Source: Acidobacteriota bacterium | GTDB taxonomy: Bacteria; Acidobacteriota; Terriglobia; Terriglobales; Acidobacteriaceae | Direction: 5' to 3' | Length of the DNA: 64,000 nt | NCBI GenBank assembly: GCA_003225175.1 | Contig: QIBA01000036.1 | Coordinates: 1 to 64,000, forward strand | In this document: positions 1-64,000 of the stretch, one piece after another | Position numbering within the stretch: the first letter of the stretch is position 1 | Layout: each line of letters starts with the position of its first letter | Program-made: the position numbers and the translations under genes | The notes under the pieces: generated by a model | The model's database searches: none | Told to the model about the DNA's origin: nothing | The model's input: the letters and a program-made list of their open reading frames with translations, nothing else

Positions 1-1
1 G

Positions 2-226
2 CACATGCTGTCCGAAGGAATGCGCGATCAGGCCTTCAAGACCGCCGAGGGGGTATACAACGTCGTATGGAAAGATCGCGGGTACTTTTTCCGAACGCCT
101 GAAGCGTATGACTCGCGCGGCCTCTTTCGCGCCAGCATGTACATGCGTCCGGGTTCCATCTGGTCGATGGAGATGACAGGGAAATCGGGGCCTCAACCCG
201 CGTTGGCAGCAGTGAAGGGGCAATAG
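2..226 (+). CDS. GH116 (GBA2-type) beta-glucosidase, C-terminal fragment
   Basis: The window opens inside this gene, so only about the last 74 codons are visible. The remaining residues (EGVYNVVW, RTPEAYDS, FRASMYMRPGSIWSM) resemble the C-terminal end of the non-lysosomal glucosylceramidase/GBA2 family (GH116), retaining beta-glucosidases that cleave glucosides. The family's catalytic Glu and Asp lie upstream and cannot be checked. The final codons and the TAG stop (224-226) sit inside a heptad repeat array (219-247), so the C-terminus appears to have been rewritten by repeat DNA. A GH3 beta-glucosidase lies about 4 kb away on the other strand, which fits a plant-polymer-degrading lifestyle. 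Confidence 0.72.
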   Translation, partial: HMLSEGMRDQAFKTAEGVYNVVWKDRGYFFRTPEAYDSRGLFRASMYMRPGSIWSMEMTGKSGPQPALAAVKGQ

Positions 227-313
227 GCAATAGGCGATAAGCAAAAACGGTCCTCCAGACTGTCGCCCCTTCGTTTTCTTTTGATTTTTGCTTATTGCTT
301 ATCGCTTATCGCC
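219..313. repeat. Inverted pair of heptad repeat arrays (RGCRATA class)
   Basis: Left arm 219-247 reads as consecutive heptads GGCAATA, GGCAATA, GGCGATA, then AGCAAAAA. Right arm 285-313 is, in reverse complement, GGCGATA, AGCGATA, AGCAATA, AGCAAAAA. The arms can pair into a long hairpin with a 37-nt loop. The left arm contains the stop codon of the upstream glucosidase. Similar heptads occur at 1771, 3278, 13223 and 33250. Confidence 0.8.
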
Positions 314-404
314 GCCTTTAAGGCAGCACGGCAGCTCTGGTGAACATCACATGAATGCGCAGGAACTCCGCTTGCGCTGAGTTCATTTCCCAAGGCCCCA
401 GGTA

Positions 405-1706
405 ATGCCGGAATCCGCAGTTGGTCAGCTGATCCTCTTCGTCCTTGTCGTTCTTGCCTCCGCACATCTTTTCGGCAGCCTCTTTACGCGGTTGCGACAG
501 CCGCGTGTGATTGGAGAAATTCTTGGTGGACTCCTTGCCGGACCTTCTCTGCTCAACCTCTCTGCCGGATCAGAAGCGGCATTGGCTAAACCAGCTCTGG
601 ATGTACTCTACTGGATCGGCCTGCTGATGCTCATGTTTCTCTCCGGCGCGGAAACGCAAGGGCTGTTTCGCCGGGAAGAGCGCAAGCCGATTGCCTGGAT
701 CGGAGTCGTCGGAACTGCGTTGCCCTTCGTGATCGCGTTGCTGCTCAGCACGCGCCTGGACCTCAGTTCCCTAATGGGAACGGCGCAGAACCGCATCGCG
801 CTGGTGCTGGTCATCGGCATTGGCACGGCAGTAACTTCCATTCCGGTAATCTCGCGGATTTTTCACGACCTGCGCATTCTGCATACACGCTTCGCCAAGC
901 TGATTCTGGGCGTTGCAGTCATGGAAGATGTAATGCTGTGGGCAGTACTGGCCGTAGCCACAGCTCTGGCAGAATCAAAAGCGCTGCCCACACATGTGAT
1001 TGCGCAGCGAGTCACGCTCACCCTGAGCTACTTCATTGCAGGTCTGGCGGTCTTTCCACGGCTTGCACGACGATTGCATGAGGCGCGCTGGAATGTCTTC
1101 ATTCGGCATTCGACGACTGCCTATTTGATCCTGCTGCTGTTCGCGTACGTAGCGTTGGCTGCAGCAATGAATGTAAGCCTTGTGCTCGCGGCGTTTCTCG
1201 CTGGATTCGCGATTCCACGGGAATCATTGCGCATGACTCATTCGCTGAGCGAAGTGAAAGGCGTTGCGTTCGGGTGCTTTGTTCCGCTGTACTTCGCGCT
1301 GGTCGGCTACAAGCTCGATCTCGGCAAGAGCTTCAGCTTGACGATGGTCGCCGAATTTCTCGGAGCCGCATGCCTGATCAAGCTAGTCTCGGTGCTGGCA
1401 GGAGCCAGGCTTGCCGGATTCTCAATTCCAAGCTGTGTGAATCTTGCAGTGGCAACGAACGCTCGTGGCGGTCCAGGGATCGTGCTCGCCAGCGTGGCTT
1501 ATGCGGCAGGAATTATCAATGCGCCGTTCTACACGACGTTGATCCTGTTAGCCGTGATCACATCACAGGCCGCAGGAGCGTGGCTCGAACATGTGTTGCG
1601 TAAAGGCAATCCGCTGCTGACGGAAGAGCCAAAAGATCGGGCCAGACAAGAATCGGATGATCGAGTGATGGGGTCATCGGGTGAAGTGGAGACCCTGGCG
1701 GCCTAA
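405..1706 (+). CDS. CPA2-family cation/proton antiporter (Kef/NapA-like)
   Basis: This 433-residue, strongly hydrophobic protein has about 12 predicted membrane segments and matches the Na+/H+ exchanger (CPA2) membrane domain. Family-type motifs include GGLLAGPSLL near residues 41-50 and the acidic AVMEDVMLW segment near 170, followed by a glycine-rich NARGGPGIVLA stretch near 350. It probably exchanges a monovalent cation for protons across the inner membrane. The RCK/TrkA nucleotide-binding domains of KefB/C are absent, so it is the short form. The start is the ATG after a poor ribosome site. The hydrophilic tail after about residue 410 is encoded by degenerate 8-nt repeats (1652-1683) and is unlikely to be conserved. 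Confidence 0.88.
   Translation: MPESAVGQLILFVLVVLASAHLFGSLFTRLRQPRVIGEILGGLLAGPSLLNLSAGSEAALAKPALDVLYWIGLLMLMFLSGAETQGLFRREERKPIAWIGVVGTALPFVIALLLSTRLDLSSLMGTAQNRIALVLVIGIGTAVTSIPVISRIFHDLRILHTRFAKLILGVAVMEDVMLWAVLAVATALAESKALPTHVIAQRVTLTLSYFIAGLAVFPRLARRLHEARWNVFIRHSTTAYLILLLFAYVALAAAMNVSLVLAAFLAGFAIPRESLRMTHSLSEVKGVAFGCFVPLYFALVGYKLDLGKSFSLTMVAEFLGAACLIKLVSVLAGARLAGFSIPSCVNLAVATNARGGPGIVLASVAYAAGIINAPFYTTLILLAVITSQAAGAWLEHVLRKGNPLLTEEPKDRARQESDDRVMGSSGEVETLAA
1652..1683. repeat. Four degenerate octads in the antiporter 3' coding end
   Basis: Reading from 1652 gives ATCGGATG, ATCGAGTG, ATGGGGTC, ATCGGGTG. The same ATCGGGTG(A) unit recurs at the stop codon of birA (about 47086), after coaX (48076) and, inverted, at 48190-48240. 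Here the units are translated as the last part of the antiporter. Confidence 0.55.
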
Positions 1707-1770
1707 GGCCAACGGACTCGTACTGTCGACGGAAATGTAAAACGCCAGTTGAGGACGCCGGCGTTCCGTC

Positions 1771-1793
1771 TTAGCTTATCGCTTATTGCTGCC
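1771..1793. repeat. Heptad repeat array between convergent genes
   Basis: On the minus strand the units are AGCAATA, AGCGATA, AGCTAAG. The array ends 4 bases before the stop codon of the enoyl-CoA hydratase family gene. A short hairpin (AACGCC at 1741, GGCGTT at 1760) lies next to it. It belongs to the same class as the 219-313 element. Confidence 0.65.
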
Positions 1794-1796
1794 TTC

Positions 1797-2588
1797 TCAC
1801 TTGTTCTTCCAAACCGGCTTTCGCTTCTCCAGCACCGCGCGCAAGCCTTCTTGAACGTCCTGCAAATTCATCAGCTCGTTGAGATAGATGTTCTGAGACT
1901 TCTTCATGGCTTCATCCAGCGGCAGGCCGATAGAGCTTCCGATTACTTTCTTGGTGACTTCCAACACTGGAGCGCTGAACTCGCTGATTTTTGCCAGGAC
2001 ATCATCTACGGTTTTGTCCAGATCCTTTTCGGGAACGACCTTGTTGACGAAGCCAAGGCGCAATGCGTCCTCGGCGGTAAGCGCTTCGCCAGTGAGAATC
2101 AGCTCGTAGGTTTTCTTGGGCCCAATCAACTGTGGAAGCATGACGGCTGCGAACGGCGGGAAGACCCCCAACTTTACTTCGGGCTGCGCGAATTTGGCTT
2201 GAGGTGTGGCGATTACCATGTCGCCAAACGCCACCAGTTCTGATCCTGCTCCGATGGCTGGGCCATTGACGACCATAATCAGCGGCTTCGAAATCTCGCG
2301 GATGGCGGCGAAGACACGATTGAAGGCTTCCAGCGTCTGAAAGACCCGGTCCGGCTTCGAGTCCTCGAGAGAGATGCCGGCCGAAAACGTCTTCTGCGCC
2401 GAACCTACCAGGATGGCCTTGATGTCTCCACGTCCGTTCAGGCTCTCGATGCTCTGCGCCAGCTCCGTCATCATCGGAACGGTCAGGACGTTATACGGAG
2501 CATGGTTCAGCGTAATTCGGGCGATGTTGTTGGCAACGTCGAACTGGATAAACTTTAGCTGTTCGGTCAGCGTGGTGGGGGTAGCCAT
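1797..2588 (-). CDS. Enoyl-CoA hydratase/isomerase (crotonase) family protein
   Basis: The protein has 263 residues, normal for the crotonase family. It shows the oxyanion-hole region FSAGISLED (about residues 67-75) and the NGPAIGAGSELVAFGD segment (about 107-122). Two acidic residues sit where crotonase has its catalytic pair: in GAGSEL, and in the later PEVKLGVFPP motif. The family hydrates or isomerises acyl-CoA thioesters in the cytoplasm. The N-terminal NHAPYNVLTVPMM resembles dienoyl-CoA hydratases of the cyclohexadiene-carbonyl-CoA type, but the substrate cannot be fixed. It stands alone with no other beta-oxidation gene nearby. The start is the ATG at 2588. Confidence 0.85.
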   Translation of the reverse strand: MATPTTLTEQLKFIQFDVANNIARITLNHAPYNVLTVPMMTELAQSIESLNGRGDIKAILVGSAQKTFSAGISLEDSKPDRVFQTLEAFNRVFAAIREISKPLIMVVNGPAIGAGSELVAFGDMVIATPQAKFAQPEVKLGVFPPFAAVMLPQLIGPKKTYELILTGEALTAEDALRLGFVNKVVPEKDLDKTVDDVLAKISEFSAPVLEVTKKVIGSSIGLPLDEAMKKSQNIYLNELMNLQDVQEGLRAVLEKRKPVWKNK

Positions 2589-2685
2589 TGAAACCTCAGA
2601 TGATCGGATGAAAGGGGATTATGGCACAGGGTACAGGCCAGATGACTGTACCAATGGGGTGTGACCCCGAGGGTCTGCACTCGAA

Positions 2686-2714
2686 TTGACACATTCCCAA
2701 GCCTGACTGAGAAT
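2686..2714 (+). promoter_or_regulatory. Predicted sigma-70-type promoter for the response regulator
   Basis: A perfect -35 hexamer TTGACA (2686-2691) is followed, after a 17-nt spacer, by GAGAAT (2709-2714), which matches four of six -10 positions. Transcription would start near 2720, about 60 nt before the ATG at 2779. Predicted by eye only. Confidence 0.45.
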
Positions 2715-2778
2715 AGCTGCATAGGCGCTACCCGGCGCTAGTTCTGCTCGCCGATACGCTGTGGAAGGATCCCCCGGT

Positions 2779-3171
2779 ATGGCTAACATCCTTTGCGTGG
2801 ATGACGAGCCCCACGTTGTAACTCTGAAGCGCGCCATTCTGGAATCTGCCGGACACGCTGTGACCGCGTGCACCTCCGCGCGTGATGCCATCGAGAAACT
2901 GCGCCACAACGCCTACGATGCCGTCGTAACTGACTGGCGTCTGGGCGACGCCAACGGTCGCGCTGTGGTACAGGCCGCGAAAGACCATTCCAGCATGCCG
3001 GTTGTGGTCGTCTCCGGCTATGTGGCAGAAGCGTTCCAGGCCGCTGAACCCCTCGCTGATCTCTATCTGGAGAAACCGGTGAATCCGGAAGAGCTCGTCA
3101 CCATCGTGAACGAACTGCTCAAGAGTCAGGAACGTGACGAAGAGGGTCAGAAGCGGCGAAGGCCTTCGTAG
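2779..3171 (+). CDS. Single-domain response regulator (CheY-like receiver)
   Basis: The 130-residue protein is essentially one receiver domain. The acidic pair is D8-D9 (ILCVDDEP), the phospho-acceptor is D52 (VVTDWRLG), the conserved Ser is S79 (VVVSGY) and the conserved Lys is K99 (LEKP), so it should be phosphorylatable. There is no output domain, so it should work by protein-protein contact. The ATG at 2779 is preferred over the GTG at 2761 because the receiver fold starts immediately and a GGAAGGA ribosome site lies 9 nt upstream. The last 20 residues are a basic, disordered tail. No histidine kinase is adjacent. Confidence 0.88.
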   Translation: MANILCVDDEPHVVTLKRAILESAGHAVTACTSARDAIEKLRHNAYDAVVTDWRLGDANGRAVVQAAKDHSSMPVVVVSGYVAEAFQAAEPLADLYLEKPVNPEELVTIVNELLKSQERDEEGQKRRRPS

Positions 3172-3199
3172 AAGACCGTCGACGGGCGATGGGCTAAGA

Positions 3200-3225
3200 G
3201 CGAAAACCCGCGCGGTTTTTTTCGC
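3200..3225 (+). terminator. Intrinsic terminator after the response regulator
   Basis: GCGAAAACC (3200-3208) pairs with the later GGTTTTTTTCGC (3214-3225) around a short CGCGC loop, with a run of seven T inside the 3' arm. It lies 29 nt past the stop codon. Confidence 0.6.
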
Positions 3226-3248
3226 GTCTTCCTGGGACCGAGAAATAG

Positions 3249-3275
3249 AAACGCCGGACATTCAGTCCGGCGTTT
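3249..3275. terminator. Bidirectional terminator-like hairpin
   Basis: A perfect 11-bp stem (AAACGCCGGAC / GTCCGGCGTTT) encloses a 5-nt loop, with A/T ends suitable for either strand. It lies between two convergent genes, 23 nt from the stop codon of the minus-strand LuxR-type gene. Heptad repeats (3184-3198 and 3278-3296) flank both terminators and could form an outer stem. Confidence 0.6.
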
Positions 3276-3277
3276 GA

Positions 3278-3296
3278 GCCTATCGCCTATTGCCGC
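3278..3296. repeat. Heptad repeat array at a gene end
   Basis: On the minus strand the units read GGCAATA, GGCGATA, GGC. They abut the stop codon of the LuxR-type gene (3299). A degenerate opposite arm (GGGCGATGGGCTAAG, 3184-3198) follows the response regulator, so the pair encloses both terminators. Confidence 0.6.
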
Positions 3297-3298
3297 TT

Positions 3299-3964
3299 TC
3301 AGTTAGTCATCTGATTAGTAGTTGCAGTCCCAGCCAGCGCGGCCGCGGCTTCGTTCAGAATGCGGTGGTGAATGGTAAAGAGAGCCAGTTCGAGGCGGTC
3401 CGAAACGCCGATCTTGTCGTAAACATTTCGCAGATAATTCTTGATCACCTGCTCTGTCGTCCCAAGTTGAACCGCGATTTCCTTGTTCTTGAAGCCTTGA
3501 ACGATTAGGGCAACGATGCGCAGCTCTTTCGGCGTAAGGCGATCACGCACGCGGGCTCCGACAATGTCGTTCTCGGTAGCTTCCGCAGCGGCGCCGGTGT
3601 CCTGAACCCAAGTCTCGTTGCGCGCTACTTTGCGTACGCATTCCACCAGCGAATTTCCGCTCACGTTGCGGAAGACCACGCCGGCGATGCCGAGCTGCAG
3701 GTATTGCGCGCTATTATCGCCGCTTTCGATCACGATGATCAGCCGCGTCTTGGTTTTTTTCGAGAGTTCGACCAGAGCGCGAATGTCGACGTGCATCGCA
3801 GTCGAGAAGATGAGGACGTTGGCGCGGAAGCTTTCCACCGCCGCCAGCATGCGATCGGTGTTCTCGCACTGCGCGACGATTCGGAAGTCATCTTCCACGG
3901 CCAGCACTTTGGCTGCGCCGGCGCGGAATATCGCTTGGCTGTCTGCCAGGATGATCTTAAGCAT
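3299..3964 (-). CDS. NarL/LuxR-type regulator with a degenerate receiver domain
   Basis: This 221-residue protein has a receiver-like domain (1-120) and a LuxR/NarL helix-turn-helix (about 142-205; LTPKELRIVALIVQGFKNKEIA and VIKNYLRNVYDKIG are typical). The HTH should bind DNA. The receiver lacks key residues. The usual phospho-acceptor Asp aligns with S54 (LIFSTAMH), one of the paired acidic residues is Ser/Gln (LADSQ), and the conserved Lys aligns with R99. It is therefore probably a pseudo-receiver controlled by ligand or partner rather than phosphorylation. No kinase gene is adjacent. The start is the ATG at 3964. Confidence 0.85.
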   Translation of the reverse strand: MLKIILADSQAIFRAGAAKVLAVEDDFRIVAQCENTDRMLAAVESFRANVLIFSTAMHVDIRALVELSKKTKTRLIIVIESGDNSAQYLQLGIAGVVFRNVSGNSLVECVRKVARNETWVQDTGAAAEATENDIVGARVRDRLTPKELRIVALIVQGFKNKEIAVQLGTTEQVIKNYLRNVYDKIGVSDRLELALFTIHHRILNEAAAALAGTATTNQMTN

Positions 3965-4048
3965 GTGTTATCCAGCGGATATCGCTGTCCTTCTTATCTG
4001 CATCGAGCGCATAGGATCACGACGATGCCCCGGAATCTTCAGCGCGTA

Positions 4049-4363
4049 CTATGCGCCACGAACAAACTTATAGTTATCGATTACGCAAGCCACGCCACCG
4101 TTGGAGGTCTTGTCGCTCTCGCGGCGAACCACGCGGCCCTGACATTTCACTCGTACGTCGTGATGGCCGCCAATTACATCCGACGGCAAGGTAATTTCAA
4201 ATTCGATTTGCGATCCGACCTCGAGCTCCGCATCGGCACGGATATACACACCTGCGGCGCTCACATTTTGCGTGGTTCCTGAAGTCTGGTCGGCAGACTC
4301 CCCCTCCCGAATAGTTATCGGCAGATTGAGAGGAAACCTTCTGCCTGTTCTCGCGTCAGACAA
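4049..4363 (-). CDS. PilZ domain protein (probable c-di-GMP receptor)
   Basis: The protein has 104 residues, nearly all a single PilZ domain. The N-terminal RTGRR (R5, R8, R9) matches the RxxxR ligand-binding arm. NVSAAGVYI (about 34-42) matches the (D/N)xSxxG motif on the barrel. Such proteins bind cyclic di-GMP and change partner activity, often in motility or polysaccharide output. A GGDEF cyclase with an intact catalytic motif is encoded at 9.2 kb. The gene is monocistronic as far as can be seen. Confidence 0.85.
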   Translation of the reverse strand: MSDARTGRRFPLNLPITIREGESADQTSGTTQNVSAAGVYIRADAELEVGSQIEFEITLPSDVIGGHHDVRVKCQGRVVRRESDKTSNGGVACVIDNYKFVRGA

Positions 4364-4519
4364 GCTGTCATCTCCTTTTGCAAGTCCGCTGTTAGAGGGA
4401 ATTTTGACCAGCGCACCGTGTGGGGCAACTCGGTTTATACCATGAAGAGCCCGCTTTCTTGCACAAATAGGGGATATTAGCCTTGGTTCTCAGCATTACT
4501 CCTAGCTGTTCCCTAGTTA

Positions 4520-7054
4520 CTAAAGTACCGGACGATAGTTCAGTTTGCCTTCGAGCTTGATGTCCGCCGCGGAACTTGCCACAAAAATGTTGAAGCTTCC
4601 CGGCTCTGCCTTCCAGGCGCGGGACTTTACGTCGTAATAGGAGAATGAGCGGGCGTCAAGCGGGATGGAAACGCGCTTGGTTTCGCCGGGCTGCAGGAAG
4701 ACTTTCGAAAATCCCTTGAGCTCCTTCGGTGGACGTGGGACCGAACTGTGCGTGTCTCCAACATAAACCTGCGCCACTTCGGCCGCAGCCCGCCTTCCCG
4801 TATTGGCAATGTCGAAGCTGACCGTCACAGCGTCGGAGCCGGAGGCTGGAGAGATGGTCAGGTTCTTGTAGGCAAATGCGCTGTATGAGAGACCAAAACC
4901 AAACGGGAACAGCGGCCTGATCTTGTCCTGATCGAAGTGGCGGTATCCGACAAAGATCCCTTCGGTGTACTTGATGCGCTTCGGACCGTCGTTCGGATAG
5001 TAGCTCTTATACGTCGCGTTATCTTCCCAGCGTCGCTCGAGTGAGATCGGCAAATGTCCCGAGGGGCTGTAGTCGCCGAAGACGAGTTGCGCGAGCGCAG
5101 TGCCACCCTGTTCGCCGGAATACCACCCGTGCAGGAGTGCCGGCACCTCATCGATCCACGCGGTCATGTCCGCGTTTCCGCCAGCCGTAAGCACTACGAT
5201 GCTCTTCTTGTTGGCTGCAGCGATTTCCTTAATCAGCTCATCCTGGCCCGGAGGTAGGCGGAAGGTTCGATCGCCAGCCTCGCTTTCGATGGTGTCGGCG
5301 AAGCCGGGAAACAGCAGCACAACATCTGCCTGTGCCGCCATCCCCTTCGCACCGGAATCCACTGCTTCGGACTCCGGCAGCACGCCAAACGAGACCCGTT
5401 TCGGTCCCCAGCCGCGGTTGCGGAAATATTCAAGCCGAACTTTGTGCCGGCTATCCGTTTCAAGCTGCAAGGTCGCAAAGTTCAGGATCGCGGTGGCTCG
5501 TTCCCAGTTGTCAACGACAAGCTTGTCGTCCACAAATAAACGGTAGCCTCCGTTTTCGCCGGGCCCAAGCACGAAGAAGTCATGCTGTCCGCCGGTGTGA
5601 GCTGTGTAGTATCCAGACCAGCGAATCGATGCTTTGCCGATTGCCGCATCATAGTTGTCCGTGCCGAAGTTCACGTGACGATCGACATGAGTGCGCGTCG
5701 GCGATCCGCTTAGATCGGTGCCCTCGAATTCTTCCACCCGCAGGCCAGCTTCCCCGCCGCTCTCAGCGGTCGTGAACTCGGTTGCCTCTGCGATGTCGCG
5801 GTACGACTTCAAGCCTGGGTGATAGAGAACCTTGATCGATTGGCCCGAATCGGTCACGTATTTACTGAAACCTTCCAGGTAGCTCATTGCATGGAAAGGC
5901 TGCACGTGTGCGCTACCGCCACCAACTGGCTGTGCGGGATAGGCATCGGGACCGATTACAGCAATCGTCTTGATGTCCTGTTTGTTTAGCGGAAGGATGT
6001 TGCCTTCATTCTTCAGTAAAACAAAGCTCTCCCTCGCTGCCGCGAGCGCCGCGCGTTGACCCTCGGGATTCAAAAAAGGAATCGAGGACTCGGTCTGATT
6101 GCGATCGAAGAATCCGAAGCGAATGGCTTCGCGCAGGATGCGTCGGACATGATCATCAATCGTCGCTTGCGAGACTTTGCTGGATTTCACTGCAGGCAAC
6201 AGAGTCTCGCGATTCATAAACTTGCCTGACGGCATTTCCAGGTCAAGTCCACTGTTCACGGCTGCCACGCCATCGTAAGTGGCGTCCCAATCCGACATGA
6301 TGATGCCGTCGAAGCCCCAGTCCTTCTTGGCGATCTGATTGTTGAGAAACGCATTTTGTGTAGCGTGCTCGCCATTGATCAGATTGTAGGAGTCCATGAT
6401 GGCGCCAACGTGCGCTTCCTTCACTGCGGCCTCAAAGGCAGGCAGATAGATCTCGCGCATCGTGCGCTCATCGATTTCGGAGTCGGTGTTATGGCGATCG
6501 TGCTCGGAGTTGTTGCCCATGTAGTGCTTGATCGTAGCAATCACGCCCTGACTCTGCACGCCGCGCACGTAGGCCACGGCGGTCCGCGCGGCGAGGAACG
6601 GATCTTCGCCGAAATATTCGAAGTTGCGCCCGTTCAGCGGAGCGCGATGAATGTTCACGCCGGGACCGAGCAGGAAATGTACGCCACGTGCGCGCGCATC
6701 CTGCCCGTAGACTCTAGCCATCCGCTCCACGAGTTCCGGATTCCAGGAGGCTGCCAGGGCAATGCCGCCCATCGTGGTTGCGGGACCATAGTTGCGAACG
6801 CCCACCGGGCCGTCGGACATCTTCTGTTCCGGCAGTCCGAGTTCTTTGTAGCCGCGAATGTAAAAGCTTTTGATGCCCCCGAGCAGATCGATCTTCTGCT
6901 CCAGCGTCATTCGGCTGAGAATGGAATCGACGCGCTTTTCAACTTCAGGATCGCTGGCGGGAGCAGTGGCACTCTTTTGTGAATTCGATTGAGCAAACAA
7001 GACCGTGGTGGCGAACACACCCATCCAAAGCGTTCGAGCGATCCTTCGAAACAA
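4520..7054 (-). CDS. Secreted GH3 beta-glucosidase with PA14 insert
   Basis: The 844-residue protein has an N-terminal signal peptide (hydrophobic 8-21, ending LFAQ). The GH3 N-terminal barrel follows (about 40-320), with the KHY motif at 176-178 and the nucleophile D255 in IIMSDWD. The GH3 C-terminal sandwich is split by a PA14 domain (about 435-560), and a fibronectin III-like domain ends the protein (about 745-835). This layout is typical of bglB-like beta-glucosidases, where PA14 shapes the substrate pocket. It should release glucose or other sugars from beta-oligosaccharides in the periplasm or outside. The start is TTG at 7054, supported by AGGAGGG at 7-nt spacing. Confidence 0.92.
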   Translation of the reverse strand: MFRRIARTLWMGVFATTVLFAQSNSQKSATAPASDPEVEKRVDSILSRMTLEQKIDLLGGIKSFYIRGYKELGLPEQKMSDGPVGVRNYGPATTMGGIALAASWNPELVERMARVYGQDARARGVHFLLGPGVNIHRAPLNGRNFEYFGEDPFLAARTAVAYVRGVQSQGVIATIKHYMGNNSEHDRHNTDSEIDERTMREIYLPAFEAAVKEAHVGAIMDSYNLINGEHATQNAFLNNQIAKKDWGFDGIIMSDWDATYDGVAAVNSGLDLEMPSGKFMNRETLLPAVKSSKVSQATIDDHVRRILREAIRFGFFDRNQTESSIPFLNPEGQRAALAAARESFVLLKNEGNILPLNKQDIKTIAVIGPDAYPAQPVGGGSAHVQPFHAMSYLEGFSKYVTDSGQSIKVLYHPGLKSYRDIAEATEFTTAESGGEAGLRVEEFEGTDLSGSPTRTHVDRHVNFGTDNYDAAIGKASIRWSGYYTAHTGGQHDFFVLGPGENGGYRLFVDDKLVVDNWERATAILNFATLQLETDSRHKVRLEYFRNRGWGPKRVSFGVLPESEAVDSGAKGMAAQADVVLLFPGFADTIESEAGDRTFRLPPGQDELIKEIAAANKKSIVVLTAGGNADMTAWIDEVPALLHGWYSGEQGGTALAQLVFGDYSPSGHLPISLERRWEDNATYKSYYPNDGPKRIKYTEGIFVGYRHFDQDKIRPLFPFGFGLSYSAFAYKNLTISPASGSDAVTVSFDIANTGRRAAAEVAQVYVGDTHSSVPRPPKELKGFSKVFLQPGETKRVSIPLDARSFSYYDVKSRAWKAEPGSFNIFVASSAADIKLEGKLNYRPVL

Positions 7055-7071
7055 GGCAAAACCCTCCTATT

Positions 7072-7098
7072 AAATCGATTTGGCATTGTAACGCTTTG
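7072..7098 (-). promoter_or_regulatory. Possible LacI-type operator upstream of the GH3 gene
   Basis: The 10-bp palindrome AAATCGATTT (7072-7081) and a nearby TGTAACGCTTTGG, similar to LacI/GalR-family sites built on an ACG centre, lie just upstream of the GH3 ribosome site. This is by eye only. No LacI-family regulator is encoded in the window. Confidence 0.25.
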
Positions 7099-7210
7099 GT
7101 CAAGGGCGCCCGCACAACAGATTTCTCCTCGCTTAAGCGTCGTCGCTGCGGCGCGAGTTATGACCGTATCAGTGATTGCGGGGTGAGGAACGAGGAAGAC
7201 TCGAACGAGG

Positions 7211-7636
7211 CTACTTTCTCTCCAACTCCTTGCCGACCGAATCCAGCACGCCATTAATAAACTGGACCGATTCGGGACTCGAATAGCGGTGCGCGATATC
7301 CAGCGCTTCGTTGATTACAATCGCGCGAGGAGTTTTTGGGAAGCCGAGGAATTCGGCGACCCCGAGGCGCAGTAAATTGCGATCGACAGCAGGCATGCGG
7401 TCCATACGCCAGTGTTCGGTGTGCTTCTGAATTAAGTTGTCAATCTCTTTATTGCGATCCGAGGCTACGCGAAACAGATCATCAGCAAACTCACGAGTTT
7501 CCTGGTCCACAGTCGAACGTTCTGCCCAGAAGGTCTTGCGAACATGGTCTTCATTCTGCTTGCCCATATCCGACTGAAACAGCATCTGCAGCGCCATCTC
7601 GCGTGACTTGCGCCGCTTGCCTGACTTAGCGGCCAT
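7211..7636 (-). CDS. nusB: Transcription antitermination factor NusB
   Basis: The protein has 141 residues, the usual NusB size. It begins KRRKSREMALQMLFQSD, the typical N-terminal helix with the RNA-binding basic patch, and contains MDRMPAVDRNLLRLGVAEF and RAIVINEALDIAHRYSSPESVQFINGVLD, the core all-helical fold. NusB binds boxA RNA together with S10 (NusE) and prevents early termination in rRNA operons. The ATG at 7636 is chosen because the fold starts there. It overlaps the end of ribH by 11 nt, the classic ribH-nusB coupling. Confidence 0.95.
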   Translation of the reverse strand: MAAKSGKRRKSREMALQMLFQSDMGKQNEDHVRKTFWAERSTVDQETREFADDLFRVASDRNKEIDNLIQKHTEHWRMDRMPAVDRNLLRLGVAEFLGFPKTPRAIVINEALDIAHRYSSPESVQFINGVLDSVGKELERK

Positions 7637-8474
7637 CGGAGGCTCCACGCTTGAGCTTACTTTTAAGCGACACCATCTCAACCGCGGTCATCGCTGCCTC
7701 CCAGCCCTTGTTCCCGCTCTTGAGTCCCGCCCTATCGATGGCTTGTTCGAGGTTTTCGCAGGTGAGCACTCCGTAGGTGTGAGGAACTCCAGTCTCCTGC
7801 GCTGACTGTCCTATGCCTCGAGTCACTTCGGTGGCGATGTGCTCGTAGTGCGTGGTCTCTCCGCGGATCAAGCATCCGAGCGTAATGACAGCGTCCACAG
7901 TTCCCGATTCCGCCAGAAGCCGTGCCGCCGACGGAATTTCAAACGAACCCGGCACGCGCACAATGCGCATGTCGGAGGATTTTGCGCCGCTGCGCCGCAG
8001 GCAATCCAAGGCTCCCTCGAGCAGGCGTTCGGTGATGAAGGAATTCCATCGGCTGACGACGATGCCGAAGCGCATCCCACTTGCGTTCAGATCGCCTTCA
8101 ACGGCAGCGCGGGACGATTTCTCCGGATTATTGAATGCCCAGAATCCGATGCGAAAGTCTGGATCCAGCTGGAGCGAGAAGATTCGCGATTTCCAAGTTG
8201 TCTCTTCGATCTCGCCTGCCGCATCGCGGAAGTGCTTGCGTGCGATTTGGTTCGCAGTATCGAGGTCCCGAACTTCTATCAAGAGGTCAGGTTCTGTGAG
8301 TTTCCGACCATCTACCAATTCCAAAGATCCGACTGGAGCGAGAAAGGGAGCACCGCGGCTATGCTCGTCGCTCCAACCCGCGCCGCCTTCAAATCCAAGT
8401 GCGCGCAGCAGGACAGACAGCTGCTCGAACTTCTCTGGCGATGTGCGCCGAACCAGGGTGAGACTGCGGATCAT
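7626..8474 (-). CDS. ribH: Lumazine synthase RibH with N-terminal VOC-like domain
   Basis: Residues 133-275 are a complete 6,7-dimethyl-8-ribityllumazine synthase. They contain FGIVVSRWN, VPGSFEIP (174-181) and GETTHYEH (205-212), which carry the substrate- and phosphate-binding residues. The enzyme condenses the ribityl-aminouracil with dihydroxybutanone phosphate, the penultimate step of riboflavin synthesis. Residues 1-117 are extra. They resemble a glyoxalase/VOC-fold half (SLTLVRRTSPEKFEQLSVLL, ALGFEG, GSLELVDG, LLIEVRDLDTANQIA). Normal RibH is about 155 residues, so at 282 this is a fusion. There is no in-frame stop or obvious second start between the parts. The gene overlaps nusB. Confidence 0.9.
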   Translation of the reverse strand: MIRSLTLVRRTSPEKFEQLSVLLRALGFEGGAGWSDEHSRGAPFLAPVGSLELVDGRKLTEPDLLIEVRDLDTANQIARKHFRDAAGEIEETTWKSRIFSLQLDPDFRIGFWAFNNPEKSSRAAVEGDLNASGMRFGIVVSRWNSFITERLLEGALDCLRRSGAKSSDMRIVRVPGSFEIPSAARLLAESGTVDAVITLGCLIRGETTHYEHIATEVTRGIGQSAQETGVPHTYGVLTCENLEQAIDRAGLKSGNKGWEAAMTAVEMVSLKSKLKRGASDGR

Positions 8475-8659
8475 CGATTCCAGTGTTACACAATGGCCTT
8501 GACCGGACGAAACGAGTCAGGAACTCTGCCCGCGAATATAATTCCGGCGACTCCCGTCCGTTGGTTTTTAGGATCGTGTCGGGTTCGCGTTTGCCTGAAC
8601 GCGTTGCGAGTCGCAGTGGGGTAGCCACTGGAAACCTGCGCGGAGGCTTTGGGTGTCTA

Positions 8660-8899
8660 ATGAGCAGAGTGAGTCTTTCGAGGAACTTCGCGATCTCTCT
8701 CGCAGCAGTGCTGTTGGGCAATGTCATTTACTTTGTGCTGATGCCCTATCTGCCGCCTGCTGCCAGGCATCGGAGTGTCTCCCTATGGCCGGACCTCGGG
8801 TTACTGATTGACTTCTGGATTTGCCTGGTCATGTACGGCTTGCTCGCTCTTCTCTTTCGCCCACATACCGAGCGTCCTCCGACTGAACAGCGACGCTGA
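8660..8899 (+). CDS. Small membrane protein, unrecognised
   Basis: A 79-residue ORF starts at ATG 8660, 12-13 nt after a GGAGG. It has two clear hydrophobic segments (about 10-30 and 45-66) and a charged C-terminus rich in Arg and Pro. I do not recognise the family. Its frame shows no frameshift or repeat. It lies between divergently oriented ribH and the GGDEF gene and could be an independent small gene. Confidence 0.5.
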   Translation: MSRVSLSRNFAISLAAVLLGNVIYFVLMPYLPPAARHRSVSLWPDLGLLIDFWICLVMYGLLALLFRPHTERPPTEQRR

Positions 8900-9206
8900 C
8901 TGCAGTCCCCCCGAGGCATTCCAGTTTGGCGACGATCGATTCCACGCAGTGGGGGTCGGTTGCGTTAGCGGCCCGCTCGTCCCGGGGATATGCCCCAGAA
9001 ATGCCGTTTTTTCGACGAAAACTGGCCCAAAATACGTCTTTTGGCACCTCCGACGGCCCTGAAAATCCTTGTCAATTTCGCATGAATCGGGCTTAATGAA
9101 GGCATTGTTGTGCCGTTGAGCGCCGTCTGGTTGACGCTCTGGCTATGCCTCCCCCTGGCAGCAGATTCGCCGGAACGACTTTAGGCTGTTGAACTTATCG
9201 CGCCCA
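8900..9206. other. Gene-free stretch before the GGDEF gene
   Basis: I see no convincing gene or RNA here. The stretch includes CG-rich sequence and a T/A-rich part (9005-9100) that probably holds the promoter of the downstream cyclase. Confidence 0.4.
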
Positions 9207-10694
9207 ATGCAAAAGATTGCACTACTTTATGACGCCAGCCAGGCCGTCCTTTCCACGTTTAATCTGGACGAAGTGCTAGAGCAAATCCTCTCGATCGTGC
9301 GCGATTACTTCCACGCAACCAACTCCGCAGTCCTTCTACTGGACCCTGGTACCCGCGAATTCGTTGTTCGCACCTCAATTGGACGCCCAGTTGAGGGAGC
9401 CAAGAGACGGATTGCCCCAGGAATGGGCCTGATCGGTACCGCAGCCCAGCAGAAGAGACCAGTTTATGCACCGGATGTCAGCCAGGATTCGCGCTATATC
9501 GCTCATCTCTCCGAAACGAAGTCGGAAGTAGCGATCCCGTTAATGGTGCGTGACGAGGTGGTAGGCGTCCTCGATATCCAAAGCGATGAACTCGACGCTT
9601 TCGACTCTGAGACGCTGGACTTGCTCACGCTGTTCTCAACCCAGGCCTCGATCGCGCTGGAAAATGCCCGGTTGTATACGCTGGAGCAGCGCCGCTCGCG
9701 GCAGCTCGAGGCCATTAATGCCATTGCGCGGCAAACGACAGCTTTACTGGATCTCGATGAGCTGCTGGGAAAAGTCTGCGATTTGGTATTGCAGACCTTT
9801 CCTGTCGACCATGTCGTCGTCCTCCTCCTGGATGGAGACGGCCGCCTTTCGACGCGTGCCCATAAGGGGAAACTAACTCCAATCCTTACACAAGGCACCC
9901 TGCTTCCCGTCGGGACTGGAATGGGAATTCGCGCACTCGAACAAAGCAAGACAGTCGTTGAGAATGAGGTCACGTTCGTGCCTCAGTACACGGCGAGCTT
10001 CGTGGAGACGCGCTCCGAGATGTGCGTGCCCCTAATCTTCTTCGGCGAGAAGCTCGGAGTCCTCATGCTGGAGAGCGCGAAGCCCAATAACTTCCCGGAC
10101 GAGGACGTTGCCCCGCTCGAGTCGGTCGCCGATATCTGCGCTGGCGCCATCCAAAACGCACATTATTTCGAGAAAGCGCAGCAGCTGGCTTACATCGACG
10201 GCCTCACCGGTATCTATAACCGACGCTACTTCGAGAAGGAGATCGGCTCGGAAATCGAGCGCGCATCGCGTTATAACGGGCATCTGGCGATCATCATGAT
10301 CGATATCGACAACTTCAAGCGCCTGAATGACGAGTTCGGGCATCTGCTGGGTGACGAAGTCCTGCGTCAGGTCTCCGCAGTCTTCAGCCAACAAATTCGT
10401 AAGATTGATGTGGTGTGCCGCTATGGCGGGGAGGAGTTTGCCATTGTGGTGCCGCAAACCGCCGGTGGCAACGCCGTAGAGGTCGCCGAAAAATTGCGCA
10501 GAATGGTCGAGGCCTACCGTTTTCCAGGCGTTCCACGCAAAGTAACTATCAGCGCCGGAGTAGCGGAGTTCCCAGTTCACGGCCAGACGCGGGATGAGTT
10601 GGTTGCAGCAGCGGATGCCGCGCTTTATGTATCCAAGGAAGCTGGACGCAATCGCGTCTCGGCAGCATCAGCTGCGCGCAAGACGAGTGCGTAG
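9207..10694 (+). CDS. GAF-GAF-GGDEF diguanylate cyclase
   Basis: The protein has 495 residues from the ATG at 9207 (a TTG at 9189 would add six). Two tandem GAF sensor domains (about 15-160 and 175-320) precede a GGDEF domain (about 330-490). The active-site motif is GGEEF (near residue 407). An RKID sequence five residues upstream fits the RxxD inhibitory site, so product feedback is expected. It should make cyclic di-GMP from two GTP in response to small ligands or redox signals sensed by the GAF domains. There are no membrane segments, so it is cytoplasmic. The PilZ protein at 4.0 kb is a candidate receptor. Confidence 0.92.
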   Translation: MQKIALLYDASQAVLSTFNLDEVLEQILSIVRDYFHATNSAVLLLDPGTREFVVRTSIGRPVEGAKRRIAPGMGLIGTAAQQKRPVYAPDVSQDSRYIAHLSETKSEVAIPLMVRDEVVGVLDIQSDELDAFDSETLDLLTLFSTQASIALENARLYTLEQRRSRQLEAINAIARQTTALLDLDELLGKVCDLVLQTFPVDHVVVLLLDGDGRLSTRAHKGKLTPILTQGTLLPVGTGMGIRALEQSKTVVENEVTFVPQYTASFVETRSEMCVPLIFFGEKLGVLMLESAKPNNFPDEDVAPLESVADICAGAIQNAHYFEKAQQLAYIDGLTGIYNRRYFEKEIGSEIERASRYNGHLAIIMIDIDNFKRLNDEFGHLLGDEVLRQVSAVFSQQIRKIDVVCRYGGEEFAIVVPQTAGGNAVEVAEKLRRMVEAYRFPGVPRKVTISAGVAEFPVHGQTRDELVAAADAALYVSKEAGRNRVSAASAARKTSA

Positions 10695-10732
10695 CCTTGC
10701 CTCGCGATCGTGCTTCTAAGACTGCTCTTAAA

Positions 10733-10769
10733 TTGTCATCCTAAGCCCCTCTTTTGAGCGAAGGATCTC
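10733..10769. repeat. Degenerate GTCATCC...GCGAAGGATC dispersed repeat
   Basis: The stretch reads TTGTCATCCTAAGC, a short spacer, then GAGCGAAGGATCTC. It resembles the widespread intergenic repeat GTCATCCTGAGCG(N)AGCGAAGGATC found in many environmental bacteria. Only one copy is in this window, so the family link is from recollection. Confidence 0.35.
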
Positions 10770-10956
10770 CCGGAATACCTCAACTAATGCTGCTTGCCAG
10801 GCTCTTTGACCGATGAGTTCGATTTTGCCTGGAGTGGTCAGAACAGAAGACTCATTCGGGGCCCAAAACAGCCGTTACAAAGCATGGGTGGCTTATGGGA
10901 TTTGCGCGATGTCCATCGCGCAAAATCGGGCGGAAAATAGGAGTTAGGAGGCAAGG

Positions 10957-11019
10957 ATGAAACCCGACGTAGAAAACGTTATCCTCGGTTTAGTTCCAAC
11001 ATTCTCGAACCAAATCTGA
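10957..11019 (+). CDS. Possible 20-residue leader peptide upstream of the ABC exporter
   Basis: A short ORF starts with ATG 10957, 7 nt after a strong AGGAGG (10945-10950), and stops at TGA 11017-11019, 20 nt before the ATP-binding gene. The peptide begins MKPDVENVIL. The downstream ATP-binding gene has a poor ribosome site of its own, so translation of this ORF could control it. It lies in a different frame from that gene. This may be a true leader ORF or the remnant of a longer gene. The rest of 10695-10956 holds no visible gene. Confidence 0.35.
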   Translation: MKPDVENVILGLVPTFSNQI

Positions 11020-11039
11020 ATTTCAGCGTACCCACTAGC

Positions 11040-11942
11040 ATGGCCACAGTCGAACTGCTGCAAGTTCGCAAGAGCTACGACAAGTTTGTTGCGGTCAAAG
11101 ACCTCTCCCTGACAATCGAGCAAGGCAGTATCTTTGGCCTGCTTGGCCCGAATGGTGCGGGGAAGACCAGTACCATTCGCATGATGATTGGAATCACCGT
11201 TCCCGATTCGGGTCAAGTGCGTATGTTTGGCGAGCCCTTCAGGCGGGACCATCTCAAGCGCATTGGCTACCTACCCGAAACCAGCGGCCTATATAAGAGG
11301 ATGAAGGTCAGCGAGCAGTTGGTGCTGTTCGGGCAATTGCGCGGACTCACAGCGGCTGACGCCGCTTCCCGCGCTAAGAAGTGGTGCGAGCGCATGGAGA
11401 TCGCTGCATGGATCGACAAAAAGACCGAAGAACTCTCCAAAGGAATGCAGCAAAAGATGCAATTTATCGCCACCCTGCTGCATGAACCTGAGTTTCTCAT
11501 CATGGACGAACCCTTCGCTGGGCTCGATCCGGTAAACGCCACACTCCTCAAAGATGTGCTGCTCGAACTGAATAAACAAGGCCGCACCATTCTTTTCTCG
11601 ACTCATCGCATGGACCAGGTCGAGAGGCTATGCAGTGCAATTTGCCTGATCAACCGCGGCGAAGCCGTTCTTCAAGGCACTTTGAAGGAGATCAAAGGAC
11701 GCTATGGTCGCAGCAACGTGCAGATCGAATACGAAGGCCCGGACGAGTTTCTGCACGAGAACGGCCTCATCCAATCCTTCAATAACTACGGCAATTACGT
11801 CGAGGTGCGCTTAGCCCCTGGAGCAGATTCCCAGAAGTTGCTGCACATGGTGGCTCAACGCTCACGCGTGAATAAATTTGAACTAGTCGAGCCGTCGCTC
11901 GAAGACATCTTCATCGACGTCGTAGGGAAATCCGATGCATAA
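11040..11942 (+). CDS. ABC transporter ATP-binding protein (NatA-like)
   Basis: The 300-residue nucleotide-binding subunit has Walker A GPNGAGKTS (about 35-43), the ABC signature LSKGMQQK, Walker B FLIMDEPF and a switch His in FSTHRM. The C-terminal 80 residues match the accessory domain common in NatA/ABC-2 ATPases. It energises the permease encoded next, whose ATG overlaps its end by 8 nt. The pair resembles the Na+-extruding NatAB type or related drug/lipid ABC-2 exporters, and the substrate is not certain. The start ATG has no clear ribosome site (see the leader ORF just upstream). Confidence 0.9.
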   Translation: MATVELLQVRKSYDKFVAVKDLSLTIEQGSIFGLLGPNGAGKTSTIRMMIGITVPDSGQVRMFGEPFRRDHLKRIGYLPETSGLYKRMKVSEQLVLFGQLRGLTAADAASRAKKWCERMEIAAWIDKKTEELSKGMQQKMQFIATLLHEPEFLIMDEPFAGLDPVNATLLKDVLLELNKQGRTILFSTHRMDQVERLCSAICLINRGEAVLQGTLKEIKGRYGRSNVQIEYEGPDEFLHENGLIQSFNNYGNYVEVRLAPGADSQKLLHMVAQRSRVNKFELVEPSLEDIFIDVVGKSDA

Positions 11943-13221
11943 CATCCTGCTGTTTGCCCGGCGCGAGTATCTAGAGACCGTGCGCAAGAAGTCGTTCATT
12001 GTAATGACCATCCTGTTACCGGCGATGATGTTCGGCTTCACCGTACTGCCCAGCATGATTGCGTCCAAGAAGTCCAGTGAGTCTCAGAAAATTGTGATCG
12101 CTACGTCGGATCAGCAGTTCGGCAACGACGTGCGCGACAAATTTATGACGCCTGCGAAGGAGACATCCGTCTCCGGAAAACGGCGTAACCCCGATTCCTC
12201 TACACGCACGTTCGACGTCGAGGTCGACACAAATGTTTCTTCCGTCGAGGAAGCGGCTCTAACCAGCAAGGTGAGCTCTCACGAAATTGATGGGTATCTG
12301 TGGGCTCCGGCAGACGCTCTCGCCGAGAGGAAGATCAGTTATCGCTCCCGGAGTTCGAGTGACTTCGACACGCTCGGTTCTCTGAGCGGTGCAGTGCGCG
12401 AAGCGCTGCTCCGCCAATCATTCCGCAACCATGGAGTCTCAGCGGAGGAAGTAACCAATGTTCTTAAGCCTGTGAACATTGATACCAAAAAGGTCGAGAA
12501 CGGCAAGGTGACCGACGCCGGCGGACTGGCTCTGTTCTTCACCGCCCTGCTGCTGATGATCCTTCTCTACGTGACCATCCTGATGTACAGCATGAGCGTG
12601 ATGCGTTCGGTGCTGGAAGAAAAGAACTCGCGCATTTTTGAGGTGCTGCTTTCGGCTGCCACTGCGAAAGAACTCATGGCCGGCAAGATTCTCGGCGCCG
12701 CTGCCGTAGGGCTCACTCAAATTGGCATTTGGACCGCCGTGACTTCGCCCCTGGCAGCGCAATCAATCATGATGTACGGCGAGAACGTGCATCTAGGCCT
12801 CACATTAAAGAACATGATCTTCTTTGGCGTGTTCTTCATTCTTGGATTCCTGCTCTACTCCGCCCTGGGTGCGGCCCTGGGATCTGCTGTGAACTCCGAA
12901 CAGGAAGCACAACAATTCCAGTTCGTAATCATGATGCCGCTGATCATCTCGGCAATCTTCCTGACGCCTGTAATCCAGCAGCCACACTCAACCTTGGCAA
13001 CCGTTCTCTCTCTGATTCCGTTCTGCACGCCGCTGATCATGTTCACGCGCATCCTCGTGGAAACGCCTCCGGCATGGCAGATAGGACTCAGCCTCGTGCT
13101 TCTGGTCGGCGCCATCTACGCAATGCTCTCCATCTGCTCGCGCATCTACCGCATCGGTATTCTCATGTACGGAAAACGCCCAACGCTGCCTGAAATCATG
13201 AAGTGGATGAAATACGCCTGA
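11935..13221 (+). CDS. ABC-2 type transporter permease (NatB-like)
   Basis: This 428-residue membrane subunit has one N-terminal membrane helix (about 21-40), a large extracytoplasmic loop (about 45-205) and five further helices to the C-terminus. That is the ABC-2/NatB layout. The motif VLEEKNSRIFEVLLSA (about 224-240) is the cytoplasmic coupling region typical of NatB. It pairs with the ATPase encoded just upstream, with overlapping genes. It should move ions, drugs or lipids outward. Confidence 0.88.
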   Translation: MHNILLFARREYLETVRKKSFIVMTILLPAMMFGFTVLPSMIASKKSSESQKIVIATSDQQFGNDVRDKFMTPAKETSVSGKRRNPDSSTRTFDVEVDTNVSSVEEAALTSKVSSHEIDGYLWAPADALAERKISYRSRSSSDFDTLGSLSGAVREALLRQSFRNHGVSAEEVTNVLKPVNIDTKKVENGKVTDAGGLALFFTALLLMILLYVTILMYSMSVMRSVLEEKNSRIFEVLLSAATAKELMAGKILGAAAVGLTQIGIWTAVTSPLAAQSIMMYGENVHLGLTLKNMIFFGVFFILGFLLYSALGAALGSAVNSEQEAQQFQFVIMMPLIISAIFLTPVIQQPHSTLATVLSLIPFCTPLIMFTRILVETPPAWQIGLSLVLLVGAIYAMLSICSRIYRIGILMYGKRPTLPEIMKWMKYA

Positions 13222-13222
13222 A

Positions 13223-13255
13223 AGCAGCAATAAGCAATTCGCAATAAGCTAAAGC
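13223..13255. repeat. Heptad repeat array after the permease gene
   Basis: Units AGCAATA, AGCAATT, CGCAATA, AGCTAAA begin 2 nt after the permease stop codon. No opposite arm was found nearby, so this may be a half element. Confidence 0.6.
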
Positions 13256-13419
13256 CGAAACCGGAGCGCCCGGGCGCCAGCCTCGTCTCCATGCATCCGA
13301 TCTGAGAATTCAAGCATGCTCCCCGTCCGCTGCCTGTCTTCTAAACTGCATCTAACCGGAGCAGCAGTTCGCGATCAGAGAAGCCCTCCAGTTCTGCGTT
13401 GGAGGCGCAGGAATTTCGT

Positions 13420-15270
13420 GTGTCTACGACTCAACTGGTCCAACCCGCCAAGTTTTCCGGTAAGCCCCTACCGCCAAAGCATCTGAACATTCGCACGCTA
13501 CTGCGCCCACACACTGGCGCGCTCATCCTCGGCTTTCTGGCGGTGATTGGAGAGTCGGCTGCCAATCTGCTTGAACCTTGGCCGCTGAAGATCGTTCTCG
13601 ATAATGTCCTGCGTAGCAAGGCCTCGAATGGATGGCTGAGCGGATTTATTCATAAAGCTGCCGGCTACGATCCGCTCGGCATTCTGAAGTTTGCCTGTGT
13701 TGCAGTCGTGGGGATCGCGATCCTCGACGCAATCTCCTCCTATGCCGAGAAGTACCTCACCACCAGCGTCGGCCAATGGGTAACTCACGATCTACGCCGG
13801 GCTTTGTACTCGCATCTGCAGAAGTTGTCGCTTGCCTACCACGACCAGAAACGTACGGGCGATCTGATCAGCACGGTCACCAGTGATATCGATTCTATTC
13901 AGAGCTTCATCACCTCCGGACTGCTCGGAGTATTTATCAACCTGATCACGCTGGTCGGGATGGTGGTTGTGATGTTTTTCCTGAACTGGCGCTTCACCCT
14001 GATCGCTCTCTCCATTTCACCAGTGCTGTTCGCCATCGTGTACACGTACACGCGTCGCATCAAGAAGGCCTCGCGCGAGGTTCGCAAGAAAGAGAGCGAG
14101 ATTGTATCGGTGATCGAAGAGGTGCTGGGATCGATCCGCGTGGTGAAGGCTTTTGCGCGCGAAGACTATGAATCCAGGCGGCTTGAAGAAGAGAGCCTCG
14201 AAAGCGTGGAGATCGCACTACGCGCCCGAAGCCTGAAGGCGAAGCTTGCCCCCATTGTGCAGATCATCGTCGCAGTAGGCACGTTCCTGGTTCTGTGGTT
14301 CGGTGGCCGCATGGTCCTGAGCGGCGCTATCACGGCCGGCTCACTTGTGGTGTTTATCCAGTACCTCAGCAAGATGTACAAGCCGATGCAGGAGCTGTCG
14401 AAGATGACCGACTCCTATTCAAAAGCTCTGGTCGGCTATGAACGGATCCAGGAGATCCTTGAAACCGAGCGCGAAGTAAAAGATCTGCCCAAGGCGAAGC
14501 CTGCTCCGCGATTCAAAGGCAAGATCGCGTTCGATCACGTGAGCTTTTCGTACGCGCCGGAGTCACCAATCCTCGAGGACTTGAGTCTTGTCATCGAACC
14601 CGGACAGGTCGCCGCATTCGCCGGGCCTACCGGAGCAGGAAAGACGACCATTATCAGTTTGATTCCTCGCTTTTACGATCCAACGTCGGGAGTCGTGAAG
14701 ATTGATGCTGTCGATGTTCGCCAATTTAGGCAGCGATCACTGCGGCAGCAAATTAGCTTCGTCCTTCAGGAGACGGTGCTCTTTCACGGACCGATTTGGC
14801 AAAACATCGCCTATGGCAAGCCGGAGGCGACACGCAGCGAGATCATTCGCGCAGCCGAACTCGCAAACGCTTCGGAATTTATCGATCGTATGCCGGAAGG
14901 GTACAACACCATCGTCGGCGAACGTGGCATGACGCTCTCCGGTGGCCAACGCCAGCGCATTGCCATTGCGCGCGCGGTGATCCGGAACACGCCCATTCTG
15001 ATTCTCGATGAACCCACTTCAGATCTCGACGCCGGATCGGAGAAGCTGGTTTACGAGGCGCTGGATCGCCTCATGTCTGGAAAAACGGTAATCACTATCG
15101 CCCATCGCCTCTCGACGATTCGCTCGGCAGATGTGATCTTCGTGATCAAAAATGGAAGGCTGGTCGAGCGCGGCACGCATGATCAATTGTTGCGCAAGAG
15201 TGGTGTATATGCAGAGTTGGAGCGGCTACAGATGGGCGAAGAGCACCCCGTTGGAAGGCTGGCAAGCTGA
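13420..15270 (+). CDS. ABC exporter, fused membrane and ATP-binding domains (MsbA-like)
   Basis: The 616-residue half-transporter begins with six membrane helices (about 30-320), then a nucleotide-binding domain with Walker A GPTGAGKTT, Q-loop FVLQE, signature LSGGQRQR, Walker B ILILDEPTSD and H-loop IAHR. It would work as a homodimer in the inner membrane. The family includes MsbA lipid A flippase and multidrug exporters, and sequence does not settle the substrate. The GTG start at 13420 is preferred over TTG 13399 because AGGA lies 7 nt upstream. It is separate from the NatAB pair (about 200 nt gap with a repeat). Confidence 0.9.
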   Translation: MSTTQLVQPAKFSGKPLPPKHLNIRTLLRPHTGALILGFLAVIGESAANLLEPWPLKIVLDNVLRSKASNGWLSGFIHKAAGYDPLGILKFACVAVVGIAILDAISSYAEKYLTTSVGQWVTHDLRRALYSHLQKLSLAYHDQKRTGDLISTVTSDIDSIQSFITSGLLGVFINLITLVGMVVVMFFLNWRFTLIALSISPVLFAIVYTYTRRIKKASREVRKKESEIVSVIEEVLGSIRVVKAFAREDYESRRLEEESLESVEIALRARSLKAKLAPIVQIIVAVGTFLVLWFGGRMVLSGAITAGSLVVFIQYLSKMYKPMQELSKMTDSYSKALVGYERIQEILETEREVKDLPKAKPAPRFKGKIAFDHVSFSYAPESPILEDLSLVIEPGQVAAFAGPTGAGKTTIISLIPRFYDPTSGVVKIDAVDVRQFRQRSLRQQISFVLQETVLFHGPIWQNIAYGKPEATRSEIIRAAELANASEFIDRMPEGYNTIVGERGMTLSGGQRQRIAIARAVIRNTPILILDEPTSDLDAGSEKLVYEALDRLMSGKTVITIAHRLSTIRSADVIFVIKNGRLVERGTHDQLLRKSGVYAELERLQMGEEHPVGRLAS

Positions 15271-15356
15271 AGTAGAAACGCAGCACACCACGACAGACGT
15301 CTCCGCCATGCGCTTGACTCTGGCTAGACGGTATTAGCGACCAGCATCGTGGAAAG

Positions 15357-15368
15357 GCAGCATGCTGC
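15357..15368. repeat. GCAGCATGCTGC palindrome, copy 1
   Basis: The perfect 12-bp palindrome lies in a partly symmetric context (GGAAAG... on the left, ATCTCTACC on the right). Other copies are at 39760 and, in coding sequence, 44321; a degenerate relative is at 55693-55720. Confidence 0.6.
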
Positions 15369-15409
15369 ATCTCTACCTGAGTGCTCCAGTGCGTGCACGA
15401 GCAACGAAG

Positions 15410-15433
15410 AAGGCGAGCCGTTTGGCTCGCCTT
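15410..15433. terminator. Strong hairpin between convergent genes
   Basis: AAGGCGAGCC pairs perfectly with GGCTCGCCTT around a GTTT loop. The T tract is weak on both sides. It lies between the exporter (+) and the minus-strand small gene, where a shared terminator is expected. Confidence 0.6.
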
Positions 15434-15456
15434 ATGATTTCTGACAACTAAGACTT

Positions 15457-15750
15457 CTAGGCTGCCGGTAGCCGATTCCCAACACGTGAGTCGGAGTTGT
15501 GCCGCACCCCAAAGTGCTCATAGGAGTGAACGCCGTCTCTGATCGCGAGCAGGCTGGCATTCGACCGGTTCAATACCATCGCCAGATACTTTTCGGCGAC
15601 GGCACGGTCATCTGGCCGGACCATCTTCCACCATCGCTGGATTGATTCCTGTACTTCGGCTTCGTTCTTTTCGCCTTCGACCAAGGCATCAATCAGCTTG
15701 TAGATCTTTGACTTGACTGCCCTGTACGAGATGGAGATCTCCTGGTTCAT
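15457..15750 (-). CDS. Conserved-looking 97-residue protein, unrecognised
   Basis: The ORF starts with ATG and encodes a soluble, mostly helical protein rich in charged residues and Trp (IQRWWKMVRP). It has no signal peptide or membrane segment. A basal ribosome site (GGGAGG) lies just upstream of the ATG. I do not recognise a family. The strong terminator hairpin 24 nt after its stop supports a real transcription unit. Confidence 0.6.
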   Translation of the reverse strand: MNQEISISYRAVKSKIYKLIDALVEGEKNEAEVQESIQRWWKMVRPDDRAVAEKYLAMVLNRSNASLLAIRDGVHSYEHFGVRHNSDSRVGNRLPAA

Positions 15751-15952
15751 GCTCCTCCCTTTGCCGCAATGAAAGCAAGTGAAAGGCCAGCCGCATCTTT
15801 AACAAAACATTACGTTTCAAGTGTTAAGAATTCCGAATTCTTGGAGGGATGCAGGGACGAGTCTATGGAAATCGGTATAGGGCCTATTCGTAACGCTGAT
15901 ATCCACAAACACAGCTCGCACGTTCCAAGTAACTTCCCAGATAATAGTTCGC

Positions 15953-16366
15953 ATGTCCTCAAACGGAGCTCGCGCGAACCGTAAAGCGCTCTTCAGCGTT
16001 ACCTTGCCGCTACTCTCCTTTCTCCTCGGGATCTTGATCGAAGCACTGGAGCGCCACGAGAGCATTAGTGGCTGGGCCCTCTGGATCGACAACATCGCGG
16101 CCGCCTTGCTGCTTGGGCTAGTGGTGTTTTTTTATGAGCGCCGCCAAAAGAGAGAATTGGTCAAAAAACTCCGCATGATTGAATTGATGAACCATCACGT
16201 ACGCAATGCTCTGCAGCCCGTCATGTACATTCCTTACTCGCAGGACCAGCAACAGCAGCTAAATACCATTCGAGATGCAGTGAACCGGATCGACTGGGCA
16301 CTGCGTGAAATCCTGCCGGGGACTCCGCACGAAGACTTCTCGCCTCCACGCCATACAGCAGCCTAA
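15953..16366 (+). CDS. Membrane protein with an orphan histidine-kinase H-box-like segment
   Basis: The 137-residue protein has two membrane helices (about 13-30 and 43-62), a basic linker, then LMNHHVRNALQPVM (about 78-91). That segment resembles the phospho-acceptor H-box of HisKA_2/HWE-type kinases, whose motif is close to HHRVKNxLQ. A second helix follows (QLNTIRDAVNRIDWALREIL), as expected of a dimerisation hairpin. No ATP-binding domain follows in any frame before the next gene. It could be a phosphotransfer or decoy protein, or the resemblance may be chance. No ribosome site is obvious. Confidence 0.6.
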   Translation: MSSNGARANRKALFSVTLPLLSFLLGILIEALERHESISGWALWIDNIAAALLLGLVVFFYERRQKRELVKKLRMIELMNHHVRNALQPVMYIPYSQDQQQQLNTIRDAVNRIDWALREILPGTPHEDFSPPRHTAA

Positions 16367-16479
16367 AATTGGCTCACATTTAGCAGGCGAAGCTCGGCGA
16401 AACAAATTCATTTCAGTCGTGTTACGCGGATCAGGAGACTTGTGTCTTCACAAATTAACTGTTGTACGAGGAGAAGCTC

Positions 16480-17199
16480 ATGCCATCCAGGTTTCTCGTA
16501 CCAGCCGTCGCCGTCGCGGCATTCTGTCTTTCACTTTCCGCTGCTGAAACCAAAGCCGAACAACAATCCGCGTCAGACCGAGCGGCTCGAGTATTCATTA
16601 CCGACAGCCAATCCTGGGCGATCAACGGGATTAGCGGAGGCTCCGCCGATGGATTTGGTGCCAAGGGCGGCGGTGGCGCTCGTCCACAAACGGCCGAAAT
16701 TATCAAGACCTTCGGTGAGCGCTGCAATCAGGTGGTGATCAACAATAAGAAAGAAGTAGCTGACTATGTTGTCGTTCTTGATCATGAGGGCGGCAAATCC
16801 ATCGTCTTGCGCAAGAACAAGATCGCCGTCTTTGATCGCCGCTCAGGAGACCTGGTCATCAGCCGCTCAACGCGATCCCTGGGCAATTCTGTGCAGGACG
16901 CCTGCGAGGCGATTAATAAGCACTGGCAGGAACATGGAGCTGAAATGCGTTCTGCCGACCTTAATGGACGCGGAAAACTCAGTATTGCGTCGAACCCTGC
17001 GGGAGCAGAAATTGAAATCGACGGAGCTTTTATGGGAAACGCTCCCGCTGTGCTTGAACTTGAGCCCGGAGATCACACAGTCACCTTGCGGAAGACTGGG
17101 TATCGCGTTTGGCGGCGCAAGATGCGTATTAGCGGCGGCCAGGCAAGGCTAAACCCAGCACTCGAATCTCTGGATATGGCGGCTTCTGCGGCGCAGTAA
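16480..17199 (+). CDS. Secreted PEGA-domain protein
   Basis: The 239-residue protein starts at ATG 16480, with GAGGAGA upstream. A signal peptide covers about 1-25 (ending SLSAAETKA). The middle part has an alpha/beta pattern without a name. A C-terminal PEGA domain (about 165-232) shows the hallmarks: LSIASNPAGAEIEIDG, then GNAPAVLELEPGDHTVTLRKTGY. PEGA domains are surface or periplasmic modules of uncertain binding role. It is likely periplasmic or exported. Confidence 0.8.
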   Translation: MPSRFLVPAVAVAAFCLSLSAAETKAEQQSASDRAARVFITDSQSWAINGISGGSADGFGAKGGGGARPQTAEIIKTFGERCNQVVINNKKEVADYVVVLDHEGGKSIVLRKNKIAVFDRRSGDLVISRSTRSLGNSVQDACEAINKHWQEHGAEMRSADLNGRGKLSIASNPAGAEIEIDGAFMGNAPAVLELEPGDHTVTLRKTGYRVWRRKMRISGGQARLNPALESLDMAASAAQ

Positions 17200-17471
17200 A
17201 ATTGCGGAGCTCGCGCTGCTGTGGGCATCAGCACTCGCGGCCTCGCTCGCGTGCTACGAACCGAGCTTACGTTGTTCCGGCCGCCCCGGCCGGGTAGAAG
17301 GTGGTAGCTCGAGAAACTCGAGGTTCTCGAAAGCTGCATGCGTCGCAACTAAGCGAATGATTTTGCTGATCCCACGAAGACTATGCATCCAATCTCTTCG
17401 CTTCTGCCCGCTTCGTTTTTTTCTAAGCCATTCCTCCTCTCCGGATAGACTTCCCCAAACAGGAGTAGCTC

Positions 17472-18086
17472 ATGAAGCCTGCAGCCCTCGGTATTCGCAT
17501 GCACTCCGGGTGGGGAATCCTGGTCGCAGTTAACCATGAAATCGAGATCATCGAGCGTCGCCGAATCGTTATCACAGAGGGTCACGGGCCGAGAGGCAAT
17601 CAACCCTTTCATCATGCTCAAGAGCTTAGTCTCGAAAAAGCCGAAGGATTTCTGGCTGAATATCGTTCCATTTCGGAACGCCTCGCTCGAAGAGAGCTGG
17701 AAGCTGCTACAGCAGCAATATCCGCGCGAGGATGCAACGTGGTAGCTGCAGCGTTGCTTCTTGCGTCAGGAAGACCGCTTCCCGCGCTGCCGCAAATTCT
17801 GGCTTCGCATCCTCTGATCCATACTGCTGAAGGAGAATTGTTTCGTGAAGTTGTGAGCGACGCGTGCGAAGGACTCAGGATTCCAGTCGAGCGTTATCGC
17901 GAGTGCGACTTGGAAGAGCTCGCGAAGCCGGCTCTGGCTGACTCTCTGACAGACGCGAAGCAGAGGCTCGCAAGCGCCGGCAAATTGATAGGTCCGCCCT
18001 GGACTGCTGATCACAAGGCTGCGGCACTAGCCGCGTGCATCGCGTTGCGAAGAAGAACTGCACTGAATAAGGAGATTGGAGCCTGA
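17472..18086 (+). CDS. Conserved hypothetical protein, 204 residues
   Basis: The start ATG follows a good AGGAG. The N-terminus (ALGIRMHSGWGILVAV) looks like the first strand of a soluble alpha/beta protein and resembles conserved proteins of unknown function in Acidobacteriota. A GRPLPALPQILASHPLIHTAEGELFR segment (about 100-125) carries His and acidic residues that might be functional. There is no signal peptide or membrane segment. It forms a single-gene unit. Function unknown. Confidence 0.7.
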   Translation: MKPAALGIRMHSGWGILVAVNHEIEIIERRRIVITEGHGPRGNQPFHHAQELSLEKAEGFLAEYRSISERLARRELEAATAAISARGCNVVAAALLLASGRPLPALPQILASHPLIHTAEGELFREVVSDACEGLRIPVERYRECDLEELAKPALADSLTDAKQRLASAGKLIGPPWTADHKAAALAACIALRRRTALNKEIGA

Positions 18087-18689
18087 TGCCTGCTCCTAAC
18101 GACCTCAACTAATGCTTGTTGTTGTCCCTGTCGCCTTTTACTTTGGCAATTGTGAGTATGCGCGTCGTAGCAATTCCTGAAGCTCGGCACGAACGCTTTC
18201 ACCGTCAGTTTGATCCAGAGTTCTGTTCTCGAAATGATCTGGCTCTGTCTGGTCACGCTGGTTCAGCGGAAGTTCACTTTTGTTCAGCGGAATGTCACTC
18301 TGTAAATAATCGAACAGAGCAAGCGTTGACCATGCGCTAAAACAGGGGTTTGAATCCGGATGTACGCTGACCTGCAGCGTACCCAAAATTTCTAAACAGC
18401 TCACCGATTTCGAAGTTGACTGAGACATGCGTTCTCCACAGGCAAATCGGTTTCGCGGAACACCGTTTGAACGTGCAACGACGATGCCAATGAAACGTGC
18501 TGAGTTCGCGAGAGATAATCCCGTGCTGCCTCCGGAAGCGGTAAATAATTCTCGGTGACCGGTCACAATTCCATGCGGCTGGACGACAACTCTGGGCAGG
18601 CATCTTTATGGAAGCGAAGGGCATCGTCACCGGACGATCCCAAAACGGGATGTGTCTCTCAACGAACAGGAACAAGCTATATTCAGTGC
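18087..18689. other. Gene-poor stretch with mobile-element-like repeats
   Basis: No convincing gene was found. An open frame on the minus strand (18138-18566) runs through the direct repeats and lacks coding character. The stretch contains the 21-bp direct repeats at 18261-18302 and scattered short inverted sequences, consistent with the remains of a transposable element. Confidence 0.4.
18261..18302. repeat. Two tandem 21-bp repeats resembling IS21-family ends
   Basis: GTTCAGCGGAAGTTCAC and GTTCAGCGGAATGTCAC begin two adjacent 21-bp units that differ at a few positions. Multiple short terminal repeats of this kind are typical of IS21-type elements. No istA or istB coding sequence is nearby. 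Confidence 0.4.
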
Positions 18690-19208
18690 ATGACCCGCCT
18701 ACCGCTCATGCCCGGGCAGATCACAGAGCTCATCTCCAACGTCGCAATATTCATCGAGGAGCAGCGGCGAACACACGAGCCGGCATCGCATCAATTGAGC
18801 CACGCTGAGCGCACTTCCCTGGCGGTTCACTTCCCTGCGGACGTACTCGATCAAGTGCGCCTGACCCGGGTGAAACACCTGCAGAATCCGCCGTTTTATG
18901 CGGGACTGGAAAATATGGGATTTCAGAACCTGCCGCAGTTTCGACGGATGGCAGCGGTTACATTCGTAGATATCATCGTTGCCCAGCATGAGTTCACTCC
19001 CTCGTTGCTCTTCCATGAGCTGGTTCATGTCGTGCAGTACAGGGAGCTGGGTGTGCGGAGGTTCGCGGAGCTATACGTGCGAGGATTCCTTGAAACCGGA
19101 GAGTATCTTTCAATTCCCCTGGAGCGAGTGGCATACCACCTCGAAGGATTGTTTCGCCTCCGTCCTGATCTGAAGATTGAAGTGGAGAAGCAGGCTACGA
19201 GCTTCTGA
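18690..19208 (+). CDS. Predicted zinc-metallopeptidase-like protein (HExxH)
   Basis: This 172-residue protein starts at ATG 18690. It contains HELVH (109-113) in FHELVHVVQYRELG, the form seen in DUF4157-like and related minimal metallopeptidases. IPLERVAYH (about 142-150) follows; its Glu is a candidate third zinc ligand. There is no signal peptide or membrane segment, so any activity would be cytoplasmic. The rest is helical. It lies upstream of purL in the same direction but is separated by repeat DNA and is probably independent. Confidence 0.65.
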   Translation: MTRLPLMPGQITELISNVAIFIEEQRRTHEPASHQLSHAERTSLAVHFPADVLDQVRLTRVKHLQNPPFYAGLENMGFQNLPQFRRMAAVTFVDIIVAQHEFTPSLLFHELVHVVQYRELGVRRFAELYVRGFLETGEYLSIPLERVAYHLEGLFRLRPDLKIEVEKQATSF

Positions 19209-19230
19209 GCGCCGAAGGCTGGAGCGAAAA

Positions 19231-19315
19231 CGAAGGTCACAAACGAAAAAGTGAAGACCACGGAGCTTAACCTCTTCCTGCCTTCGTGACCTTCGTGCCA
19301 ACCCGCGTCTTCGTG
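19231..19315. repeat. Inverted pair of CTTCGTGAC-type repeats
   Basis: CGAAGGTCAC (19231-19240) is the exact reverse complement of GTGACCTTCG (19286-19295). The right side repeats CTTCGTG at about 9-nt spacing (19283, 19292, 19309). A similar element lies at 41430-41515. It ends about 23 nt before the purL ATG. Confidence 0.6.
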
Positions 19316-19337
19316 AGAAAATAGACTTATCCCCGAA

Positions 19338-21761
19338 ATGGCCACTCAATCGCTCCAAACTCCTCCGGTTCCCTGTCGTGCCACCCCTGAGCTGCTGAAG
19401 ACGCACGGAATCACCCCTGAAGAGTACGAACGCATCGTGCAGGCGCTAGGCCGTGAGCCCTCGCTCACGGAGCTTGGCATTTACAGTGTGATGTGGAGCG
19501 AGCACTGCTCGTACAAGTCGTCGAAAGTTCATTTGAAGCGCCTGCCCACCCGAAGCGAGCGCGTAGTGCAGGGACCGGGAGAGAACGCCGGCATCATCGA
19601 CATCGGCGACGGTTGGGCATGCGCATTCAAGATCGAATCGCACAACCATCCTTCGTATATCGAATCCTTCCAGGGTGCGGCCACCGGCGTTGGTGGAATT
19701 CTGCGCGATATCTTCACCATGGGTGCGCGTCCGCTCGCTGTGATGGATTCACTGCGATTTGGGCGAATTGTGGATCGCAGGAAACCGCAGGGAATAGGGG
19801 ACCAGGGACAGGCGACAGGAAGAGGCGAAAGTCAGCTGCCAGCCTCATCGTACTCTCCAGCGCGGAAGCTTAGGGGCTCAGAAGCGAAGAAGCTGATCCA
19901 CAAAAATCATTCCATAGTGGAAGGCGTCGTCAGTGGTATTGCCTCCTACGGCAATTGCTTTGGTGTGCCGAATCTTGGTGGCGAGACGAAGTTCGAGGAG
20001 TGCTATTTCGGGAATCCGCTGGTGAATGCATTTGCCCTGGGTCTCGTGCGCAAGGACGAGATCTTTTATGCCAAGGCGTCGGGAGAAGGAAATCCGGTCA
20101 TTTACGTTGGCGCCAAGACCGGACGGGACGGCATTCATGGCGCCACCATGGCCAGCGAGGAGTTTAAAGAAGGATCCGAACAGAAACGCCCGAACGTTCA
20201 GGTCGGAGATCCTTTCCTGGAGAAGCTGCTGCTCGAAGCTTGCCTTGAAGCCATGCAAACCGGCGCGGTAGTCGGCATTCAGGATATGGGCGCTGCCGGT
20301 CTTACGTGCTCCACCTGCGAAATGGGCGCGCGTGGCGGCGTAGGCATCGAGATTGAACTTGATTACGTGCCGCAGCGCGAGACCGGAATGACCGCCTACG
20401 AGATCATGCTCAGCGAGTCGCAGGAACGCATGCTGCTGGTCGCCGAGCGCGGACGCGAACATGAAGTCTTCCGCGTATTCGAGAAATGGGGACTCGACGC
20501 AGTCACCATCGGCCATGTGATCAACGAGCCGCGCATGCGTGTGCTCGAGCATGGAAACATCGTCGCCGATATTCCGAACACCTCCCTCACCGACGACGCT
20601 CCTGTGTACCGCCGTCCGATGCAGCCGTGGACGGCTCCAGTGCCGAAAGAGAAACCGCCGACTGTTACGCTCGGCTCCACTGCTGACTTGACCGGAGTTC
20701 TAAAGCGACTCCTCTCCTCGCAGAACATCTGCTCCAAGCGCTGGATTCACGAGCAGTACGACTCCATGGTGCAAACCAACACTGTGCAAGGTCCCGGCGG
20801 CGATGCCGGCGTCATGCGCATCAAGGAGACGCAGCGCGGACTGGCCATGTCGCTTGACGGCAATGGACGTTGGTGCTACCTGAATCCCAAATTGGGAGCT
20901 ATGCATGCCGTGGCTGAAGCAGCGCGCAAGGTAGCCTGTGCCGGCGGTCTGCCCGTTGCAGCCACAAATTGCCTGAACTTCGGGAACCCGGAGAAGCCGC
21001 ACATCATGTGGCAATTTTCCGAGGTGATCGACGGCCTGGCCGAAGCGTGTACTGCGCTCGGCACTCCGATTACAGGCGGCAATGTAAGTCTCTATAACGA
21101 GACTCTCGGCGAAGGAATCTATCCCACTCCCGTACTTGGCGTTGTCGGGATTGTGGAGAACATTGAGCGCACCGCCACTCCTCACTTCCGGTCCCCAGGA
21201 CGCGAGGTGATCCTGCTCTCCGGCGCCACAGCTCCTTATGATGATCGCCAGCTCGGCTCATCGGAGTACGCGAAGGAAATCGCCGGGGCTCTTTGGGGAG
21301 AGCCGCCAGCACTGGACCTCGCAGCCGAGTCCGCGCTCCAGAAATGCGTGTTGGAATTGGTGGAAAAAGGCCTGATCGAGTCCGCACACGACTGCTCAGA
21401 CGGCGGGCTGGCAGTCGCGGCTGCAGAGTCGACGTTCCGCCACGAAATCGGGGCAGAGTTGCATTTGCCCCAAGGCTCGGAGCCTTTGGAGATCGCTCTC
21501 TTTGGCGAGCAGGCAAGCCGAGTGCTCGTTTCCTGCGTCCCAGGGGACCGGCAACCCATCCAAGAAACAGCGGCAAACCACAAAATTCGAGCAGAGTTCC
21601 TGGGCAGAACCGGTGGCGACAAGCTCGTCATCCGGCGTGGCCCTGCCGACGCGGTTTCCGTTTATATCGGCGATATAAAAAATGTATGGGCTCAGGCTCT
21701 GGAATGCGCCTTACACTCGGACGTGCCGGAGCGCATCGTGCCCGACACTCTCGATAAGTAG
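19338..21761 (+). CDS. purL: Phosphoribosylformylglycinamidine synthase PurL, with repeat-derived insert
   Basis: At 807 residues this is the small-type PurL, which makes FGAM from FGAR, ATP and glutamine-derived ammonia together with PurQ and PurS. Motifs include [36 protein letters not shown] and [11 protein letters not shown]. Between SLRFG and [14 protein letters not shown] there are about 52 residues where PurL usually has about a dozen. The excess (about 147-185) is Gly/Gln/Ser-rich and is encoded partly by heptad repeats (19788-19822). The reading frame stays open and downstream motifs are intact, so the enzyme is probably active. No purQ or purS lies in the window. purF follows 43 nt later. 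Confidence 0.95.
19788..19822. repeat. Five heptads inside the purL coding sequence
   Basis: CAGGGAA, TAGGGGA, CCAGGGA, CAGGCGA and CAGGAAG run end to end in the codons of the PurL insert. About 40 nt further on, a GAAGCTTAGG...GCTCAGAAGC stretch (19864-19885) resembles the GAGCTTAG repeat at 24728-24753. Both types otherwise occur between genes. Confidence 0.6.
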
Positions 21762-21804
21762 CTTCGGAACTACGCAGCGACGAAGCTTTGGGACCTCGAA
21801 CTGA

Positions 21805-23238
21805 ATGTCGATCATCGAAAAATCCGACAAGTTCCACGACGAATGCGGCGTGATTGCGGTGAACGGGCACCCGGAAGCCTCCAAGCTCGCCTATCTGGGC
21901 CTCTATGCGCTCCAACATCGCGGACAGGAGTCAGCGGGGATAGCCAGCTCCGATCTCGTGCGCCTGCACAATATCAAGGCCATGGGACTCGTAGCCGACA
22001 TTTTTACCGAAGACGTTCTTGGCCGGCTGCCTGGATCATTGGCAATTGGCCACACGCGCTACTCGACCACCGGCGACTCCGCTCTGTTGAATGCACAGCC
22101 CATTCGCGTGGAGTGCAACAAAGGCGCCATCGCCCTGGCCCATAATGGGAATCTGGTAAACGCGCACACTCTGCGCCGGCAGCTCGAACAGAACGGCTCG
22201 ATCTTTCAGACCACCAGCGACACCGAAGTGGTCGTACATCTGATCGCGCAATCCAAAGAACAGACTCTGCCGGATGCAATCGCCGACGCGCTGCGGCGAA
22301 TCGAAGGCGCCTTTTCCCTGGTGCTCATGACGCGCGATCGCATCTTCGCCGCCCGCGATCCCCACGGATTTCGTCCGCTCTCGATGGCGACGATGCCGAG
22401 TGTGTCAGGGCGGCCATCGGTTGTCTTTGCTTCGGAGACCTGCGCCTTCGATCTGATCGGCGCGCACTATGAGCGCGATGTTCGACCCGGAGAGCTGGTG
22501 ATTGTCGGCAGTGAAGGCGTGCACTCGCGCATCTTTGCCCCGCCACGAAAACAGTCGAGCTGTATCTTCGAGCATGTCTACTTCTCGCGTCCTGATAGCG
22601 TAATCTTTGGCCGTCCGGTGCAGGAGAGCCGCGAGGCGCTCGGACGCGAACTTGCCCGGGAGGCTCCGGTAGTTGCAGACCTCGTGGTTCCAGTTCCCGA
22701 TTCGGGAGTTACCGCGGCCGTCGGCTACTCCAATGAAAGCGGCATCCCGTTCAGCTTTGGACTCATTCGCAATCACTACGTAGGACGCACATTCATTGAG
22801 CCCGAGCAGCGCGTTCGCGACTTCGGCGTCCGCCTTAAGTTGAATCCGGTTCAGCATCTGCTGAAGGGCAAGCGCGTTGTACTGATCGATGACTCCATCG
22901 TTCGCGGCACCACCAGCCGCAAGATCGTTCGCATGGTGCGCGACGCGGGCGCAACGGAAGTTCACATGAGAATTTCCTGCCCCCCAACGATCTCTCCATG
23001 CTTCTACGGCGTCGATACTCCATCCAGGAAGCACCTGATCGCGGCAAACAAGTCCGTCGAAGAGATTCGCGAGTACATAGGCGCGGACTCCCTCGCATAT
23101 CTCTCACTGGAAGGTCTCAGGCGCGCCTGCGCTGAAACAGACCAGCTCAGCTACTGCACAGCTTGCTATACGGGTAAGTACCCGACTCCTATTGTGGATG
23201 TTGAAGAGATTGAGCCGGCGCCAGTGGCGCTGAAATAA
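21805..23238 (+). CDS. purF: Amidophosphoribosyltransferase PurF
   Basis: This 477-residue enzyme catalyses the first committed step of purine synthesis, using glutamine and PRPP. The N-terminal nucleophile is C14, exposed after removal of a 13-residue propeptide (MSIIEKSDKFHDE), as in the Bacillus-type enzyme. The PRPP loop is VVLIDDSIVRGTTS. Cysteines in the C-terminal half (SCPPTISPC and YCTAC) fit the 4Fe-4S cluster that stabilises this class. It lies 43 nt downstream of purL in the same direction, a likely operon. A 7-bp inverted repeat (21760-21766 with 21781-21787) sits between them. Confidence 0.96.
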   Translation: MSIIEKSDKFHDECGVIAVNGHPEASKLAYLGLYALQHRGQESAGIASSDLVRLHNIKAMGLVADIFTEDVLGRLPGSLAIGHTRYSTTGDSALLNAQPIRVECNKGAIALAHNGNLVNAHTLRRQLEQNGSIFQTTSDTEVVVHLIAQSKEQTLPDAIADALRRIEGAFSLVLMTRDRIFAARDPHGFRPLSMATMPSVSGRPSVVFASETCAFDLIGAHYERDVRPGELVIVGSEGVHSRIFAPPRKQSSCIFEHVYFSRPDSVIFGRPVQESREALGRELAREAPVVADLVVPVPDSGVTAAVGYSNESGIPFSFGLIRNHYVGRTFIEPEQRVRDFGVRLKLNPVQHLLKGKRVVLIDDSIVRGTTSRKIVRMVRDAGATEVHMRISCPPTISPCFYGVDTPSRKHLIAANKSVEEIREYIGADSLAYLSLEGLRRACAETDQLSYCTACYTGKYPTPIVDVEEIEPAPVALK

Positions 23239-23258
23239 TTTCCAGTTGAAGGCGCCGG

Positions 23259-23969
23259 CTACGCTGCCGGGGCACCGACTCCGAGATTCGGAGGCCGCGT
23301 GGCAATTTCGAGTTCCCGTGCCAAAATGGTCTTGTCACAGGCTGTGACCACCGCCATCTTCGCTTCAGCAAGCGGCAGCGGAGGAATGATGGTCATTGTG
23401 CCTAACACGGCTGCCAAGCGGTAGTAAGCTGTACGGCATTTGTGCATGAAATCGACCGGATACTCCGGCTTGCGCTTGTGCGCAGCTTCGGGATCAGCAT
23501 CGAGCAGATACGCGAGGTCCGGCTGAGGCGCAATCTTCTGGATCAAACGCACAAACTTCAGCGTCATCGGACGTTCCAGTGGCAGGTTCGCCAGCTCGTC
23601 GTAGACGTAGCGATCGACAATGACAACGTCAACCCCTGAGTTCAGCAGTCTCTTCACTGTTGTCCGCAGGTGAAGTGCGTCCAATAGATAGAGCGCGTGG
23701 CGCAGGATCGTCAGATACCAGGCGCGAACATTCTTATCGCGCCGGTTTACGGGTTTATTCGGCGCCCCGACGCCTTTTTCACTTCCATACACTTTGTGGA
23801 CGAAGCTTTCGCGGTATCGTGTCATCACCACGATGTCGTCCCAAAAAGTGAGCAGGCGAACCTTCAGCCCAGCCGCGGTCAAGCGCTCCTGAAGATTTTC
23901 GATTTGCGTGCTCTTACCGGCGCCGTCGAGTCCGGAGAAGCTAATCAATAGCGGACGTTTGATACTCAC
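23259..23969 (-). CDS. Thymidylate-kinase-like P-loop kinase
   Basis: The 236-residue protein has a P-loop GLDGAGKS (about 13-20), a DRYVYDELANLP segment (the DRx motif of TMP kinases, about 120) and PDLAYLLDADPEAAHKRKPEYP, close to the LID region of thymidylate kinase. It probably phosphorylates a nucleotide or related substrate. It is longer than Tmk (about 210) and has an insert near 45-75. It ends the minus-strand envelope group and might act on a sugar-nucleotide or lipid substrate. Start GTG at 23969. Housekeeping dTMP kinase is the main alternative. Confidence 0.75.
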   Translation of the reverse strand: MSIKRPLLISFSGLDGAGKSTQIENLQERLTAAGLKVRLLTFWDDIVVMTRYRESFVHKVYGSEKGVGAPNKPVNRRDKNVRAWYLTILRHALYLLDALHLRTTVKRLLNSGVDVVIVDRYVYDELANLPLERPMTLKFVRLIQKIAPQPDLAYLLDADPEAAHKRKPEYPVDFMHKCRTAYYRLAAVLGTMTIIPPLPLAEAKMAVVTACDKTILARELEIATRPPNLGVGAPAA

Positions 23970-24005
23970 TGGCCCAATTCCTTGAGAGACTTGTAACCGG
24001 TTGAG

Positions 24006-24584
24006 CTAACGCGCTGCTCCGGGAGGAACACTCGATGTCCCGCGAGTTAGACCGACCACAGTGCCCACAGCGACTGCTCCCGCGGCCACCAGTCCGAGTT
24101 TAATCAGCACAGAGTGGACTTGGCGCTGCTTAGCTGGAGCGATTGCTTCACCAGCCGGACGCGACGCAACTCCGCCGCGTGTAGCTCCTTGTTGTGCTGT
24201 GGCCGTGCCGAGCGGGTTCACAGGCTCGGATTGCGCCGGCGCTGGTTGAGGAGTGCTCTGTGCCGGTTGCGCTTGCTGAGCACGCTGCACTTCGCTGGGC
24301 GCATCAGGCGGGGTGGCATTCGTTTCAGCAGGGCGCTTCGTTGGTACAGGCGCCAGCGGAGCTTGAGCCGGGTCGTATCGTGCAGGACCGCTGCGGGCAT
24401 CGGGCGCCTGATTACTTTGCTGCTCAGCCGGCGTATTTGCGCTTTGCGAACTTTGATCTTGTGCTGATGACGATGTCTGCGGCGCTGAAGCAGTATTCTG
24501 AGCCGCTGCAAACTGCGATACGTTGCACAACAGAACCGATAGAAATAAGGCCAGGAAGCGCAAAGCAAGTTGCTTCAGTGTCAT
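24006..24584 (-). CDS. Secreted Ala/Gln/Pro-rich protein with C-terminal hydrophobic segment
   Basis: The 192-residue protein starts at ATG 24584 with a clear signal peptide (ending SQFAAAQ). A long low-complexity region rich in Ala, Pro, Gln and Ser follows (about 30-150), then a basic patch and a hydrophobic helix (LIKLGLVAAGAVAVGTVVGL, about 163-182). It is probably periplasmic, anchored by the C-terminal helix. It lies in the minus-strand envelope group between the kinase-like gene and the unrecognised protein. No known domain. Repeats in the codons of the Pro/Gln region are of the usual low-complexity type. Confidence 0.65.
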   Translation of the reverse strand: MTLKQLALRFLALFLSVLLCNVSQFAAAQNTASAPQTSSSAQDQSSQSANTPAEQQSNQAPDARSGPARYDPAQAPLAPVPTKRPAETNATPPDAPSEVQRAQQAQPAQSTPQPAPAQSEPVNPLGTATAQQGATRGGVASRPAGEAIAPAKQRQVHSVLIKLGLVAAGAVAVGTVVGLTRGTSSVPPGAAR

Positions 24585-24727
24585 AACTACTCCGTGGGAT
24601 GGACTGCAAATCAGGCGCTCCTTAGGAGAGATGCGGCAGGAGAGCTGCAGGTTGGAAGCAGAGCTACAGCTGCTCAGATCCTCAGCTCTTAATTCAAATC
24701 CCATCTACGGCTAGTAGCTCTGCAACT

Positions 24728-24753
24728 CAGGAGCTTAGGAGCTTAGAAGCTTC
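24728..24753. repeat. GAGCTTAG tandem repeat
   Basis: CAGGAGCTTAG, GAGCTTAG and AAGCTTC follow one another at about 8-nt spacing, just past the stop codon of the next minus-strand gene. A related stretch lies inside purL (19864-19885). Confidence 0.5.
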
Positions 24754-24759
24754 ATGCTG

Positions 24760-25494
24760 CTACTTCGCCCGCGCCTTCTCCGTTTTCAAAGTTTCTGCGA
24801 AAGGTAGAGATGTCTTGTCGCTACCCACTGCCAGCGCACGCTCTACGTTCGCTTCTTTATCTACGAGATTGTTGAGTCGATTCTTGATGTAAGTCCAAAG
24901 AGTCGGGATGTTGGTGTCGTACCAGCACGACTCATACATCCGTGGCGACAGGCCGCAGATCATCCGGAATCCGGTATGCACCAGGTGGGGTGAGACCAGC
25001 ATCGCAGCCGCCAGCCGATGGTTTCCTTCCAGAATTGTGAGTGGCAACTCTTCGTCGACGCCGATGAGCAACACCGTTGAAGTTAGCGGTTCAGACTGCA
25101 GCCGGTAACGCAGTTGCTGAATTTTCAGGAATGCCGGATCTTTCTTCCCGATCGCCGACTCGCGAATTCGCCTGACAATCTCGCTCAGGAGGAAACTTCC
25201 ATCCGAGATCTTGCGCCAGTGCGCACGGGGAAACACACGGATGCGCTTCAGATCCTCTGCGTCGATCTCGGCTTCCTGCCATACCGTGTCGGTAGGAATC
25301 TCGCGAAGCATGTGTCCACGACGGCGGTATAGCAAGGCTCGCCGAACGATGTTTTGCGCATCATCGGTGATGTCCGGATTGAGGACGATCGACTCGAACT
25401 CTCTTCGGTCTTTGTCGTACTCCTTCTGATAGAACTCGTTTTTCAGAAACTCAGCAATGACTTGTGCTTCAGTAACACGGCGCTTAAGAATCAT
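24760..25494 (-). CDS. Unrecognised protein with ParB/nuclease-like ILEGNHRLAAA motif
   Basis: The 244-residue soluble protein starts at ATG 25494, which overlaps the flippase stop codon by 4 nt (ATGA), so the two are translationally coupled. TILEGNHRLAAAMLV (about 153-167) resembles the GxHR motif of the ParB/Srx fold, where it binds nucleotides. The N-terminal half is helical and basic. Coupling to a flippase argues for a role in the same glycan pathway rather than chromosome partition. Function not known. Confidence 0.65.
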   Translation of the reverse strand: MILKRRVTEAQVIAEFLKNEFYQKEYDKDRREFESIVLNPDITDDAQNIVRRALLYRRRGHMLREIPTDTVWQEAEIDAEDLKRIRVFPRAHWRKISDGSFLLSEIVRRIRESAIGKKDPAFLKIQQLRYRLQSEPLTSTVLLIGVDEELPLTILEGNHRLAAAMLVSPHLVHTGFRMICGLSPRMYESCWYDTNIPTLWTYIKNRLNNLVDKEANVERALAVGSDKTSLPFAETLKTEKARAK

Positions 25495-26798
25495 AGGGAC
25501 TCCTTCCATCTGAGAAGTCTGATGGAACGCAAAAATGGGAGTGAAACTAACAGCAGCATCAGCGCCATCAGCGCGATCTGCACAACGATCACCTGTCGCA
25601 AACTGGAGTGGAACGTGTAAATCAGAAAGACCAGCGCCCCGCTGATCAGCAGTTGCAGCCAGCCAGTATTGGCGATCTTTCGCGACATTTCATAAGTCAT
25701 CAGAACAACGGAAAGAGCGTAGAGTCCGGTTGCTGAGGCGTACAGACTCAGGAGCGGTTCGGCGGAGCGGAAACTTTCGCCCAGGATCAAGTGAATGATG
25801 AAGCCGGGAAACAGCGCGAGCACGCCGATGAATCCAATCGAAATTCCCAGTACGATCAGCAGTGGTAAAAGCAGCACTTGTCTCCTGTCCTCGTCCTTTG
25901 CGGCGGCGCTGATGGGGAACATCGCACTAACGATCGACCACGCGGCGAAGTACAACACTCTGCCCACGAGCGCAACCGCGGCATAAAGACCTGCCAGTTC
26001 GGCGGTAAAGAAGTGCTTTACCAAAATAATATCGATGTTGTTGATGATTACCTGCCCGATGAAGAAGACAATCGCCTGAATGCCTTCTCCGAAAGATGCG
26101 GGGATAACTTCGCCCTCCTCAAGATTGCCGGCCTTCTGAACCTTCGCTCCGGGAATCAGGATCGCAGCTACAATGGACGCAGAGATCGCGCCAACCGCTC
26201 CCATTACCCCATATCCAAGTTCCACCAGCAGAATGGCCAAAGCCAGTTTGGAAGCCGCCTCCAAAATGTAGTTGCGAGAGAGCGATCCAAATTCGCACAG
26301 TCCCTGCATGTTGCCGCGCTTCACGCCAAGCGGCGTGTAAAACGTCATTCCCAGCGCAAACACTGCAATGAGCCACGAGTCAGACATCCGCAGGTACTCG
26401 GCGATTGGCTGCCTGGCAATTGTGAGGACGATTGCGATGGCTGCGCCAACCATCCATGCTTTCCGTCTGAGATCACGGAACACCGCGACTTTGCTGGACA
26501 TGACGGCATTGCGTGCGACGAACTTCGCGCACACCAGCTGAAATGACAGGCTCACCGAGGAAAGCAGCATGAGCAGAGTCACTACAGCAGCGACCTGGGC
26601 GAATAACGCTGGTCCAAGCAGGCGCGCCATACTGACGTTGAATCCGAAGTTGATGCTGGCGACGAGCACTGAGCCGGCCAGCATCACGATGCTTCCGCCC
26701 AGCACGCGCGACGCGGCTCCCCTCTCAATCCAGTCGGCGCAACGCACGCGCCATCCGCCGCGAAGCGGTAGGGAAATTGTGTCGGAACCTGAATTCAT
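25491..26798 (-). CDS. Polysaccharide flippase (Wzx/MOP superfamily)
   Basis: The 435-residue protein has about 12-14 hydrophobic segments and matches the MOP exporter superfamily that flips undecaprenyl-linked oligosaccharides to the periplasm. Typical features are the N-terminal GSIVMLAGSVLVASINFGFNVSMARLLGP (helix 1 with the LLGP turn) and paired helix repeats. It lacks any ATPase. It lies in a minus-strand group with sugar-nucleotide-like genes and a TPR outer membrane protein, supporting a glycan product. Confidence 0.85.
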   Translation of the reverse strand: MNSGSDTISLPLRGGWRVRCADWIERGAASRVLGGSIVMLAGSVLVASINFGFNVSMARLLGPALFAQVAAVVTLLMLLSSVSLSFQLVCAKFVARNAVMSSKVAVFRDLRRKAWMVGAAIAIVLTIARQPIAEYLRMSDSWLIAVFALGMTFYTPLGVKRGNMQGLCEFGSLSRNYILEAASKLALAILLVELGYGVMGAVGAISASIVAAILIPGAKVQKAGNLEEGEVIPASFGEGIQAIVFFIGQVIINNIDIILVKHFFTAELAGLYAAVALVGRVLYFAAWSIVSAMFPISAAAKDEDRRQVLLLPLLIVLGISIGFIGVLALFPGFIIHLILGESFRSAEPLLSLYASATGLYALSVVLMTYEMSRKIANTGWLQLLISGALVFLIYTFHSSLRQVIVVQIALMALMLLLVSLPFLRSIRLLRWKESL

Positions 26799-26900
26799 TG
26801 CGGAGAGATGCCGGCGCGTGTTTTAGCCCTTTGCTCTGTGTGCCAGCATCGTTCGGTGCTGCTGCTTTGGATGTCGAAATCTTCCCAGAAGAGGTCTGAC

Positions 26901-27299
26901 TCAAGCGGCCATCGGAAGCTCCTCGGCGGCTCGCTTGGGATAAGGCGAAATCGATTGCATCGCATTTGGCAGAAATCCAGAGAAGCTTCGAGCTGCTTCA
27001 GTTGAGTTCGCGTAGATCTCGAACAGGCGGTCGGTGCGCGTCAGCTCCAGCACCATGCTTGCCTGCCGCGAAGGAGACGCCAGCTTCAGATCGCCATCGC
27101 GCTTCATTACCTCCGCAACACACCGGAGCAGCATTTCGACACCCGCGGCATCGAGCTGCTTTACCTGCGACAGATCGAAGACAAGCTGCGGACGGTCTGA
27201 GGTTACGAAGGGCTGCACATCGGCAAAGAACCTTTGCGCCTCGTGGCGGTTCACTCTTTCCGGCATCCTCTTCACGACTACTGGCCTACTGGTTTCCAT
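26901..27299 (-). CDS. STAS-domain protein lacking the usual phospho-Ser
   Basis: The 132-residue protein has a STAS domain (about 5-110) like anti-sigma-factor antagonists: QLVFDLSQVKQLDAAGVEMLLR is the characteristic strand-helix. The Ser that is phosphorylated in SpoIIAA-type proteins is replaced by Ala-Ala (51-52). It may therefore be a constitutive or scaffold STAS. Its start overlaps the end of the upstream nucleotidyltransferase-like gene by 14 nt, so they are coupled. The C-terminal 25 residues are extra. Confidence 0.8.
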   Translation of the reverse strand: METSRPVVVKRMPERVNRHEAQRFFADVQPFVTSDRPQLVFDLSQVKQLDAAGVEMLLRCVAEVMKRDGDLKLASPSRQASMVLELTRTDRLFEIYANSTEAARSFSGFLPNAMQSISPYPKRAAEELPMAA

Positions 27300-28458
27300 A
27301 TTCCCTCATTCGTGTGACGACACTTGGAGTCAACGGCTGACGCTCCTGTGTTACCGGCCGCGCTACGGCACGCGGATCGAAGCCGCTCTCCCCACTCTCC
27401 GGACAGGGCCGCGTTTCCTTGATCTTGCGCTCGCCAAACAATTTCGCGAACATCTGGTGCGGCACGAAGCTTACAAGGCGCGAAGCATCGCGAACCGTCC
27501 GCCAGAACGACGACGCGGGAACAACTGAAACCAGGGTCTTGTCCTCCATCTCGAGTTCCGCCGCGTGCTTCAGGCTTGCGATGCGATTGGAACCGACAAT
27601 CGAGTGCACGAGATCAAGTCCGGCTCCGAGATAGGAAAACGGAAGCAACGTACTTGCTTCCACCACAGTCCCGCAATCCACCACACTGTGATGTTCCAGT
27701 GAGCTGCCACGAGTAATCAACGAGCCTGAACGAACTCTCGTGAATGGTCCGATATAACACGGCGCGACCAGGCGAACGTCGCCCTCGATTTTGGCTGCTT
27801 GCCCCACCCAAACGCCGGGGCGAAACTGCTCGCCTTGTGGTTGAATCGAGGTCTTCTGTAAGAGGCTATCGAGCGTCAGCCGGCGCAGATCGGCAAGGGT
27901 CTGCAGTCGATTCACGTATCCGCTGGTCACGAATGAACGCGACTGCACGCGCACTTTTCCCAGCTTGTTGCGCAACAAAAAAGCGGCATCATTGCGCCGC
28001 GAGCCGGAGAGAACAAAAAAGTCGAGTGGGCCGTCAGCATCGACGACCTGCGTAATATGATTGCGCTGGTCAAGATGGAATTGGAGCAGCGGATCAATTT
28101 CCACTTCTGCATAAGCTCCCAGGCGCACGACCAAGACGAGCTCAGCGCCATCATGAGCCAGGTGATCGAACTCCTCCTCTGAGGCTCGCCAGAGCTGAGT
28201 ATCCGCAACGTTTTGCCACTTGACCCCTGGAGGATAGCAATCATCGACCAATGGCGCGCGTGCCGCACTGAGCACCGAAACCGAATCGACTCCGGCGCAT
28301 TTCAAGCGATCGACAACGCGATGCAGCACCGGCTGTCCTAATACCGGAAGAACAGCGAGCGGCGTTCCAGCAAAGTTTTCTGAAGAATCGAGGACAGGGG
28401 TCGCGCGATCGTTCCCTTCGCCCGCCAGTCCGAGCAGAACAATTGCTCTTACATCCAT
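27286..28458 (-). CDS. Sugar nucleotidyltransferase-like protein (GlmU-type layout)
   Basis: This 390-residue protein starts at ATG 28458. The N-terminal half resembles NDP-sugar transferases (IVLLG..., AVLPVLGQPVLHRVVDRL) but lacks the GxGTRL motif that binds the nucleotide. The C-terminal half (about 205-320) shows left-handed beta-helix-like repeats (VWVGQAAKIEGDVRLVAPCYIGPFTRV). It may be a regulator or a non-catalytic partner. It is coupled to the STAS gene and lies downstream of the TPR/barrel gene in the envelope group. Confidence 0.7.
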   Translation of the reverse strand: MDVRAIVLLGLAGEGNDRATPVLDSSENFAGTPLAVLPVLGQPVLHRVVDRLKCAGVDSVSVLSAARAPLVDDCYPPGVKWQNVADTQLWRASEEEFDHLAHDGAELVLVVRLGAYAEVEIDPLLQFHLDQRNHITQVVDADGPLDFFVLSGSRRNDAAFLLRNKLGKVRVQSRSFVTSGYVNRLQTLADLRRLTLDSLLQKTSIQPQGEQFRPGVWVGQAAKIEGDVRLVAPCYIGPFTRVRSGSLITRGSSLEHHSVVDCGTVVEASTLLPFSYLGAGLDLVHSIVGSNRIASLKHAAELEMEDKTLVSVVPASSFWRTVRDASRLVSFVPHQMFAKLFGERKIKETRPCPESGESGFDPRAVARPVTQERQPLTPSVVTRMREYGNQ

Positions 28459-28631
28459 CGCAGCCACCGCCGCGCAGTAGCGCATGGTTTCGGGAAGGCT
28501 GTCGGCTTCAGCCGTGCCGTTAAAGTCGCACGCAATGCGTCCGGTTTTAGCCGCTGCGGTCTGGTAGCGCAGCGCGAATGAAGAACCGCCGCGATTCGAT
28601 TGCTGCAGGAAGAAAGGCCTGCCTCAGAGGC

Positions 28632-28690
28632 TAAAGGCGAATGATTCAAGCCTTTATTAACGGCTCGGCTAAAGCCGGTGCCCCCCCATA
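28632..28690. repeat. Hairpin-forming stretch between the TPR and nucleotidyltransferase genes
   Basis: TAAAGGC and GCCTTTA (28632-28638, 28650-28656) pair perfectly around an 11-nt loop, followed by a CGGCT...AGCCG inverted sequence to 28676. The 28459-28781 stretch contains no convincing gene. The hairpins could end or attenuate the long TPR transcript. Confidence 0.4.
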
Positions 28691-28781
28691 ATGCCGCACT
28701 TGGCAGAATGGCAGCCGGTACGCGCGACGGCGGTGCATCAGTTATGAGATCACTTCTAGTTTCCATCGAGCCCTTCTGGTC

Positions 28782-31700
28782 TTAAAAAAGCGTCAGACGA
28801 ATTACCGGTACAATCTCCGTCTGTCCGTGGCCAGCCAAGTTAAAGAAGTTCTGTTGTTGGATGCCGGCCGAGAACCGTATGGGGTACTCGACGGCAAATT
28901 CACCTGCTCCGTCACGCTGGTTCTGGCGTAACGGCTTTAGGTAAGAGATGTAGATTCCGCTCTGCACGTTGTCATATGCGTGTAACAACGGGTCCTTACC
29001 CCGCCCCGACTGCCATGCAAAATTTCCATTTACCGTCCATTTTTCAGTGGGACGATATTCAAAGCTGCCGGCCGGGATAAAGGCTTGGGCGCGTGCATAT
29101 TGCGGCGCCTGCACCTTCCACGAGCGGATCATCTGCACCATCGGAGTGAGCGTCCACTTCTGTCCAAACTTGCGCTCGAATCCGATGTATGACGAAGTGG
29201 AGAAGAACTCGCTTACCACGGGACTGAACTGCAGGTCACGAATTGTGTATCCCGTGACTAGTGCATTCTTGCCCCACGGACGGCCAACGGTGAAGTCGAT
29301 GCGGGCTCCCTTTTCTCCGGAGCTCAAATTTTGCAAAGTGAACGGGCCAGCCTCGTGGTACGCCTGCCCGCGGATCGTGAGCGCATTGAACAACGGGCTG
29401 CTGGATAAATACAGGAACTGGCGAAACAGATCCTGATTCACGTCGAACTTCGAACGCTCGTTCGAATCGCGACGAACGGTAAATTGCAGTCCGGTACTGA
29501 AGTCGAATCTTGCGCTGCCTAGGCGCAGAACGGGATTGATTCCAGCGTTGAAGTTGTAATTGTTGGTGCTTGTATCGACCACACGGGCGGCAAACGGCAG
29601 CGAATAGTTGCCGGAGTAATGGTCGAGCTGGAAGAACCCACCCACAACCGGAATTCCCTCCGGATGATAGCGATAGCCTTGCGTAAACTGCGTCTCGACA
29701 AGACGTCGGCCGCTCGGCAGTTGCGCGCTGTTCCCGCTGAGTCCGAAGAGTTTGGCGTCGGTCACGTAGATGGTCAGGTCATCGAAAACGGGCGCCACGG
29801 AGAAATCCGATAGCACATTCACCTTGCTGTTGAGCGGAATGCCCTGTTCGCCTGCGGCTTCATGCAGGCTTCGCTGCACTTCAAGATTTTCGTTCTCCGG
29901 CGCCAGCGCGTTCGCGCGCGCAAAGGCATTGACGGCATTTGGCATGTCATGGCGCATGCGGTAAATCGCGCCTTCGGCCAGCATGTAGTCGTAGTTGTCC
30001 ACGTACTGATCGCGGCTGCCGAGGCTCGCGAGATACTGCTCGGCCTGGCGATCGTCGCCTTGGGCCAGCGCAACGTTGGCCATTCCGATGGCAACTTGCT
30101 CCTCGGCGGCCCCTGATTCCTTCGCTCGTTCATACAGTTTCTGCGCCAGATCGAAGTCGTTCATCGAGAGGAATATGTTGCCGGCGGCAACCAGATCATC
30201 GGCGGTCGCCGGAGCAGCCTCACCTACGCGCGCCTCGGTGAATCCCAGCGATATCTGCTGGCGAGCGTCGTCATACTTGTGCTGATTTGCGAACAGGCGC
30301 GCGAAGGCCAGCCGCGTCTCTACGCGATTCGCATCCGGAGCATCGAGAGCGCGCATGAAACGTTGCTGCGCTGCGTCCCTTTCTCCAAGCAATAGGAGAG
30401 CATCGCCAGTAGCAAGCAGCACGGCGCCCTGGTCCGGGCCTTGCTCTTCGGCGAGCTTCACGTCTTCGAGCGTCTCCGCCCGCATCTTCAGTTCGGCTTC
30501 AGCATGAGCGCGCTGCGCGTACAGGAACGGATCATCTGGCTGTTCACGGATAGCGATCGTTAACTGGTCAATGGCCGGACGATACTTATGTTCGTAATAG
30601 AGCGTATCGGCGAGGGCAATGTGAAGCGAAACGTCGCTGGGAGCCAGTGCAATTGCTGCGCGATATTCGGTCTCGGCCTTCTGCAACTGGCGGAGCTGAC
30701 GATATGCAGTTGCCTTCACCTCGTGAATCGGCGCTGAGGTACCAAGAAGCTTCTCCGCCTGTCCCACCTGATCAAGTGCAGCATGAGCACGGTGCAGCTC
30801 CAAATTCGAGAACGCTGCGCCTAAACGCGCGCTGCCATTGTTCGGCTGCAATTTGAGTGCCTGATCGAAATCGACGATCGCGGCCTCGGCATCCTGCAGA
30901 TCGTTCAAGACATAACCGCGGTTCACGTACGCTTCGGCCATCTTGGGATCGCGTTGCAGTGCGCGACCATAGTCATCGACTGCTTTGTCGAGCAAGCCCT
31001 GCTGTTTGTGAACATGGCCCGCGAGCAGCGGAAAGTTTGGCTCCTTTGGCAGTACGACTTCATAGCGTGATGCCAGCGCGAGGGTATCGTCGTAACGGCC
31101 GAGGTTATAGAGAGAATATGCCAGGTAGACCGCGCCATCGAGATCGTTGGGACGTTGAGCCAGAACCTTGTATCCGAATTGGGCCGACTCTCGATACTTA
31201 CCTTCAAAGAATACCGAGCGCTCCCACTCCCGCTGGATGCGGGGATCGTCCATCATCGCCGGGGTACTGCGATGAACCCACGTCTTAGCCAAAACAAACT
31301 TGTGATTCTGAATGGCCGCGTTGGAACCGCCGGCGATAATCGCGGCATTCTGCGGAGCTAGTTTGTAGCCCTGTTCATAAGCCACCTCGGCCTCATCGAG
31401 GCGATCGAGCGAGGTGTACATGTCGCCCAGTGCCAGATAAGGGATGTAATCGTCCGGATAGAGCTTTGCCATCTCATGGAAGTACTGCTCCGCTTGCGGG
31501 ACCTTACCGGAGTCGCGCATGAGATATCCGAGGCTCTCATAGGCATAACGGTTCTTCGGGTCGTGCTTCAGCACTGCAAGATACGCCTGCTCTGCTTCAG
31601 CTTTCTTTTGCATGATCCATAGCAGGTTGGCGTATTGCAGTTCGATATTGGAATTGTTGGGATCAAGCTTCATCGCGTCCTGCAGGTCTTTTTCGGCGGC

Positions 31701-33077
31701 GTTGTAATCATTGCCGCCCATCGCGATGGAAGCCCGCACCCGCAGGAATTCGGCCCTCTGCGGCCCCTCAACCTGGATCTTGTTGATCTCTTGCTCCGCT
31801 AGAGCGATCTGCTGCTGTGCCGCGGCACGGTTTCCCAGTCCTTTATAGATCTCAGAAAGGTTGAGCCGAAGTTCGATCGGGAAGATCTGGCCTTCGGGTA
31901 CATCTTCCGGCATATGTGCCAATGCAGCTTCGTACTCAGAGGCGGCAAGGGCATCTTTGCTCTGCATTTTGGCGAACCCCGCGCGCACAGCGTGCAAGCG
32001 GTAGTGATTGGGATCGATGGTGGCGGCGCGTTCGATGAACTGCTCCGTCTTTGCGGAATCGTTCAAGTGCATCCAGGCTTGGGCCGCGCTTAATTGCGCG
32101 TTGATGTTCTTTGGATCGGCATTCGCATAGCGGTCATAAGTCTCCGCTGCTTCCTTCTTCATGCCGGCGAGTTCATAGGTATATCCGAGGTCCGCGAGCA
32201 GATCGGGCTTCTGCGAAGGAGCGCTTCTGAGAGTGGCAATGGCTCCCTGGTAGTCGTGTGACTCGCGCTGAAAATTCGCGACTGCGCGGAAGATGTCGAT
32301 GTTGTTCGGATCGCGGTGGCGAGCCAGATCAAGTAGCTCCTTCGCCTTGGCCGTATCCTTCAGCTTCATATAGCCGATCGCCATCAGTAATTCGGAGTGA
32401 GCTGAAGGCTTGATCTGCTCGGCATGCTGCAGGATCTGGAGCGCCTGCCGAATATCGCCGCTCTGCATGAAGAGCTCGCCGGCCATCATCTGGTCGTCGA
32501 CGCGGTTCGGGTACTTCGCGATTACGTCGAGCAGCATCCGCTTGGCATCGTTAACACGTCCTTGGCGAAAGTAAGTCTGAGCGAGGCCAGAGAGACCTTC
32601 AGCAGCATTCGGAGAGATCTGCAATCCGCGCTTATAAGCATTCTCAGAATCGGAGAGGTGCCCAGAGAGCCGGGCAGCGTATCCCAAAGTGAACCACCTT
32701 CCCGGATCTCCTGGAGCCATTTCAATTGCGCGCTTGGCATGCGCGTATGCGACCGCAGCATTGTTATGGCGAAGCGCCTCGTCGGCAGCACGCTGCTCAC
32801 GCTGCACCGAAATGCTCTCGCCGAACGTGCCAATACCGGACTCCTGCTGCTGTGTCGATTGCATCGGCACAGAGGCGCCTTTGCCCGCCTTCTTCCGTGG
32901 CGCTTGCGCTTGTTGCTGCTGCGGCTGAGTCTGTTGACCGCCAACTTCCCATGTCTGGGCCGACATGGAAACAGCGAACGCAAAAAGTAAAATGAGAGCT
33001 CTTCGAAAGACCGGGGCAAATCTTGGGAACATGAGAGTGGGCGCGAAAATGGGATTTATGTAACTGCTCTTCTTCAT
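28782..33077 (-). CDS. Giant TPR protein with C-terminal outer-membrane beta-barrel
   Basis: The protein has 1431 residues. An N-terminal hydrophobic signal (about 23-43, RALILLFAFAVSMSAQ) is followed by a Gln-rich linker and some twenty or more TPR-like repeats (about 95-1070). The last ~350 residues look like an outer-membrane beta-barrel: alternating Tyr/Phe/Gly-rich strands (YRYHPEG, GYTIRDLQFSP, FIPAGSFEYRP) and a terminal Phe. TPR plus barrel is the layout of PgaA/BcsC-type exopolysaccharide exporters, but with far more TPRs. The start is the ATG at 33077. It heads the minus-strand group and is divergent from the four-gene operon. Confidence 0.85.
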   Translation of the reverse strand: MKKSSYINPIFAPTLMFPRFAPVFRRALILLFAFAVSMSAQTWEVGGQQTQPQQQQAQAPRKKAGKGASVPMQSTQQQESGIGTFGESISVQREQRAADEALRHNNAAVAYAHAKRAIEMAPGDPGRWFTLGYAARLSGHLSDSENAYKRGLQISPNAAEGLSGLAQTYFRQGRVNDAKRMLLDVIAKYPNRVDDQMMAGELFMQSGDIRQALQILQHAEQIKPSAHSELLMAIGYMKLKDTAKAKELLDLARHRDPNNIDIFRAVANFQRESHDYQGAIATLRSAPSQKPDLLADLGYTYELAGMKKEAAETYDRYANADPKNINAQLSAAQAWMHLNDSAKTEQFIERAATIDPNHYRLHAVRAGFAKMQSKDALAASEYEAALAHMPEDVPEGQIFPIELRLNLSEIYKGLGNRAAAQQQIALAEQEINKIQVEGPQRAEFLRVRASIAMGGNDYNAAEKDLQDAMKLDPNNSNIELQYANLLWIMQKKAEAEQAYLAVLKHDPKNRYAYESLGYLMRDSGKVPQAEQYFHEMAKLYPDDYIPYLALGDMYTSLDRLDEAEVAYEQGYKLAPQNAAIIAGGSNAAIQNHKFVLAKTWVHRSTPAMMDDPRIQREWERSVFFEGKYRESAQFGYKVLAQRPNDLDGAVYLAYSLYNLGRYDDTLALASRYEVVLPKEPNFPLLAGHVHKQQGLLDKAVDDYGRALQRDPKMAEAYVNRGYVLNDLQDAEAAIVDFDQALKLQPNNGSARLGAAFSNLELHRAHAALDQVGQAEKLLGTSAPIHEVKATAYRQLRQLQKAETEYRAAIALAPSDVSLHIALADTLYYEHKYRPAIDQLTIAIREQPDDPFLYAQRAHAEAELKMRAETLEDVKLAEEQGPDQGAVLLATGDALLLLGERDAAQQRFMRALDAPDANRVETRLAFARLFANQHKYDDARQQISLGFTEARVGEAAPATADDLVAAGNIFLSMNDFDLAQKLYERAKESGAAEEQVAIGMANVALAQGDDRQAEQYLASLGSRDQYVDNYDYMLAEGAIYRMRHDMPNAVNAFARANALAPENENLEVQRSLHEAAGEQGIPLNSKVNVLSDFSVAPVFDDLTIYVTDAKLFGLSGNSAQLPSGRRLVETQFTQGYRYHPEGIPVVGGFFQLDHYSGNYSLPFAARVVDTSTNNYNFNAGINPVLRLGSARFDFSTGLQFTVRRDSNERSKFDVNQDLFRQFLYLSSSPLFNALTIRGQAYHEAGPFTLQNLSSGEKGARIDFTVGRPWGKNALVTGYTIRDLQFSPVVSEFFSTSSYIGFERKFGQKWTLTPMVQMIRSWKVQAPQYARAQAFIPAGSFEYRPTEKWTVNGNFAWQSGRGKDPLLHAYDNVQSGIYISYLKPLRQNQRDGAGEFAVEYPIRFSAGIQQQNFFNLAGHGQTEIVPVIRLTLF

Positions 33078-33517
33078 CTCTGCTTGAGGTGCGTATTGCT
33101 TGGCTGATCGTTTGCTTGGCTGATGCAGACCGACCGGCAGATTTGGCTACGTCGCTCGTGCAGCAGCTCTGCCGGCAACTTCCTTGGATGCAGGCAGAGT
33201 CTCTAAGAGTTAGCAGCTAAGGTGAAAAAGCAGCAGAAAGGCAGCGGGAAAGGCAGCGATTAGCAATTAGCAATTAGCCAACCCAAATCTGCTTTAAGCT
33301 CCCCATCAGTCTGCCACGAACGGCAGATACACACTAGCAGTGAGGGACGGCGCAGGCTCCCCCGCTCTTCGCTAATTGCTAATCGCTGCCTTTTCGCTGC
33401 CGTTGCTAATCGCTAATTGCTAATTGCTAATCGCTGCCCTCCCACCAGAGCTGCCGGAAAACCCGAGCTGCCGAAATGGAATCAAAACTTACCCTGTAAG
33501 CACTCTTCTGGAGGCGT
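33078..33517. other. Divergent intergenic region with heptad arrays
   Basis: This 440-nt region separates the two divergent envelope gene groups and must hold both promoters. It contains heptads AGCAATT/AGC at 33259-33280 and inverted GCTAATT/GCTAATC arrays at 33367-33394 and 33403-33437, which can pair into a long hairpin. Promoter elements could not be assigned. Confidence 0.6.
33241..33437. repeat. Large inverted heptad element between divergent operons
   Basis: Left arm: GGCAGCGATTAGCAATT and following units up to 33280. Right arms: TAATTGCTAATCGCTGCC (about 33372-33390) and again 33410-33437. The right arm is present twice, suggesting growth by duplication. The loop is about 85 nt. Confidence 0.7.
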
Positions 33518-35290
33518 GTGTTGCTTTTAAGTTCCACCACTTTCCCCGTTACTACTAAACGTCTGCCGGTCTTCGGATGGCTGCTTCTGCTCGCGCTTGC
33601 TGCCCATGCGCCGCTATTGCTGTTTCAGTTGCCGCAAGGCTCGTTCGACGCGAACACGCACATGTTTTTCGCGGATCACTATGCTCACCATTGGTTCAAT
33701 CCCTGGAATGAGAAGTGGTTTGCGGGATTCTCGCAGACGACATATCCCCCGCTGGTGCATCAGCTCATCGCTCTGTTCTCACACCTCGTTGGACTAAACT
33801 TCGCGTACACCATCGTGCAGATGCTGATCATCCTGCTGTTGCCGATCGGCGTCTATCGCTACGCGCGTCTTTGGGTAAGCGAGCGGGCTGCGCTCTATGC
33901 TGCCATCGGCAGCATCTTCCTGGGATCGCTCGTCCAGATGGTGTACCAAAGTGGGCAGATCAATACCACCTTCGCCTCGGTAATGCTGCTGAACTCACTG
34001 CCGTTCTTTTACATATGGATTCGTGAAGGGAGTCTGCTCGCGTTCTGCAAGGGCCTGGCCATTTTCCTTGTAGGTTGCGCAGGACATCACGTCAGTATGT
34101 TCTTCGCCACGCCGTTCTTCGCACTGCCAATTATCTGGTTGGCCTTCATCGATCACCGCGAAGACCGGGCTGATGCCACTCTTGGCCGGGTAGCCGCACG
34201 AACCGCGATCTTTGCCGGCATCGCCGCCATTGGGGTTTTGATGGTTCTGCTGCCCTACTTCGTCGAGTTCTATTACAACCCCATCAAGCAGGCTCCGATT
34301 TACCACGAGAGCCGTGCCAACTACATCCTCGAGCCCACTCTGGGAATGAACTTCTGGGTTATTCCGACCGGGGCATTAATACTTGCTATACCGTTCATCT
34401 TCTGGCGTGGTGCCACGGACAAGCGTTTACGTCCATTGTTCCTATTCTGGTGGCTGGTAGCCATGATCGGATTGGGCGGCACGACCCCGATTCCAAAGAT
34501 TGTTTTCGGTACCCGAATCTGGGAGATTCTGACCTACGAGCGCTTCACATATTGGGCCACGCTAATGGCGCTTCCCTTCGCCGGATTGATTGCAGAATGG
34601 TTGATTGATCGCTTCCGCGGAAAAGCCATTGCCGGTCTCGCTCTCGCTTCCGTGCTCTCGGGCGCTGGAGCGCTGGCATGGCTGCATGCCAATCCCATTC
34701 AATCGGGAAGCTTCAGCATTGACGACGTGATCGGCTTCCTGAATCGGGACGATCACGCCAAATTCCGTTACATTACGCTCGGATTTGGAATGCAGCTCGC
34801 GCGCGTCGGCGTGCTGGCCAATGCAAGTTCAGTGGACGGCGATTACAACTCCGGGCGGCTGCTGCCGGAGCTGATGGCCGGAGGCTCCGCCCAGCTCACC
34901 AACGCAAAATATTTCCGCAACGGCATGGAAGCGCTGCGCTCCATGCTGAAGCACGCAGACCATTATGGGCTGAAATACATCTTCGTCCGCGATCGCTACT
35001 ACGAGCCTCTGCTGGCATTCGGGGGATGGCGGCAGGCCGAAGTCTATGACAACGGCAACATCACTCTGTGGACGAAGGAGAGTGTTCCGCCCGCGCACAA
35101 GATCACTCCGCCTGCGGGAGCAGTGCCAAGTCCGTTTCTTAGCTTGCTCTGGGGAACGCTGCCGATGGCCACAGTGGTCTTCGCTTTGGCGCTGCTGATT
35201 CTGTTCCCAGAGCGCCGTCGTCAGGCTGAGACGATCAACTTTCCCGCAACTGCCGCGGCCGAGCCGGTCGTTCTTCGGGAGGCCCAGTAA
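33518..35290 (+). CDS. Polytopic membrane protein (PTPS-related/GT-C-like)
   Basis: This 590-residue protein has about 11-13 membrane helices and a C-terminal periplasmic part. The N-terminal NTHMFFADHYAHHWFNPWNEKWFAGFSQTTYPPL region resembles the '6-pyruvoyl-tetrahydropterin synthase-related' membrane domain, which looks like a GT-C glycosyltransferase or polymer-synthesis protein with acidic and His residues in the first periplasmic loop. It probably acts on a lipid-linked sugar. Start GTG 33518 (TTG 33521 possible) after CTGGAGG. Its stop overlaps the next ATG by 1 nt, so it heads a tightly coupled operon. Confidence 0.7.
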   Translation: MLLLSSTTFPVTTKRLPVFGWLLLLALAAHAPLLLFQLPQGSFDANTHMFFADHYAHHWFNPWNEKWFAGFSQTTYPPLVHQLIALFSHLVGLNFAYTIVQMLIILLLPIGVYRYARLWVSERAALYAAIGSIFLGSLVQMVYQSGQINTTFASVMLLNSLPFFYIWIREGSLLAFCKGLAIFLVGCAGHHVSMFFATPFFALPIIWLAFIDHREDRADATLGRVAARTAIFAGIAAIGVLMVLLPYFVEFYYNPIKQAPIYHESRANYILEPTLGMNFWVIPTGALILAIPFIFWRGATDKRLRPLFLFWWLVAMIGLGGTTPIPKIVFGTRIWEILTYERFTYWATLMALPFAGLIAEWLIDRFRGKAIAGLALASVLSGAGALAWLHANPIQSGSFSIDDVIGFLNRDDHAKFRYITLGFGMQLARVGVLANASSVDGDYNSGRLLPELMAGGSAQLTNAKYFRNGMEALRSMLKHADHYGLKYIFVRDRYYEPLLAFGGWRQAEVYDNGNITLWTKESVPPAHKITPPAGAVPSPFLSLLWGTLPMATVVFALALLILFPERRRQAETINFPATAAAEPVVLREAQ

Positions 35291-36390
35291 TGAGTCGTCT
35301 GCTTGCCATCATCATGGCCGTGATCACAGGCGTGCTGATCGCCGCCGGTGTAGCTCCCACGAGACAGAAAGAAAAGACTACTTCGCCCGAAGGCACGGTG
35401 CGGGCCTTCTACGACCGCGTACGAGCCGATGATTACCAGGGCGCGTATGCATTGATCGCGCCCTCGAGCAACGTTGACTTTGCTACCGCACACCGCGATA
35501 TCGCTGGTCGAGACGGCAGTCTAAAGACGCTCTCGCAACTGCAGAACGCCGACACCCGCGTGATCGCGAATCACGGCAACGAAGCCCTGGTGCGCGCCAG
35601 CCTGGAGTGGCGGACGGCTGTCGGAGAACTCTTCGAGAACAAAGATCTCAAACTCGTCAACGACAACGGCAATTGGCAGATCGTCTGGCCGAAGCGCCAC
35701 GAGCAAAATCTGGCGCCGCAGGTGATTCCAGTGAACTACCTGCGTTGGGACATCATCCACAGCGACTCCGAAGCCAACGAGTGGGGCGCGCAAAACGCGG
35801 AGAGTCCGCATGTGCGGATTACCTCCATGAATGCGGTAGAGAGTGAAGGCAAGGTCATCATCCTGGGAGAACTCGTGAATGAAGACACGGTCCCAGGCTA
35901 CGTTGACGTGCAGGGAATCCTGATTGGGAAAAACGACGAACAGCTTGGCGAAGAAACCAGCTTTGACAAGATCTCGCATGTGCTCCTGCCCAAAGAGGTC
36001 ACCCCGTTCCGCATCGACTTCGACGGTGTTCACCTGAATCAGGTCAAGAAAGTCACGCTCAACCCGACGTCGATTCTGGTTCCCGCCTCAGCCGATCCGG
36101 TGATTGGAGTCCTGCATCAGCAACTCGAGAAGACCGATTCGGGACACACCCTGCTCAAAGGCGAGCTGATGAACCAGAGCGGCCAGCTTGTGAACATCCC
36201 CCAGGTTCTGGCTACCTACTACGACAACGCAGGAAAAGTGATCTGGATTTCCGACGGCTACGTCGATCAGGCGCTGCGGCCGCAGATTCCCATTCCCTTT
36301 GCTGTGACCGTGAACGATGACATCGCGCCTAAGGTTCATAGCTATCGCGTTGTCGTGAACCATTACGTGATGGATCGTTCCACCGCCTAG
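35290..36390 (+). CDS. Exported or anchored protein with NTF2-like and FxLYD-like domains
   Basis: A 366-residue protein with an N-terminal signal/anchor helix (about 3-24). Residues 35-135 look NTF2/DUF4878-like (SPEGTVRAFYDRVRADDYQGAYALI...). Two beta-rich domains follow (about 150-255 and 270-360) that resemble FxLYD folds (VIILGELVNEDTVPGYVDVQGILIG; HTLLKGELMNQSGQLVNIPQVLATYYD). It should lie in the periplasm and bind protein or glycan. It is translationally coupled to the upstream membrane gene (TAATG). Confidence 0.7.
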   Translation: MSRLLAIIMAVITGVLIAAGVAPTRQKEKTTSPEGTVRAFYDRVRADDYQGAYALIAPSSNVDFATAHRDIAGRDGSLKTLSQLQNADTRVIANHGNEALVRASLEWRTAVGELFENKDLKLVNDNGNWQIVWPKRHEQNLAPQVIPVNYLRWDIIHSDSEANEWGAQNAESPHVRITSMNAVESEGKVIILGELVNEDTVPGYVDVQGILIGKNDEQLGEETSFDKISHVLLPKEVTPFRIDFDGVHLNQVKKVTLNPTSILVPASADPVIGVLHQQLEKTDSGHTLLKGELMNQSGQLVNIPQVLATYYDNAGKVIWISDGYVDQALRPQIPIPFAVTVNDDIAPKVHSYRVVVNHYVMDRSTA

Positions 36391-36393
36391 GAC

Positions 36394-37263
36394 ATGCATA
36401 CGATGCGGCATAAAACCACAATTAGCGTGCTTGTCTGCGTGCTCGGAGCCGTCGGCTTCGCTGCGGATATGCGCCTCCCCGACAAAGCAGTCGCCGGGCA
36501 GAGCGTTGCCATCGGCACTTCAGGAAGCGGTGAAGCAACGCTGTACGTAGTTGGTCCCGGTACCGCGATCAAACGCCAGATAAAGCTTGGCGATGACGTT
36601 CAGCTTAAGGGCGAAGAACTTCGTAACTCCGGCTATTACCAGATCGCGATTAAAGGCGGCGCGGACGTGAGCAAAGAGTTGTACGTCGCACCCGCCGCAG
36701 CCGAGAAGATCAACTTTCTCGCGCGTCCTTCCCGCGTTCCCGTGGGACAGCCCAAGGTAATTGCGGGCACGGCATTCGTCTTCGACCAATTTGAGAACCT
36801 GGTCACGGCGCCGACCCCGGTGACTTTCGAACTTTCCGTTCCGGGCGCTCCCGCCAAAGTGGAACGCCTGACTGCCAAGAACGGCGTCTCCTATCTCCAG
36901 ACCGGATCGGGAACGAAAGCCGGCCCAGGACAATTCACAGTTCGGGTCGGCGATAACTCCGTACGGCGCGTGGTGGAAGAAACCGCCTCTGAGCCCTGCA
37001 ACTTGCGCTTCAAGCTGCACAAGGAGAAAGAAGGACTGATCGCAACAACTGATCCCGTACGCGACTGCTCGGGCAATGCAGTGCCTGACGGGACTATCGT
37101 GACATTCATCTCTGCCGAACCTGGCAAGGGTCGCTCGACCGTGGACGCTCGCGTAAAGAAGGGAATCGCCCGGGCAGTGCTGCCCCCGGTTCCCGGAGCG
37201 ACTATCTCGGTCGCCTCTGGTGTCGTTTTGGGAAATGAAGTGCGCTGGGGAGGTGGGGAATGA
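36394..37263 (+). CDS. Secreted Ig-like (Big_1-type) protein
   Basis: A 289-residue protein with a signal peptide (about 10-25; an alternative start is ATG 36403). Beta-rich domains follow. The C-terminal segment VRDCSGNAVPDGTIVTFIS resembles bacterial Ig-like (invasin, Big_1) domains, which typically have the GNPVPDGTxVTF motif, and an earlier segment (VFDQFENLVTAPTPVTFELS) is similar. Such domains make extended surface adhesins or periplasmic scaffolds. Two Cys could form a disulphide. Its end overlaps the next ATG by 4 nt. Confidence 0.7.
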   Translation: MHTMRHKTTISVLVCVLGAVGFAADMRLPDKAVAGQSVAIGTSGSGEATLYVVGPGTAIKRQIKLGDDVQLKGEELRNSGYYQIAIKGGADVSKELYVAPAAAEKINFLARPSRVPVGQPKVIAGTAFVFDQFENLVTAPTPVTFELSVPGAPAKVERLTAKNGVSYLQTGSGTKAGPGQFTVRVGDNSVRRVVEETASEPCNLRFKLHKEKEGLIATTDPVRDCSGNAVPDGTIVTFISAEPGKGRSTVDARVKKGIARAVLPPVPGATISVASGVVLGNEVRWGGGE

Positions 37264-37805
37264 GGCGAGCGTCTGACATCCCGCTGCGTCTTCTTATTTT
37301 CGTAATTACCTTCGCGCTGGTAGTCGGCGTGGCGCTTCCCTTGATTTCCAGAGTTCTGGCCGCCAGTGATACGGTTCAGGTGCGACTCGATGCCTCGCAG
37401 ATCCAGCCCCGTCCCCTCGAACAGCTGACGGGACAGGCGATCGCGAGAACCTATTCAAGTGCATGGAAGAATATGGAAGGCGCGCTGGAACAGAATCGTC
37501 CAGAGCTGATCGACGAAAGCTTCGTCGGCTACGCGCACGACAAACTGCTATCACAGGTGCAGGAGCAGAAGAAGAACGGGCTGGCGACGCGGTATGTCGA
37601 TCACGGACATCAAGTATCTGCAACCTTCTACTCGCCCGAAGGCTCTGCCGTTCAACTGCAGGACACCGCGCAGTTCGAAATCCAGCTGCTGGATGGCAGC
37701 AATGTCGTGAGTTCCCAGAAGGTCACACGCAAATACATCGCTGTCGTAACGGTGGTAGAAGACAGTTGGAAAGTTCGCGTGCTGGAGGGCGTGCAGGATT
37801 TCTAG
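37260..37805 (+). CDS. Membrane-anchored NTF2-like protein
   Basis: A 181-residue protein with one N-terminal membrane helix (about 12-33) and an NTF2/SnoaL-like domain (about 60-180): YSSAWKNMEGALEQNRPELIDESFVGYAHDKLL, then strands ending [14 protein letters not shown]. It probably lies in the periplasm, anchored to the inner membrane. It is the last gene of the operon (ATGA overlap with the upstream gene) and converges on prmC with a 4-nt overlap of stop codons. Confidence 0.65.
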   Translation: MRRASDIPLRLLIFVITFALVVGVALPLISRVLAASDTVQVRLDASQIQPRPLEQLTGQAIARTYSSAWKNMEGALEQNRPELIDESFVGYAHDKLLSQVQEQKKNGLATRYVDHGHQVSATFYSPEGSAVQLQDTAQFEIQLLDGSNVVSSQKVTRKYIAVVTVVEDSWKVRVLEGVQDF

Positions 37806-38665
37806 CTAACTTTAGCGATCACCACGCGCGGTATTCCCCGCAAATCCGGGACGCAGCGAACATCTTTCCAATCCTTCAGCAAGTCTCGAATTGCCTGCTC
37901 TTGCGTGTAGCCGATCTCCATCACCAACCAGCCTCCCGGCTTTAGCACGCGAGCAGCCTGCGGGATGAGACGACGATAAATATCCAGTCCTTCCACCCCG
38001 CCGCCAAACAGCGCCTGGTGCGGTTCGTGCTCCCGGACTTCCACCTGCAGCTTATCGGCCTCGGAGTCGCCGACGTACGGCGGATTCGAGACGACCATAT
38101 CGAAAGCTAGCGCGCCGTTCAAATAACTTCCCAGCAAGTCACTCTGCGAGAATGCCACTCGATCCAAGAGATTGAGACGCTTTGCATTTTTCCGCGCAAC
38201 CTCGAGCGCATCATTCGAAATATCCACCGCGTTGAGGCTTGCTCCGGGCAGCTCTGAGGCGAGCGCGAGCGCGATACATCCCGAGCCGGTTCCAACATCG
38301 ATCACACGCGGCGATTTGATTTCGCGCAGCAACTCCAGCGCCGCCTCGACCGCGTGCTCCGTCTCCCGACGGGGGACCAACACCGCAGGCGTGACCAGCA
38401 GATCGAGGCCCCAGAACTCCTGGTGTCCGGTGATGTACTGCAGCGGCTCGCCGGCCGCGCGGCGCTGAAGTGCTTCCTGGTAACGATTAAGCTCACCGCA
38501 GGCGAGTTCCACTTCGGGATGAGCGTAAAGATAGGCCTTATTGCGCCCAAGCACGTGCATCATGAGCGTCTCCGCGTCGAGACGAGCGTCTCCCCGCGCT
38601 CTGGCCTGCAGACGTTCGGTGCCTTCTCGGATTGCGAGATCGAGCCGCAAGGCTCCTTCCCTCAA
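37802..38665 (-). CDS. prmC: Peptide chain release factor N5-glutamine methyltransferase PrmC
   Basis: A 287-residue SAM-dependent methyltransferase with an N-terminal helical domain, motif [16 protein letters not shown] and catalytic NPPY ([14 protein letters not shown]). It methylates the Gln of the GGQ loop in RF1/RF2 and is normally paired with prfA, as here. Its TTG start overlaps the prfA stop by 4 nt (TTGA), a strong sign of coupling. Length and motifs are normal. Confidence 0.95.
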
Positions 38666-39738
38666 ACCGCCACTGTCTCCTGCTTGAGCTTCTCGGCCTG
38701 AAAGTGCGCGATCAGGGCGTCGATGAGCGGCTGGATCCTGCCATCCATCAGCTCGGGCAATTGATGGATCGTTAGCCCAATGCGGTGGTCAGTCACGCGG
38801 TTCTGCGGAAAGTTGTAGGTGCGGATCTTCTCACTGCGATCCCCGCTGCCAACCTGCGTTTTGCGCTCCCTGGCAAGCTCAGCCTGCTGGCGCTCAAGCT
38901 CCACTTCGTAGAGACGCGAGCGCAGAACTCGCATCGCCTTCTCGCGATTCTTGATCTGCGACTTTTCGTCCTGGCAGCTCACAACCGTATTCGTCGGAAT
39001 GTGCGTGATGCGCACCGCCGAGTAAGTGGTGTTCACCGACTGGCCTCCCGGACCGGAAGAGCAGAAAGTATCGATGCGAATGTCCTTCGCCTCGATCTTA
39101 ATGTCGACGTCCTCCGCCTCGGGCAGCACGGCCACGGTTATAGCCGAAGTGTGCACTCGTCCCTGCTGCTCCGTTTCGGGAACACGCTGGACGCGGTGCA
39201 CGCCGCTCTCATACTTGAGCTTCGAGTAGGCGCCGCGGCCTTCGATCATGGCAATGACTTCCTTCAATCCGCCAACTCCCGATTCGGAACTTGACATTAC
39301 TTCCACCTTCCAGCGCTGCGATTCCGCATACCGCGAGTACATGCGGAACATCTCGGCGGCAAATAGAGACGACTCGTCGCCTCCAGTGCCGGCGCGGATC
39401 TCGAGAATCACGTTGCGCTCGTCGTTGGGATCCTTGGGCAGCAGCAGGACCTTGAGCTCCGCCTCTGTCTGCTCGAGTCGCGCCTGCAGCGTCGCCAGTT
39501 CCTCTTCCGCCATGGCCTTCAAGTCGGCATCGTGTTCCTGGACCAGCATCGTCTTAGTGTCGGCGATGCCGCGCGTCAGATCCTTGTACTCGCGATACCG
39601 TTCCACGATAGGCGTAAGTTCACTGTGCGCCTTCGCCGTCTTCTGATAGCGAGACGAGTCGCTGACAATCTCCCGCGAGGCCAGCGCTTCGTTCAGCTCC
39701 TGGTATTTGGTCTCGATTTGATTAAGTCGTTCAAACAT
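38662..39738 (-). CDS. prfA: Peptide chain release factor RF1
   Basis: A 358-residue protein with the GGQ motif ([20 protein letters not shown]), the hydrolysis-triggering loop, and the PxT-type codon-recognition region ([14 protein letters not shown]). It terminates at UAA and UAG codons. The DUF1385 gene lies upstream in the same direction, a common acidobacterial order. The GCAGCATGCTGC palindrome (39760-39771) lies between the two. Confidence 0.96.
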
Positions 39739-39752
39739 GATGACTGTCCTCG

Positions 39753-39778
39753 TAGAGAAGCAGCATGCTGCGTCTCTA
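39753..39778. repeat. GCAGCATGCTGC palindrome, copy 2 (extended)
   Basis: The core 39760-39771 is flanked by TAGAGAA and GTCTCTA, so the symmetry extends to 26 bp with one mismatch pair. It lies between the DUF1385 gene and prfA and is one of four related copies in the window. Confidence 0.75.
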
Positions 39779-39848
39779 GCATGCTGGGAAGTTGGGAATT
39801 CGCTGTTGGGGACTTAGAGAGGTAAAAGAAAGTGAGCGGCGGGAGCCG

Positions 39849-40844
39849 CTAGGCAATCACCAGTTCGCCGCCATTTTGCTTTTCAACCTGGAGCGCGCAA
39901 TCCAGAGCAAGAATCGCGCAGGCGACCTGGTCGTCAGCCGGAGGTTGCGTCGTGATCCGCTGCAGCCACAATCCTGGCTTGGTTAGCAGAGCGAACAGCG
40001 AATTGCGCTTCCGAGCCGCGTACCGAATCAGCTCATAGGAAACGCCTGCAATAAACGGAAGCGCAGCGATGCGCAGCGCGAACTTGCCCCAGAAGCTATC
40101 GATCGGGAACAAGCTGTAAACCACAATGCAGATGAGCATCACCGTCATCAAAAAGCTCGTTCCACACCGCGGATGCCAGGTAACAAAGCTCTGCGCGCGC
40201 GGTATGTCGACCGGCTCTCCCGTTTCGAAGGCGAAAACTGTCTTGTGCTCGGCGCCGTGATATTCGTAAACGCGATGGAAGTCCCGCGCCCGGCCGATGC
40301 CCCACACGAACAGCAGGAAAAGCCCGATGCGGATCACTCCGTCCACCAGATTGAAAAGAATTCGATTTTCTAAAGCGGGAAAACTGTGCTTGAGCCCCGT
40401 CGCCGCCAGCAGAGGAAGGAACTTATAAACGACGATAAAGAATCCAACCGAGAGAAGAACATTCGCAGCAGCCATCCAGCCGCTGATCTCTATCTTCTCT
40501 TCCGGCTTTGATTCCGCCGTGCCGGTCATCTCCGCCAGAGCCACATTCACCGAAAACTTCAGCGCCCGAAATCCGAGCATCATGGCATAGCCCAGCGTGA
40601 CGACGCCCCGAATCACTGGCCATCCCATCCACTTCCGCTTGTCGGACGGACGCTCCAGCGCATCGGAGTACGACACCATTTCTCCAGACTGCTTCCGTAC
40701 CGCAATCCCCCACGCGTGAGGTGTGCGCATCATGACTCCCTCAAGCACAGCCTGACCGCCGACGAGGGTTTCCTCACCGCTTTCAAGTGCGGGGAGCAGC
40801 TGCGTTGCTGCCGCTAATCGGAGATATTGCTTCCAGTAAGTCAT
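39849..40844 (-). CDS. DUF1385 family membrane protein (YqhQ-like)
   Basis: The 331-residue protein starts at ATG 40844. It has the family signature GGQAVLEGVMMRTP (about 25-38) and about four to five membrane helices in the second half. The His-rich WHPRCGTSFL motif (about 225) is also characteristic. Function is not known; the family often lies beside prfA/prmC, as here. Confidence 0.85.
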   Translation of the reverse strand: MTYWKQYLRLAAATQLLPALESGEETLVGGQAVLEGVMMRTPHAWGIAVRKQSGEMVSYSDALERPSDKRKWMGWPVIRGVVTLGYAMMLGFRALKFSVNVALAEMTGTAESKPEEKIEISGWMAAANVLLSVGFFIVVYKFLPLLAATGLKHSFPALENRILFNLVDGVIRIGLFLLFVWGIGRARDFHRVYEYHGAEHKTVFAFETGEPVDIPRAQSFVTWHPRCGTSFLMTVMLICIVVYSLFPIDSFWGKFALRIAALPFIAGVSYELIRYAARKRNSLFALLTKPGLWLQRITTQPPADDQVACAILALDCALQVEKQNGGELVIA

Positions 40845-40988
40845 AGTGCGCCATAAGGGTAACTGCGTATGGTTACCCACTCAGATCCTGGTTACATTAT
40901 ACGTGAGTCATCCAGAGCTGCCGGGATTATCGTACACATTCTGGCCCCGAACGTCTGACGCCACTTCGGTCCAGGATCCGCTTTTCTG

Positions 40989-41399
40989 ATGAGCAAGTTA
41001 CCTGAGAAGATTCAGAGCGCGACGCGCGACCTGCGCCGGCTGCAGCAGGAGATTCAATCGCCTCTACCGGCCGCCGGACCTCGCCTGGCCGAGATCGACA
41101 CTGTCGCGCTGAAAGAATTCAAAGCCGTAATCGACTACGTCCGCCAACTCCTCTGGACCTACCTCCAGGCCGACAGCCTTAAACACGGCGACAACGTGGA
41201 CGAAGAAGCCCGCAGCCTTCGCCTCCAGCGCGTTACCGAGATGCTGCAGACGATCCAGCAAGAGGTCAAAGGACGCCAGCTCGCACGCAATTCAGCGACA
41301 GTTTCATTTCTGAACGCCGTCCAGGAGATCGCCGACGCCGCCTTCCAACGACACACCTCCTCAGCCGAAGACGCAGCGGACGAAGAGAAAGCCAGCTAG
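40989..41399 (+). CDS. Small helical protein, unrecognised
   Basis: A 136-residue soluble protein, almost entirely helical, with LQADSLKHGDNVDEEARSLRLQRVTEMLQTIQQEVKGRQ as a likely coiled coil (about 58-97). It carries no catalytic motif or signal. It is divergent from the DUF1385 gene and may be conserved within the phylum. The C-terminal 20 residues are acidic and disordered. Confidence 0.6.
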   Translation: MSKLPEKIQSATRDLRRLQQEIQSPLPAAGPRLAEIDTVALKEFKAVIDYVRQLLWTYLQADSLKHGDNVDEEARSLRLQRVTEMLQTIQQEVKGRQLARNSATVSFLNAVQEIADAAFQRHTSSAEDAADEEKAS

Positions 41400-41429
41400 C
41401 CCAGCCAAGAAAAACTAACCACATAAGGA

Positions 41430-41515
41430 CAGGAAGGTACACGAAGGATTTCAAAAAGCTTCTCGTTCTTCGTGACCTCCGCCTTTCTTCTTCGTGACTT
41501 CGTGTTGGCTCTGGG
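41430..41515. repeat. Inverted CTTCGTGAC-type repeats after a small gene
   Basis: The left side contains GGAAGGTACACGAAGGA (41431-41447), and the right side repeats TTCGTGAC at about 9-nt spacing (41469, 41494 and on). This is the same class as 19231-19315. Confidence 0.55.
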
Positions 41516-41675
41516 TTTTCGTATTTGAGGTGTGTCCCGCTCCCCACAGCGTGTTCCCCGAGATACGCGCCTGCCTGCTTCAGCTCCTGCTAACTCCCTG
41601 CGAATCAACGTGCGCACCGATGGCGCCTCACCTGCCCTTACGCCCAGCGACTGCGTAAGCAGCGGAGGTGATCAG

Positions 41676-42653
41676 GTGAAAAACTTCAAGAGCTCTATTT
41701 CAACGTCAATGGAGCGCGCCCCAATCAGCGTGGCTCCGAGTGGCAGGGCGGCAACCAAAGCGTTCGCTGCTTTGCTGGTCCTCGAACTTGCAGTGGGAAC
41801 TTTCGGCTGTTCCAAATCGAAACCCCAGAATTCGCAAAACTCTTCTAACCAGACAGTCGCAAGCGTCGCGCCCCTGACGCCCGTCAATGCGCTGCCGGCC
41901 ACGGCAAACCAGCCGGAGACGGCAAAGAAATCGGTGATAGGCCCAGTACGGAAGCTGTCTCGCACGCTTCTCTACAAGGATTCCGATTCCAATTTCTCGT
42001 TCGCTTATCCACGCAAGTCTGCGCTGAAAGCCGGACAGAACGCGGAGCTCGAGGCCATAGCAATGGACTGGCTGCCGATGAACTTCGTCCAGAACGGGGG
42101 AACCACCGTGACCATGCTTGAGCTGCCCAGCAACAGCAAGGAGCAGAAGCTCTCTGGCGAGTTCTTCGCCGTGAGCATTCACAATGGACTGACGGCCGAG
42201 CAGTGCAACCAGTTCGCCGGAGTCTCAGCGCCGATCTCCGATGGCAATTCCACCCAAACCGCGGAGAAGGCCGACGCAATGCCGATCTCGAAGGTAACGG
42301 TGCACGGAATTGAATACTCAGAGCTCGACCGCCAAACCGAGCAGGGCATTGCGAAGTACTACCATCGCTTCGTGCCCGAGTCGGCGGAAGTCAGCTCCTG
42401 CTACGAGTTCGCGCTCGCGGTGAAGTCGCCGGAGAAGAAGCTCGAAGGCGAGAGCGCGTCGATCAGCTCAAACTCGCAGCTTGAGAGGAAAGATGATTTT
42501 GCCCGGCTGGAAAAGATCCTGGCCTCGGTAAAGATCAAGGCTGATACCGAAGCGGCGAAAGCCGGCGAGGTGGCATCCTCGACCACAGACCACAAGGAAG
42601 AAGTCAGTGAAACTGCAAAGACGGTCGCGAAGGGCGACGAGAACCCCCGTTAA
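41676..42653 (+). CDS. Predicted lipoprotein
   Basis: The 325-residue protein starts at GTG 41676: a perfect GGAGGTGATC lies 7 nt upstream, which decides the start over the longer frame from 41532. The N-terminus carries a hydrophobic stretch ending LAVGTFGC, a plausible lipobox (Cys about residue 43), followed by a Ser/Asn/Gln-rich linker. The rest is a globular domain without a recognised name, with a Glu/Lys-rich C-terminus. It is probably an envelope lipoprotein. Confidence 0.7.
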   Translation: MKNFKSSISTSMERAPISVAPSGRAATKAFAALLVLELAVGTFGCSKSKPQNSQNSSNQTVASVAPLTPVNALPATANQPETAKKSVIGPVRKLSRTLLYKDSDSNFSFAYPRKSALKAGQNAELEAIAMDWLPMNFVQNGGTTVTMLELPSNSKEQKLSGEFFAVSIHNGLTAEQCNQFAGVSAPISDGNSTQTAEKADAMPISKVTVHGIEYSELDRQTEQGIAKYYHRFVPESAEVSSCYEFALAVKSPEKKLEGESASISSNSQLERKDDFARLEKILASVKIKADTEAAKAGEVASSTTDHKEEVSETAKTVAKGDENPR

Positions 42654-42668
42654 GAGCCAGTCGCGACA

Positions 42669-42706
42669 AAGGCCCGGTTCTTTCCGAATCGGGCCTTGTT
42701 TTTTGT
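42669..42706 (+). terminator. Intrinsic terminator after the lipoprotein gene
   Basis: AAGGCCCG pairs with CGGGCCTT around a 13-nt loop, followed by GTTTTTTG. It lies 16 nt past the stop. Confidence 0.8.
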
Positions 42707-42709
42707 AGA

Positions 42710-43081
42710 TCAATAGACGTCAATATGGATATGCGGACGCCGCACGATGATGCGTCCGATATCATCGTGATAGTAGTAGTAATCGCGTCCCTGGTAGCGA
42801 TAGCTCTGGCATCCATATTTCTTAGCTTGCCCGGGCGGCATACCACAGTTGCCCCATCCCGTCTTCTTGCCTTTGTTCCATCCCGGCGGCATGCCTTCAT
42901 TCGGACCGTAACTGCGGTACTCGTAATCACCGCGACTTTCCCAGCGATCGTCATCACGGTCAGCCACTTGATTCTTGTGAGGATTGCCCTTCCCTTTTCC
43001 CTTCCCCTGATCTGCGTGGAGCGGAATCGCAATCGCGAACGCGCCCAGTACGATCACGGCTTGGAACCAATGTTTCGACAT
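42710..43081 (-). CDS. Small secreted Gly/Lys/Tyr-rich protein
   Basis: A 123-residue protein (ATG 43081) with a signal peptide (about 4-24, ending PLHADQ). The mature part is Gly/Lys/Tyr-rich, with GYGCQSYRYQGRDYYYYHDD and repeated WGN/PPG turns. Two Cys may pair. It resembles small acidobacterial envelope proteins of unknown role. It faces the DNA ligase across a short divergent region. Confidence 0.6.
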   Translation of the reverse strand: MSKHWFQAVIVLGAFAIAIPLHADQGKGKGKGNPHKNQVADRDDDRWESRGDYEYRSYGPNEGMPPGWNKGKKTGWGNCGMPPGQAKKYGCQSYRYQGRDYYYYHDDIGRIIVRRPHIHIDVY

Positions 43082-43235
43082 GTGTCTCTCTCCTGGCACG
43101 AACGAGTAGCTGCTTGTTGCGAGGAGTCTATCGCAACTTGGAAACGATTCAAGTTACGGCAGAAGTACGCTGGTCGCGCAACATGAATAAAATAGCGGCA
43201 GCTTTCCGGTTCTGGTCGCCTGCTAACATCGCTTC

Positions 43236-44963
43236 ATGCTGCGCTTTGCCCAGCTCTGCGAAGCAGTAGCCAAGACCACAAAGAAGCTGGAAAAGCGCAG
43301 GCTGGTCGCCGATTACTTCCGCCAGCAGCCTGAACAAACCGCCTCCCTGGCAGCGATCTTCCTTTCCGGAGACGTTTATCCAGCATTTTCCGAGCGCACG
43401 CTCAACGTCGGTGGAGCGACGGTCTGGCGCGCCGTGCAGCAACTAACCGCACGCTCCGAACAGGAGATGGCAGAAGCCTATCGTCGCCATGGCGACGTCG
43501 GAGCAGCGGCGTACGAGCTATGGCCGGCTGAATTCACCGGATCTGTTCTCACGCTTCCCGATTTGGCAAAGCTGCTCGACGACATCGCCACAGCTCGCGG
43601 CCCTGCGGCCAAGCTGGAGCAAGTGAGCGCGCTGCTGCGGCAATGCTCCGCATTGGAAGCGAAATACGCCATCAAGATGATGGTTGGCGACCTTCGTATC
43701 GGCATGCGCGAGAGCCTGGTGGAAGAGGCGATCGCCGCTGCCTATGAGAAATCCGAGCTGGCCGTCCGTCGCGCCAACATGCTGCTCGGCGACCTCGGCG
43801 AAACACTTCGCCTCGCAGCCGAAGACCGCCTCGAAGAAGCGCGCATGCGGCTCTTCCATCCGCTCGGATTCATGCTGGCCGCCGAAGTGAAGTCGAGTGA
43901 AGAGGCGACATCGTACTTCACGGACGCGCAAATCGAAGACAAGTACGACGGCATTCGCGCCCAGGTGCACTGCGGCGAAGGACGCGTCCGCATCTTCTCG
44001 CGCACGCAGGACGAAATCAGCGAGTCATTTCCCGAGCTTCCGCCTGTGTTCCAAAACAGTCCAGAACCGCTAGTGCTCGATGGCGAGATTCTCGCCTGGG
44101 GAACTTTGGATATGAAAAACGCGACCGGCAGCGCTCTTCCCTTCTCCGCTCTGCAGAGGCGACTCGGACGAAAGCGTGTGAGCGACAAACTGATGCGTGA
44201 GGTTCCGGTCGTTTATGTAGCGTTCGACGTTCTCTTCGCCGATAACGAACTCGTGATCGACCGTCCACTTCGCGAACGCTCCGAGATGCTGACGAAAATC
44301 ATCGAGCGCCTGGCAGAGATGCAGCATGCTGCGTCTTCTATGCACCGAGCGTCACAGCCGAGTCTGGCCTTTGACCAGGAGGAGACTACAGTCAACTTTC
44401 CCCGCATGATGCGCGCGCCGCTATGCCAAGCCCATAGCGCCGAGGAAATCGATGAGATCTTCGTGGAAGCCCGAGCCCGAGGCAACGAAGGCCTGATGAT
44501 TAAGAATCGCGAAACCCTCTACACCCCCGGCCGCCGCGGCCATGCCTGGCTCAAGATGAAGCGCGAGCTGGCGACCCTGGATTGTGTAGTAACCGCCGTC
44601 GAGTTCGGAAATGGGAAGCGTGCGGGCGTGCTGAGCGACTACACGTTCGCGGTGCGCGCAGAAAATGGAGACCTGATGAACGTCGGCAAAGCCTACTCCG
44701 GACTCACCGATGTCGAGATCGCGGAGATGACCGAGTGGTTCAAGCAGCACACGCTGACTGACTTCGGCCACTCCCGCCTTGTAGAAGCAAAAATCGTCCT
44801 CGAAGTAGCCTTCAACAACATCATGCGCTCCGACCGCCACGAGAGCGGCTTCGCCCTGCGCTTCCCCCGCATAGTCCGCCTGCGGCCAGACAAACCACCC
44901 GACGAGGCCGATACTGTGAAGCGCGTGGAAGAAATTTACTTGAGCCAGCACCGCGCAGAATGA
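43236..44963 (+). CDS. ATP-dependent DNA ligase
   Basis: A 575-residue ATP-dependent ligase of the archaeal/bacterial LigB-LigC type. The adenylation motif is IEDKYDGIRAQ with K236 as nucleophile. Later motifs include LDGEILAW, EVPVVYVAFDVLF, EARARGNEGLMIKNR and GVLSDYTFAVR. It seals nicks, probably in repair; most bacteria use the NAD-dependent enzyme for replication. Residues about 361-385 (EMQHAASSMHR...) are an insertion between two conserved motifs, encoded by the GCAGCATGCTGC palindrome (44321-44332). The fold on both sides is intact. Confidence 0.92.
   Translation: MLRFAQLCEAVAKTTKKLEKRRLVADYFRQQPEQTASLAAIFLSGDVYPAFSERTLNVGGATVWRAVQQLTARSEQEMAEAYRRHGDVGAAAYELWPAEFTGSVLTLPDLAKLLDDIATARGPAAKLEQVSALLRQCSALEAKYAIKMMVGDLRIGMRESLVEEAIAAAYEKSELAVRRANMLLGDLGETLRLAAEDRLEEARMRLFHPLGFMLAAEVKSSEEATSYFTDAQIEDKYDGIRAQVHCGEGRVRIFSRTQDEISESFPELPPVFQNSPEPLVLDGEILAWGTLDMKNATGSALPFSALQRRLGRKRVSDKLMREVPVVYVAFDVLFADNELVIDRPLRERSEMLTKIIERLAEMQHAASSMHRASQPSLAFDQEETTVNFPRMMRAPLCQAHSAEEIDEIFVEARARGNEGLMIKNRETLYTPGRRGHAWLKMKRELATLDCVVTAVEFGNGKRAGVLSDYTFAVRAENGDLMNVGKAYSGLTDVEIAEMTEWFKQHTLTDFGHSRLVEAKIVLEVAFNNIMRSDRHESGFALRFPRIVRLRPDKPPDEADTVKRVEEIYLSQHRAE
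44315..44339. repeat. GCAGCATGCTGC palindrome inside the DNA ligase gene
   Basis: The core 44321-44332 lies in frame and is translated as part of an inserted peptide (EMQHAASS). Other copies lie between genes at 15357 and 39760, with a degenerate relative near 55700. Confidence 0.7.
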
Positions 44964-45023
44964 TTTTGCGTAAGCAGCCTGAAGGTCTCGATAGGCGAGC
45001 ATCTCTGACCTGAAGATGAGGAA

Positions 45024-45234
45024 AGGGCCGGAGGCCCGACTGGCCAAACGTAGCCCAGACCCGGAAGGGCTGGGTAGAAACGGCAATGAGACCGAGCGCC
45101 GGAGGCGCGCCACTCATCAAGATACATTCAAAACCCACAGAGGCAGTGTCGCGCCTATGGCGCTCGTCTCCACACCTTGCATACCCAGCCCTTCCGGGTC
45201 TGGGCTACGTTTGGCCAACCGGGCCTCCGGCCCT
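45024..45234. repeat. Long foldback element (two 53-bp inverted arms)
   Basis: The arms 45024-45076 and 45182-45234 are reverse complements at 51 of 53 positions. The loop also contains complementary parts (CGAGCGCC and GGCGCTCG), so the whole 211-bp stretch can fold into one imperfect hairpin. It lies after the DNA ligase gene and before the rpmB terminator. No protein is encoded. This could be a small palindromic mobile element or an RNA. Confidence 0.75.
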
Positions 45235-45276
45235 GAAATTCTGGTGCTTCCCAGATTGGATCGTTATTTCCCATCT

Positions 45277-45309
45277 AAAAACAAAGAGCCTCCGAAAAAT
45301 CGGAGGCTC
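45277..45309 (-). terminator. Intrinsic terminator of rpmB
   Basis: On the minus strand GAGCCTCCG pairs with CGGAGGCTC around a short loop, followed by TTTGTTTTT. It lies 23 nt past the rpmB stop. Confidence 0.8.
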
Positions 45310-45331
45310 GCAAACCCTAAGCAGGCAGCGA

Positions 45332-45520
45332 CTACGCCTTCTGCACCTTCCCACTCTTCAAACAGCTGGCGCACACCTTCATGCGTCGATGCGATCCCTG
45401 AACGACCGCCCGGACCGAACGCAGATTCACGTTCCAGCGCCGCTTGGTGACGTTATGAGCGTGGCTGATGTTATTTCCAAATTGCGGCCCCTTGCCGCAG
45501 ATTTCGCATACGCGTGCCAT
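45332..45520 (-). CDS. rpmB: 50S ribosomal protein L28
   Basis: The 62-residue protein begins MARVCEICGKGPQFGN, the zinc-ribbon form of L28 with a second Cys pair (CASCLKSG). It binds 23S rRNA. It is monocistronic with its own terminator. A promoter is suggested at 45652-45681, giving a leader of about 130 nt. Confidence 0.96.
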   Translation of the reverse strand: MARVCEICGKGPQFGNNISHAHNVTKRRWNVNLRSVRAVVQGSHRRMKVCASCLKSGKVQKA

Positions 45521-45627
45521 ATTGCAAACTCCAGATTCAGCAGACTTTATCGGGCGTCTAACGCCGCAAGTCCCAGGATTTCTTCAGGAAGCCGGCTCCG
45601 CCGAAGGCGGACAACGCTCTAGAAGGG

Positions 45628-45646
45628 TTTGGACGAGTAGTCCAAA
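45628..45646. repeat. Palindrome TTTGGAC-N5-GTCCAAA
   Basis: Perfect 7-bp inverted repeat. The sequence GACGAGTAGTCCAAA from it recurs at 50455-50469 before comEC. Either a dispersed palindrome or a protein-binding site. Confidence 0.5.
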
Positions 45647-45651
45647 GCTAG

Positions 45652-45687
45652 ATTGTAACGGAACGCGCCAGAATCACGCAATTCTGG
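45652..45687 (-). promoter_or_regulatory. Predicted rpmB promoter with overlapping palindrome
   Basis: On the minus strand TTGCGT (45676-45681) and TACAAT (45652-45657) are 18 nt apart. The inverted repeat CCAGAAT-N6-ATTCTGG (45668-45687) overlaps the -35 element and could be an operator. Predicted by eye. Confidence 0.3.
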
Positions 45688-45930
45688 GTAGTGTACAGCT
45701 TGAAATCGACAAGGCTAAGCGGCGCACGCTCCGCGGCCCAACAATCGGACAAGTTCATCCAACGTCCAGACACGCTCCGCTAATCCAGCTTCCATCGCAG
45801 GCGTTCGCCTTCCGTCCGTTAGCGCATGACTCTGAATGCAGCTCGGTTCACGTCTTCATTGCGCGCTCGGACACTTTCGATAAGATTTTGCATTCCGTCT
45901 TTGTGTTCGGCCCGAAACAGCTCGTTCTGC

Positions 45931-46008
45931 TCACGAGCGATCCAGCGTTTTGGATTTCTTTTTCGGGGGCTTTTTCTTTTCGCGCTTCGGTGTGTTTTTG
46001 CTTGCCAT
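45931..46008 (-). CDS. Possible 25-residue lysine-rich peptide
   Basis: The peptide starts MASKNTPKREKKKPPKKK and stops after 25 codons. Such short Lys-rich sequences are sometimes annotated as small proteins in this phylum. No clear ribosome site was found. Could be chance. Confidence 0.25.
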   Translation of the reverse strand: MASKNTPKREKKKPPKKKSKTLDRS

Positions 46009-46302
46009 GCTGAGAATGATTGCACAACTGGAATGCCAAAAGCGAGAGGTAGCGGGAGCGAAACTGTTCCACTACCAACAATTCTGAGCAGTCCAATCAT
46101 CAAAAAACACAAACGGAGCGCCCCGGCGCCCACCTCCGGCGCACGAGGATATCAAATAACCGAATCGCGCCAGCCTCACCGCGCCGGCTGCCCGTAAAGA
46201 CCTCTGCTTTGTTCCCGCCTTCACCAGCGGCTGCCGCCGCCGGTACTCCCTTAATACCGGTACTCCGCCTCTGTGAAATACTTGACCGTCACCTTCGCCT
46301 CG

Positions 46303-47094
46303 ATGAACTCCCCGGTCCCCTACGATCTGGCCGAACTCAGCACCGCTCTCGAAAACACGCTCTTCTCCGGTAAAGTCCACTTCCTTCCCAAAACGGGCTC
46401 AACGAACACCCTCGCCATGCAAGCTGCCACTGCAGGCGTGGAAGAAGGAACGGTAATCTTCGCCGACCAGCAAACCGCCGGGCGTGGACGCAATGGTCAC
46501 AACTGGCACTCCGAGCCAGCCACCGCGGTTCTGGCCTCCATCGTGCTGCGCCCGAAGATTCTGCCGATGCAATCTCTCTGGCTGTCGCTCATGACGGGAG
46601 TCGCGGTGCACGAAGCCATCCTGCGCACCTGCGGTATCTCATGCGATCTGCGCTGGCCCAACGATCTGCTGATTGATGGCAAGAAAGTTTGCGGAATCCT
46701 CACCGAGATCTCGGCCGACGCCGAGCAGCTTCGCTTCGCTGTGATCGGAATTGGAATCAACGTGAATCAGCCGTCATTCCCCAGCGAGATCGCCAGCCTG
46801 GCAACTTCCCTGCAGATGGAAACCGGCAAGCAATGGTCGCGCACCGAACTGCTGATCGCGCTGCTGAAGAGGCTTGAGGCTGAATACCGCGGCACACTCG
46901 CAGCGGGACAAGACTCGCTGCTCCGCAAAGTGGAATCCATCTCCAGTTACGTGCGTGGCAAACGCGTGCATGTGGACGAAGCTGGAGGATACGACGGAAT
47001 TACCGAGGGCCTCGACGCACGCGGGTTCCTGCGAGTACGCACCGCAGAAAGCATGCGAACCGTGTTGTCTGGCGGAGTGAGAGCGATCGGGTGA
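46303..47094 (+). CDS. birA: Biotin--[acetyl-CoA-carboxylase] ligase BirA
   Basis: A 263-residue enzyme from ATG 46303 (GTG 46273 would add ten residues), the short form without the N-terminal DNA-binding domain. Motifs: the biotinyl-AMP loop TAGRGRNGHNWHS, RWPNDLLIDGKKVCGIL and the C-terminal SH3-like part. It activates biotin and joins it to the carboxyl carrier protein in the cytoplasm. The last codons and stop lie in an ATCGGGTGA repeat unit. coaX follows in the same direction, a common order. Confidence 0.94.
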   Translation: MNSPVPYDLAELSTALENTLFSGKVHFLPKTGSTNTLAMQAATAGVEEGTVIFADQQTAGRGRNGHNWHSEPATAVLASIVLRPKILPMQSLWLSLMTGVAVHEAILRTCGISCDLRWPNDLLIDGKKVCGILTEISADAEQLRFAVIGIGINVNQPSFPSEIASLATSLQMETGKQWSRTELLIALLKRLEAEYRGTLAAGQDSLLRKVESISSYVRGKRVHVDEAGGYDGITEGLDARGFLRVRTAESMRTVLSGGVRAIG

Positions 47095-47205
47095 AGTGAG
47101 AAGTGGCTATCGGCGGTCGGCATTCGGCGTTCTGCCAGTTTGCCGTCTTGGCTTACATACGAATCGTTTACTGGCCGAAAGCCGAGAGCCGATGGCCGAC
47201 CGCCA
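47086..47205. repeat. Composite TCGGCNT heptad hairpin after birA
   Basis: The birA stop codon lies in ATCGGGTGA (about 47086-47094). The left arm (47104-47139) and right arm (47170-47205) carry TCGGCGG, TCGGCAT, TCGGCGT units and their inverse, able to pair around a loop of about 30 nt. The right arm ends 15 nt before the coaX ATG. Confidence 0.65.
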
Positions 47206-47220
47206 TGTTAGCGTATTCCC

Positions 47221-48072
47221 ATGCTCCTAGTAGTCGACGTCGGCAACACCAACACGGTCCTGGGACTCTATCGTCCGAGCCATGAGCAGTCAGGCGCGAC
47301 GCCGCGCTTCGATCAGATGGTCGCAAACTGGCGTGTGGGAACGATTCGCACCAGTACGGCGGACGAATACGGCGTCCTCTTCCGCAATCTGTTCGCGATG
47401 CAGAAGATCGACGCTGCCGACGTGAAGGCCGTAGTCATTGCTTCAGTTGTGCCGCCACTCGACTCCACCCTGCGCGAAGTCAGCGAACGCTACTTCCAGA
47501 CCAAGCCGCTGTTCATCGAGCCGGGTGTGAAAACGGGAATGCCGGTGCTGGTCGATAATCCTGCAGAAGTAGGCGCCGACCGCATCGTGAACGGCGTGGC
47601 CGCCTTCGAACGCTACGGCGGGCCATGCATCGTCGTCGACTTCGGGACTGCCACAACCTTCGACATCATCTCAGAGCGCGGAGAATACCTTGGCGGCGTG
47701 ATCGCTCCCGGAGTGGGAGTCTCGGCGGAGGCTTTGTTCTCGCACACCGCCCGTCTTCCCAAAGTGGATATTCGCAGACCGGCGCGCGTGATCGGCACCA
47801 ACACCGTCGCGCACATTCAATCCGGACTCTTCTACGGCTACATCGGACTGACCGACGGGCTGATCGAACGCATCATCGAAGAGATTGGCGACAAGAAGCC
47901 AAAGATCGTCTCCACCGGCGGACTGGCCACGCTCATCGCTTCAGGCTCGCGCTACATCGGCATCGTCGACGAGATGCTGACGCTCGACGGGATGCGCATT
48001 ATCTACGAGCGCAACACCGGCGCCAGGCAGGCGAAAAAAGCACAGAGCGCGGGAGAGAAGAGAGCGATGTGA
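47221..48072 (+). CDS. coaX: Type III pantothenate kinase CoaX
   Basis: A 283-residue ASKHA-fold kinase: the phosphate-binding DVGNTNTVLGLY (about 5-16), the conserved VDNPAEVGADRIVNGVAAF and the FGTATTFDIIS motif. It makes 4'-phosphopantothenate, the first step of CoA synthesis, and needs a monovalent cation. It follows birA in the same direction. The C-terminal 15 residues, near repeat DNA, look unconserved. Confidence 0.95.
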   Translation: MLLVVDVGNTNTVLGLYRPSHEQSGATPRFDQMVANWRVGTIRTSTADEYGVLFRNLFAMQKIDAADVKAVVIASVVPPLDSTLREVSERYFQTKPLFIEPGVKTGMPVLVDNPAEVGADRIVNGVAAFERYGGPCIVVDFGTATTFDIISERGEYLGGVIAPGVGVSAEALFSHTARLPKVDIRRPARVIGTNTVAHIQSGLFYGYIGLTDGLIERIIEEIGDKKPKIVSTGGLATLIASGSRYIGIVDEMLTLDGMRIIYERNTGARQAKKAQSAGEKRAM

Positions 48073-48073
48073 A

Positions 48074-48217
48074 GAATCGGGTGAAGTAAAAAGGCTTTCG
48101 GCACTCGGCTGTCGGCTTTCGGCCTCTGGGTTGCTATGTAACTCACAGGACAGCTTCCTGGCAGAGAGCCGAACGCCGATAGCCTTTTGGGTTTCACTTC
48201 ACCCGATCACCCGATTC
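48074..48217. repeat. Composite TCGGC/ATCGGGTG hairpin after coaX
   Basis: Left arm 48074-48124 (GAATCGGGTGAAG, then TCGGCAC, TCGGCTG, TCGGCTT) and right arm 48160-48217 (inverse units, then CACTTCACCCGATCACC) can pair over most of their length. It starts 2 nt after the coaX stop and has the same composition as the birA element. Confidence 0.65.
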
Positions 48218-48254
48218 TTCCTGATCACCCGATTCCTCATGTTCAAATAGTCTC

Positions 48255-48950
48255 TTGCACAACTACTTCAATTACTTCACTGAAATCGAAGAACACTTCC
48301 AGCGGCGGCGCGGCACGCTGCTGCTTCTCTCCACGCTCGACTGGGCTCTGATCGAGACCTGGAAGGAAGCGGGAATTCCGCTGGAAGCCGTCCTGCGTGG
48401 CATTGACACCGCCTTCGACAGCTATGAGCGAAGGCCCAGCAAGACACGAAAGGTGAACAGCCTCGCCTTTTGCTCGCAGGAGGTGCTCGCGGCGGCCGAA
48501 GAGATCAAGGAAGCCGCAGTCGGAAGCAAACGCGACAAGGACAACTCGGATACTGGGCTCTCGGCGGAAGAAGTCTCCGCTTACCTCACCAAGAACGCCG
48601 CACTATTTCGCGTGGCTGAGCTGGAGGGGGTCGCAGAACAAGCGGCGCGCGAAGCAGCGGATTCTCTGCTGTCCATCTCTGACGATCTGAAGAAGAAGCT
48701 CTCGCCACGTCTGCACCTGGAAGACCTGGAGCGAAGGCTCACCGTGCTGGAAGAAAAACTCCAGGCCGCGCTCTTGACCTCTACTCCCGAAAAGGAACTA
48801 TTCATAATTCGCGCCGACGCCGATCGACAAATCGCTCCTTATCGTGGAAAGATGAACGCGCCGCAAATCGATCAGCTGCACAAACAGTTTCTGCACAAGC
48901 GCCTGCTGGAACGCTACGGCCTTCCGCGGCTCAGCCTGTTCTATATGTGA
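48255..48950 (+). CDS. Unrecognised soluble protein, 231 residues
   Basis: A helical, charged protein with no signal peptide or membrane segment and a likely coiled coil (about 140-180). I do not recognise the family. The TTG start at 48255 is uncertain; no better start lies upstream, and repeat DNA (48190-48240) ends just before. Its stop overlaps the GTG start of the methyltransferase by 4 nt (GTGA), so the two are coupled and may act on the same RNA. Confidence 0.65.
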   Translation: MHNYFNYFTEIEEHFQRRRGTLLLLSTLDWALIETWKEAGIPLEAVLRGIDTAFDSYERRPSKTRKVNSLAFCSQEVLAAAEEIKEAAVGSKRDKDNSDTGLSAEEVSAYLTKNAALFRVAELEGVAEQAAREAADSLLSISDDLKKKLSPRLHLEDLERRLTVLEEKLQAALLTSTPEKELFIIRADADRQIAPYRGKMNAPQIDQLHKQFLHKRLLERYGLPRLSLFYM

Positions 48951-50263
48951 CGCCAGTGGAACTGACGATTGAAAAATTGGTCTACGGCGGCGAGGGCCTG
49001 GCACGACTTGCGAGCGATCGCGAGTCGCGCGCAAAGACCGTCTTCGTTCCGTATGTGCTGCCCGGCGAGAAAGTCGAAGCCGCCATTGCGGAAGAACGTC
49101 CGGGATTCGCTCGGGCGGAGCTCAGAAAAGTGCTGCAACCCTCGCCCAAGCGTACCGCTGCGCCTTGTCCCTACTTTGGCGAATGCGGAGGCTGCCATTA
49201 CCAGCACATCAGCTACGACGAGCAGCTACGCCTGAAGACGGAGATCTTGCGGGAAACGCTGCGCCGCAACGCCAAGCTGGATCTCGAGCTCGAAATTCAG
49301 ACGCATGCTTCGCCGGCTTTCGGATATCGCAATCGCACCAGATTTCATCTGCAGGTGAAACCCGACTTTACCATCGGGTACTTCAAGCATGGCTCGCATG
49401 AGCTGCTGTCCGTTCGCGAGTGCCCGATCAGCTCTCGGCTGATTAACCGGGCACTGGGACAAATCTGGAAATTAAGTGAACTGGGTCAGGTCCCTGAGCA
49501 GGTCGGCGAGATCGAGACGTTCGCCGATGCAAACGACGAGCGCCTCATCGCAGAGCTCTACTTGCTTCCCGGTCGAGTCAATAACGACGACTTGAACAAA
49601 TTCGCCAGCGCTCTGGCCGCAGGGGTGCCGGAGATTCACGGCATAGCCAGCTTTGCGCGAGTTGACTCTCGATCGCACACCGCCGAAATGCCAAAAGCTT
49701 GCCCGCTGCATGGAGATGCATCGATCGCTTACGAAGCGGCAGGGGAAATATACCGGGTGAGCGCCGGAGCGTTCTTTCAAACCAACCGCTTTCTTCTTCC
49801 CAGCATGATTGAGCTGGCCATGGGCGAACGTAAAGGCCGAATCGCCCTTGACCTATATTCCGGAGTCGGACTCTTTGCCGTGCCGCTGGCGCGGCGCTTC
49901 GAGCGTGTGATCGCGGTCGAATCTTCGCCAGTCGCAGTGGCTGATCTGCGGGCGAATATTCCTGAGAACGTTAAGGTCTCGTCCCAGACCGCAGAAGCGT
50001 ACCTGAGCAGCGTTGCCGGTACTCTGAAACCAGATCTGATCGTCCTGGATCCTCCCCGAGCCGGATTAAGCGAGGAGGTAACGGCCCAGGTCTCCCGCCT
50101 GGCGCCGCGCGAGATTGTGTATGTCTCCTGCGATCCCGCCACCCTGGCGCGCGATTTGAAACAGTTTACGTCCGGCGGATGGAAGATCGCGGAGATGCAT
50201 TTGATCGATCTCTTCCCGCAGACGTTCCATATTGAAACGTGTACGGTGTTGCGCCGAAACTAG
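48947..50263 (+). CDS. rlmD: 23S rRNA (uracil-5-)-methyltransferase RlmD/RumA type
   Basis: The 438-residue enzyme has an N-terminal TRAM domain (1-60), the 4Fe-4S motif CPYFGECGGC (about 75-84), SAM-binding ALDLYSGVGLFAVPLA and the catalytic VSCDPATLARDL with DPPRAG upstream. This is the RlmD/RlmC/TrmA layout; the TRAM plus iron-sulphur form most resembles RlmD (m5U1939 of 23S rRNA), but RlmCD-type dual enzymes are an alternative. GTG start overlaps the upstream gene. Confidence 0.9.
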   Translation: MTPVELTIEKLVYGGEGLARLASDRESRAKTVFVPYVLPGEKVEAAIAEERPGFARAELRKVLQPSPKRTAAPCPYFGECGGCHYQHISYDEQLRLKTEILRETLRRNAKLDLELEIQTHASPAFGYRNRTRFHLQVKPDFTIGYFKHGSHELLSVRECPISSRLINRALGQIWKLSELGQVPEQVGEIETFADANDERLIAELYLLPGRVNNDDLNKFASALAAGVPEIHGIASFARVDSRSHTAEMPKACPLHGDASIAYEAAGEIYRVSAGAFFQTNRFLLPSMIELAMGERKGRIALDLYSGVGLFAVPLARRFERVIAVESSPVAVADLRANIPENVKVSSQTAEAYLSSVAGTLKPDLIVLDPPRAGLSEEVTAQVSRLAPREIVYVSCDPATLARDLKQFTSGGWKIAEMHLIDLFPQTFHIETCTVLRRN

Positions 50264-50283
50264 TATTGCCGCGCACGCTGCCA

Positions 50284-50302
50284 CCAGGCCCGAAGGGCCT
50301 GG
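50284..50302 (+). terminator. Hairpin after the rRNA methyltransferase gene
   Basis: CCAGGCCC pairs with GGGCCTGG around a GAA loop, followed only by CGTTT, so weak as an intrinsic terminator. A second palindrome (TTGGCG-AGTA-CGCCAA, 50310-50325) follows. The rest of 50264-50589 holds no visible gene. Confidence 0.45.
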
Positions 50303-50454
50303 CGTTTGATTGGCGAGTACGCCAAATCCCCCGAACAGCCGCATCAACATATTCCGCGTGAGCAGCTCGTTCTCTGCGAGGACACCCTGAAACAACGTGG
50401 TTCCGGCCGCCCTCGGCCGGTACAAGGTAAGCGATGCCCGCGCGGACTGAGTAC

Positions 50455-50469
50455 GACGAGTAGTCCAAA
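50455..50469. repeat. Second copy of the GACGAGTAGTCCAAA sequence
   Basis: Exact 15-bp match to part of the palindrome at 45628-45646. Lies upstream of comEC. Confidence 0.45.
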
Positions 50470-50589
50470 AGTTTCAATATCGAGAATCTGGTAATCACTA
50501 ACAGGCTGGAGTCCTTAACCTTCTACGAGGGCGGACGGAACACTTTGTTCAAGAAAGCTCTTGAGCGAATGCGGTAAACTCTCCGCGCC

Positions 50590-53361
50590 TTGGCTACTGC
50601 TGCTTCCTCGATTGCTCCCGCGCCGTCATCTGGTCCTGCCCCGTCGATTCTTCCTCTCTCCCGTTCCTGGCGCCATCCGATGTTGTGGGTGGCTTTGAGT
50701 TTCGCTTTGGGAACGCTCTGGGCGCGCTTGGCCACTGGTCCGGCGCATTGGGTACCGCCGAACTGGCCGATTCTGGCATCGATTCTGCTGCTGATTCTCG
50801 CGACTTTGTATGTTAAGCGACGCTCTCGTGCCGCATCGCTCATTGCCTTGTTTGCAATCGCCATGCTGGGAATGGCGCGCTTTCAGCTCGGCAGCGCGCC
50901 CCACACGGAGTTATTGCCGCCTGAGTTCGACAACCAGCAGGTCGAGGCGACTGGATTTGTTACGCGCGCCGCCCTGCCTGTGCTGGAGACGAGCTCATTA
51001 GATCCCGATTCGGAACGCACCACGCCGGAGACATATCAGCAAGTCGATATTGAGGCGGATCAAATTCGCTGCGTTGAGGACGCCTGTGCCCTCTCCGGCC
51101 GCTTGGGAATCAGAGTCGGCCTGTACGGCCAGGCAGAGACGGTCGCTTCGGCCCGCGAGTTTCATTATGGGCAGCGGATTCGCATGCAAGGGCGTATTCG
51201 TCTACCGCAAACCTATGCCGACCCCGGAGTCTTTGACCGCCGTGCTTACCTGCTGGAAAACGGAATTGCAGCAACACTGAGCGCGAAGTCGACCGAGGTT
51301 GAGGTATTGCCGGGCAGCGGCGGAACACGTTTGGGAGCCCTTCGCGCGGCTGTGCGGCGCAGCTTACTGCGCCATGTGCTTGCATTGCGCACGCCACTGG
51401 GACACGGCTGGCAGATTTTGTCCATCAGTCAGAGCGATGCTGCTTTGTTAGCAGCCATGATCCTGGGCGAACGATCGCTGCTCGAGCAGAATGTCAAACT
51501 GGACTTTCAGCGTACCGGCTCGTATCACCTGCTGGTCGTCTCTGGCATGGCAGTAGCGATTCTGGCGTTTTCGGTTTTCTGGCTGGCTCGAATTCTGCGT
51601 CTGCCGGACCCAATCGCAACTGTAGTGAGCGTCATCTTTGTTGGCTTGTACGTTTCCGTTACCGATTTGGGAGCCCCGGTCCTGCGCGCGGCATTGATGT
51701 GCGTGGTCTATATGCTCGCGCGCCTGCTCTATCGCGAGCGAAATCCGCTGAACGCGCTGGGAATTGCTGCATTGGCGGCCTTGGTTCTTGATCCCAAAGC
51801 GCTCTTTGACGCGGGCTTCCAGATGACCTTTCTCGCCGTGTTCACAATCGCTGCGATTGTCATTCCCATTATGGAGCAAACGACCCTGGGGTATCGCAAG
51901 GCGCTCAGGCATCTCGAGTCCACGAGCTACGATTTGCATCTGCTTCCCAAACAAGCGCAGTTCCGCCTGGAGCTGCGCATGATTCTTGGCCGAATCGAGC
52001 TTCTGCTTCCGCGATGGATGGGGCAATTGCTTGTTGTCGGCGGACTCAGGCTTGCGCTCCGGACAATCGACCTCGTGCTGATCTCGGCTCTGATGCAGGC
52101 GGCGTTGGCGCTGCCGATGGCGATCTATTTCCATCGCGCCACTACTCTGGCGTTGCCCGCCAATCTCGTCGTGGTTCCCATAATGAGTCTGCTGCTTCCG
52201 GTAGCCATTGCAACCACGCTTTTGAGCTACATCGGCGCCTGGATTGTGTTCCTACCCCGCTCTATTACGGCGCTGCTACTGCATTTAGTGGGCGCCGGAG
52301 TCGTCAGTTTTGCGCGTTTTCGCGCCGCAGATCTGCGCGTAGCGGATCCGGGAACGTGGGTGATTGCGCTTTCGTGCGTGGCAATCGTCGCTTGTTTCGT
52401 GACCGCGAAGCGCAGATTTCCGCTCCTTGCTGCCTCGATCTTGCTCCTTGTAGCTGCGGATTTGGCGTTGGTAGGGGCACGTAAGGCCGATATCGCGGCC
52501 GGAAAACTGGAAATTACCGCCATTGATGTGGCGCAGGGCGATTCCATTTTGGTAATTACGCCGCGCGGGAAGACGCTTTTGATCGATGCTGGAGGTGTTT
52601 TAGGCGCGACTAAATCAGGTTTTGACGTGGGCGAAGAGGTCGTTTCTAACTACCTTTGGGCGCGCGGAGTGTCGCATTTGGACGCGGTAGCGCTCACTCA
52701 TGCGCATGGAGACCACCTTGGAGGGCTGCAAACCGTGCTGCAAAACTTCCATCCGGGGGAGCTATGGGTGGCTCCAAGCCCTCCGGTAAGGGCTTATCTC
52801 GACCTGATAGCCCGCGCTAAGGAGTTCCGAATCCCCGTTTTGCAGCGCGTAGCCGGCGATAAATTCGACTTTGGAGGCGCTTATTTCGAGGTCTTAGCGC
52901 CCTCTTCGGATGCTTACATGGCGCCAAAGCGTGTAAATGATGCGTCCTTAGTGCTGAAAATCGGGTTTGGTAAGGCCTCAGCGCTGCTCGAAGGCGATGC
53001 GGAACGGCGAGAAGAGAAGCTTTTCGCGCCACAAATCGGCGTCGTGAACGTGCTGAAAGTGGCGCACCATGGCAGTTCTACGTCCACAATTCCTGCCTTA
53101 ATTGGCGCTATTCGGCCTCAATTTGCGCTCATATCAGTGGGCAAATTCAACCGCTATGGTCACCCCCGGGGAGAGGTTTTGCGGCGCTTGGGAGAAGCCG
53201 GAACTTGCACCTTCCGCACGGACTATGAAGGCGCGATCAGTTTTTATCTGGACGAGGAAGGAGTGACATCAGCTCAATGGGGGAGCCGCCGGACAACTAT
53301 GGAATTTCCGCTTCACTGGATTCCTCCTCAGCAGGCTGGTCATTGCGGAACGATTCGATGA
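50590..53361 (+). CDS. comEC: ComEC/Rec2 DNA uptake channel
   Basis: A 923-residue protein with an N-terminal OB-like DUF4131 part, a polytopic Competence domain (about 290-600) and a C-terminal metallo-beta-lactamase domain (about 640-900) with THAHGDHLGG (about 700) and the later GEGDAERRE and VAHHGS motifs. This is the full ComEC layout; the protein forms the inner-membrane channel for single-stranded DNA. The start at TTG 50590 is uncertain; ATG 50680 is an alternative. Its 3' end overlaps the opposite DUF2007 gene by 65 nt. Confidence 0.93.
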   Translation: MATAASSIAPAPSSGPAPSILPLSRSWRHPMLWVALSFALGTLWARLATGPAHWVPPNWPILASILLLILATLYVKRRSRAASLIALFAIAMLGMARFQLGSAPHTELLPPEFDNQQVEATGFVTRAALPVLETSSLDPDSERTTPETYQQVDIEADQIRCVEDACALSGRLGIRVGLYGQAETVASAREFHYGQRIRMQGRIRLPQTYADPGVFDRRAYLLENGIAATLSAKSTEVEVLPGSGGTRLGALRAAVRRSLLRHVLALRTPLGHGWQILSISQSDAALLAAMILGERSLLEQNVKLDFQRTGSYHLLVVSGMAVAILAFSVFWLARILRLPDPIATVVSVIFVGLYVSVTDLGAPVLRAALMCVVYMLARLLYRERNPLNALGIAALAALVLDPKALFDAGFQMTFLAVFTIAAIVIPIMEQTTLGYRKALRHLESTSYDLHLLPKQAQFRLELRMILGRIELLLPRWMGQLLVVGGLRLALRTIDLVLISALMQAALALPMAIYFHRATTLALPANLVVVPIMSLLLPVAIATTLLSYIGAWIVFLPRSITALLLHLVGAGVVSFARFRAADLRVADPGTWVIALSCVAIVACFVTAKRRFPLLAASILLLVAADLALVGARKADIAAGKLEITAIDVAQGDSILVITPRGKTLLIDAGGVLGATKSGFDVGEEVVSNYLWARGVSHLDAVALTHAHGDHLGGLQTVLQNFHPGELWVAPSPPVRAYLDLIARAKEFRIPVLQRVAGDKFDFGGAYFEVLAPSSDAYMAPKRVNDASLVLKIGFGKASALLEGDAERREEKLFAPQIGVVNVLKVAHHGSSTSTIPALIGAIRPQFALISVGKFNRYGHPRGEVLRRLGEAGTCTFRTDYEGAISFYLDEEGVTSAQWGSRRTTMEFPLHWIPPQQAGHCGTIR

Positions 53362-53590
53362 CGGATTGCGCCTCTTCAGCCTCCGATTGCCGAACTCGCA
53401 GAACGACTCCGCCGACACCGGGGAAAACGTCTTGGGGAGCGTCTAAGTTCGTCAAAAGGCTTTCGATTCCGTTAGATTCGAGCAATCCCTGAACCACGAG
53501 CGCTTCCGTTTCGTCGTTCGTATCGAAGACGGTTACCAACTCTTTCTCGTCGGAGATCGGCGTCGGCACGAAATTAGAATTGGTTGCCAT
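53297..53590 (-). CDS. DUF2007-family small protein
   Basis: A 97-residue protein from ATG 53590, which has an excellent GGAGGAACA ribosome site. ELVTVFDTNDETEALVVQGLLESNGI and LRVRQSEAEEAQSVIESF match DUF2007, a small ferredoxin-like domain proposed in signal transduction. It has no signal peptide or membrane segment. Its end lies inside the antisense of comEC. The 8-bp hairpin CGAAGTAC-N8-GTACTTCG (53665-53688) lies 75 nt upstream and may be regulatory. Confidence 0.85.
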   Translation of the reverse strand: MATNSNFVPTPISDEKELVTVFDTNDETEALVVQGLLESNGIESLLTNLDAPQDVFPGVGGVVLRVRQSEAEEAQSVIESFRNDQPAEEESSEAEIP

Positions 53591-53921
53591 TGTTCCTCCA
53601 ATGAGGCCTCGACGAAGCGCTCCGAGAGCCAAGTTGTGCCACTGGTGCAGCGGGTTGGATGCACCGAAGTACCCAACAGTGTACTTCGTCGAGCTAAGTC
53701 GTGGGAAAAGCGGTGTATTATCCGGCAATGCGTCCAGCGCAGCAGGCATGGATCAGACGAGCTGAAATTTCTGCGCAACGTACCCTTAGTACAAATCCAT
53801 CCAACTTAATAATGTTCCTGCAAGGAAAGTTGGGCCAAGTAGACTCCGTGGAATCAGGGCCTTCGACGAGTCGCGCTCAGGCGAGCGAGCTTGCCCGTGC
53901 AGGTTTCCGGAGATATCGCGG
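53591..53921. other. Intergenic region with a palindrome
   Basis: No gene or RNA recognised. The perfect 8-bp inverted repeat at 53665-53688 is the only notable structure. Promoters for the divergent DUF2007 gene and the small plus-strand gene must lie here. Confidence 0.5.
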
Positions 53922-54203
53922 ATGAGTCAAACCAGCCAGAACAAGGAACCAGAGAAACGCAGCCAGCTCGAAATCGAACAGGAAGAAGAGAATCGCAAGA
54001 TACGCCGGCTGCAATTAATGATGAATATGGTGATGTCTGTCCTTGCCCAGGATGAAGACCTGACGTTGGAACAAGCCTCCGAGATGATTGCGAACGCCAA
54101 GACAGCGGCATTGGCCATGTTCCCAGACAAGGAGCTCGCCTACGATTTAATCTACCGCCCCCGTTTTCAGAGATTGCTGAATGAGCGATTCCGGCTGCAG
54201 TAG
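53922..54203 (+). CDS. Small charged protein, unrecognised
   Basis: A 93-residue helical protein, highly charged at its N-terminus, with LQLMMNMVMSVLAQDEDLTLEQASEMIANAK as a possible coiled coil or amphipathic helix. No catalytic motif. Could be a conserved acidobacterial protein. Start ATG 53922; no strong ribosome site. Confidence 0.55.
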   Translation: MSQTSQNKEPEKRSQLEIEQEEENRKIRRLQLMMNMVMSVLAQDEDLTLEQASEMIANAKTAALAMFPDKELAYDLIYRPRFQRLLNERFRLQ

Positions 54204-54364
54204 CCGGTACATCGTCCCGAGTTCAGCAGGTTTCGGAACTCGCCTGCTCTACTGCCTGCGACTTCGGCCTTGTATTTGGCTCTTTGAGCTTTTTTAACTG
54301 TGCTCTTGCCGTTTTTGCGGTGCTCTGTTTGAAAACCTGGCCCTTTTCCAGTACAAGAACCCTG

Positions 54365-55672
54365 ATGCAAAAAGTGCTACTGCTCTTCCTTCTGGTATTG
54401 ACCTCGCAATTCTCATCAGTGCAGAACGCATCTCCAGTCGTCTCAGAATCAATCCACGTGTTCTGCGGAGCCGTCTTCAATTCGTCTTCCGGGCAGCTGA
54501 TTCCTCGGCAACTTATTGATATTAAAGATGATAGAGTCGCAGCAATTCAGGACTGGCGCAACCTCTTTGATCGGTCTCTGCCGGCAGGAACGATCGACCT
54601 GCATAGCGAGACATGCGTTCCCGGCCTCATCGATACGCACACGCATGTTCTGCTGCAGGGCGATATCACGGCCGAAGATTATGACAAGCAGTTGCTAAAA
54701 GAATCCATTGCCTATCGCGCGATTCAGGCGACTCAATCTGCGCTACGGGCGCTGAACAACGGCTTCACTACAATTCGCGATCTTGAGACCGAAGGAGCCG
54801 GATACGCCGATGTCGATCTGCGCAATGCGATCAATCGCGGCATCGTTCCTGGTCCAAGAATGAAAGTCGCAACCCGCGCTCTCGACGTCACAGGATCGTA
54901 TCCGCTGCTCGGTTATTCACCGGAGATCACCGTTCCTCATGGAGTGCAGATCGTCGATAGTCCGGACGAGGTGCGCAAGGCCGTTCGCGAGCAATTGTCA
55001 CACGGCGCAGACTGGACGAAGGTCTACGTCGATCGCGGCTATTACGTACGCCCGGACGGCGTGCTTGACGACATTCCGACGTTCACGCTGGAAGAGCTGC
55101 GTGCCGCGGTTGATGAAACTCATCGTCAGCGGCACAAGATCGCTGCGCACGCGATGGCCCTGCAGGGCGTACACAACACCGTGGAGGCGGGCGTGGATTC
55201 GGTCGAGCACGGAAATTACATCAGCGATGCTGACCTTAAGACCATGGTCGCGAAAGGCATCTATTACGTTCCTACCATCTACGTCGGCGAGTACGTCGCG
55301 GAAGGACGCGCCAGGGCTGGAGCGCAGGTCTGGCTGCAAATGCTCAAGATTCACGAAGACAGCTTCCGTCGCGCACTCAAGGCTGGAGTAAAGATCGCTT
55401 TTGGAACTGACGTAGGCGGCTTCGATTGGAAGATCAATCCAGCGGTCGAATTTCCGCTGATGGTGAAATATGGCATGACAGCGGCACAGGCACTTCAGGC
55501 GGCCACGCGAAACGCCGCCGATTTGCTCAGCATGTCAGATCAGATTGGCTCGATCGAAGTGGGAAAGTTCGCGGATATTGTGGCCGTGCCAGGCAATCCG
55601 CTTGAAGATGTCGGGATGCTGCAGAAGATCGATTTCGTGATGAAGGGCGGGCAGGTGTACAGGAAGCCGTGA
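54365..55672 (+). CDS. Secreted amidohydrolase (imidazolonepropionase-like)
   Basis: A 435-residue protein from ATG 54365 (the frame is open upstream to 54284), with a signal peptide about 4-22. It is a metal-dependent amidohydrolase: GLIDTHTHV (the HxH metal ligands), then KIAAHAM and VEHGNYI for further ligands, and GTDVGG for the catalytic Asp. The closest relatives are imidazolonepropionase-like and Xaa-Pro dipeptidase-like amidohydrolases. Probably periplasmic hydrolase of cyclic amides or peptides. Confidence 0.85.
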   Translation: MQKVLLLFLLVLTSQFSSVQNASPVVSESIHVFCGAVFNSSSGQLIPRQLIDIKDDRVAAIQDWRNLFDRSLPAGTIDLHSETCVPGLIDTHTHVLLQGDITAEDYDKQLLKESIAYRAIQATQSALRALNNGFTTIRDLETEGAGYADVDLRNAINRGIVPGPRMKVATRALDVTGSYPLLGYSPEITVPHGVQIVDSPDEVRKAVREQLSHGADWTKVYVDRGYYVRPDGVLDDIPTFTLEELRAAVDETHRQRHKIAAHAMALQGVHNTVEAGVDSVEHGNYISDADLKTMVAKGIYYVPTIYVGEYVAEGRARAGAQVWLQMLKIHEDSFRRALKAGVKIAFGTDVGGFDWKINPAVEFPLMVKYGMTAAQALQAATRNAADLLSMSDQIGSIEVGKFADIVAVPGNPLEDVGMLQKIDFVMKGGQVYRKP

Positions 55673-55692
55673 CATTGATCGGACTCTCCCCA

Positions 55693-55720
55693 GTGAAGAC
55701 ACAGCATACTGCGCCTTCAC
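55693..55720. repeat. Degenerate GCAGCATGCTGC-type palindrome, copy 4
   Basis: GTGAAG and CTTCAC flank a CAGCATACTG centre (28 bp in all). It lies between the amidohydrolase and the ADOP permease. Confidence 0.5.
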
Positions 55721-55726
55721 TGAACG

Positions 55727-58162
55727 TCAGTTATCGCGCAATGTCTGCATTGGATTAAGGTTTGACGCTCGCCAAGCCGGCAAGTAGCTGGCGAGCAAGA
55801 CGACCGCCGCCAGAAGCACAGAGGTGCTGAGCAAGGTCGCAGGGTTGTAAAGGCTCACCTCGTATAGCAAGCTCGATAGCGTGCGCCCGATGATGAATGT
55901 AATGATGATTCCCAAAACGGACCCGGCCACTGCAAGCTCCGCGCCGCTTTTCAGGATCATCCTGCGTACGTGCGAGCGCTGTGCTCCCAGCGCCATACGG
56001 ATTCCGATCTCGCGTACACGCATCTTCACCATGTAGGTCACCACACCGTAGAGTCCCAGCACTGCGAGAAAGAGGGAGAGTCCGGCGAACGTCGAGAGAA
56101 GAACGACCAGGAAGCGCCGGCTCACGAGCGACTGGTCAACCCACTCATCCATCGTGTGAAAATCGTAGACCGGCTGGCTGGGATCAACGGCGTGAATGGC
56201 GCTTTCAATCTGTGACTGAAGCTGTTCGGGATGAGAAAGGTTCGTCCGGACCACAAGCGATGCTCCCGAATCGGGAAGCTGCGCATCATCAGAATAATAC
56301 GTTCCCTCGATGGAATCGGAATCCAGAGAGGAGACGCGCGCATGTCGAACCAATCCGACAATCGTGTAGTAATTCTTTTCGTCGAATCCGATTTCCTTTC
56401 CCAGAGGGTCCTGATGTGGGAAATACTGCTTTGCCAGAGCCTCATCGACGATCGCGACCTTTTGTGTCGCAGCCCGGTCTGCAGGCGCGAATTCGCGGCC
56501 TCGCAGAATCGGAATCCGCAGGGCGCGGAAGTATCCTGCAGACACTACTCGGATGTTCGCGTGAGGACCGGGATCGCCCGGCGCAGTCTTCCGCCCCTTG
56601 ATTTCAAACGAGGACTCGCCTCCCTGGCCCGTGAACGGCAATGCGTCTGACCAGGCGGCATCGGTCACCCCAGGAATATTTCTTAGTTGATCGAGCGCAG
56701 CAGCGTAGAAGGCAGATTTCTTTTCATCGGACGAATAAAGGCTCTGCGGCAACGAGACGCGGCCGGTCATAAGCCCATGAGGATCGAAACCGGTTTCCAC
56801 TTGTTCAACTTTCTTCAAGCTGCTAACCAGCAACCCAGCGCTGACTAGCAGAAGCATCGCCACTGCGATTTCGCATATCACGAGGCTAGACCGTAAACGC
56901 TGTCGTGCGCGGCTCGCGTTGTTAGAACGTCCGCTCTCGCGCAACGCCTGCACCCATTTGAATCGCGTCATTTGCCATGCCGGCGCAGAACCGCAGAGCA
57001 AAACTGTCAGCAACACAACGCCGCTCACGAACAGAAGTACCGGTGTTTGCAGCTGCACCTGGATGTTGCGCACGAGGTTCTCCGGGGCTAACAGCAGCAG
57101 CAGCGGAATTACCGTTTTGGCAAGCAACAGTCCAACAGCCAAGCCTCCACAGGCCAGAAGAAAGCTTTCGAGAAAAGCTTGCGCGATAAGACGACCACTC
57201 GGTGCACCGAGCGCAACACGAATTGAAGTTTCGCGCTCGTGATCGGACGCGCGCGCTAATTGCAGTCCAGCGATGTTCAGTGAGGCAATAAGGAGAACGA
57301 GAGCTACAGCTCCGAGCAATAGCAAGAGAGGCTTGCGCAGATCGCCGGCGACAAAGTCCACAAGCGGCATTGCAAACATGCCCCAACCTGCTCGCTGACC
57401 GAAGCTATTCGGTCCCTCGCTCGCGATCTGCTCTTGCGCACGCAGATTCAGGTATGCGTTACCCTGTTGCAGTGTCGCTCCGGGACGCAGCCGTGCGACT
57501 GCAAATAGATTTTCGTTGTAACGGAAATTCTTGTCGAAGAAACGGTTTGAAGGAAGTGCGAGAGGGGTCCAGAACTCCGCTTGATTAGGCCAGCCGAACT
57601 CAGGACCCATCACTCCGATTACTTCATAGGCCTGCCCATTCAATTGCAGCTTGCGGCCAACAATGTTTGGATCGCCACCGAACCGCTGCTTCCAAGTAGG
57701 ATATGACAAAACGGCGGAATAATTTGCGTTCGGCTGATCGTCTTCCATCCGAAAGTTACGTCCAAGATAAGGTTTCACCTGGAAGACATCGAACCAGTGC
57801 CAGGAGACTTTTGCCGCCTGCAGCCGTACGGGCTGCCCATCGCTCCCGGTGTAGTTGAAACTGTCAGGTCGCATAATTGCAGCCATGTCGAAAATGTTCC
57901 GGCCTTCGAGAGCGTCTTGGAAATCCGGAGCGGACATCGAGATATTGCTCATCCCACCCAGCGTGTATTTTGCACGGAGAGCAACCAATCCCTGTGGATT
58001 GTGCAGCCCGCTGGGATTCAGAAGAACCGCATTCATTACGCTGAAGACGGCTACATTCGCGCCAATACCAAAAGCGAGCGTAAGAATCGCAGTTATCGTG
58101 AATGCCGGAGACTTGCGCAACTGGCGCAGTCCATAACGAAGTTCCTGAATAACTCTGCCCAC
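55727..58162 (-). CDS. ADOP-type permease (MacB/FtsX, no ATPase)
   Basis: The 811-residue protein starts at GTG 58162 (AGGA 8 nt upstream; a TTG at 58198 is possible). It has the N-terminal ELRYGLRQLRKSPAFTITAILTLAFGIGANVAVFSV helix, a large periplasmic MacB-PCD domain, three FtsX helices (about 280-400), a second PCD, and a final FtsX triple. This duplicated form is the 'acidobacterial duplicated orphan permease' (ADOP) family. No ATP-binding partner is encoded beside it, as is usual. It may extrude peptides or drugs with a distant ATPase, or act as a periplasmic sensor. Confidence 0.9.
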   Translation of the reverse strand: MGRVIQELRYGLRQLRKSPAFTITAILTLAFGIGANVAVFSVMNAVLLNPSGLHNPQGLVALRAKYTLGGMSNISMSAPDFQDALEGRNIFDMAAIMRPDSFNYTGSDGQPVRLQAAKVSWHWFDVFQVKPYLGRNFRMEDDQPNANYSAVLSYPTWKQRFGGDPNIVGRKLQLNGQAYEVIGVMGPEFGWPNQAEFWTPLALPSNRFFDKNFRYNENLFAVARLRPGATLQQGNAYLNLRAQEQIASEGPNSFGQRAGWGMFAMPLVDFVAGDLRKPLLLLLGAVALVLLIASLNIAGLQLARASDHERETSIRVALGAPSGRLIAQAFLESFLLACGGLAVGLLLAKTVIPLLLLLAPENLVRNIQVQLQTPVLLFVSGVVLLTVLLCGSAPAWQMTRFKWVQALRESGRSNNASRARQRLRSSLVICEIAVAMLLLVSAGLLVSSLKKVEQVETGFDPHGLMTGRVSLPQSLYSSDEKKSAFYAAALDQLRNIPGVTDAAWSDALPFTGQGGESSFEIKGRKTAPGDPGPHANIRVVSAGYFRALRIPILRGREFAPADRAATQKVAIVDEALAKQYFPHQDPLGKEIGFDEKNYYTIVGLVRHARVSSLDSDSIEGTYYSDDAQLPDSGASLVVRTNLSHPEQLQSQIESAIHAVDPSQPVYDFHTMDEWVDQSLVSRRFLVVLLSTFAGLSLFLAVLGLYGVVTYMVKMRVREIGIRMALGAQRSHVRRMILKSGAELAVAGSVLGIIITFIIGRTLSSLLYEVSLYNPATLLSTSVLLAAVVLLASYLPAWRASNLNPMQTLRDN

Positions 58163-58385
58163 TCGCAATCCTTTATACGTCCGGTGTTTGCCGAGCAATT
58201 ATGTCCATCAGAGCACGTTTAACGCCAGGAGAAATCGGCAGTATGTCGAGCGCAAACGGGATCTTGCGTGACTCGTAGAGTAGAGCGTTCGTTCGTCTTC
58301 GGTCCGCGATGTTCGATTCTGAACATCTGTTGTAGCCAGGAGCGAAAGGCTTGGCGGCACTTACAATACAGGCACGGTCTGTCCC

Positions 58386-59690
58386 ATGTATTGGATCTAT
58401 TCGTTTTTATACGGGCTCGCCCTGTTGATCAGCCTTCCTTACTGGCTGATCGGAATGGCTCGCGCAGGAAAGTATCGCGCCGGATTGATGGAGCGATTCG
58501 GTGCGATAGCGCAGCGTCTCGAGCTTCCCAAAGCAGGCGAGAGATCCATCTGGATTCACGCTGTTTCCGTCGGTGAAGTTCTGGCGGTCGCCGGACTTGT
58601 CGAGGGACTCAAGACTGAGTTCCCAGAAAAACGTCTCTTTGTTTCTACGACAACTCTCACGGGCCAAACATTGGCACGTCGCCGTTTCGGTGAAGAGAAC
58701 GTCTTTTATCTGCCGCTTGATCTGCCGTTCGCGATCAATCGTTATTTGAACGCGATCACTCCTCAAATATTGATTTTGGCTGAAACCGAGTTTTGGCCGA
58801 ACCTTCTGCGTCTTACAAAAAAGGGCGAAGCGCAAGTCGTTGTGGTAAATGCGCGAATTTCTGACAGATCACTGCCCGGATACAGGCGGTTCCGCTCGCT
58901 TCTGCGAGAAGTGCTACGCAACCTGGATTTGCTGTTAGCGCAAACGGAACTCGATCGCGATCGACTTATAGCAATTGGTGCTGCGGGCGAAAAAGTTCTG
59001 GTTGGAGGCAATCTAAAGTTCGATGTCAAGTCGCCCTCAGAGTCCAGCCTGTCACGCGCCTTACGCCAATCCATCGCTCCTGACCAACGAGTGCTGGTAT
59101 TTGGCAGCACGGTTGAAGGTGAGGAACCTCTGCTGGTTCCGTGTGTCAAGAGGGTATTCAGCGAATTGCCGCAGGCGCTGATTATTCTGGCGCCGCGTCA
59201 TCCGGAACGTTTCGATTCAGTCGCGGAAATACTGCGCGATTCGGGCATTAGTTTTTGGCGGCGATCTTCCTGGAGTTCGTCCCCACTCGGCGGTGGTGTG
59301 CTGCTGCTCGACAGTATCGGAGAGCTTGCGTCTCTCTATTCCCTCGCTGATTTGGCATTTGTGGGGGGATCTCTCGTTCCGCGCGGCGGACACAATATTC
59401 TGGAGCCCGCCCAGTTCGGGAAACCGATTCTGATCGGCCCTCACTACGACAATTTTCGTGAGATTGTGCGTACATTCCTGGCTCGCGACGCGGTTCGCGT
59501 TGTCAACGCGGAGCAACTCACTTCTACAGTGCTGAGCCTGTTGCAAGCACCAGAAGATGCAGTCGCTTTCGGCTCGCGTGCTAAATCCGTCATCGAGAGT
59601 GGCCGCGGCAGTACGCAACGAACACTCTCGGAGCTGCGCAGACTCCTCGGGCGCAACACTGCAGTTCAATTGGGCGTGTCTGGCGCATGA
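58386..59690 (+). CDS. waaA: KDO transferase WaaA (KdtA)
   Basis: A 434-residue GT30 glycosyltransferase with a single N-terminal membrane anchor (about 4-25), the GEVLAVAGLVEGL segment and a C-terminal GT-B domain with GGSLVPRGGHNILEPAQFGKP. It adds 3-deoxy-D-manno-octulosonic acid to lipid IVA at the inner membrane. Its stop overlaps lpxK by 4 nt, so the two are coupled and act in the same pathway. Start ATG 58386. Confidence 0.94.
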   Translation: MYWIYSFLYGLALLISLPYWLIGMARAGKYRAGLMERFGAIAQRLELPKAGERSIWIHAVSVGEVLAVAGLVEGLKTEFPEKRLFVSTTTLTGQTLARRRFGEENVFYLPLDLPFAINRYLNAITPQILILAETEFWPNLLRLTKKGEAQVVVVNARISDRSLPGYRRFRSLLREVLRNLDLLLAQTELDRDRLIAIGAAGEKVLVGGNLKFDVKSPSESSLSRALRQSIAPDQRVLVFGSTVEGEEPLLVPCVKRVFSELPQALIILAPRHPERFDSVAEILRDSGISFWRRSSWSSSPLGGGVLLLDSIGELASLYSLADLAFVGGSLVPRGGHNILEPAQFGKPILIGPHYDNFREIVRTFLARDAVRVVNAEQLTSTVLSLLQAPEDAVAFGSRAKSVIESGRGSTQRTLSELRRLLGRNTAVQLGVSGA

Positions 59691-60646
59691 TTCTCGCCAG
59701 GATCTACGGGGGTGTGGTCGCTGCGCGCAATTCGATGTATGACCACGGGATCTTCAAACCTCGACATCTGAACTGGCCGGTCGTGAGCGTAGGCAATATA
59801 TCAGCGGGTGGTTCCGGTAAGACGCCGTTCGTGATCGCACTCCGCGAACTGCTTCTGGGGCGAGGAATCGACATCAGCGTCCTCTCACGTGGATACCGGC
59901 GTTCCAGTTCGGGAGTACTGAGCGTGGATCCTTCGGGAACTCCAGAGAAATTCGGCGACGAGCCTCTTCTGATTGCTCGCAAGCTGCGCTGCGCAGTAAC
60001 GGTGGGCGAAAACCGCTATTCGGCTGGGACTTACGCGGAACACCAGTACATAGGAGCTTCGCAATGTCCGATGCATCTGCTCGACGACGGCTTCCAGCAC
60101 CGCCAACTCCATCGCGATTTCGACATCGTTCTACTCAATCGAGAGGATCTGGATGACGAACTGCTTCCCCGTGGTCACCTACGAGAACCTCCTGCATCTC
60201 TACGACGCGCCGATGCAGTCGTTATAGATGGCGCAGTCCCACTCGATTGGCTTCCAAAAGGGGCCTTTCAAGTGTGGCGCATCGAGCGAGAGATTACGAT
60301 TCCAGAACTGAATGTGCCAGTGATTGCGTTCTGCGGTATCGCACGCCCACAACGATTTTTCACCGCGCTACGATCTGCTGGACTCGATGTACGCGAGGAA
60401 GTCACGTTTCGCGATCACCATCGGTACACTGCGGCCGACGTGAACAGGCTTGCCGCAAGCCGAGCTCGCCTGCACGGCTCAGCTCTCGTAACAACGGAGA
60501 AGGACGCAATCAACTTGAGCGCGCAGTTCGATACGCTCAAGCCGGTCGTCGTTCCCATGCACATCCGATTCGCAGATCCGGAGAATGCAGTGAAATACCT
60601 GCTCGGAACGCTCACAGAACGTTGCGCGCGGGCAGGATTGCACTGA
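59687..60646 (+). CDS. lpxK: Tetraacyldisaccharide 4'-kinase LpxK
   Basis: A 319-residue P-loop kinase: VGNISAGGSGKTPFVIAL (about 37-54) and LDDGFQHRQLHRDFDIVLL with a DGFQH motif, both typical of LpxK. It phosphorylates the 4' position of the disaccharide-1-phosphate in lipid A synthesis. An N-terminal hydrophobic stretch anchors it. It starts 4 nt inside waaA. Confidence 0.94.
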   Translation: MILARIYGGVVAARNSMYDHGIFKPRHLNWPVVSVGNISAGGSGKTPFVIALRELLLGRGIDISVLSRGYRRSSSGVLSVDPSGTPEKFGDEPLLIARKLRCAVTVGENRYSAGTYAEHQYIGASQCPMHLLDDGFQHRQLHRDFDIVLLNREDLDDELLPRGHLREPPASLRRADAVVIDGAVPLDWLPKGAFQVWRIEREITIPELNVPVIAFCGIARPQRFFTALRSAGLDVREEVTFRDHHRYTAADVNRLAASRARLHGSALVTTEKDAINLSAQFDTLKPVVVPMHIRFADPENAVKYLLGTLTERCARAGLH

Positions 60647-60680
60647 TCAAACGAACAGGAGCAACGACCGGCACACGAAA

Positions 60681-62002
60681 TCATCGGGCAGCGTCCGGCT
60701 TTCTGCCCGGCACCCATTCTGGAACAAAGTCAGAATTGGCGAGCCAGCGGATCGGTTCGACAAGCGACTGGATTGCCTGCGTCATGAAATCAAAATCGAG
60801 ATGGACGATATCGTCGTTGGGCTTGTGATACGTCGGCGGCGTTCCCCAGCCCCCAGCCGTGTGCGCAACTACTCCCTTAAGCGCTAAAGAATAATTGTCT
60901 GAGCGTTCGAAGAAATGCTGTTCAGGATAGGGATCGTCGCCGAGCAGCGCTCCGTGTTGCAACAATGTGGGACCGAGGGTTGAGCGATCCCATCCCGTGA
61001 GCATCAATTTACCTTTTGGCATTTTCGGATCCTGATTGCCGATCATCTCGAACTCGAGGTTGGCTGCAATTCGATCGAGTCGAACCGGCGAGTGCTCGCG
61101 GAAATATGTTGACCCCAAGCCTCCGAGTTCCTCGCTTCCGTAGCAGACAAAAAGGATGGTTCGCTGCGGAGGGGGGCCACTGGTCAGCGCGTGCGCAAGT
61201 TCGAGAACTGCAACTGTGCCTGAGGCATCATCGTTAGCACCGTTGTAGATTGAATCGCCATTGACAGGCAGTCCCACTCCGAGATGATCCAGGTGCGCAG
61301 AGAGCAGGATGAGCTTCGCGCTTGCGCTCGCATCTTTGCCGCTCCGTCCTTCGTAATAGCAATAATGCTGAAGTTGCCACCCAGAGACTGTTCTGCATTG
61401 GGAACATGAGGATTTACGGGCCGCCGTTCGCGCAAATTCCGCTGCAGAGCATCGGAGTTCAGCGAAGGATCTTCGCGCAGAATTGCTTTAGCGCCGGCGA
61501 CATATGCGCGCCTTAGGGAACCGGCTCCTTCTCTGCTTAGATCGTCGGCAAGCAAGACAATTGCTCCACGTTGGATTTGCGCGGTAGCTATGTTCTCCGA
61601 ATTAAGTTTCTGCAGCGGTCCAGAGACGCTATCCCCGCTGCTTCGCAAAAGGCTGAAGTCTTTGCCCTCGACGAGCGAAGTAAATCCGGTATGGGAAACG
61701 ATGATTTGTGCAGGACGCTCTATGAGAGGCTGAACGAGTTCGGCGCGTTGGATGTAAGTTCCGTCGGCAAGTCCGGGTTTTAAGCCATACTTCTCGAACT
61801 CCGAAGCTACGTACGTGGCCGCAATCCATTCATCTTGCGTCGCACTGCCGCGTCCCCGCATGGCATCACTCGCAAGAAACATTTCGTGAGCACGGACCCA
61901 CTCGGGTTTTACTGTCCAACTGGAGGTCGCTTGATTCCAGGCTGTACCGCAGGAGATCGAAAAGACGAGAGTCAGCCTTAACAAATGCGAATTTGTGCGC
62001 AT
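60681..62002 (-). pseudogene. M28 aminopeptidase-like gene split by a frameshift
   Basis: Two minus-strand frames encode one peptidase. The first (from ATG 62002 to about 61325) has a signal peptide and a PA-like domain (about 120-230). The second (to 60681) has the M28 catalytic part: zinc-ligand motifs HLDH..., NDDASGTVA, EELGG and FEMIG, and a C-terminal HKPNDD. The junction lies near 61305-61330, where the frames differ by one nucleotide (a 1-nt loss or 2-nt gain). The first zinc His-Asp lies in the second frame upstream of its first ATG, so neither ORF alone would be active. Sequencing error is possible. PA-M28 peptidases are usually extracellular or periplasmic. Confidence 0.85.
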
Positions 62003-62094
62003 TCGCCAGTATATAAGCACCGAAGTTTGGTCCTGGGAGCTCACGTTCGCATGAGAAAATTAACATTGCCTCTCTCGGAGACAACAGAGCAGCA

Positions 62095-63144
62095 ATGCGG
62101 ATATTGATCGTTCGACTTAGCGCGATGGGCGATGTGATTCACGCGATGCCTGCCGTCGCGGGGTTACGTTCGCAGTTTGCCGAGAGCCGCATCGATTGGG
62201 CGATCGAAGAGCGCTGGGCTCCTCTGCTAACGTCACGAGATGTCTCCGACCTGAGTGCCTCGATTTCTCCCGAACAGCCGTTGGTGGACCTGGTGCATCG
62301 CGTGCACATGCGCCGATGGCGAGAACGCCCGCTCTCGACTCTGACGCGCGACGAGATGCGCGCATTGCGCTCTCGATTGCGCGAGCTGAGCTATGACCAC
62401 GTCATTGACCTGCAGGGAGCAATCCGCTCGGCTTTACTAGCAAAGGCGAGTGGCGCCAGGGTTATAGCAGGAGCTATGCATCCGCGTGAATTGCCAGCAC
62501 GCTGGTGGTACAACGTCAAAGCACACACGGCGGCTCGCCATGTTGTCGATCAGGCGGCTGAAGTTGTTTCTGCGGCAGTGGCACGAGTAACCGATCCTCT
62601 CCCGCCATCATTTCCAGTCTCTGCTGAGGCCGAGCGTTGGGCTGACCAGTTGACCGGAATAACCTCAAGTCTGTTCGCAGTCATTAATCCTGGAGCCGGT
62701 TGGGGAGCGAAGTGTTGGCCGGCAGAACGATATGCGGCATTGGCTCGAACCCTTGGGGAACACGGCATCGCAGTTCTCGTGAATGCGGGGCCAGGCGAAA
62801 CGGACCTGGCGCGGGAAGTGGTGCGAAAGAATGAGAAATTTGCACGCGTTGTAGAGTGCTCACTGCCACAGCTAATCGCGATTGCTCGCCGTGCTTCGCT
62901 CTTCATCGGAGGCGATACCGGACCGTTGCATCTTGCCTCTGCACTGGGAACACCCTTAGTTGCGATCTTTGGACCGACCGATCCGGCTCGAAATGGTCCT
63001 TACGGAGGGCGCAATGTCGTGCTGCGCAGTCCTGAAAGCAAAAGAGACCACAGTCGCCGCCGCAAGCCCGAAGCGGGACTGCTGACCATCACTGTGGGAC
63101 AGGTAACTGAAGCGGCTCTGGGACTTCTTGGAGTTCCGGCATGA
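62095..63144 (+). CDS. Lipopolysaccharide heptosyltransferase (WaaC/GT9)
   Basis: A 349-residue GT-B enzyme: MRILIVRLSAMGDVIHAMPAV at the N-terminus and VINPGAGWGAKCWPAERYAALA and GGDTGPLHLASALGTPLVAIFGPTDP in the second half, the classic GT9 signatures. It adds L-glycero-D-manno-heptose to KDO or to the first heptose, a cytoplasmic-face step; WaaC (first heptose) is the closest by motif, but WaaF is an alternative. It lies in the lipid A/core cluster and overlaps the next gene by 4 nt. Confidence 0.9.
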   Translation: MRILIVRLSAMGDVIHAMPAVAGLRSQFAESRIDWAIEERWAPLLTSRDVSDLSASISPEQPLVDLVHRVHMRRWRERPLSTLTRDEMRALRSRLRELSYDHVIDLQGAIRSALLAKASGARVIAGAMHPRELPARWWYNVKAHTAARHVVDQAAEVVSAAVARVTDPLPPSFPVSAEAERWADQLTGITSSLFAVINPGAGWGAKCWPAERYAALARTLGEHGIAVLVNAGPGETDLAREVVRKNEKFARVVECSLPQLIAIARRASLFIGGDTGPLHLASALGTPLVAIFGPTDPARNGPYGGRNVVLRSPESKRDHSRRRKPEAGLLTITVGQVTEAALGLLGVPA

Positions 63145-63722
63145 ATAGTGAAGCTCCCGCAAAAGCTGTGCCGAGCGGATGGTCGCGAATTGCGCGTCGC
63201 ATTCGCGTGCCGCTTGGGTTCGTCTTCGCTGTGATATATCTTTGGCTCGCGCAGCCAACCCCGATGCTAATTGTGGTTAGCTCGCTTATCGTAGCCACTG
63301 GGCTGGCGATTCGAGCCATCGCCTCCGGACAACTTAGAAAAAACGAGGATCTCGCGACAACTGGGCCTTACAGCTACACGCGAAATCCACTCTATCTCGG
63401 CTCCATGCTCATCGGGATTGGTTTCGCCTTGGCCGCGAGGAGTCTGTGGATATGGATTCTGCTGGCCATGATGTTCACAGCCATCTATGTCCCAGTAATT
63501 CGGAGCGAGGAGGCATTTCTGCGATCGAAATTTCCCGCTTTTGAACTCTATGCTCAGCGCGTTCCCCGGCTGCTGCCGCAGTGGTCAAGCGAGAGTCTGA
63601 CCGCCAACTTCTCGAGCGCGTTGTATTTGAAGCATCGCGAGTACAATGCTTTAATCGGCGCGGTTCTAATGATGCTGGCCATTACAGTGAAAATGCTTCG
63701 AGCAGGGAGCGCGGGAGTCTAG
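63141..63722 (+). CDS. Isoprenylcysteine/phospholipid methyltransferase-family protein
   Basis: A 193-residue membrane protein with about four to five helices and the ICMT-type C-terminal motif TGPYSYTRNPLYLGSMLIGIGFAL, plus RSEEAFLRSKFPAFELYAQRVPR, the SAM-binding tail. The family methylates isoprenylcysteines in eukaryotes and phospholipids or other lipids in bacteria. It is translationally coupled to the heptosyltransferase, suggesting an envelope lipid or LPS substrate. Confidence 0.85.
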   Translation: MNSEAPAKAVPSGWSRIARRIRVPLGFVFAVIYLWLAQPTPMLIVVSSLIVATGLAIRAIASGQLRKNEDLATTGPYSYTRNPLYLGSMLIGIGFALAARSLWIWILLAMMFTAIYVPVIRSEEAFLRSKFPAFELYAQRVPRLLPQWSSESLTANFSSALYLKHREYNALIGAVLMMLAITVKMLRAGSAGV

Positions 63723-63784
63723 AGCGACGGTCCGAGGGAAAACTGATCGATAGACACGGCACAGCGCTTTTCCTGAAGCACATC

Positions 63785-64000
63785 GTGATTGTCCGGCTAC
63801 TACTCGCGACGGTCATCACCACCGGATTTCAAACGGGACCATCTACTCGGCCATCCACCTCGGCTGCGGCTACGAGCGTTCCGAATCAGAACTCCGGCGC
63901 TGCAGTGGTTGCCGGCTCAAAGATCAATCCTCCGGCTCCGATGTATCGCTTCCAGGAGGGCACATTTAACTATAGCGTTGACTGGCGGCTGGTTACGGCA
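63785..64000 (+). CDS. Probable DUF3108 protein, N-terminal part
   Basis: The frame from GTG 63785 stays open to the window edge (72 codons). It begins with a hydrophobic signal-like stretch (IVRLLLATVITTGF), then Ser/Thr/Pro-rich linker and the segment YRFQEGTFNYSVDWRLVTA, which resembles the start of DUF3108 (a periplasmic beta-rich protein often near LPS genes). The start is uncertain and there is no clear ribosome site. The gene continues past the window. Confidence 0.55.
   Translation, partial: MIVRLLLATVITTGFQTGPSTRPSTSAAATSVPNQNSGAAVVAGSKINPPAPMYRFQEGTFNYSVDWRLVTA

Follow-up and report, generated by a model that had tools for sequence, protein, structure and literature searches.

The window (the whole stretch of DNA analysed, 64 kb of the 5.73 Mb draft genome G000; in our codes G### stands for genomes, G000 being the window's own, L### for fetched loci and C### for contigs) carries at 19338-21761 a gene whose product is PurL by NCBIfam (PRK01213, E 9e-303; TIGR01736, E 3e-269) and whose closest PurL relatives among named organisms are Acidobacteria, with at most 68% identity (best segment). 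This purL is ordinary apart from one place, a loop which begins after the residues SLRFG: the PRK01213/TIGR01736 profile match is interrupted around the insert and alignments with solved PurLs break between residue 146 and residues 191-193. The features of the window which concern us are the following:

19338-21761, + strand: purL, phosphoribosylformylglycinamidine synthase subunit PurL, 807 aa, frame intact (open reading frame, profile matches)
19764-19898, + strand: expanded loop of 45 residues (135 nt) between strand 131-141 and helix 181-208 (PurL loop comparison, AlphaFold)
19788-19822, + strand: five decayed G-rich heptads, consensus CAGGGRA, about residues 151-162 (score 24/28, shuffles)
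19791-19853, + strand: codons predicted to be disordered, residues 152-172 (AlphaFold pLDDT below 50)
19864-19895, + strand: four decayed octads, consensus AGNAGCTT, residues 176-186, running into helix 181-208 (score 26/32, shuffles)
24713-24752, + strand: intergenic octad array of the same family as the purL octads (octad scan)

A first-pass annotation of this DNA had proposed an in-frame repeat insertion inside PurL, and we could confirm it, as the frame 19338-21761 is intact with both heptads and octads lying within the loop. The heptads had been described as five of perfect period; the period is indeed exact and the units (CAGGGAA, TAGGGGA, CCAGGGA, CAGGCGA and CAGGAAG) are degenerate and not identical. 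When the loop was shuffled 2000 times with its dinucleotides preserved, their score was matched once. What had been called a GAAGCTTAGG-type stretch corresponds to the four octads, whose score was reached by none of 2000 such shuffles.

We compared the length of the loop with that of two sets of PurLs. Outside the window's family, it is exactly 4 residues in 54 of 65 PurLs taken from other phyla and from more distant acidobacteria (L018-L082). Within the family (at least 79 genera, 150 genomes), loops were extracted at 132 loci, from the 141 of the 150 genomes with a PurL match plus two extra members of the window's genus; the PurL loci left out are fragments or weak matches, and a zero-length loop (L177) was removed as an artefact, which leaves 131 family loops. 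These range from 11 to 50 residues with a mode at 13 (28 loops). Hence the earlier estimate of about 40 residues in excess of the usual length holds against the outside set, while against the family mode the excess of the 45-residue loop is about 32.

The AlphaFold model of the window PurL (47 sequences) has a mean pLDDT of 89.7, and its top structural match is the Thermus PurL 3viu (TM-score 0.96 by target length). As residues 152-172 fall below a pLDDT of 50 between strand 131-141 and helix 181-208, the loop is most likely an exposed, disordered linker.

Heptads and octads in the window's genome and genus

With thresholds of 23/28 for heptads and 25/32 for octads, the PurL heptad array is the sole one of its kind within the 64 kb, and the only other octad array is the intergenic one at 24713-24752, of which positions 24726-24751 are matched at 92% by the octad part of the purL loop of a sister species (G108). 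The octad has further copies on contigs C54 (78792-78828) and C66 (73731-73754) of G000, neither of them within a called gene but between such genes ("intergenic", here and below, rests on our own simple gene caller). That both repeats otherwise occur between genes, as had been noticed at first, is mostly so. In the stretches of G000 which we read (0.28 Mb of its 5.73 Mb, most of them picked for holding heptads), there are 22 heptad arrays, of which 18 are intergenic and 4, the PurL one included, fall inside called genes, and the five octad arrays scoring at least 27/32 are all intergenic (the PurL octads score 26). For G054, of the same genus, 20 of 24 heptad arrays are intergenic in the stretches read, all of which had been picked for heptads. 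When they do lie in called genes, the heptads of the genus are mostly near gene ends, with one further interior case (L317). Heptad arrays also make up C-terminal or nearly C-terminal tails of called genes (e.g. TIAEGTGNRGQGTGKP); such tails are seen at L312 3314-3355, L330 3286-3327, L331 3259-3293 and L336 3273-3321.

Searched with at most two mismatches, the heptad pattern gave 29 matches in G000 and 42 in G054; of the 80 genomes searched, 61 had no match. The reversed pattern gave 6 matches in G000 and 17 in G054, an imperfect control, since the unit and its reverse are alike. A confinement of the heptad to the window's genus is ruled out by 39 matches in G031 and 21 in G052, both beyond the genus. 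In the window, period 7 recurs with unrelated units, AGCAATT at 33255-33278, GCTAATC at 33405-33435 and GGCTTTC at 48093-48123, all three arrays being between called genes. Heptad arrays are at times paired in opposite orientation, about 40-500 bp apart (G000:C46, C56, C59; G054:C58, C76), and these pairs have the CAGGTTACAGGG variant in common, as if they were pieces of a larger element.

The expanded loop is present with an open frame and 36-50 residues in all six genomes that were found for the genus. In the sister species G108 (L086, L347) the repeats are near-perfect, with four heptads at 28/28 and octads at 31/32. The heptads are decayed in G000, G135, G054 and G150, where their score was reached by 1, 17, 55 and 0 of 2000 shuffles respectively; the loop of G151 has no heptad signal (1721 of 2000) and some octad signal (3 of 2000). 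G135 and G054 have their decayed insert in common by descent. For the pairs made of G000, G135 and G054, dN is 0.28-0.42 in the heptad-derived part (31 codons), against 0.007-0.011 in the 125 codons upstream and 0.026-0.036 in the 400 codons downstream, and it is 0.033-0.067 in the octad part (14 codons), which amounts nearly to flank-level conservation. The heptad part therefore behaves like a linker under weak constraint. Some constraint is left, as its dN/dS does not reach 1 (about 0.3 in two pairs, with dS near saturation). The octads, for their part, may have become integrated in the PurL fold. In the explanation that we favor below, the genus would have had an earlier heptad-plus-octad state, still crisp in G108 and decayed in the window's species.

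Repeats in the PurL loop across the family

The reading frame is kept in each of the 131 family loops, all of them being multiples of three without stops. Aligning PurL from close relatives, a check suggested at first, showed that family members outside the genus have the loop occupied by other sequence, and that for a number of relatives the loop DNA has matches among the dispersed intergenic repeats of their own genome or of a related one. An insert with conserved protein sequence in many relatives lacking the DNA repeats was not found among the family members compared. We could name a repeat in 37 of the 131 loops, assigned by hand to 15 classes; the other 94 are without one. The named repeats, always in frame, are palindromic REP elements of several families in both orientations and heptads of other units (L109, L131, L224). 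One hairpin element appears in one orientation in L093, L100, L104 and L128 and reversed in L097, L098, L103 and L186; further hairpin elements appear in L094/L099, L095/L107/L111, L102/L105, L129/L222, L135, L157 and L202, and the loop of L136 holds a GTCATCCCGACCGGAGCGAAG-type element. The purL of G095 (L137) has a 46-residue loop with no assignable repeat.

We then compared the 131 loops, each with ten controls of the same length from the same gene (1310 controls), with 1.52 Mb of family DNA in which purL was masked. At E<=0.01 the loops gave 44 matches, 24 of which are intergenic, while the 1310 controls gave 67 matches, none of them intergenic; loops with any match number 22 of 131 and controls 62 of 1310. 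At E<=0.1 there are 39 intergenic matches for the loops against 21 for the controls. The remaining 20 of the 44 loop matches at E<=0.01 lie in called genes, some of which are other genes with the same repeat, others being due to chance. Perfect stems of at least 7, 8 and 9 bp are found in 26, 16 and 9 of the 59 loops longer than 48 nt, against 25, 2 and 0 of their 590 controls; for the short loops (<=48 nt) there is little excess, with stems of at least 7 bp in 3 of 72 against 8 of 720. Among the 59 longer loops, 7 exceed the 99th percentile of the controls for period 7 and 6 for period 8 (5 of these 6 from one genus); for periods 5, 6, 9, 10, 11 and 12 the numbers are 1, 3, 0, 2, 1 and 1.

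On a tree of the 131 PurL tips, built by a quick method with the loop excluded, the distribution of long and short loops requires a minimum of 28 changes and that of the 15 repeat classes 29, by a parsimony which can't separate gain from loss. Loops differ even within a genus: 13 residues in L147 and 25, with a palindrome, in L091; 13, 25 and 38 residues in L160, L102 and L094; 15 residues in L198 and 26 in L135.

Among the loop repeats of the other genera, our whole-genome copy counts cover the elements of G047, of G006/G143, of G084 and of L136. The genome of G047, a single 4.1 Mb contig with the full element in its purL loop, has this palindrome in 19 further places. The loop palindrome of G006 has 8 matches in G006, itself included, and 56 in the genus-mate G143, some of which are overlapping strand duplicates. 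REP-A (at most one mismatch) occurs in 59 places of G084, purL included, against 0 for the reversed control, and is present in 67 of the 150 family genomes (reversed control 0-2 per genome). The L136 element has 69 matches in G066, a genome of the same genus as its host G141 (100 genomes were searched, G141 not among them). Among the REP copies for which DNA was fetched, 66 of 78 lie between called genes (17/19 for G047, 25/29 for G143 and G006, 24/30 for G084) and 12 in called genes, one of which is the purL of G084; REP calls at gene ends (L247, L255, L285, L293) were not counted as insertions. Within each genome the copies have a 5' tag in common, which the purL copies include: mostly CGTAG or CGTGG before the stem in G143, mostly GTGTGG with a few GTAGG in G084, and GGGTGCCC in G047. 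The loop palindromes match the tag and both arms of elements having tens of copies in the same or in a sister genome.

At one locus of G084 (L289, contig C128) REP-A accompanies a putative transposase gene:

L289 1058-1588, - strand: gene matching the REP-associated tyrosine transposase family (NF047646, E 4e-21, 75.5 bits, cut-off 80)
L289 1028-1045, 1394-1411, 1698-1715 (inverted): exact REP-A copies, beside and inside the transposase gene

The middle copy is read in frame within the gene, which matches Pfam Y1_Tnp weakly (E 0.014, 16 bits, cut-off 23). On the evidence of this one locus, where the score stays just under the family cut-off, the transposase is a possible source of movement for the purL REP. 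Y1_Tnp (PF01797) is found in 133 of the 150 family genomes, with 10 genes in G000; the tie between transposase and element concerns REP-A at the one G084 locus, the Y1 genes elsewhere not being tied to other elements.

In-frame inserts were also seen in other conserved proteins, which were named by family search. Ffh (L266 609-2012) has one which is an exact palindrome, and TrmFO (L159 15582-16919; L172) and PrmC (L159 1755-2639; L157 13653-14462) have in-frame REP or similar inserts. An exact REP-A lies in DusB (L284 1105-2349), beyond the part that fits the family profile well, and another in an ABC transporter ATP-binding region (L279 682-2004) for which no family cut-off is reached in the matches listed. 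SelB (L094 3-1307, L099 4444-5352, L223 1483-2964; identified by family search for L094 and by similarity for the other two) has tandem peptide repeats in two places, e.g. STLRGSTLQGSTLRGETL and GQPSLGQASLGQANLG, which are known as peptide repeats only and not as dispersed DNA.

Insertions of at least 8 residues in 22 ortholog groups were searched against intergenic DNA, and 15 of 84 matched against 43 of 420 controls (E<=0.02), a test which was uninformative, probably through miscalled coding pieces in the intergenic set. In the same scan PurL had 46 insertions in 133 members, PurF 2 in 118, SelB 6 in 42 and TrmFO 4 in 22. The figure of 46 is not usable as a count of the loop as a hotspot, because only 28 of the insertions fall in the loop (26 by pattern and 2 on inspection), the 18 others being elsewhere in PurL. 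Eight of these 18 lie at a second site, at about residues 599-672 (L142 and L216-L221, which are related species), with inserts of up to 44 residues; one species (L222) has a separate QSSFAQSSFAQS tandem insert at PurL residues 376-420.

Origin of the loop sequences

We consider it highly probable that the PurL loop is a tolerant place which dispersed repeats have invaded again and again. Dispersed intergenic repeats do lie in frame in the loop in several genera, and related species are without them; the frame is preserved, several classes are identical with dispersed repeats, short and filled loops stand side by side in the same genus, the protein changes faster there, and the modelled loop is disordered. 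The loop between the SLRFG strand and the next helix would be a surface linker accepting many stop-free in-frame insertions, into which short repeats dispersed between genes would have been copied or expanded, recurrently, across the acidobacterial family: in many genera these would be REPs, hairpins of 20-40 bp preceded by a 5' tag, and in the genus of the window they would be the tandem heptads and octads. Selection would purge the copies which break the frame, while those keeping it would be translated as disordered linker and would then decay by mutation under weaker constraint, the enzyme around the loop staying under strong purifying selection. PurL would presumably work normally with its loop filled. 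The REPs would most likely be moved by a Y1 transposase of the REP-associated kind, or else by gene conversion; the heptads and octads would have come by slippage or template switching, local slippage from a small seed being as likely as transposition. Against this reading we count that only 22 of the 131 loops matched at E<=0.01 and that 94 are without a nameable repeat, that heptads and octads could arise in place by slippage, and that the octad part is conserved like the flanks.

A bolder version, which seems to us rather unlikely, takes the loop for a docking site and not just a tolerant one. Incoming repeats would replace resident ones by recombination or by transposase-guided insertion, so that purL would keep exchanging REP families and orientations and would be a standing source of new protein, with TrmFO, PrmC, SelB and Ffh as secondary sites.

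It is improbable, in our judgement, that no repeat moved in at all and that the loop is a low-complexity linker grown by local slippage, whose likeness to dispersed repeats would reflect a convergence of G+C-rich sequences. Tandem heptads and octads can be made in place, and many long loops (for example L137 and L142) have no recognisable repeat. However, convergence would hardly produce 24 intergenic matches for the loops at E<=0.01 and none for 1310 length- and gene-matched controls, nor palindromes sharing the tag and both arms with elements of tens of copies; besides, the octad and heptad units of purL recur at scattered intergenic places of G000 itself.

We find it very improbable that a DNA or RNA structure, hairpin or G-quadruplex, is itself what is selected in the purL message, for instance for ribosome pausing or expression control. 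Unrelated structure-forming repeats do fill the same place, and the loop of G108, which has four G-tracts, is predicted to be stabler with a quadruplex (-31.3 versus -25.0 kcal/mol). Yet 72 of the 131 loops are short (<=48 nt) and have a small hairpin excess, and the canonical quadruplex motif is kept in G108 only, of five loops of the genus tested. A quadruplex role for the window's own copy is rejected; this copy has no canonical four-tract motif.

Finally, although many of the genomes are draft assemblies, we give almost no credit to the idea that the insert is an artefact, whether through misassembly, as part of a pseudogene, or as a stretch cut out of the message or of the protein, since the expanded loop has an open frame in the six genus members found, the single contig of G047 carries a full element in its loop, the flanks of the loop are under strong purifying selection, and no sign of an intein or intron is seen by eye in the 45 residues.

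Comparison with known repeat systems

If a tolerant loop has been invaded recurrently, as we favor, it has partial counterparts elsewhere. The first-pass annotation had likened the insert to the Rickettsia palindromic elements (RPEs), and the likeness stands for the mechanism but not for membership, because the heptads and octads of the window are tandem and non-palindromic, the longest perfect stem of the loop being 4 bp. RPEs are dispersed, lying between genes and in frame in unrelated housekeeping proteins to which they add tens of residues; they are about 150 bp long and each encodes a conserved peptide (PMC10969869, in the part used here). Like them, the insert of the window is in frame in a gene, purL, with the same repeats also between genes. 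Unlike them, it is made of two short tandem arrays with no palindrome of about 150 bp; the loop peptides vary between genera and, for the heptad part, within the genus, so that there is no conserved peptide; and the inserts of the sister genera are REPs of 20-40 bp, several families of which converge on one loop.

The palindromic elements of the sister genera are closest to REPs, which are hairpins of 20-40 bp with a 5' tag (GTAG/CGTC), mostly intergenic and sometimes in frame in conserved genes (PMC3733652). The elements of G047, G006/G143 and G084 are likewise imperfect palindromes of 20-40 bp with many copies per genome. According to the same source, two Xanthomonas species have REPs in recB at nearly one position, and RPE-4 and RPE-6 are themselves REPs. 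What differs here is that a single site of a single enzyme has received elements of several families, in either orientation, in many genera. In the part of that paper available to us, Koribacter has a single mention, for transposase genes with terminal inverted repeats, and purL is not named in the section on intragenic REPs. We found no paper on heptanucleotide tandem repeats in Acidobacteria, and no report of this purL site in the literature on repeat or palindromic insertions in purL, on REPs in Acidobacteria and on in-frame REPs. As far as the literature searched goes, what is new is that a single loop has been filled recurrently, in many genera and by many types of element.

Where selfish-looking repeats have entered essential proteins in frame, the known cases are mainly those of Rickettsia and a scatter of intragenic REPs. 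The purL loop offers a natural series of replicates over many related species, in which it is short or filled, the elements differ and lie in either orientation, and the copies are fresh or decayed. Therefore the conversion of non-coding repeats to protein, their rate of decay and the site preference of the REP transposase become measurable. Short repeats which are normally between genes ("junk") can become protein sequence, and some caution is in order with acidobacterial proteins, where a stretch specific to one lineage may be a translated repeat.

The heptads of the genus have another counterpart in the quadruplex heptads GGGAATC and GGGGA(C/T)T of Xanthomonas and Nostoc, which are G-rich, mostly intergenic, and antisense near gene starts (PMC4692102). 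Heptads which are at least partly intragenic make up 11% in one xanthomonad and 7% in another; their share is larger in Nostoc, with 68% of the heptads intergenic (PMC4692102). As far as we could consult it, this paper makes no mention of Acidobacteria and describes neither an interior in-frame array in a conserved enzyme nor a companion octad. The genus heptads are G-rich too, with 38 of 47 arrays intergenic; they differ by their unit, CAGGGRA, and belong to another phylum, and the motif of four G-tracts, absent from the window copy, is present in the loop of the sister species G108. Where the nearest gene end is a start, 17 of 20 intergenic arrays of the genus are antisense and 3 sense, as in Xanthomonas and Nostoc, a placement which speaks for a selected structure. 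Where it is the end of a gene, 9 are antisense and 9 sense, unlike the sense placement found in Xanthomonas and Nostoc.
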